Shown: piece by piece, positions 1-21,671 of the stretch
Numbering within the stretch: position 1 is the first letter of the stretch
How the letters are laid out: the number at the start of each line of letters is the position of its first letter
IMG/VR virus record: IMGVR_UViG_3300021957_000369
Location: 1-21,671 of that record
DNA: 21,671 nucleotides
DNA from: a virus
Strand: one strand, 5' to 3'
Translations under genes and position numbers: made by a program
Notes under the pieces: generated by a model
The model's input: only the letters and a program-made list of their open reading frames with translations
Database searches by the model: none
What the model was told of the DNA's origin: nothing

Positions 1-600
1 GAGTTCTTCTACTGAGTTTGCTAGTTTTAGTTCGCTTGTCTTGTCGTCTTTATAATACTTAAGACCTTCCATTACCGCTTCAACGAATGCGTTTGGTGCT
101 GATGGATCTGAAACAATATCAACTGTAACAAGTTCGAAATCCGAAACCAACTTGTCTCCATTATCACTATGAGACAAACTCCCTACTCCTCTTGTAGATA
201 CACCAAGGATCATACCATCGTCAATCAATGCTCTAGCAATCTGTCCTTTTGGTGTAGTTGCGATCTTTGCCTTACCTACACCTGTATTGCCATCCATATT
301 CAAATCCGTGATATAATGAGATACTCTATCCAAGTCAATTTGTATAGAAGACTCTGGGTGATTAAGTTCACCTGGGCATCCTACACCTCTCATCTTTTCC
401 TTCTTGAATGCTTCGATTGCTGTTTGTAGCATAGGAACTGGGTATATCCTCCCGTTGCGATTTAAAGTATCACCTTGCAAGAATGGCCCTTGAATGTAAA
501 GGTTCTTACCTATGACCTTACCTGAAGCATCGGTAACATCTTCCATCAAGGGTTTGATGTCTTGTGTGTCAGTAAATTCTCTAATACAGGTTAATTCCAT
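1..600 (-). CDS. 21: Prohead core protease, T4 gp21-like (C-terminus cut by window edge)
   Basis: Translating the minus strand from the ATG at 600 gives 200 residues open to the window edge, so only the C-terminal end is missing (T4 gp21 is about 212 residues). Visible family features are the NRNGRIYP segment near residues 47-54, the HPES motif with candidate catalytic His81, STRGVG with candidate nucleophile Ser135, and DIVSDPSAPNAF starting near residue 161. In T4 this serine-type protease sits inside the prohead, degrades the scaffold and trims capsid proteins before DNA packaging. A TATAAATA element lies 23 bases upstream and an AAGGAC ribosome site precedes the ATG. It follows the portal gene and a tiny gene, the same order as 20-67-68-21 in T4. 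The family call rests on motifs and gene order; the catalytic residues are assigned by pattern. Confidence 0.9.
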   Translation of the reverse strand, partial: MELTCIREFTDTQDIKPLMEDVTDASGKVIGKNLYIQGPFLQGDTLNRNGRIYPVPMLQTAIEAFKKEKMRGVGCPGELNHPESSIQIDLDRVSHYITDLNMDGNTGVGKAKIATTPKGQIARALIDDGMILGVSTRGVGSLSHSDNGDKLVSDFELVTVDIVSDPSAPNAFVEAVMEGLKYYKDDKTSELKLANSVEEL

Positions 601-622
601 GGTAAGTCCTTATGTTTAATAA

Positions 623-630
623 TATTTATA
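623..630 (-). promoter_or_regulatory. T4-type late promoter for gp21
   Basis: Exact TATAAATA on the minus strand. With T4 spacing (element at -13 to -6) transcription would start near 617, giving a leader of about 17 bases before the gp21 ATG at 600. Confidence 0.75.
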
Positions 631-632
631 TA

Positions 633-782
633 TTATTTATCGTTGAGATGGTCTGTGTATTCTTTCTTAGCCAAATCAACTCTTTTTTTCATGATGTGTT
701 CTTTGGCATATTGAAGGTCGATCTTCGCTTTTCTAAAATCTTCTTTCGCCAAATTATCTACCAATTTCTCTGTACTTTTCAT
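633..782 (-). CDS. Small charged protein at the gene 67/68 position (candidate prohead core protein)
   Basis: A 49-residue reading frame runs from ATG (782) to TAA (633). It starts MKSTEKLVDNLAKED and is rich in Lys, Asp and Glu, with a probable helical character and no membrane segment. A strong ribosome site (AAGGAG, six bases before the ATG) and its own TATAAATA at 805-812 show it is a real gene. It lies between portal and protease genes, where T4 has the small prohead-core genes 67 and 68. No sequence resemblance to gp67 or gp68 can be claimed by eye, so a role in the prohead core is inferred from position only. Confidence 0.8.
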   Translation of the reverse strand: MKSTEKLVDNLAKEDFRKAKIDLQYAKEHIMKKRVDLAKKEYTDHLNDK

Positions 783-804
783 AACATTCTCCTTAATTAT
801 TAAC

Positions 805-812
805 TATTTATA
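805..812 (-). promoter_or_regulatory. T4-type late promoter for the 49-residue gene
   Basis: Exact TATAAATA on the minus strand, overlapping the gp20 stop codon (808-810). It lies 23 bases upstream of the ATG at 782. Confidence 0.75.
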
Positions 813-2367
813 AACCGCCGCCACCGCCACCGTCTAATTCATCATCACCTTCTAACTTCTCTTTGTCGAGTAGTTCTCTATTCCTTCTCCAATCTTCATC
901 GGTCCATTTTAGGTAATGTTTAACTGCCATTTCCTTTGAGAATACATCACCAACGTAAGAAGAAACTGTTCCCCAATTGTTCAATCTAATCTCTTCAATC
1001 TTAGCTCTTTTCATTTCTTCAAAGAAATTATTTTTATTAAATTCGAACTTAAAATCTGTATCTTTTAGGTTATATTGGTCCCATAGGCCCTTGAGTTTTA
1101 GGTGCGTTTTATAAACGTCCCAGATGACCCTTTGTATCTTTCTTTTGATATGCGTAGTCATCTTAGAAAATTTCATTTCTTGCCAACTAATGTTATCTAC
1201 GTCCCCAACGTTATAGTTTTGGGAACCACTAGGAGTGTCCAATCTTCTATTATTAGGTATCTCCAACGCTCTATAGAGTTTCTCTAGGAAATAGTTCATG
1301 TCTGTGATCTCACCTAGATTCTCCCCACCTTGAAGAGTGTCTATCTCTGACGTATTGCCATCTGCTGGTTGGGTGAACCAATAGTCTTCAAGCATCGCCA
1401 TGATGTTGTTTTGTCCATCGATCTCACCAGTTGATGTGTTGTATAGTTTCTTTTGTCTATACGTTCTCATTAACTTCTGTACATATGCTTCTGCTTGTGC
1501 TTTAGGCATGTTGCCTGTTGCGATCTTAAAAACCCTTCTCTCTGGTGCTCTAACGATACGATAAATGATTACCGCTTCCTCAAGAAGTTGAAGTTGTCTC
1601 CATACCTTCTTAACTGATTCTAGATAAGACAACGTGTATATTTCCCCTGTCTCTGAGTTCTCTGCGTATTGATCCCAACTAGCATAAGACAATTGACTCT
1701 TAGGTATCTGTCCTAGAAGCCCACCTGTATTATAAATGTCTTTCACATTGAATGCGACAATTTCATCTCTATCATCTGACCAAACTGGAAAGATATTATC
1801 AGGTTTCAATCTTTTAACCCTCTTCAACCCCTCGTTCATCCTATCTGGGTTAACGATCTTCTCATATAATAATTCACCTGACACAAGAAAAGAAAGAATA
1901 GCATCTCTGCCTGTATCTTTAAAGTTTAGGAGTTCATCGAAAACATATCTCCATTCTTTTCTAAGGTTCTCTGTTTTATTAATGTTCCCCAAAATTCCTT
2001 CATTGAGAATTTCTAGTTTACCAACACTACCATCTATGTCATCGTAGTTCATCAACTCATCTGTGATCATACTAAGAGCATACTTGATCTCTGGGTAATC
2101 CGCCATCATCCTATAAAGACGAAGTTTTTGTGTTTTTGTAGGTTCGTCGTGGTTCAAATACCTACGCATATTCCCATAAAATTGAGCACCTACGATATCT
2201 GCGTTATCCCCTTGGGCAGCCATTGCGATATCTTTATCCGCAAGACCATACCCTTTGTCTTTCTTACTATCTTCGTAGTCAATATGCCCAAAAACATCTG
2301 TGACTTTTTTCAACCATTCAGGTTTTCCGTCGATGTTGGGATTTAAATTAAAACCAAATAATGCCAT
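808..2367 (-). CDS. 20: Portal vertex protein, T4 gp20-like
   Basis: A protein of 519 residues, close to T4 gp20 (524). It matches the gp20 pattern: a segment ELLYEKIVNP then KRVKRLKPDNIFPV in the first half, then RAPERRVFKIATGNMPKAQA (about residues 273-292), then a tyrosine-rich stretch ending YNTSTGEI and a DYWFTQPADG segment before LQGGENLGEITDM. Portal dodecamers occupy one capsid vertex, nucleate prohead assembly, and serve as the DNA channel and terminase docking site. The start ATG is preceded by AAAGGC and a TATAAATA. The C-terminus ends in an acidic stretch and six glycines (DDELDGGGGGGL), probably a flexible tail. The downstream 49-residue gene begins 25 bases after the stop. Confidence 0.95.
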   Translation of the reverse strand: MALFGFNLNPNIDGKPEWLKKVTDVFGHIDYEDSKKDKGYGLADKDIAMAAQGDNADIVGAQFYGNMRRYLNHDEPTKTQKLRLYRMMADYPEIKYALSMITDELMNYDDIDGSVGKLEILNEGILGNINKTENLRKEWRYVFDELLNFKDTGRDAILSFLVSGELLYEKIVNPDRMNEGLKRVKRLKPDNIFPVWSDDRDEIVAFNVKDIYNTGGLLGQIPKSQLSYASWDQYAENSETGEIYTLSYLESVKKVWRQLQLLEEAVIIYRIVRAPERRVFKIATGNMPKAQAEAYVQKLMRTYRQKKLYNTSTGEIDGQNNIMAMLEDYWFTQPADGNTSEIDTLQGGENLGEITDMNYFLEKLYRALEIPNNRRLDTPSGSQNYNVGDVDNISWQEMKFSKMTTHIKRKIQRVIWDVYKTHLKLKGLWDQYNLKDTDFKFEFNKNNFFEEMKRAKIEEIRLNNWGTVSSYVGDVFSKEMAVKHYLKWTDEDWRRNRELLDKEKLEGDDELDGGGGGGL

Positions 2368-2390
2368 AATGTGTGCCTTTATTACCTATG

Positions 2391-2398
2391 TATTTATA
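2391..2398 (-). promoter_or_regulatory. T4-type late promoter for gp20
   Basis: Exact TATAAATA on the minus strand, 23 bases upstream of the gp20 ATG. It overlaps the 3' end of the gp4 gene, so gp20 can be transcribed alone or by read-through. Confidence 0.75.
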
Positions 2399-2825
2399 TT
2401 ATATCCTTTTCCGTCAAAACTTTGAACTCCCAACCCTTCTTTTTACAATAACCTTCGGCGGCTTCCCATTTAGCCATATTTTTACTAAAAGTCAGTTGTT
2501 CATATATCATAGTTTTTTGGCTTTTCTTTTGTGATTTTCTTGGTGGTAACGTTTCTCTGTGGGGTTTTATTTCTATAACTTGTTTTTTGTCGTCTTCCCA
2601 TACTATCAAGAAGTCTGGGAAATATCTATGAGTCTTTCCTCTAAACGTATAAGGTATAATAACGCACTCTGAACACCATCCTTTTACCTTTTCGTGATTA
2701 TCTAGATAACTAGCGAAGGACTTTTCCCAAGACGACCTAAATATAACTGCTTTTTTTCCTATATACTTTTCTTTATTCTTTACAGTATATACACCCTGTC
2801 TAAATTTATGTTTATTGTTTGCCAC
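2394..2825 (-). CDS. 4: Head completion protein, T4 gp4-like (PD-(D/E)XK nuclease fold)
   Basis: The 143-residue protein matches the gp4 family: YIGKKAVIFRSSWEKSF (about 21-37), VKGWCSECVIIPY (47-59), YFPDFLIVW (68-76), IEIKPHRE (84-91) and a late KWEAAEGYCKKKGWEF (119-134). Asp71, Glu85 and Lys87 form a PD-(D/E)XK-like arrangement, so nuclease activity is plausible. In T4, gp4 acts after DNA packaging to finish heads before tail joining. The start is GTG at 2825, since no ATG lies in frame near the N-terminus. The frame overlaps the upstream gene by 14 bases and has no clear late promoter, so it is probably translated by coupling from the preceding gene. Confidence 0.85.
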   Translation of the reverse strand: MANNKHKFRQGVYTVKNKEKYIGKKAVIFRSSWEKSFASYLDNHEKVKGWCSECVIIPYTFRGKTHRYFPDFLIVWEDDKKQVIEIKPHRETLPPRKSQKKSQKTMIYEQLTFSKNMAKWEAAEGYCKKKGWEFKVLTEKDII

Positions 2826-3390
2826 GACGAATTGGTTTCTTTTTCTTATCTTCTAAAGGTTTCTTGTAAATAGCAACATTCCCCGAACTAGTCATGCCAT
2901 CCGTGGTTACTGCTCCGCCATCCGCTGTTACCCCATTACCAGGGACTCCTTCTTCGTTCATATAAGATACGCATTGAGATTCGAAATACTTAGAAACGTG
3001 ACCCTTGATGTAATTAATATCTGGATGTCTTGCCCTCCTCATCTTCTTCACTCCATCGGGTAGTTTAGATAGAATCATCTCTGCTCTAAAATCACCACAG
3101 TCATCACAAAGATTGCCTTCTGTGTCAAATCCTTCGACTGCTATGATGAAATTAAATGGAGCATTCAATACCGTTTCGTTAGTTGCTTCTGTGAAAGGAC
3201 AACTAGCATACCTAATAAAAAGAACCCCATTGCCATATTCCGACGTATCGAAATCTGCTTTTAAGAATCTTTCTCCTAATTTAGATCTCAATCCTTCTTT
3301 GAAGTGATTTACAAGATCGTTCGCATTGGTTATCTCTTGGAACCCTTGCAATGTTTCTATCTTTTCGTTCAATTTATCTAAAATACTCAT
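2812..3390 (-). CDS. Uncharacterised late protein upstream of gp4
   Basis: A 192-residue protein starting MSILDKLNEKIETLQGF. The ATG at 3390 is preferred over an in-frame GTG seven codons earlier, because an AAAAGGT ribosome site sits just before the ATG and overlaps the GTG reading. There is no signal peptide or membrane segment. The middle (residues ~50-125) looks like a folded alpha/beta domain with several Cys, including CDDCGDF. The C-terminus has a Gly/Thr/Ala-rich linker and then a strongly basic tail (KKKKPIRRGKQ). It shares a late transcript with gp4 and overlaps it. In T4 the neighbours of gene 4 are genes 2, 3 and 53, but I cannot match this protein to any of them, so a head or neck role is only inferred from position. 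Confidence 0.75.
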   Translation of the reverse strand: MSILDKLNEKIETLQGFQEITNANDLVNHFKEGLRSKLGERFLKADFDTSEYGNGVLFIRYASCPFTEATNETVLNAPFNFIIAVEGFDTEGNLCDDCGDFRAEMILSKLPDGVKKMRRARHPDINYIKGHVSKYFESQCVSYMNEEGVPGNGVTADGGAVTTDGMTSSGNVAIYKKPLEDKKKKPIRRGKQ

Positions 3391-3414
3391 GCTTTTACCT
3401 TTTAGGATCACTTT

Positions 3415-3422
3415 TATTTATA
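3415..3422 (-). promoter_or_regulatory. T4-type late promoter for the 2812-3390 and gp4 operon
   Basis: Exact TATAAATA on the minus strand, 25 bases upstream of the ATG at 3390. It lies a few bases from the plus-strand promoter of the RNase H gene, so late and early/middle transcription diverge here. Confidence 0.75.
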
Positions 3423-3426
3423 AAAT

Positions 3427-3459
3427 AGCATTTGACGTTCTTTTTTTACGTGCTATAAT
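3427..3459 (+). promoter_or_regulatory. Sigma70-like promoter for RNase H
   Basis: TTGACG (3432-3437), a 16-base spacer and TATAAT (3454-3459) preceded by TGC, making an extended -10. The bases before the -35 read AGCAT. The same AGCAYTT start, 16-base spacer and TATAAT-like -10 occur at 14924-14956 and 18867-18901. Confidence 0.75.
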
Positions 3460-3484
3460 ATTATAATACGTTAAGGTGATTATT

Positions 3485-4531
3485 ATGGATAATGGAAGAA
3501 AAACTACTGTAGTATTAGACAGTTCCCATCATGGGTTTAGGATGCTTGCTGTGTGTCGAAAGGAAGATACAGAGGAAGAAGCATTCCAAATGTGGAAGTA
3601 CAAATACCTTAATGGCATCTTCCAATACATCGACAAATTTAATGCAGACGAATTCATAATTGCCTTAGACTCTAGAAAGAATTGGAGAAAAAAGGTTTTC
3701 CCTTATTATAAAGGTGTTAGGAAAATCAAACGTGATGCTGACGAATCAGCGGATGAAGGATGGTTTTGTTTTCAAAATTACTTCGATATGTACGAGAAAT
3801 TCATGGAAGATTTGACAAGCAATCTCCCTTTCAAGTCATTGGAAATAGAATTCGCAGAAGCGGATGATATAGCAGGAGTCCTTTGTACACATGAAAAACT
3901 AAAGGGCCATAATAAGATTTTCGTCACTGTAGACCAAGACTACATACAATTAATGCAAAATCCCTTGACAAAAATTTATAATCCCATGAAGCATGAGTTT
4001 ATGAAGAGTGACAACCCTAAACACGATTTATTAAAGAAGATCGTTCTAGGAGACAAAGGAGATCATGTCCCTTCCATTCAAGATAAGCATAAATTTAAAC
4101 CAGAGTTTCTAGAATATTGTATCAATGAAGGAATTGCTAAAAACGAAAGCAACGCAAAGATCAAACTAGAAAACGATGAGGATTTGCTCTTGACCCACGA
4201 ACTTGAGTTCATGAGGAAATATGGCATTAAACCTTCAAGAGTAACCAAGTTCTCCGCTAAACTAGCAAACTCCCTAATAGAAGATAATAAATTAATGGAG
4301 CATTTAGCTACTGACCCCGAATTAAAAAGGAAGTTTTTGAGAAATAATAAGATTGTTAATCTTACTTCTCAACCAAAAGAGATCAAAGCTAAGATACTAG
4401 AAGAATACGATAATACAGAAATCAAAGCAGGATTAAAAAATCTATTCGATTTCTTCATTAAACACAACTTTAATGAGTTTATGGAAGAAACCGTTAGAAT
4501 TGGTGATATATTAGAACCGCTTTGTGATTAG
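3485..4531 (+). CDS. rnh: RNase H / 5'-3' flap exonuclease, T4 Rnh-like
   Basis: A 348-residue protein of the FEN/5'-nuclease family, longer than T4 RNase H (305) mainly in the C-terminal half. Acidic metal-site motifs are visible: VVLDSSHH near residue 10, LDSRKNWRKKVFPYYKGVR (about 62-80), EADD (125-128), VDQDY (149-153) and GDKGDHVPS (189-197). The family removes RNA primers and adjacent DNA from lagging-strand fragments. The ATG at 3485 is chosen over an in-frame GTG at 3476 because the GTG lies inside the TTAAGGTG ribosome site. The gene is a plus-strand island between minus-strand late genes, and its 3' end overlaps the convergent gene by 4 bases. Its sigma70-like promoter suits early or middle expression. 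Confidence 0.92.
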   Translation: MDNGRKTTVVLDSSHHGFRMLAVCRKEDTEEEAFQMWKYKYLNGIFQYIDKFNADEFIIALDSRKNWRKKVFPYYKGVRKIKRDADESADEGWFCFQNYFDMYEKFMEDLTSNLPFKSLEIEFAEADDIAGVLCTHEKLKGHNKIFVTVDQDYIQLMQNPLTKIYNPMKHEFMKSDNPKHDLLKKIVLGDKGDHVPSIQDKHKFKPEFLEYCINEGIAKNESNAKIKLENDEDLLLTHELEFMRKYGIKPSRVTKFSAKLANSLIEDNKLMEHLATDPELKRKFLRNNKIVNLTSQPKEIKAKILEEYDNTEIKAGLKNLFDFFIKHNFNEFMEETVRIGDILEPLCD

Positions 4532-4956
4532 AAATCTGAAGTATTATCTTTCACAATTGCATCGAGGTCATCTTTAGCTTCGCTAGCACCTCTCGCAATA
4601 TCCTTATCACTATTATTAATTAATTCTTTACCTTCTGGTTTCACGCTAGAGATTCTCCAAAAACCCCCATCTTTACCATGGGTCATATAAAGAAGGTACA
4701 ATACGTAAGCTGCTTTTTGTTTGATCTTTGGGTCTTTGACTTTCCTAATTATTAATCTTAATCTTTCTAGAAGTTTAGGATCAGAGACAAAAATCTTAAC
4801 AAAGTCATGCTGTACATCAGACTTCTTAAGTAGTTTTTTAGCACCTTGTTCTTTCTTATGTGCTTTCATTGCACCTTTTTTAGAGAAAAACAATTCATCT
4901 AAAAATTGAGCATCTTCTTGATGCTGTTCTACAAGATTGACGTATTCTTGTTTCAT
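4528..4956 (-). CDS. Uncharacterised Lys-rich protein
   Basis: A 142-residue protein beginning MKQEYVNLVEQHQEDAQF, with a Lys-rich helical first half, a LLYMTHGKDGGFWRIS segment near residues 88-103 and an acidic C-terminus. No family is recognised. An AAGGTC ribosome site precedes the ATG. It is the second gene of an operon, 8 bases after the 187-residue gene, and has no promoter of its own. Its stop overlaps the RNase H stop by 4 bases on the other strand. Helical content and lack of a signal peptide suggest a cytoplasmic or virion-internal protein, but no function can be assigned. Confidence 0.75.
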   Translation of the reverse strand: MKQEYVNLVEQHQEDAQFLDELFFSKKGAMKAHKKEQGAKKLLKKSDVQHDFVKIFVSDPKLLERLRLIIRKVKDPKIKQKAAYVLYLLYMTHGKDGGFWRISSVKPEGKELINNSDKDIARGASEAKDDLDAIVKDNTSDF

Positions 4957-4964
4957 GATTGACC

Positions 4965-5528
4965 TTATTTCTTAGGGGAGATATAAAGGTATCTACGTCC
5001 TGTGGAATCATCTTGTACGTAGAAACGTTCTAGTTTCTTTTGTCTAATAAGATTTCTTCCATCTTCACCTAGATATTGCCTCCAATGCTGTCCTCTTTGT
5101 CTATGGATCAAGTTAGCATACGCATCTTCTGTGACAACAATAACTGGCAAACCATCAGTCTCTACTTCAAAAGAAGCAATCGCATTTTCGATGAGGTTTT
5201 TCTCTTCGTCGTGATGCTTGTACTCGATAACAATATTATTTGTAGTATCTTCGTTGATTACTTTGTCAAACTTTTTAGGATCTTCTCTATAAAACTCAAC
5301 ACCTTCTAGAAGTTGCGATCCTTTTTCTGTGATAGAATAATTACGATAGTCCTTTTCGGCATATCCTTCTTTCACTAAAAGTTGGAATTGCTCGTATTGC
5401 TCAATGCCTTCGAAATTAAGAACTTGGGATTCTTCTGAATTCTCCAAGATGACCAAAAAATCTCTCACGTCTTCTGAGATACCTTGGATTGTTTTCGCAC
5501 TTTCTTTTAAAAACTCTTGCTTCTTCAT
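4965..5528 (-). CDS. Uncharacterised protein with a winged-helix-like segment
   Basis: A 187-residue protein. Residues ~45-75 read FQLLVKEGYAEKDYRNYSIT followed by EKGSQLLEG, which resembles the recognition helix and wing of winged-helix proteins (L...GY......Y.IT..G..LL). The C-terminal third is basic and aromatic (QRGQHWRQYLGEDGRNLIRQ). This could be a DNA-binding protein, but the match is by pattern only. The ATG at 5528 has an AAAGGC ribosome site and a TATAAATA promoter about 53 bases upstream, leaving a leader longer than at most late genes here. It heads a two-gene operon with the 142-residue protein. Confidence 0.75.
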   Translation of the reverse strand: MKKQEFLKESAKTIQGISEDVRDFLVILENSEESQVLNFEGIEQYEQFQLLVKEGYAEKDYRNYSITEKGSQLLEGVEFYREDPKKFDKVINEDTTNNIVIEYKHHDEEKNLIENAIASFEVETDGLPVIVVTEDAYANLIHRQRGQHWRQYLGEDGRNLIRQKKLERFYVQDDSTGRRYLYISPKK

Positions 5529-5580
5529 ATGATTACTGCCTTTATAGGTGTTGCCGACCGCAAACTGCGATTTCTAATGT

Positions 5581-5588
5581 TATTTATA
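5581..5588 (-). promoter_or_regulatory. T4-type late promoter for the 187- and 142-residue genes
   Basis: Exact TATAAATA on the minus strand, immediately after the stop codon of the 132-residue gene. The predicted leader is about 47 bases and contains a short CGCA/TGCG hairpin. Confidence 0.7.
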
Positions 5589-5590
5589 TT

Positions 5591-5989
5591 TTATAGAAAT
5601 GGTTTTAGACTTACGATCTCACTGGACCCATATTTATCATATGTTATGATGCCATCAAAACCTAATTTAGCCAAGTGTTTAGACAATGCTTTGCCTTTCT
5701 TGCCATATTCTTTATATAGTCTCATCTTCCAACTATTATCATCATACACATTGCCTTCCTTTGCGTTTAAAGGCAACACCAAAGGATTATTGAACGTCAT
5801 TGTGCCTGATTCATACCCAGGAAAATCGGTCTTTCCTTGGGTCACATAGATCCCTTGAGGTTCTATCTTTTGTTGGTATGGATCGTTGGGGATGTTTTTA
5901 GGGGAGGGTTCCGTGTTTCTTGAATACTCGAATGTCGCAGGTTTCCCTGTCTCAAACTCAATAGATTCAAAGAACTTAGAAAATTTCAT
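5591..5989 (-). CDS. Possible ADP-ribosyltransferase-fold protein (ART-PolyVal-like)
   Basis: A 132-residue protein. The stretch GIYVTQGKTDFPGY (47-60), then NNPLVLPL (67-74), a Trp about 13 residues later, then LAKLGFDGIITYD (106-118) and SEIVSLKP (122-129), resembles the C-terminal half of phage ART-like domains, which show a NPL strand, a late GYDGI strand and a closing E-V-V/I strand. The N-terminal NAD-binding HGT-type motif of that fold is not evident, so it may be short or degenerate. It overlaps the upstream gene by ATGA (4 bases) and is the last gene of a three-gene late operon. T4 phages encode ADP-ribosyltransferases (Alt, ModA, ModB) that modify host proteins, but this protein does not resemble them by eye. 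Confidence 0.45.
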   Translation of the reverse strand: MKFSKFFESIEFETGKPATFEYSRNTEPSPKNIPNDPYQQKIEPQGIYVTQGKTDFPGYESGTMTFNNPLVLPLNAKEGNVYDDNSWKMRLYKEYGKKGKALSKHLAKLGFDGIITYDKYGSSEIVSLKPFL

Positions 5990-6237
5990 GATTGATCGTC
6001 GTAAGTTGTGTTCTCAATGATTTCATATTTGAAAACTTCTGGATCAACATTGGTGTCACCTACACCACCATCTCTTGCTACAGTCTCTGCGCAATGGAAG
6101 TCGATGATTTCCTCTGAGGCACCAGACATAGCAGGAGGGGAACCAGAAATGGTTAGAATCTCAGGTAAGTCGTCTACACCTTTCCATTCTGGTATAGGAT
6201 CATCTACCGTGAGAGTAATGGTAGATGTTATTGCCAT
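5986..6237 (-). CDS. Small uncharacterised acidic protein
   Basis: An 83-residue acidic protein, MAITSTITLTVDDPIPEWKG at its start, with a beta-strand-like N-terminus and two Pro-rich turns. No family is recognised. Its ATG shares a base with the TAA of the gene before it (TAATG), and its stop forms ATGA with the next start. Such tight packing shows it is translated as part of the 6584-5591 operon. A structural or accessory role is possible only by context. Confidence 0.7.
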   Translation of the reverse strand: MAITSTITLTVDDPIPEWKGVDDLPEILTISGSPPAMSGASEEIIDFHCAETVARDGGVGDTNVDPEVFKYEIIENTTYDDQS

Positions 6238-6584
6238 TAGAAATTTCCGAGGATCGTCTTAACTCTAGTTAGAATAGATTCTGGATCTGTAGTTAAATCA
6301 CCTTCAAGAAGTTCTTTCACTACTTGAAGACCACCAATCACTTTCATTTTGTTTTCTTCAGTGAGTTGCGTTTGAGCTACTGGTTTATTACCCAAAGAAG
6401 GAGTTCCTAGTTCGCCTTCGATTTGCGAGAATGCTCTTAGGTGATTAGTAACACTATTGTTATCATTAACCAACTTCTTCACACCTTGATTAGACTCATT
6501 CAAACTCTTTTCACTATAAATGCCTTTCTCAGGAACTTGTTGCATTTTCCTCATAATACTCGACATAGATTCTTTATTACTCAT
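6237..6584 (-). CDS. Uncharacterised protein, first gene of a late operon
   Basis: A 115-residue, probably helical protein with a Gln/Lys-rich N-terminus (MSNKESMSSIMRKMQQVPEK) and a C-terminal helix (LLEGDLTTDPESILTRVKTI). No family is recognised. A very strong ribosome site (AAAAGGAGAGG) precedes the ATG, and a TATAAATA lies 20 bases upstream of the start. The next two genes follow by 1-base and 4-base overlaps. Confidence 0.75.
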   Translation of the reverse strand: MSNKESMSSIMRKMQQVPEKGIYSEKSLNESNQGVKKLVNDNNSVTNHLRAFSQIEGELGTPSLGNKPVAQTQLTEENKMKVIGGLQVVKELLEGDLTTDPESILTRVKTILGNF

Positions 6585-6603
6585 AACACCTCTCCTTTTA
6601 ACA

Positions 6604-6611
6604 TATTTATA
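6604..6611 (-). promoter_or_regulatory. T4-type late promoter for the 6584-5591 operon
   Basis: Exact TATAAATA on the minus strand, 20 bases upstream of the ATG at 6584 and just downstream of the GIY-YIG-like gene's stop. Confidence 0.75.
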
Positions 6612-6612
6612 T

Positions 6613-7002
6613 TTATTTTCTCACTCTTACTCTAAGATTGACAATCTCGTTGTAACATTGAGGATCATAGATATTATCTATTATAAGTTTTGTTTCTTCT
6701 ATTTTTAGATCTGTCTTTGATTTATGGAAACTCAAAATCTCAAAAGAATAATTATCTTTGTTCTCTTGAATGGACTCTGATATTACACCTGACGAACTAC
6801 AGTACGATCTCCAATTAGAATCTTTAGTTACCTTTCTCTTTCTTTTCTTCCCCTTTAGAGGAGGTTTTGAAATGGTAGAGAATAGTTGCTTACAGCCAAT
6901 ATAAAACTTACCATCTGCGTTATCTGTTATACGATAGACAAACCCTATCGATTCTTCTGGTATTTCATTTGGGTGCTTCGCCCAATGACCCCAATCTATC
7001 AA
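6613..7002 (-). CDS. GIY-YIG nuclease-like protein
   Basis: A 129-residue protein. GFVYRITDNADGKFYIGCKQ (20-39) is a GIY-YIG module (FVY ... YIG). It is followed by a Lys/Arg-rich loop, SNWRSYCSSSG and an EETK helix, then CYNEIVNLRVRVRK, the layout of a short phage GIY-YIG family with conserved Tyr, Arg/Lys, Glu and Asn. Such proteins are nucleases; whether this one is a homing enzyme or a phage-core nuclease is unknown. It lacks the long C-terminal DNA-recognition region seen at 11914-12795. The start is TTG (7002), overlapping the upstream TGA as TTGA; no in-frame ATG precedes the motif. It is the last gene of the operon from 9275. Confidence 0.75.
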   Translation of the reverse strand: MIDWGHWAKHPNEIPEESIGFVYRITDNADGKFYIGCKQLFSTISKPPLKGKKRKRKVTKDSNWRSYCSSSGVISESIQENKDNYSFEILSFHKSKTDLKIEETKLIIDNIYDPQCYNEIVNLRVRVRK

Positions 7003-7253
7003 TGAATCGACTCTAACTTATCGTAATATCTTGGGTCTTCAGTTAAATGATCCATGACTATTTCTAAAACACTCTTCACATCTTGAGTGTGTTCCATTTC
7101 AACTTTAATACCTTTGATTACTTGGTCTGGTATGAATTGCTCGATATCCTTTCCGTCACCAAAACCACCAACTAATTTTTCTCTTTCTAGGTCTGGATGA
7201 CCATCTTCGAAAAGACTCTCTAGTTTTTTATCAAAGTTCGAGTCCACCTTCAT
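6999..7253 (-). CDS. DUF5661-like small protein
   Basis: An 84-residue protein starting MKVDSNFDKKLESLFEDG. The C-terminal half FIPDQVIKGIKVEMEHTQDV, then IVMDHLTEDPRYYDKLESI, fits the DUF5661 signature (GhxVExEHT.d ... IAxDHLxExPxYYxxL) seen in small phage and bacterial proteins of unknown role. The ATG at 7253 is preferred over one 11 codons upstream because a GGTGAGG ribosome site precedes it. The gene overlaps the end of the 405-residue gene by 23 bases, so translation is probably coupled. Confidence 0.65.
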   Translation of the reverse strand: MKVDSNFDKKLESLFEDGHPDLEREKLVGGFGDGKDIEQFIPDQVIKGIKVEMEHTQDVKSVLEIVMDHLTEDPRYYDKLESIH

Positions 7254-8448
7254 CCTCACCTTCGACCCCACCACCATTGATAGCATCCGCTTCTTTTTGA
7301 TTTAAAACGTTAGTTCTTTTTACTACTCTTTTAAAGAACTCTCTTGCTGATGTTACTTTTCTTCTTGATGGTTCCATTTGCGCATATTCCGCGTTTAACA
7401 TGTCCCTAGCTGTAGGGTCACTTATCTTATCTGCTATAAAATCATAAAAGTCGTAAACATTGTTTTCGTCTACATTGAAGTCATTCACCTTGGTTTGAAT
7501 TGCGATTTCGTTATCTTGCATGTCTACTTGGTCATCATCAGAAGATTCGTCTTCTGTCTCTCCATCTTCGTCGTCTAAACCAAGATCGTCTTCGCCACCT
7601 TCCTCGTCACCATCCAGTCCAAAGTCATCGCCACCTTCCTCGTCACCACCACCTTCATCGCCACCTTCTTCTTCCTCTGGTTTAGGATCTTCTTCTTCCT
7701 CGTCTTCTGGTGCTTCAAAGACATTATCAATTCTATTAATAACATCCTCTTTAACTCTACTAGGTGAATTGCCAAAAAATGCTTCTTGGATCTTCTCTAC
7801 CTTATCTAACTTCTCTTCAATGCTAGAATCTTTCTTAACTACTATCTCAACATCGGTCTCTGGTACTTGAGGTTCTCCCAATACTTGTTCGATGTGATCT
7901 ACTATGTCGCCTTCTAATCCATCATCTTTAACAGGTTCGTCTTTGACGAAATACTTGTTGCGTTCTTTTAACTTTTGCTTATCGTCTTCAACTACTTTAG
8001 CTGCTTTAGTGTAGTAGTTCTCTTTCTTTTCGAAGTCGGTAATCTTTTGGTCTAACATAGACGAATTGTAGTCGAGTTTTGCCTTCCTTAACTTATAAGA
8101 CAAATCATCTACTTTCTTTTTCTTCTTATCGAGGTCTTTTTTTGATTCGTTCACTTTGCTACTCTTAATGATTACGTTATTATTTATACCCGACTCTTCC
8201 TTGTCCTTCTTATAATCTGCTTCTATGTTAGCTTTTGATTGTCCAGAAAGTTTACCTTTGGTTGATTGTTGACCACGGCGGTGTGGATCTTTTCCACCAT
8301 GGTCCCTTTTAGATCTTTCTTCTTGGGGCATCTTAACCTCTTTCCAAGAGTCACCATCTTTTAAGACTTTGTAACCCTCTTTGTCAGAGGTCATCTGGAC
8401 TGTTTTCTCTCCAGTCTCTTTATTGACCCATTCTTTCTTGACGATCAT
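7231..8448 (-). CDS. Large acidic low-complexity protein with Lys-rich N-terminal half
   Basis: A 405-residue protein in two parts. Residues 1-200 are Lys-rich with a coiled-coil-like stretch around 95-165 (KKDLDKKKKKVDDLSYKLRK and on). Residues ~250-310 are almost all Asp, Glu and Gly (EEGGDEGGGDEEGGDDFGLD), ending in a short folded segment (VYDFYDFIADKIS to EFFKRVVKRTN) and an acidic Gly-rich tail. No family is recognised. Charge segregation of this kind occurs in scaffold and internal head proteins, but that is only an analogy. It starts 5 bases after the 273-residue gene and has no clear ribosome site, so coupling is likely. A chance TATAAATA lies inside the gene at 8181-8188 (minus). Confidence 0.75.
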   Translation of the reverse strand: MIVKKEWVNKETGEKTVQMTSDKEGYKVLKDGDSWKEVKMPQEERSKRDHGGKDPHRRGQQSTKGKLSGQSKANIEADYKKDKEESGINNNVIIKSSKVNESKKDLDKKKKKVDDLSYKLRKAKLDYNSSMLDQKITDFEKKENYYTKAAKVVEDDKQKLKERNKYFVKDEPVKDDGLEGDIVDHIEQVLGEPQVPETDVEIVVKKDSSIEEKLDKVEKIQEAFFGNSPSRVKEDVINRIDNVFEAPEDEEEEDPKPEEEEGGDEGGGDEEGGDDFGLDGDEEGGEDDLGLDDEDGETEDESSDDDQVDMQDNEIAIQTKVNDFNVDENNVYDFYDFIADKISDPTARDMLNAEYAQMEPSRRKVTSAREFFKRVVKRTNVLNQKEADAINGGGVEGEDEGGLEL

Positions 8449-8453
8449 CCAAC

Positions 8454-9275
8454 TTAGATGTCGTAATCGTATTCTTCTTCTTCGATTTCTGCGTCATCAT
8501 CTTCTTCACCAACTTCCTCATCGTCTACTGGTTCTGTGATAACTTCTTCTTCACCTTCTTCGTCGGATACTTCAGTTTCTTCTTCATCAGAAACCTCTTC
8601 TTCGTCGGATACTTCAGTTTCTTCTTCACCTTCTTCGTCGGATACTTCAACGTCGGATACTTCGGTTTCTTCTTCGTCAGATACTTCACCACTTTCTTCT
8701 GGTTCAAGATCGTAGTCTTCTGTGCTTTCGTCATCCACAGGAGGTTCTTCACTAACTTCTTCGTCACCTTCTACGTCAGATACTTCGTCAGATACTTCGT
8801 CTTCGACTGGAAGTTCTTCACCAACTTCTTCGTCACTACCTGCTAGGAGATCATCCTCTCCATCACCATCGGTCAACTCTTCTGTATCTTCTTCCTCGTC
8901 TTCGTATGCCATTCCTACATCACAACCTGCGTTCAACTCTTCCTCGTCACCATTACAACCTGCTGGAAGTGCTTCGTCTTCTGGTCCAATAGACAATGCG
9001 ATTGGAGCATCTACAGTTGGTTCAACAACGTCTACTGGAGCATCCAATACTGGAGCAACAACGTCTACTGGGGCATCTAATACTGGAGTAGTAACAGGTT
9101 CAACCACGTCTAGCGGCTCGTCCAAGACTGGAACATCAGGTTCAACTACGTCTACTTCTGGTTCTATTTCAATGCCATGCTCTTGCGCTTCGACATCAAT
9201 ATATTGATTAAATTTATCTTCCAAGTCATATAACTTGGTTTCGATCCTTGCCAACACTTCTGAATGATCCATCAT
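8454..9275 (-). CDS. Very acidic repetitive protein
   Basis: A 273-residue protein, MMDHSEVLARIETKLYDLED at its start, with a short helical head. Residues ~40-90 are tandem Pro-Val-Asp repeats (VLDAPVDVVEPVLDAPVDVV-type). Residues ~125-273 are dominated by Glu/Asp/Ser repeats of the type EVSDEEETEVSDEEGEE. Between them are two Cys (AGCNGDEEELNAGCDVG, near 105-120). The protein is strongly negatively charged and probably disordered. A late promoter at 9317-9324 and a TAAGGAG ribosome site precede ATGATG at 9275. It heads an operon with the 405-residue, DUF5661-like and GIY-YIG-like genes. Function unknown; acidic disordered proteins can act as DNA mimics or as prohead internal scaffold proteins. 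Confidence 0.75.
   Translation of the reverse strand: MMDHSEVLARIETKLYDLEDKFNQYIDVEAQEHGIEIEPEVDVVEPDVPVLDEPLDVVEPVTTPVLDAPVDVVAPVLDAPVDVVEPTVDAPIALSIGPEDEALPAGCNGDEEELNAGCDVGMAYEDEEEDTEELTDGDGEDDLLAGSDEEVGEELPVEDEVSDEVSDVEGDEEVSEEPPVDDESTEDYDLEPEESGEVSDEEETEVSDVEVSDEEGEEETEVSDEEEVSDEEETEVSDEEGEEEVITEPVDDEEVGEEDDDAEIEEEEYDYDI
8541..8690 (-). repeat. Tandem Glu/Ser/Asp-coding repeat in the 273-residue gene
   Basis: The plus-strand string CGTCGGATACTTC recurs at 8561, 8603, 8636 and 8651, with a CGTCAG variant at 8675 and more at 8773 and 8786. On the minus strand it encodes EVSDE. Copies are spaced unevenly (15-42 bases), typical of slippage or unequal recombination. It is an in-frame protein-coding repeat, not a CRISPR array. 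Confidence 0.75.
9019..9150 (-). repeat. Tandem Pro-Val-Asp-coding repeat in the 273-residue gene
   Basis: Degenerate copies of an ACGTCTACTGGAGCATC-type string (plus strand) code on the minus strand for DAPVDVV units. Three good copies and several decayed ones are seen. Confidence 0.65.
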
Positions 9276-9316
9276 TTTATTACTCCTTAACTGTTTACGA
9301 GAAAATTAGTTACCTT

Positions 9317-9324
9317 TATTTATA
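9317..9324 (-). promoter_or_regulatory. T4-type late promoter for the 9275-6613 operon
   Basis: Exact TATAAATA on the minus strand, 42 bases upstream of the ATG at 9275. It would drive the two acidic proteins, the DUF5661-like protein and the GIY-YIG-like protein. Confidence 0.75.
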
Positions 9325-9328
9325 TTTT

Positions 9329-9745
9329 CTATACGACATCGGAAAATTCTTCTTTCATTTCTTCCCACTTGTCGTTTATCTTATGTTTGTAATTGACATA
9401 CTTGTATAACTTGATGCCTAAATCCAAGAATTCCTTGAAATCACAAAATTCCCCTTTCTCACTCCTAACAAAGACATCGAATACTATGTTTGCTAAAAGT
9501 TTCTTCTCTTCCTCACTAAATTCTTTCAAAAAGAATGTAACGAAGGCATCCTTACAAAAAGTGTTCCTAAAGAACATTAGACTCATAGTGAATCTTCTCA
9601 ATGATACCGTGTCGAAATTGTCCACATTTAAAAGATTCACATATTTAATAATGTAATTCTTTTTTCGGACATCCCGTCTATACTCCTTCTCATCACAAGA
9701 ATGGATATACATGTCGAATGGAAAAAAATTATCTTTTTGTGTCAA
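9329..9745 (-). CDS. Uncharacterised protein with TTG start
   Basis: A 138-residue protein, basic in the first third and rich in Phe, Leu and Lys, with hydrophobic helices (FTMSLMFFRNTF) but no clear membrane segment or signal peptide. No family is recognised. The start is TTG (9745), overlapping the upstream stop as TTGA; the nearest in-frame ATG, 11 codons in, has no ribosome site. Translation probably depends on coupling to the 113-residue gene. It shares that gene's late promoter. Confidence 0.65.
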   Translation of the reverse strand: MTQKDNFFPFDMYIHSCDEKEYRRDVRKKNYIIKYVNLLNVDNFDTVSLRRFTMSLMFFRNTFCKDAFVTFFLKEFSEEEKKLLANIVFDVFVRSEKGEFCDFKEFLDLGIKLYKYVNYKHKINDKWEEMKEEFSDVV

Positions 9746-10083
9746 ATTAACTCTAGGATCTTTTTTTGAGATTTGAGGGTGACAAATTTTCTAACTATCG
9801 TCTTACCCTTTGCTTCCAAAACAGTTTTCCTATCTTGGGAACTTCCTACTATACCGTAGAATTCTAATATCTTATAGAAGTTTTCAAGTAACTTAGTGTT
9901 GCTCTGCCTCCAATCTCTCGTAACTTCATCCAAAATGGCTTGAAGTAAAACCTTATCTTCCTTCACCTCTTCCATTATATACCCTAGAACGCTCTCTGCA
10001 TTCTTCTTAGGTATGAACGTAAGATCGGAAGAAATATCAGTTTCTTTTAAGAAATCTTCGATTCTATCTAAAATATCACCCAT
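9742..10083 (-). CDS. Uncharacterised small helical protein, possibly translated from a leaderless mRNA
   Basis: A 113-residue protein, MGDILDRIEDFLKETDISSD at the start, mainly helical, with a basic C-terminus. No family is recognised. The ATG at 10083 has no ribosome site and lies only 8 bases after TATAAATA, so a T4-type late transcript would start about 3 bases before the ATG. It is 11 bases downstream of the glycosyltransferase stop, so coupling from read-through transcripts is also possible. It overlaps the 138-residue gene by 4 bases. Confidence 0.7.
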   Translation of the reverse strand: MGDILDRIEDFLKETDISSDLTFIPKKNAESVLGYIMEEVKEDKVLLQAILDEVTRDWRQSNTKLLENFYKILEFYGIVGSSQDRKTVLEAKGKTIVRKFVTLKSQKKILELI

Positions 10084-10091
10084 GATATAAC

Positions 10092-10099
10092 TATTTATA
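10092..10099 (-). promoter_or_regulatory. T4-type late promoter overlapping the glycosyltransferase stop
   Basis: Exact TATAAATA on the minus strand. It overlaps the glycosyltransferase stop codon at 10095-10097 and sits only 8 bases before the ATG at 10083, the shortest distance at a minus-strand gene in the window. Confidence 0.7.
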
Positions 10100-11876
10100 T
10101 TTCAAGAAGATACTTCTTCTTGTTTGGAGTTTCGTCTATGTTGTTTACGTCTATGACTTCTTTGGTAGGAGAAAGTTTTAGAACTGCGCCCAAGAACCAA
10201 AAAACACCCGTAGGTCTAAAGTGAACCGTGGTCGTCGAGATGTTAGGGTATGATTTATGCCATTTCTTGTAGAACTTTCTTCCTTGTTTTAAGTAATGCT
10301 CGTAACCGTCCCCTGTGGTTAGATTGACATCCCCTCCTGAGTGGTGAGTGATAGGAACCTTAACTACATAATTGGTTAGGTTTTTCTTATTTGCCTCCAT
10401 GCAAATATCTCCACCATAAAAATGAAAGTGATCTAAGTATTCACCAAACTTAAGATTGGACGATCTTTTACTTATTAAACAAAATTCATCTATGGTTTGA
10501 ACTCTCATGTAATCAAAGTTGTAATCTAATGACGAGAAGTCTACACCTCTAATAGCACCCTTGCCCCCAACTTGTACACCAGCAGGACCAAGCACACCAA
10601 AATCACCCAATTGCTTACTAACATTGCGTATCGTAGCAAAAGGTTCATTAGAATCAAACGTAACGTCTTGGTGCATATGATACATCATCTCACCTTCGCT
10701 AACCTTAGTTAATTGATTAAGGGCCTCTGGGCACCAAAAGTAATTCTCTGTATTGTTAACAAATATAAACTCATAACTTTCTCTACTTTTAATACTTTTA
10801 ACCAACGTTTGCATTTGGTCTTTTTTAGTAGCGCATATCAAAATAGAGTTCTTTGCTTTTTCCTTCACGGGAAATGGTCCTTTGAAGAACCAATCTCTTT
10901 GTAACTTTTGAAGATCGGTTATAGAATCTTTTGTAGCATCCTCTTTTCTAGTAGAGTGATCGACGTGTATGATTGCTTTTTCTCTAATACAAAAGTTTAC
11001 ATACCCTAGTTTCCCTACCTTTAAATTAAGATCAACGTCTTGAAAGACATCGATATAACCTTCGTCGAAACCTTTTACTTTATTGAATATAGATTTCCTT
11101 AGCATCATGAAAGCAGCAGTAACTCCTTCTACTCTAGCATTTTGTTTGGATATAGCATCGAGGTTGCCTTTATAATTATGATGACCTGGGCCATACCATT
11201 GACCATTAGGATGATATATAACTTGCCCATCATGTTGGATTGATTTTTGGTCTGCTTCCCAAACCAATCTATGCCCCAAACAACCTATGTTACTACATAA
11301 GGAATACTTAACCATTTCACTAATTGCGTCATACGTCAAGAATACATCATTGTTCATGAATAACAATAAGTCTCCTGTTGATTCCTTTGCTAGAAAATTA
11401 TTGTTCTTAGAGAAATTATATTTATGATCCCAAAACACCTTGAACTTATCCCCCCAAGCAATAGCATACTCTTCGTATAATTCTTTGATGCCTTCTTGCG
11501 TGGAACCTGTATCACAAAGCAATACCTCAAACTTAGGATACTTAACGAATTTCTTGATACTTTCTAAACATTCTCTTATGACTTTATAGCCATCCTTGGT
11601 CACGATACATATAGATATTTTTGGAAAACCTGCTTCGTCGATAAAATCAAAATCGATGAAAGGTTTATTGTAGTCTTGAATCTCAAACTTGATGCTCTTT
11701 TCCGATCTCTCACTCTTGTCATTCGTCTCTGCTTTTGTCTTCCCAAGAAGTTTGAATCCTGGTTGACTAGCAAGATTGACAGGCCCACTAAATACTTTAT
11801 TAGGCTTGATGAGTTTCCTCTCACCATTTATCATAACGACAACGTTATCATCACCTTCGTATTTAATTAATGCCAT
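10095..11876 (-). CDS. Two-domain family 2 (GT-A) glycosyltransferase
   Basis: A 593-residue protein with two glycosyltransferase domains in tandem. Domain 1 (~86-340): ISICIVTKDGYKVIRECLES (87-106), DTGSTQEG (122-129), a DXD-like NND at 175-177, and GFDEGYIDVFQDVDLNLKVG (269-288). Domain 2 (~344-560): ILICATKKDQMQ (345-356), a DXD-like HQD at 402-404, HFYGGDICMEANKKNL (485-500) and a late HHSGGD. The N-terminal ~45 residues form a separate small, strand-like segment (FSGPVNLASQPGFKLLG at its end) outside the GT fold. Such enzymes transfer sugars from nucleotide sugars; the target (DNA, virion protein or host surface) is not shown. No TATAAATA is seen; the minus strand has TATAAT at 11903-11908 with a poor -35. 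A GAGAAGAG ribosome site precedes the ATG. The GIY-YIG homing gene lies just upstream. Confidence 0.85.
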   Translation of the reverse strand: MALIKYEGDDNVVVMINGERKLIKPNKVFSGPVNLASQPGFKLLGKTKAETNDKSERSEKSIKFEIQDYNKPFIDFDFIDEAGFPKISICIVTKDGYKVIRECLESIKKFVKYPKFEVLLCDTGSTQEGIKELYEEYAIAWGDKFKVFWDHKYNFSKNNNFLAKESTGDLLLFMNNDVFLTYDAISEMVKYSLCSNIGCLGHRLVWEADQKSIQHDGQVIYHPNGQWYGPGHHNYKGNLDAISKQNARVEGVTAAFMMLRKSIFNKVKGFDEGYIDVFQDVDLNLKVGKLGYVNFCIREKAIIHVDHSTRKEDATKDSITDLQKLQRDWFFKGPFPVKEKAKNSILICATKKDQMQTLVKSIKSRESYEFIFVNNTENYFWCPEALNQLTKVSEGEMMYHMHQDVTFDSNEPFATIRNVSKQLGDFGVLGPAGVQVGGKGAIRGVDFSSLDYNFDYMRVQTIDEFCLISKRSSNLKFGEYLDHFHFYGGDICMEANKKNLTNYVVKVPITHHSGGDVNLTTGDGYEHYLKQGRKFYKKWHKSYPNISTTTVHFRPTGVFWFLGAVLKLSPTKEVIDVNNIDETPNKKKYLLEI

Positions 11877-11913
11877 ACTCTTCTCGTTAAACCTTTATAA
11901 ACATTATAACCAC

Positions 11914-12795
11914 TTAAAGATCGATTTCTTCAAGTTTCCAACCTTTAAATTGGCCTTTTATTATACCTCTTCCATTTCTCATCGCTTTTAACAATACCGA
12001 CCTATGAATTCCACCTATGACTTCTTCACAAAATCTCTTCAACCCCCCTATTATCTCGTACACATCTCCGGTAGGAGAAGTTATTCTCCATTTCTTAGAA
12101 TTATGATTGCTACTCCCTGATGTTTTTTTCTTAAATGACTTTTTCCCCTCTTCACTCCTAGCCCATTTATCACCCGCCATAGAATTATTCCCTCCCTTTT
12201 GTGATTCTCTTAAAATTTCCTTGACATGCTCTGGGAATTCGTTATTTTTATAGAACTCCTTAAGACCTTGGCTTATTTTTTTCTTATGCTCATCTGTTTC
12301 TTTTCTGCCCGTTAACGTATTTCTTATCTTCTCTCTCGTTTCTTTTTTTCTAACTCGCTCCGCGTTGGCTTTAGAATTTTTTTCTCTATAGTCTTTACCT
12401 TCCCATAATTTCTTAATTTTTCTACCAACCTTTTCCGATACCTCTTTCGGCATTTTGTATCCACTAATACCTTCCCCCCCATCAGTGAAATTGGTCAAAG
12501 TTCCTCCATTATCAAAACGTCCTATAATTTTTATCATTTTTATTTCTAAATTAAATGCATCATTCTCAGACTCGAAGTGATTTATTTTTACGATTTTGGG
12601 AGCAAACCCTTCCCTAATCATCTTTTGTATTTTATTGTGTTTCTTCGTATTAGAAGTTCTCTTATCATTCAAATGCTCCTTATATCTATTACCTTTGCCT
12701 TTACCTACATAAAATGGTTCATAATCAAAAATATATTCGTCATATTCATATTTTCCTGGTTTTCTAGTATCTAAATAAACATACACATAAAACAT
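11914..12795 (-). CDS. Free-standing GIY-YIG homing endonuclease (Seg-like)
   Basis: A 293-residue protein. The N-terminal catalytic module starts MFYVYVYLDTRKPGKYEYDE and continues PFYVGKGKGNRYKEHL, a GIY-YIG motif (YVY ... YVG) with the catalytic Arg in GNRYKEHL. A Glu in the FNLEIKMIKIIG helix completes the site. The middle carries NUMOD3-like basic repeats (TLTGRKETDEHKKKISQGLK, then FPEHVKEILRESQKGGNNSM), which bind DNA. The C-terminus has WRITSPTGDVYEI then LKRFCEE, a late DNA-contact motif of this family. The start is ATG 12795, chosen because AAAGGGG lies 7 bases before it; an upstream reading begins 18 codons earlier without a ribosome site. Two TATAAATA elements lie upstream. It is inserted between the glycosyltransferase and uvsW, as a mobile endonuclease gene would be. 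Confidence 0.85.
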   Translation of the reverse strand: MFYVYVYLDTRKPGKYEYDEYIFDYEPFYVGKGKGNRYKEHLNDKRTSNTKKHNKIQKMIREGFAPKIVKINHFESENDAFNLEIKMIKIIGRFDNGGTLTNFTDGGEGISGYKMPKEVSEKVGRKIKKLWEGKDYREKNSKANAERVRKKETREKIRNTLTGRKETDEHKKKISQGLKEFYKNNEFPEHVKEILRESQKGGNNSMAGDKWARSEEGKKSFKKKTSGSSNHNSKKWRITSPTGDVYEIIGGLKRFCEEVIGGIHRSVLLKAMRNGRGIIKGQFKGWKLEEIDL

Positions 12796-12824
12796 ACCAT
12801 CCCCTTTAATCATATATCTCTTTG

Positions 12825-12832
12825 TATTTATA
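12825..12832 (-). promoter_or_regulatory. T4-type late promoter for the homing endonuclease (proximal)
   Basis: Exact TATAAATA on the minus strand, 30 bases upstream of the chosen ATG at 12795. Confidence 0.7.
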
Positions 12833-12853
12833 AAACACCAACACTTCAAGCAA

Positions 12854-14449
12854 TCAGATGCTTATTTCTTTAATATTTATATCAAACTTTTCTAAAGAAT
12901 AATGTTCCATCCGTTCTTTTGCATGTTTTGCGTTATACGTTAGGTTATCGCATAAATCATATATACGTGCAACTTCTTTCGAGCAATGTTTCCTTAAAAC
13001 CCTACCCACACTTTGCAGCACGGTTATCTTACTTTTGCCTATATTCCCGAATATTACAGTATGTAAGTTTTTAACGGAGATACCCGTGGAGAACAATGAT
13101 GTTGTAGCAATCACGACGATTCTAGAACCATCTTCCATTTTTTCTCTAATTTCTTTTCTTTTATATTCGTCCATTTCCCCACTAATATAAAAGATGTCAT
13201 TGTATTTGCCTTTATTCAAATGAGTAATAGTCTTTTGTAACTTCTTGCCAAAGTTAAGAGTATTTGCGAGGATCAGTACGTTCTCCTCTTTCTCTAACCT
13301 AGACAATACAATTTTAGAAATTAATTTCAACCTTGGTACATAGTTCTCGATAAACTTTTTCTCTGCGTTGAATTTGGCTGCCGCTGGGATTGCTTCCTTT
13401 GGTGTATCTTCATCGATGTCATTTTCAAGTAAGTATTCGTTTATCTTCTCTTTTACCATCTTCTTGTCATAACTAATAAAAGGGATTGTAATCTTTAACT
13501 CTGTTACATGCCCTTTATCCATAAGATCTTTAGCATTTACTTCATGCACCACAGGACCAACACCACTAATAACCGTCCTTACATCTAGAGGATCTGTAGG
13601 CATGGTGCCAGTACAACCAAATCTCCATTCCGCATTAACACAATGATCGCAAATTTGTCTCATGACTGTTCCACCACTTCTTTTAGATTTTGATGATTTA
13701 TCACCGGACTTAGCACCATGGATCTCATCGATGATAAGACAATCAAACTCTTCGAAGAATTCTCTTGATTCTATATTCTGTAAACTTTGCCATGTAGAAA
13801 TAACATAAGACTTCCCTTCGTAGTCTTTTTCTCTACCAAAGTAAACTCCTATATCCTTTCTATCGAATCCATATTCCTCCGCGTCCTTCTCCATTTGTAT
13901 AACAAGGTCAGTCCTTGGAACAACCAATAGAACCTTCTTGACATACTTCATATGCAATAGGTACTTAGTGACCATAGTGACTATGTAACTTTTACCAGAA
14001 CTCGTCGCTGCTCGAACGATCCCTCTTTTAGCTTTCAACAAAGCTTTAGCAGAATCCCATTGATGTTCCCAAGGCAAAAGTTCGACACCTCCCTCTTGTT
14101 TGGCAATTAGTTCACTTTTAATAACTTCTTCGAAATTAGATATATCAAGTTCTTTGTGGACAAGACTAGGATCAAGTTCGTACTTGATTTCCCACTCCTC
14201 CATTTTCTTGATGCATTCTGGTAACAATCCTCTTGGCATAGTACCATCATTCTTAATGAAACGAATAAACCCATCCCAATTCCCTGATTTATAACTTGCA
14301 GAAAATTTAGCATGTTTGACTTGGTTTTTAAAATGATTCTTTAGATCAGTAATGTATTCATCATTCATCGTTGCCAAGAGAACTTCAGAATTATTAAGTG
14401 GCACAACCGTGACCGCATCGTATTTTAAGTCTAAATCTGCTAAATTCAT
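12854..14449 (-). CDS. uvsW: UvsW-type recombination helicase
   Basis: A 531-residue SF2 helicase, near T4 UvsW (about 500). The N-terminal ~110 residues are the UvsW-type DNA-binding extension. Motifs: I, ATSSGKS (148-154); II, DEIH (241-244); III, TGTMP (280-284); VI, QSVGRVLRKH (479-488). In T4, UvsW unwinds branched DNA, R-loops and forks, switching replication from origin-dependent to recombination-dependent mode. It overlaps the upstream UvsY-like gene by ATGA, with which it is co-transcribed. No late promoter precedes it. It ends in KEISI just before the homing endonuclease gene. Confidence 0.93.
   Translation of the reverse strand: MNLADLDLKYDAVTVVPLNNSEVLLATMNDEYITDLKNHFKNQVKHAKFSASYKSGNWDGFIRFIKNDGTMPRGLLPECIKKMEEWEIKYELDPSLVHKELDISNFEEVIKSELIAKQEGGVELLPWEHQWDSAKALLKAKRGIVRAATSSGKSYIVTMVTKYLLHMKYVKKVLLVVPRTDLVIQMEKDAEEYGFDRKDIGVYFGREKDYEGKSYVISTWQSLQNIESREFFEEFDCLIIDEIHGAKSGDKSSKSKRSGGTVMRQICDHCVNAEWRFGCTGTMPTDPLDVRTVISGVGPVVHEVNAKDLMDKGHVTELKITIPFISYDKKMVKEKINEYLLENDIDEDTPKEAIPAAAKFNAEKKFIENYVPRLKLISKIVLSRLEKEENVLILANTLNFGKKLQKTITHLNKGKYNDIFYISGEMDEYKRKEIREKMEDGSRIVVIATTSLFSTGISVKNLHTVIFGNIGKSKITVLQSVGRVLRKHCSKEVARIYDLCDNLTYNAKHAKERMEHYSLEKFDINIKEISI
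12874..12881 (-). promoter_or_regulatory. Second TATAAATA upstream of the homing endonuclease
   Basis: Exact TATAAATA on the minus strand inside the end of uvsW, 79 bases upstream of 12795. It could be a second late promoter or a chance match in AT-rich coding sequence. Confidence 0.4.
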
Positions 14450-14862
14450 ATATTAAGTTTTTCCATCTCTACCATATTACGAAGTGACCAAGACTTACTA
14501 TTCATGTTCTTAATGGTTCTATCCAAAAAGTCCACAATTGCCTCTAAATCATCGTAATGCTTTTTTGCTGTTTGATATTTTTTGTCCTTTTCTACGAAAA
14601 TTAGAATGTCAACACTACTCGTTAACTTAATTTCGTACTCTGTCTTGTAATATTGGAATAGTTCTCCCTTGACTTTCTTCAAGAAACGTTCGAGTTTCTT
14701 CATATTCCTTTTTTGTCTATATAATTCCTCGATGTATCTCTGCGTCTTGTCAACTACAGTCCTAAGTTGATCCTTAAGGTTAAAATCATCTATTTTAGTA
14801 TCCTCTACTATCTGTTCGAGGAACTCATCTTCTAACTCAAAAGAAGTTTTTTCTACACTCAT
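14446..14862 (-). CDS. uvsY: UvsY-like recombination mediator
   Basis: A 138-residue, mostly helical protein, almost the length of T4 UvsY (137). The segment KLTSSVDILIFVEKDKKYQT, then the helix YDDLEAIVDFLDRTIKNMNS and the final KSWSLRNMVEMEKL follow the UvsY layout (lxaDkd... then FLxxxLKxIxSRGFxIKNxIxxxKF). UvsY loads UvsX recombinase onto ssDNA coated with gp32. The call also rests on direct linkage to uvsW, as in T4. The ATG at 14862 is preferred over an in-frame TTG five codons upstream, though the ribosome site (GGTTGG) is weak. An extended -10 (TGCTAAAAT) lies upstream on the minus strand, without a convincing -35. No TATAAATA is present. Confidence 0.7.
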   Translation of the reverse strand: MSVEKTSFELEDEFLEQIVEDTKIDDFNLKDQLRTVVDKTQRYIEELYRQKRNMKKLERFLKKVKGELFQYYKTEYEIKLTSSVDILIFVEKDKKYQTAKKHYDDLEAIVDFLDRTIKNMNSKSWSLRNMVEMEKLNI

Positions 14863-14923
14863 ATGTTTATTTACCAACCACTTAAGTATATTTTAGCACC
14901 AGATTTCAATAATTTTTAAAAAA

Positions 14924-14956
14924 AGCACTTCAAAAACTAGAATCATGGTGTATAAT
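14924..14956 (+). promoter_or_regulatory. Sigma70-like promoter for the 325-residue gene
   Basis: AGCACTTCAAA at 14924-14934, then a 16-base spacer and TATAAT at 14951-14956 preceded by GGTG. It resembles 3427-3459 and 18867-18901. The start of RNA would be near 14963, only about 7 bases before the ATG. Confidence 0.6.
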
Positions 14957-14969
14957 CTATTTCAAGTCT

Positions 14970-15947
14970 ATGTTTAACGAAAAAGATAAAGTAAAGGTTG
15001 ACCTCATTCTCCTTTCTAGCATTCTGAATTATGCTGGTGAGGATGGACTTCTGAATTATCTTTCGATAACAACCTACAAACGAATTATTAATTCGGGTTA
15101 CGTTAATTACGAAAAGTTTAAGGATTACGCATTTATTAATTCGGAATCTAAATGGATCGAATCCATGGACAAATTGGTTGAGATGGGTTTGGCAGTTAAA
15201 AATGGAACTCAATACACAACTAAGACGAATAAAAAGCAATGGTATAAATTCGTAGAAGAAAAGCAAAAGTTTTGCAAGAAGTTCAATGGTTATATGCATT
15301 TTGATGTAACGGAACTTTATGTCCTCAGAAATAATAAAGATCTCAAGGACATTATTTATTTAGGAATTAGAGATAGGGTTATCAAATCCAAAAGCATCTC
15401 AAGACGATTTATTAAAGAATTAACAGGATGTAGCATCTACAGACAAAAACAAGTAGAACATAATCTTGAAAGTGTTTATCTTGAAATGGAAGAACATCAT
15501 ATTCCTGTAAGTGATAATGAAGTAAAGAATAATAAATTGGGAGACATTCCCGTGTTTAGTGGGAATTTTAGTCCCAAACATATGTTATGTGTAAAAAGTA
15601 AGAAAGGAAATTGTAAAGTAGTTCAGTTAGGTAATAAAGTAAAAGTTAAGAATATAAGAATATGTAGTTTCGAAAGAAAGAAACAGAAAGTCGTAAAACC
15701 TCAAAGTAGTTTAGATTCTTTGAATAATCCGTCCAAAGAGACAGGTGAAAATCAAGATTGGGAATCTTTTTCTATGGTTATCGATACTTCTGGATCTTCC
15801 AAAAGTAATAAGTTCCGTGGGATTTTAAGTTCAAATGACTATCGTTACAGTTCTTGGAAAGATTTCAAGCACTACGACATTAATAAAGTCAATGTCCTAA
15901 ATCCAGACGGTTCCATGGAAGACCTAAGAAGCATCTTAAGTAAGTAA
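14970..15947 (+). CDS. Uncharacterised protein with possible DNA-binding segments
   Basis: A 325-residue protein, MFNEKDKVKVDLILLSSILN at the start. Residues ~25-75 look helical then end in VEMGLAVKNGTQYTTK, resembling a winged-helix wing (L...GLxxxxxxxY). Residues ~120-160 (LGIRDRVIKSKSISRRFIKE) are basic and helix-turn-helix-like. The C-terminal ~100 residues are Ser/Lys-rich and likely flexible. No family is recognised. The start lies about 7 bases after the predicted transcription start and has no ribosome site. It is a plus-strand island between uvsY and gp46, both recombination genes, and has its own sigma70-like promoter, so an early or middle regulator or replication accessory role is plausible but unproven. 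A T8 tract follows the stop at 15953-15960. Confidence 0.7.
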   Translation: MFNEKDKVKVDLILLSSILNYAGEDGLLNYLSITTYKRIINSGYVNYEKFKDYAFINSESKWIESMDKLVEMGLAVKNGTQYTTKTNKKQWYKFVEEKQKFCKKFNGYMHFDVTELYVLRNNKDLKDIIYLGIRDRVIKSKSISRRFIKELTGCSIYRQKQVEHNLESVYLEMEEHHIPVSDNEVKNNKLGDIPVFSGNFSPKHMLCVKSKKGNCKVVQLGNKVKVKNIRICSFERKKQKVVKPQSSLDSLNNPSKETGENQDWESFSMVIDTSGSSKSNKFRGILSSNDYRYSSWKDFKHYDINKVNVLNPDGSMEDLRSILSK

Positions 15948-16000
15948 TCCTCTTTTTTTTAACAAAGTGGGTGACATATATATCAGACCATTCTGTACAT

Positions 16001-17794
16001 TCATATTGAAGTAAACCCGTTCTTCTTAATTAAGTTAATTTCCTTATCAAATAAATCTAGAGGTAAATTGGAATTATGACTTATCACATATATAGACTTA
16101 TCTAAGTAAGTCATCTGCTTGAATAAGTTAAGTACATCTTCTCTTCCATTATCATCCAATCCACCATCTAGTAATTCATCAATAACCATTACATTCAAAT
16201 CTATTGAATTTTGAATCTTACTTATATCAATAATTGATAATAAAATAGATACATCAATTCTAGCCTTCTCTCCGCCAGAAAACGAGTGATACTGTAGTGG
16301 ATCTCGATTCCTAGATTTAATTACCGCGTTTAGCTGTTCATCGAAATTAATTGAAAATTCAGCATTAAGTTCTTTAAGGTAAAAATTAACTTTAGTATTC
16401 CAAAACTTGAGAACTTTCTTAATTATGTAATTTTTGATTCCGTCATCAGAGAGTAGCTTCCTTATATATTCATAATACTTTCTCTCTGAACTAATATCCT
16501 CTAATTCTTTTTCTAGTTTAGTTAAAGCAAGTTTCTTTTCTTTAAGTTCATCTTCATTTATTAATTCAAGGAAATCATTCTTCTCTGACTTAATTTCTGT
16601 AACTTCAGATTTAATTCTATTCTTCTCTTCTTTCAAATCTTCAAGTAAACGAATAGATCTTTTGCTTTCATCAATTTTACCTTTCAATACGTCAATCTTA
16701 TCTTCGATCTTATCAATCTTGTCACTTGTATTATCAGATAATGTCTCATTCTCCTTTTGTCTCTCAACCGCATCTTCTATTTCAGATTGGAGAGAAGATA
16801 CATGTTCTTTAATATGTGAAGATTCGGTCTCTGTATTACAAATAGGGCAAGTAGGTTTATCTTTTAATTCACTCAATATTTTGGTATTATCTTTCTTTAT
16901 TTTTCTACAAGAAATTATCTCTGTTGAATATTCTTTTGATTTAACATCTAACTTACCAAGATGAGTCTTGAGTGTTTCGATCTTTGGAGTAAGTTCATGC
17001 TCATCTTCAATCTTTGCATTAACTTCATCGATCTTTTCTTTATTATCTTTCAATCTAACTTTAATCTTGTCAAGTTTTTTCTTTTTATTGCCTTCAAAAA
17101 CCTTAGACCTTTCTTTTAACTTCTCGATGTTATCTTCCATAGTTGCTATGTTTGAATTATTTATCTCGTATTCTTTCTCTTTAACTTTCAAGTCAGATTT
17201 ACTCTCAAGTGAAATGTTTTTGGCTTCATTAGCCATTGAACCAAATATGGAAACACCTAGAATATCTTCAATTATTTCACGTTTCTTTTTGCTGTCTAGA
17301 TCTAAGAAGGGTGCCGTGTAAGTATTTGACATTATAAGCAAGTGACTCAACGTGTTGAAATTTGAAGAGATTAGTTCATCAATTTTCTTTTGAGTAAACT
17401 TCTTAGCACTATCTTGTACTTCATCCTTATTATGTTTTACGTCTTCATCTCCATCTTTGTAGTTCTCGTACAACTTGAGAAAGCTAGGAGATACCCCTCT
17501 ATAAATCATGTATCGTTTGTCATTGATAGTTAACCAAAGTTTGACTTCGCAATTCTTGCCACTATTGATAGTATTAGGGATGTCAGGAAGATTGATCTTT
17601 CTAACGGGTTTGCCAAACAAACCAAACATCAACGAGTCAATAAATACAGTTGATTTCCCAACACCATTTCTTGTGTGGTTGTCAAGGTTATCCCCTGTAA
17701 CTCTATAAAGTCCTTTTCTAAAATCGACTGACAACCACTTGTTGCCAACAGATAAAAAGTTCTTCATGGAGACTTTTTCAATGGATACTTTCAT
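16001..17794 (-). CDS. 46: Recombination exonuclease large subunit, T4 gp46-like (SbcC/Rad50)
   Basis: A 597-residue protein near T4 gp46 (560). Motifs: Walker A NGVGKST (43-49), long charged coiled coils (~190-300 and ~330-440), a zinc-hook CPIC (316-319), the ABC signature SFSGGEKAR (504-512), Walker B VMVIDE (535-540) and the ISHN switch (571-574). In T4, gp46 with gp47 resects DNA ends for recombination-dependent replication and host DNA breakdown. Gene 47 is not in this window. An AAGAGGAATT ribosome site and an extended -10 (TGG-TATAAT) precede the ATG, with no TATAAATA, so early or middle expression is likely. Confidence 0.93.
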   Translation of the reverse strand: MKVSIEKVSMKNFLSVGNKWLSVDFRKGLYRVTGDNLDNHTRNGVGKSTVFIDSLMFGLFGKPVRKINLPDIPNTINSGKNCEVKLWLTINDKRYMIYRGVSPSFLKLYENYKDGDEDVKHNKDEVQDSAKKFTQKKIDELISSNFNTLSHLLIMSNTYTAPFLDLDSKKKREIIEDILGVSIFGSMANEAKNISLESKSDLKVKEKEYEINNSNIATMEDNIEKLKERSKVFEGNKKKKLDKIKVRLKDNKEKIDEVNAKIEDEHELTPKIETLKTHLGKLDVKSKEYSTEIISCRKIKKDNTKILSELKDKPTCPICNTETESSHIKEHVSSLQSEIEDAVERQKENETLSDNTSDKIDKIEDKIDVLKGKIDESKRSIRLLEDLKEEKNRIKSEVTEIKSEKNDFLELINEDELKEKKLALTKLEKELEDISSERKYYEYIRKLLSDDGIKNYIIKKVLKFWNTKVNFYLKELNAEFSINFDEQLNAVIKSRNRDPLQYHSFSGGEKARIDVSILLSIIDISKIQNSIDLNVMVIDELLDGGLDDNGREDVLNLFKQMTYLDKSIYVISHNSNLPLDLFDKEINLIKKNGFTSI

Positions 17795-17813
17795 AATTCC
17801 TCTTGTAAACCTA

Positions 17814-17826
17814 TATAATAATTATA
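17814..17826. promoter_or_regulatory. Overlapping divergent -10 elements (gp46 and 116-residue gene)
   Basis: The 13 bases TATAATAATTATA are a perfect palindrome. The minus-strand TATAAT (17821-17826) is an extended -10 for gp46; the plus-strand TATAAT (17814-17819) faces the 17849 gene. The two -10s abut, so polymerase binding in the two directions should compete. Confidence 0.6.
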
Positions 17827-17848
17827 CCATGTTTTATGGAGATTTAGT

Positions 17849-18199
17849 ATGAGTGAACACAACATTAAAGGGTCTTTTCAACAAGGTTCTGGTAAGAGCG
17901 GGTCATCAAGGCAATATCCAAGAGATGACTTTCAACAAGGACTTGAAGCTAAAGTCCAGATGGCAGAGAAGATCAAGGAACTAGAAAAGAAGACAGGAAA
18001 AGAAGTTACAGAAGAAGACTTCTATAAGGTTCTAGAGAAAGTAACGGATATTCAAGATAAGGAAGAGAAAGAAAAGAAAGAAAAGAAGGTAATCAAGAAC
18101 ACAGTTGAGCAAGATTTTTCGAAAGGATCTGTTAGAAACCAACCATGCCCTTTGTGTGGTGTGAAACTCAAGAAGTGTATTTGTGGTCTTCTTTTATAA
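17849..18199 (+). CDS. Small protein with C-terminal zinc-ribbon-like Cys motif and FQQG repeats
   Basis: A 116-residue protein. The N-terminus repeats a short motif (GSFQQGSG near 8-15, DDFQQGLE near 26-33; a related QDFSKGS lies near 88-94). Residues ~35-85 form a highly charged, Lys/Glu-rich helical segment. The C-terminal CPLCGVKLKKCICG has four Cys in a compact CxxC ... CxC arrangement that could bind zinc. No family is recognised. The ribosome site (GGAG) is weak-to-fair. It lies between the divergent gp46 promoter region and a late gene; its stop overlaps the next gene's TATAAATA. Confidence 0.75.
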   Translation: MSEHNIKGSFQQGSGKSGSSRQYPRDDFQQGLEAKVQMAEKIKELEKKTGKEVTEEDFYKVLEKVTDIQDKEEKEKKEKKVIKNTVEQDFSKGSVRNQPCPLCGVKLKKCICGLLL

Positions 18200-18202
18200 A
18201 TA
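18195..18202 (+). promoter_or_regulatory. T4-type late promoter for the 212-residue gene
   Basis: Exact TATAAATA on the plus strand, overlapping the preceding stop. It is 22 bases upstream of the ATG at 18224, which has a CGGAG ribosome site. Confidence 0.75.
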
Positions 18203-18223
18203 TAGGTACATTCGGAGAATATA

Positions 18224-18862
18224 ATGAAATCAGATTTCGTACAACTTGTTGAAAACACAATCAAAGAAAACGAAGGCACTAATAACCTAGAAAGTTTGTT
18301 CAATTACCTTCAAAGCGTTTTAACGTTTAATGTAGGCGAAGAACTAGAAACCATCCTTAGAGCTAAAGTAACGTTGAATGCTATGAAAACGTTTGCGCAA
18401 ACTCATGGTTTTGTAAATGACCAAGGTGATGTCGATGATAGTAAATTAGCGCAATTCAACCATGATTATAGAGAATCTGTTGGTTTACCTCAAACATTTG
18501 GCGAATTTATCCAAGATGACGAAGTGCAAGATAACGAAGAAATGGAAGTAGCTGAAGAGGGGTTGGAAGATGATATAGCCGAAGAAGGATTGGTAGCACC
18601 TCAAGATCCTCAAGTGAGTGAACCTGTTGAAGATAGCACAGAAGTGTTTGGTATGGAAACAGAAGGTCCAGATCTTGAAGGAAGAATGGTTAAAAGACAA
18701 ATGCTCAAGACTTGTGAATATGCTAATGATATCATGGCGATGGTAGAAGATGACGACCAACTACCTTCTTGGGTACAAGCAAAACTAACTAAAGTTGCTG
18801 ATTACATTGGTGCAGTTAAGCACTATCTTGAAGCAGAAAAGACTCTCGAATCAAAAGATTAA
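18224..18862 (+). CDS. Probable late virion-associated protein with acidic linker
   Basis: A 212-residue protein. A folded N-terminal part (1-100) ends in a linker rich in Asp and Glu (EVQDNEEMEVAEEGLEDDIA). The C-terminal ~60 residues (MVKRQMLKTCEYANDIMAM, then DDQLPSWVQAKLTKVADYIG, then AVKHYLEAEK) match a helical domain found at the C-termini of several phage structural proteins, with the recognisable LPxWVxxKLTKxxDYI pattern. The match is from memory of the pattern and its function is not known. Late promoter expression supports a structural role. Confidence 0.7.
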   Translation: MKSDFVQLVENTIKENEGTNNLESLFNYLQSVLTFNVGEELETILRAKVTLNAMKTFAQTHGFVNDQGDVDDSKLAQFNHDYRESVGLPQTFGEFIQDDEVQDNEEMEVAEEGLEDDIAEEGLVAPQDPQVSEPVEDSTEVFGMETEGPDLEGRMVKRQMLKTCEYANDIMAMVEDDDQLPSWVQAKLTKVADYIGAVKHYLEAEKTLESKD

Positions 18863-18866
18863 AATT

Positions 18867-18901
18867 AGCACTTGACAAACACCTTTTTGGTGTTATAAAT
18901 A
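18867..18901 (+). promoter_or_regulatory. Strong promoter upstream of the tmRNA, merged with a late element
   Basis: AGCACTTGACA at 18867-18877 contains a perfect TTGACA, followed by 16 bases and TATAAA (18894-18899); the same bases also form TATAAATA (18894-18901). The spacer holds a perfect inverted repeat AACACC ... GGTGTT. It could serve both sigma70 and the late sigma. It probably drives the tmRNA through the leader. Confidence 0.65.
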
Positions 18902-18909
18902 TAAGTATC

Positions 18910-18955
18910 AACCCCACAGGCCTCTTAGCAATGCCCACCCCGTGGGGTTTTCTTT
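18910..18955 (+). terminator. Hairpin with T-rich tail between promoter and tmRNA
   Basis: An 8-bp stem (AACCCCAC at 18910-18917 with GTGGGGTT at 18942-18949), a 24-base loop with an inner GGC/GCC pair, then TTTTCTTT. It has the form of an intrinsic terminator for the 212-residue gene. It lies downstream of the promoter at 18867, so it may instead be part of a leader or an attenuator. Confidence 0.6.
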
Positions 18956-18963
18956 AACATTTT

Positions 18964-19389
18964 GGGTCTGATTTGGTTTCGCCTTTGTTGGTTTGAACTA
19001 GGTTGCGATATGAGGATTTCGTTGGCCTCATTAAAAAACGGAATAATAATAACTGGAAACAGTGTAAAAAACTACTCTCAAGACGATTTTAGCGCACTCA
19101 TGAACGAGATGTGCGACTCCGTTGAAGAAATGGTAGTTTAAATAACCAAGGAGGATGGTCTAAACAACCTAACTCCGACTTAACAAGGTAGATTTGACTT
19201 TCTTGTAACTTGTTAAGTAACCCACTAGAGAGAATCCTTCGTGCTAGGTAGAAGTAAAATACTTAGATCGTATTAGTTACAGTTTTGTTTGGTTTCTATT
19301 CTAATATTAAATTACATTAATCGAAATATTATCGTAGATGCTTAGGGATTTACTTATGAAGTAAGAGGGTTCGAGTCCCTCCAGATCCA
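18964..19389 (+). ncRNA. ssrA: tmRNA (SsrA), phage-encoded
   Basis: A 426-nt tmRNA, which rescues stalled ribosomes. Acceptor GGGTCTG (18964-18970) pairs with CAGATCC (19382-19388), followed by discriminator A. T-arm: GAGGG, loop TTCGAGT, CCCTC (19365-19381). The 5' TTGGTTTCG is tmRNA-like. PK1: GAGG/CCTC (19012-19015, 19026-19029) and ATTTCG/CGGAAT (19016-19021, 19039-19044), matching the E. coli order. P2: CTAGG (18998-19002) with CTTAG (19341-19345), and GCGAT (19005-19009) with ATCGT (19331-19335). A 10-bp stem pairs 19178-19187 with 19209-19218. The predicted resume codon is GGA (19055), 10 bases after PK1, giving a tag of 28 codons (GNSVKNYSQDD at the start, EEMVV at the end), stop TAA at 19139-19141. 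CCA is not encoded, so it must be added. A lone tRNA does not fit: no acceptor partner lies at tRNA distance. Confidence 0.9.
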
Positions 19390-19390
19390 C

Positions 19391-19849
19391 TTACATGTCG
19401 TAATCGACAGATATACCATCTTCTTGTTGGTATAACTTAACAAGATCATCATCGAAAGAAACAATATAATCGATGTTGGTCTTGCCTAGAGCAGAGATCT
19501 CACGGTTGTCATCATCATAATGAAGATCGACCCCTAATTTAACTAAAGAATCTGCTTTCAATTGGGAATTAGTATAATAAACCTCTGATTCTGGTAATCC
19601 ATTATCATCTAAAAAATCTGAGATTTGCTCACGATCCTGTGTGCTCTGTTGTCTTGAGGTTACTATTATTACTGTTCTACCTTTATTTAGGTGATCTTTA
19701 AATGCTTGAACATATGTTGGTCTTGGTATGGCACCATCGTATGTATTAAAAGAAAGAGTATTATCCATATCAAAACTCACCAATTTGATTTCTTCTTCTT
19801 TTTTGACAAGTCTATTACTTTTATTTTCGTTTAAAAATTCACTAAACAA
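19391..19849 (-). CDS. HAD-superfamily phosphatase
   Basis: A 152-residue protein. Motif I DMDNT (27-31) has the nucleophile and acid-base Asp pair. Motif II TSR is at 64-66, motif III Lys is probably K98, and motif IV YDDDN (111-115) supplies acidic metal ligands. No cap domain is obvious, so it is a small HAD. HAD phosphatases act on phosphorylated metabolites, nucleotides or polynucleotide ends; the substrate is unknown. The start is TTG at 19849 with a GAGGT ribosome site just upstream, and no ATG precedes motif I. A TATAAATA (19887-19894) drives it. Its stop is one base beyond the tmRNA 3' end on the opposite strand, so tmRNA and this gene converge. Confidence 0.8.
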   Translation of the reverse strand: MFSEFLNENKSNRLVKKEEEIKLVSFDMDNTLSFNTYDGAIPRPTYVQAFKDHLNKGRTVIIVTSRQQSTQDREQISDFLDDNGLPESEVYYTNSQLKADSLVKLGVDLHYDDDNREISALGKTNIDYIVSFDDDLVKLYQQEDGISVDYDM

Positions 19850-19886
19850 CTCAATTACCTCAAAAAATGCCTACAATTAACAAAGA

Positions 19887-19903
19887 TATTTATATTATAA
19901 ATA
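19887..19903. promoter_or_regulatory. Palindromic pair of divergent late promoters
   Basis: The 17 bases are a near-perfect palindrome: minus-strand TATAAATA at 19887-19894 and plus-strand TATAAATA at 19896-19903, separated by one base. They face the HAD phosphatase and the 89-residue gene. Confidence 0.75.
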
Positions 19904-19908
19904 GGTTT

Positions 19909-20178
19909 ATGAAGATTTCTATAGAATTTGATGGGGTTCAAGAGGGAAAGAATTATAATTTCCAATTCTCATTAACAGAAGATGGTGAGGTCGTGGTTAA
20001 GAAATCATCTCCTTCGAAACCTAGAAAACCAAAAGAAAAACAAGGTCCAAGTTTAGAAGATTTTGAACAAAAAGAATCAAAGGCACCTAAGATAGATGAA
20101 CCAACATTTAAGAAAGACACAGAATTCAAGATCGAAAGTTCTCTAGATGGGAAGATAGATCCTGGTAAAAACATGTAA
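19909..20178 (+). CDS. Uncharacterised small Lys-rich protein
   Basis: An 89-residue protein. It starts MKISIEFDGVQEGKNYNFQF, a strand-rich N-terminus, then becomes Lys/Pro/Ser-rich and probably disordered (KKSSPSKPRKPKEKQGPSLE). No family is recognised. The start is the ATG at 19909; an in-frame ATG at 19867 lies upstream of the promoter and has no ribosome site. TATAAATA ends 5 bases before the ATG, so a T4-type start of RNA would fall on or next to the A of ATG, making the mRNA leaderless. Confidence 0.7.
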   Translation: MKISIEFDGVQEGKNYNFQFSLTEDGEVVVKKSSPSKPRKPKEKQGPSLEDFEQKESKAPKIDEPTFKKDTEFKIESSLDGKIDPGKNM

Positions 20179-20185
20179 TAACGTG

Positions 20186-20191
20186 TATAAT
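20186..20191 (+). promoter_or_regulatory. -10 element upstream of the actin-like gene
   Basis: TATAAT preceded by GTG on the plus strand, 21 bases before the ATG at 20212. No good -35 is seen. It is followed by AATAAATA, which is not an exact late element. Confidence 0.45.
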
Positions 20192-20211
20192 AAATAAAAA
20201 GGAGTAAGATT

Positions 20212-21240
20212 ATGGCAAGGTGTGTAGCAACTGATATTGGGACGGGATTTATTTCGTCAGCAGAAAAAGGCAAAGACGAAGGAAAGGTAGTCTTTAGAAA
20301 GGTCAGGGATTGCTTTTTTAAAGTAGACCCAAAGGAATTCTTAGGTGGAGCAAACCCAATGTTTGGGGAGAAGATGCTCAAGAAGACTGGTGCTCATTTT
20401 ATTAAAGTAAATGACACTCTCTATATCCTTGGAGACTCTGCTTATAAGATGGCAGGCACAGTCCACAAAGAAACCTTACGTCCTATGTCTAAGGGGGTTC
20501 TAAACCCTGATGAACCAGAAAGTGCCGTGATGGTTGGGGAACTAATTAAAGCGGTGTCAGGCAAGGCAGAATCACCAGACGATACTCTTTTCTTTTGTGT
20601 GCCAGCAGAACCAGTCGATGCGGAATTTGACGTAGAATACCATAGGGAGACATTGATTGAAGTGTTTTCTAAACTAGGTTATGAGAACATCAATGTCATG
20701 AATGAAGGTCTCGCGGTTGTATTCTCTGAGTTGTCAGAAGAAAACTTCACAGGCATTGGCATGTCCTTTGGAGCAGGTATGGTGAACGTGTGTTATTCCT
20801 TTATGGGAATGCCTGTGTTATCCTTTGCTATTTCAAGGGGTGGGGACTACATTGACCAAAGTGCAGCAAAGCAAGTCAATGATACAGCAAACACTATGAC
20901 CTTCGTTAAAGAAAAGGGTATGAGCATCAAAGATCCTAAAGACGAGAATGAAAAAGCAATTGCTATCTATTACAAGACACTCTTGAAGTACCTAGTTGCT
21001 CAAATCAAACATCTTTACAATAGCAAGGATAAGAAGGATCTTCCTAACTTGTTTGAACCTATTCCAGTTGTAGTGGCAGGTGGTACATCACTTGTAGGGG
21101 ATTTCATTGATGTTTTGAATGAAACCATTAAAGAAGAGGGTGATTTCCCTATCCCAGTAAGTGAAGTAAGACACGCAGAAGAACCTCTCTTTGCGGTTTC
21201 GCATGGTCTGTACCAAGCAGCTTTGTTAAATAGTGACTAG
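20212..21240 (+). CDS. Actin-like ATPase (Hsp70/actin fold)
   Basis: A 342-residue protein of the actin/ParM/MreB fold. Phosphate-1 loop: TDIGTGF (7-13). A strand FFCVPAEPV (127-135) matches the conserved P-A/E strand. NEGLAVVF (164-171) corresponds to the connect-1 motif. Phosphate-2 region: GIGMSFGAGMVNV (181-193). Adenosine motif: VVAGGTSLVGDF (287-298). Related proteins form filaments that move or segregate DNA. The canonical Asp at the start of the phosphate-2 loop (DxGxGT) is replaced by Ser185, so hydrolysis may be slow or lost. A strong AAGGAG ribosome site precedes the ATG. No partner adaptor gene is recognised nearby. Confidence 0.85.
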   Translation: MARCVATDIGTGFISSAEKGKDEGKVVFRKVRDCFFKVDPKEFLGGANPMFGEKMLKKTGAHFIKVNDTLYILGDSAYKMAGTVHKETLRPMSKGVLNPDEPESAVMVGELIKAVSGKAESPDDTLFFCVPAEPVDAEFDVEYHRETLIEVFSKLGYENINVMNEGLAVVFSELSEENFTGIGMSFGAGMVNVCYSFMGMPVLSFAISRGGDYIDQSAAKQVNDTANTMTFVKEKGMSIKDPKDENEKAIAIYYKTLLKYLVAQIKHLYNSKDKKDLPNLFEPIPVVVAGGTSLVGDFIDVLNETIKEEGDFPIPVSEVRHAEEPLFAVSHGLYQAALLNSD

Positions 21241-21244
21241 AACT

Positions 21245-21252
21245 TATAAATA
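21245..21252 (+). promoter_or_regulatory. T4-type late promoter for the 90-residue gene
   Basis: Exact TATAAATA on the plus strand, 24 bases upstream of the ATG at 21276, with GGAGG between. Confidence 0.75.
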
Positions 21253-21275
21253 ATACCAAGATGGAGGTTTAGGAA

Positions 21276-21548
21276 ATGGGTAAAACAAAAGATCAAGATT
21301 GGGATGATGTCTATAATGGCATGGTTGACCAAATGAAAAAGAACTCTAAGGATTTTCCTAACGCTGTTCCTGTCGAACAAGAAGACAAAGAAAAGAAACT
21401 AGAAGAGAAAAAGAAAAAGAAGAAAAAGAAGAAGGAAACATCTCTTTATGGTGGCACAGGAATGGGTTGGGGATTAGGTCTCCAAGATTACAATTCTGGT
21501 GGTGCTTCTGACTTTGGCGGTGGAGATGGTGGTGGAGGCGGAGAATGA
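21276..21548 (+). CDS. Small protein with Lys block and Gly-rich tail
   Basis: A 90-residue protein, MGKTKDQDWDDVYNGMVDQM at the start, then a run of ten or so Lys and a Gly/Asp-rich C-terminus ending GGGDGGGGGE. No family is recognised. The portal protein also ends in a Gly-rich acidic tail. A GGAGG ribosome site and a TATAAATA precede it, so it is probably late and possibly virion-associated. Its stop overlaps the next gene's ATG as ATGA. Confidence 0.7.
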   Translation: MGKTKDQDWDDVYNGMVDQMKKNSKDFPNAVPVEQEDKEKKLEEKKKKKKKKKETSLYGGTGMGWGLGLQDYNSGGASDFGGGDGGGGGE

Positions 21549-21671
21549 GATCGTTCTTTACACGTATAGAGCAAGTATTCACAGAAAAAAAGCAATCTGC
21601 TTCTCAAGTAACTAAGAAAAGTAAATCAAAATCTAAAACAGCAGAGATGGGTCTTTCGCAGGAAAGGATGA
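21545..21671 (+). CDS. Uncharacterised protein, 5' part only (runs off the window)
   Basis: From the ATG at 21545 the frame stays open to the window edge (42 residues, MRSFFTRIEQVFTEKKQSAS at the start, then a Lys/Ser-rich basic stretch). The ATG overlaps the preceding stop as ATGA and has GGAGG just before it, so it is the next gene of the late operon. The C-terminus is beyond the window, so no family can be judged. Confidence 0.7.
   Translation, partial: MRSFFTRIEQVFTEKKQSASQVTKKSKSKSKTAEMGLSQERM

Follow-up and report, generated by a model that had tools for sequence, protein, structure and literature searches.

A conserved tmRNA with an atypical tag in a T4-like phage, preceded by an orphan abiF RNA

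Introduction

Genes for tmRNA have been reported in 402 of 18,146 phage genomes (about 2.3%), with the methylophage Melnitz among the carriers (PMC9004378). We found no literature report of what a phage tmRNA does for the phage. The abiF RNA is the antitoxin of AbiF/Abi_2, a HEPN RNase (PMC12373285; named AbiFr in PMC12737573), and PMC9964418 notes an abiF RNA in the cyanophage S-CREM1. Here, we describe a phage locus in which the two RNAs stand side by side. The DNA analyzed, called the window below, is the whole 21,671-nucleotide stretch of IMG/VR record IMGVR_UViG_3300021957_000369.

Results

An earlier note on the window had described a T4-like genome with a tmRNA at positions 18964-19389. 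The T4-like assignment is supported by the core families detected (gp20 and gp21, portal and protease; UvsW; UvsY; and gp46), along with T4-type late boxes. No close relative was found by DNA match among 50,697 phage records, and the best UvsW and gp46 matches in that set are about 30% identical. Two IMG/VR contigs carry a syntenic tmRNA: L009, with a volactin 86% identical to that of the window (tmRNA, 108.5 bits), and L177, with a volactin 63% identical (tmRNA, 68.3 bits). In both, the tmRNA is upstream of the volactin gene in a window-like neighborhood, and gp46 lies on the other side of the tmRNA in L177, as it does in the window. The sequences of two further contigs from the same metagenome sample (L040 and L175) stop to one side or the other of the tmRNA locus and neither support nor oppose its conservation.

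The one-piece tmRNA (ssrA) is encoded on the plus strand at 18964-19389. Rfam model RF00023 matches 18964-19392 (+) over 374 of 374 model positions, with 102.7 bits (E value, 1.8e-39) against a curated cut-off of 47 bits. The claim of a tmRNA is thereby confirmed, by the very model that the earlier note had proposed as a check. Position 19389 is the discriminator A and the end of the whole one-piece RNA. Because the bases that follow (19390-19392) are CTT, the CCA is not encoded and needs post-transcriptional addition. The 5' strand of the acceptor stem, GGGUCUG (18964-18970, +), pairs in full with CAGAUCC (19382-19388; 19382-19389 with the discriminator, +), including G3-U70, which is the alanine identity pair. 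The T-arm, GAGGG-UUCGAGU-CCCUC, occupies 19365-19381 (+), and the PK1 pseudoknot (19010-19044, +) lies upstream of the resume codon in the E. coli order; both are supported by Rfam and by pairing. PK1 consists of S1, AUGAGG/CCUCAU (19010-19015/19026-19031), and S2, AUUUCGUU/AACGGAAU (19016-19023/19037-19044). The acceptor stem, the T-arm, and the order of the PK1 elements had all been read correctly from the letters in the earlier note. The RNA folds better than its shuffles (z-score, -2.66). In its D-loop, UUCGCC stands in place of the Rfam consensus UUCGAC, which L009 retains, and the pseudoknots after PK1 fit the Rfam tmRNA model poorly and loosely.

ARAGORN, the second program proposed as a check, made no tmRNA call on the window. 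It is also silent on the Rfam-positive phage tmRNAs of L002, L005, L008, L015, L009, and L177; because these other Rfam-accepted RNAs are missed too, its silence is not specific to the RNA studied here.

Comparison of the three syntenic tmRNAs shows where the structure has been preserved. A G3-U70 acceptor is present in the window, L009, and L177. The window's U-A at acceptor pair 4-69 corresponds to C-G in L177, and its outer T-stem pair, G-C, to C-G in L009. PK1 S1 and S2 pair in all three, and S2 pairing is retained despite different letters. A canonical T-arm is missing from the L177 tmRNA (L177:3764-3807, CUCCUAGGGCAGACUCGGA), whose acceptor stem is intact.

Several features of the surroundings deserve mention in their own right. 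A gene for a HAD-like phosphatase (19391-19849, minus strand) ends at the 3' end of the tmRNA. It looks like a later insertion, because it is absent from L009, where the next gene begins directly after the tmRNA. Searches with the HAD protein and the acidic neighbor protein gave no match. The volactin-family actin-like protein, here found in phages, is encoded at 20212-21240 in the window and at L009:9318-11489 (minus strand), where an intein carrying an HNH endonuclease splits it. The window also has two GIY-YIG endonuclease genes, at 6613-7002 and 11914-12849 (SegE-like and LEM-3-like). An attempt to guess the host through bacterial tmRNAs sharing the 5' end was abandoned: four genome contigs fit the pattern, none of them with a tmRNA.

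PK1 is followed by AAUAAUAACU, which leads into the resume codon GGA (Gly) at 19055. The tag frame (19055-19141, +) is assigned by the Rfam register, the conserved AAUAAUAA upstream, and conservation in L009; it comprises 28 codons, GNSVKNYSQDDFSALMNEMCDSVEEMVV, and closes with TAA (19139-19141). In the remaining two frames of the window, stops come after 3 and 12 residues, and the resume frame is the only one open to a tag-length stop in both the window and L009. Translation resumes at a Gly codon in three of three tmRNAs (window, L009, and L177). The L009 tag, GTFANMDQDTFSSMMNSIADSVEEEAVLV, is long like that of the window, whereas that of L177 is short (GESQFAMAA). The C termini are MVV in the window, VLV in L009, and AMAA in L177, so that the window tag is without the usual C-terminal AA proteolysis signal. 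Such a signal is usual, not universal, and so does not strictly define a tmRNA. Since L009 has a long tag and L177 a short, AA-ended one, either the tag was lengthened and its AA end lost within this phage group or the reverse took place.

The window and L009 tags align with a score of 62; shuffled sequences gave a mean of 4.5 (standard deviation, 7.2), and none of 2,000 scored as high. Over the 27 aligned codons, there are 12, 8, and 18 differences at codon positions 1, 2, and 3, a pattern as would be expected of a translated peptide. Judged from these alignments, the long tag is under selection as a protein in the window and L009. Neither this odd tag nor the abiF RNA in front of the tmRNA appears in the earlier note.

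Upstream of both RNAs, a -35-like TTGACA box (18872-18877, +; read from the sequence) is followed after 16 nt by TATAAATA (18894-18901, +), a T4-type late box that overlaps a -10-like TATAAA. The late box is conserved in L009, with TTGACT at equal spacing, and the two spacer sequences are unrelated. The window contains 16 copies of TATAAATA against 2.1 expected, mostly just before genes, which is where T4 late promoters sit. Among the listed contexts of these sites, inspected by eye, a TTGAC box was seen only at the one in front of the abiF RNA. Because the TTGACA box joins TATAAATA at this unit and was not seen at the other sites, the arrangement suggests early plus late expression. The proposal in the earlier note that the tmRNA acts late in infection is therefore supported by the late box only in part, given the TTGACA box combined with it. 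The transcript likely begins immediately ahead of the abiF hairpin and continues into the tmRNA. Because a general consensus promoter scan accepts only T as the last base of the -10 box, it missed this promoter. At 18878-18895, the spacer forms an inverted repeat (AACACC-TTTTT-GGTGTT) that is not conserved in L009 and is possibly an operator or a product of chance. In L177, the abiF hairpin is absent, and the tmRNA follows a U-rich leader of similar kind and a promoter of the TTGACA type.

Between promoter and tmRNA lies an abiF RNA (Rfam RF03085; 18912-18948, +; 40.7 bits; E value, 0.00019; curated cut-off, 37 bits), then the U-rich GGGGTTTTCTTT. The distance from abiF RNA to tmRNA is 15 nt in the window (15 to 16 nt over the window/L009 pair), and the RNA at the same place in L009 scores 42.0 bits. 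An A-U pair of the outer stem in the window is G-C in L009, and the loop core GCCUCUNANCNAUGC is kept. A scan flagged the hairpin with its U-rich end as terminator-like. The abiF RNA is an orphan: no Abi_2 gene (PF07751) was detected in the window or its relatives (the positive control, phiC2, was found at 7.8e-51), and the downstream abiF/Abi_2 gene that marks an AbiF type III toxin-antitoxin system is thus absent from the window. Stable RNAs C and D of T4 were tried as relatives of the abiF RNA and gave no match. Phage sk1, reported to have a region protecting against AbiF (reference 112 cited in PMC12737573), was considered as a precedent and set aside, as sk1 has no abiF RNA.

IMG/VR was scanned for the abiF loop core, and 80 records were taken from among the matches listed; 47 of the 80 pass the RF03085 cut-off. 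An Abi_2 gene was found in 0 of 49 records searched. Among the 47 matches, a tRNA, in most cases tRNA-Arg(UCU), starts within 12 nt downstream of 13 abiF RNAs, compared to 0.31 expected from tRNA density. All but one of the 13 fall into one similarity cluster and therefore represent few independent events; L065 (tRNA-Met), L114, S-CREM1, and the window/L009 pair are separate from it. Many other phage abiF copies among the matches listed have no tRNA after them. In the tRNA-Arg(UCU) group, the orphan abiF RNA is 3 to 8 nt before the tRNA (L093, L075, L062, L083, L067, L089, L080, L113, L112, L132, and L130), and in several of these contigs, it heads a tRNA cluster. In L114, an unrelated phage contig, a permuted tmRNA begins 5 nt after an abiF RNA (L114:7820-8128). 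The isolated phage S-CREM1 has its abiF RNA 4 nt before tRNA-Gly, and no Abi_2 was found in its complete genome; the accessible part of PMC9964418 mentions neither the orphan status nor the position before a tRNA. Several phages that are unrelated to one another, and in which no AbiF gene was found, thus have an orphan abiF RNA directly in front of a tRNA or a tmRNA.

Discussion

The analysis shows the RNA at this locus and its structure, that three phages conserve it at one place, and that its tag frame is under selection. We consider it probable that 18964-19389 is a working phage tmRNA that is borne by host SmpB and adds a 28-amino-acid tag ending in VV. Based on sequence features, we infer its expression, processing, charging, use of SmpB, and freeing of ribosomes during infection. 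The abiF RNA and the tmRNA would probably be cotranscribed from the one promoter at about 18872-18901, after which host RNase P would cut the 5' end of the tmRNA, and host enzymes would trim it and add CCA. Once charged with alanine through G3-U70, the tmRNA would be delivered to ribosomes that have stalled on broken mRNA, with host SmpB and EF-Tu as its carriers, and translation would resume at GGA to append the phage tag, keeping ribosomes free while mRNA is destroyed in infection. Use of host SmpB is compatible with the sequences, because a search of the window and its four relatives, all of them fragments, turned up no SmpB. Candidate benefits to the phage are a phage-specific tag and the rescue of ribosomes from cut mRNA, singly or together.

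What the abiF RNA contributes is a separate question. The plainer answer, to which we give slightly less than an even chance, is that the hairpin only serves stable phage RNAs as a 5' leader, terminator, or processing signal and has no effect on AbiF. Its terminator-like, U-rich end is consistent with this, as are the similar U-rich leader without a hairpin before the L177 tmRNA and the frequent position of abiF hairpins 3 to 8 nt before tRNAs. However, the loop core is kept though neither a leader nor a terminator needs it, and many phage abiF copies have no tRNA after them. We put forward, more tentatively, a two-RNA counterdefense cassette, in which the orphan abiF RNA would bind host AbiF and hold it inactive and the copromoted tmRNA would free ribosomes stalled on cut RNA, with tRNA-paired cassettes in other phages. 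The presence of the abiF RNA suggests that it and the tmRNA may answer one problem, that of host RNases attacking translation. If so, the two RNAs may form a small kit by which the phage keeps host protein synthesis running. The placement of orphan abiF RNAs ahead of tRNAs and tmRNAs suggests more widely that phage stable-RNA clusters may in some cases be counterdefense units, an idea that a single short RNA and a single toxin would suffice to test.

For the tmRNA itself, the lack of a C-terminal AA means that the degradation half of the pathway may differ from that of E. coli. It is conceivable, although we consider it rather unlikely, that the tmRNA frees ribosomes while its long tag, with its VV end, would be recognized poorly by ClpXP or would be a signal for another protease, so that phage proteins are spared or redirected. 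The MVV and VLV ends of the window and L009 point this way, whereas the more distant L177 ends in AMAA; nearly all tags that ARAGORN printed for other phage tmRNAs end in AA, and the extended tag appears to be selected as a protein. Yet long AA-ended tags occur in phages L027, L030, and L038. That the tmRNA is mainly a competitor, titrating SmpB or EF-Tu from the host tmRNA as proposed for DS6A, seems improbable. RNA of the DS6A type, with the tRNA-like part only, inhibits endogenous tmRNA (PMC11915505; PMC4131195), and the lack of an SmpB gene in the phage fragments would fit such a role, but the full tag frame and PK1 are under selection, and a mere competitor needs neither. A decaying tmRNA acquired by chance from a host, which the weak match of the later pseudoknots and the ARAGORN miss might suggest, is already disfavored, and very strongly so, by the shared locus in three phages, the compensatory changes, and the conserved tag. 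A working tmRNA with a translated tag is therefore the reading that we retain, and its conserved atypical tag offers a direct handle on the role of a phage tmRNA.

A phage-borne tmRNA is no new kind of element; it is already known. Like that of Melnitz, the tmRNA studied here is an ssrA gene in a T4-like phage beside a promoter of its own, with no phage SmpB seen in the window. It differs in being one-piece, with a Gly resume codon, a long VV-ended tag, and an abiF RNA in front, whereas the Melnitz tmRNA is two-piece and comes with a glutamine riboswitch (PMC9004378). With E. coli ssrA and RF00023, it shares the G3-U70 acceptor, the T-arm, PK1, a tag frame, and a match to the whole model, but its 28-amino-acid tag is not AA-ended, its CCA is unencoded, and its later pseudoknots match weakly. 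The RNA in front has the hairpin and loop core of RF03085 and exceeds the curated cut-off; in contrast to AbiF systems, there is one RNA copy, no abiF gene in the available sequence, and a tmRNA as the next gene. S-CREM1 offers a close parallel for this arrangement. In that T4-like phage, in which no Abi_2 was found, an orphan abiF RNA stands immediately ahead of the gene for a stable RNA, although this is a tRNA inside a tRNA cluster rather than a tmRNA. As far as our search shows, both the unit shared by an abiF RNA and a tmRNA and the conserved long tag without an AA end appear to be new.
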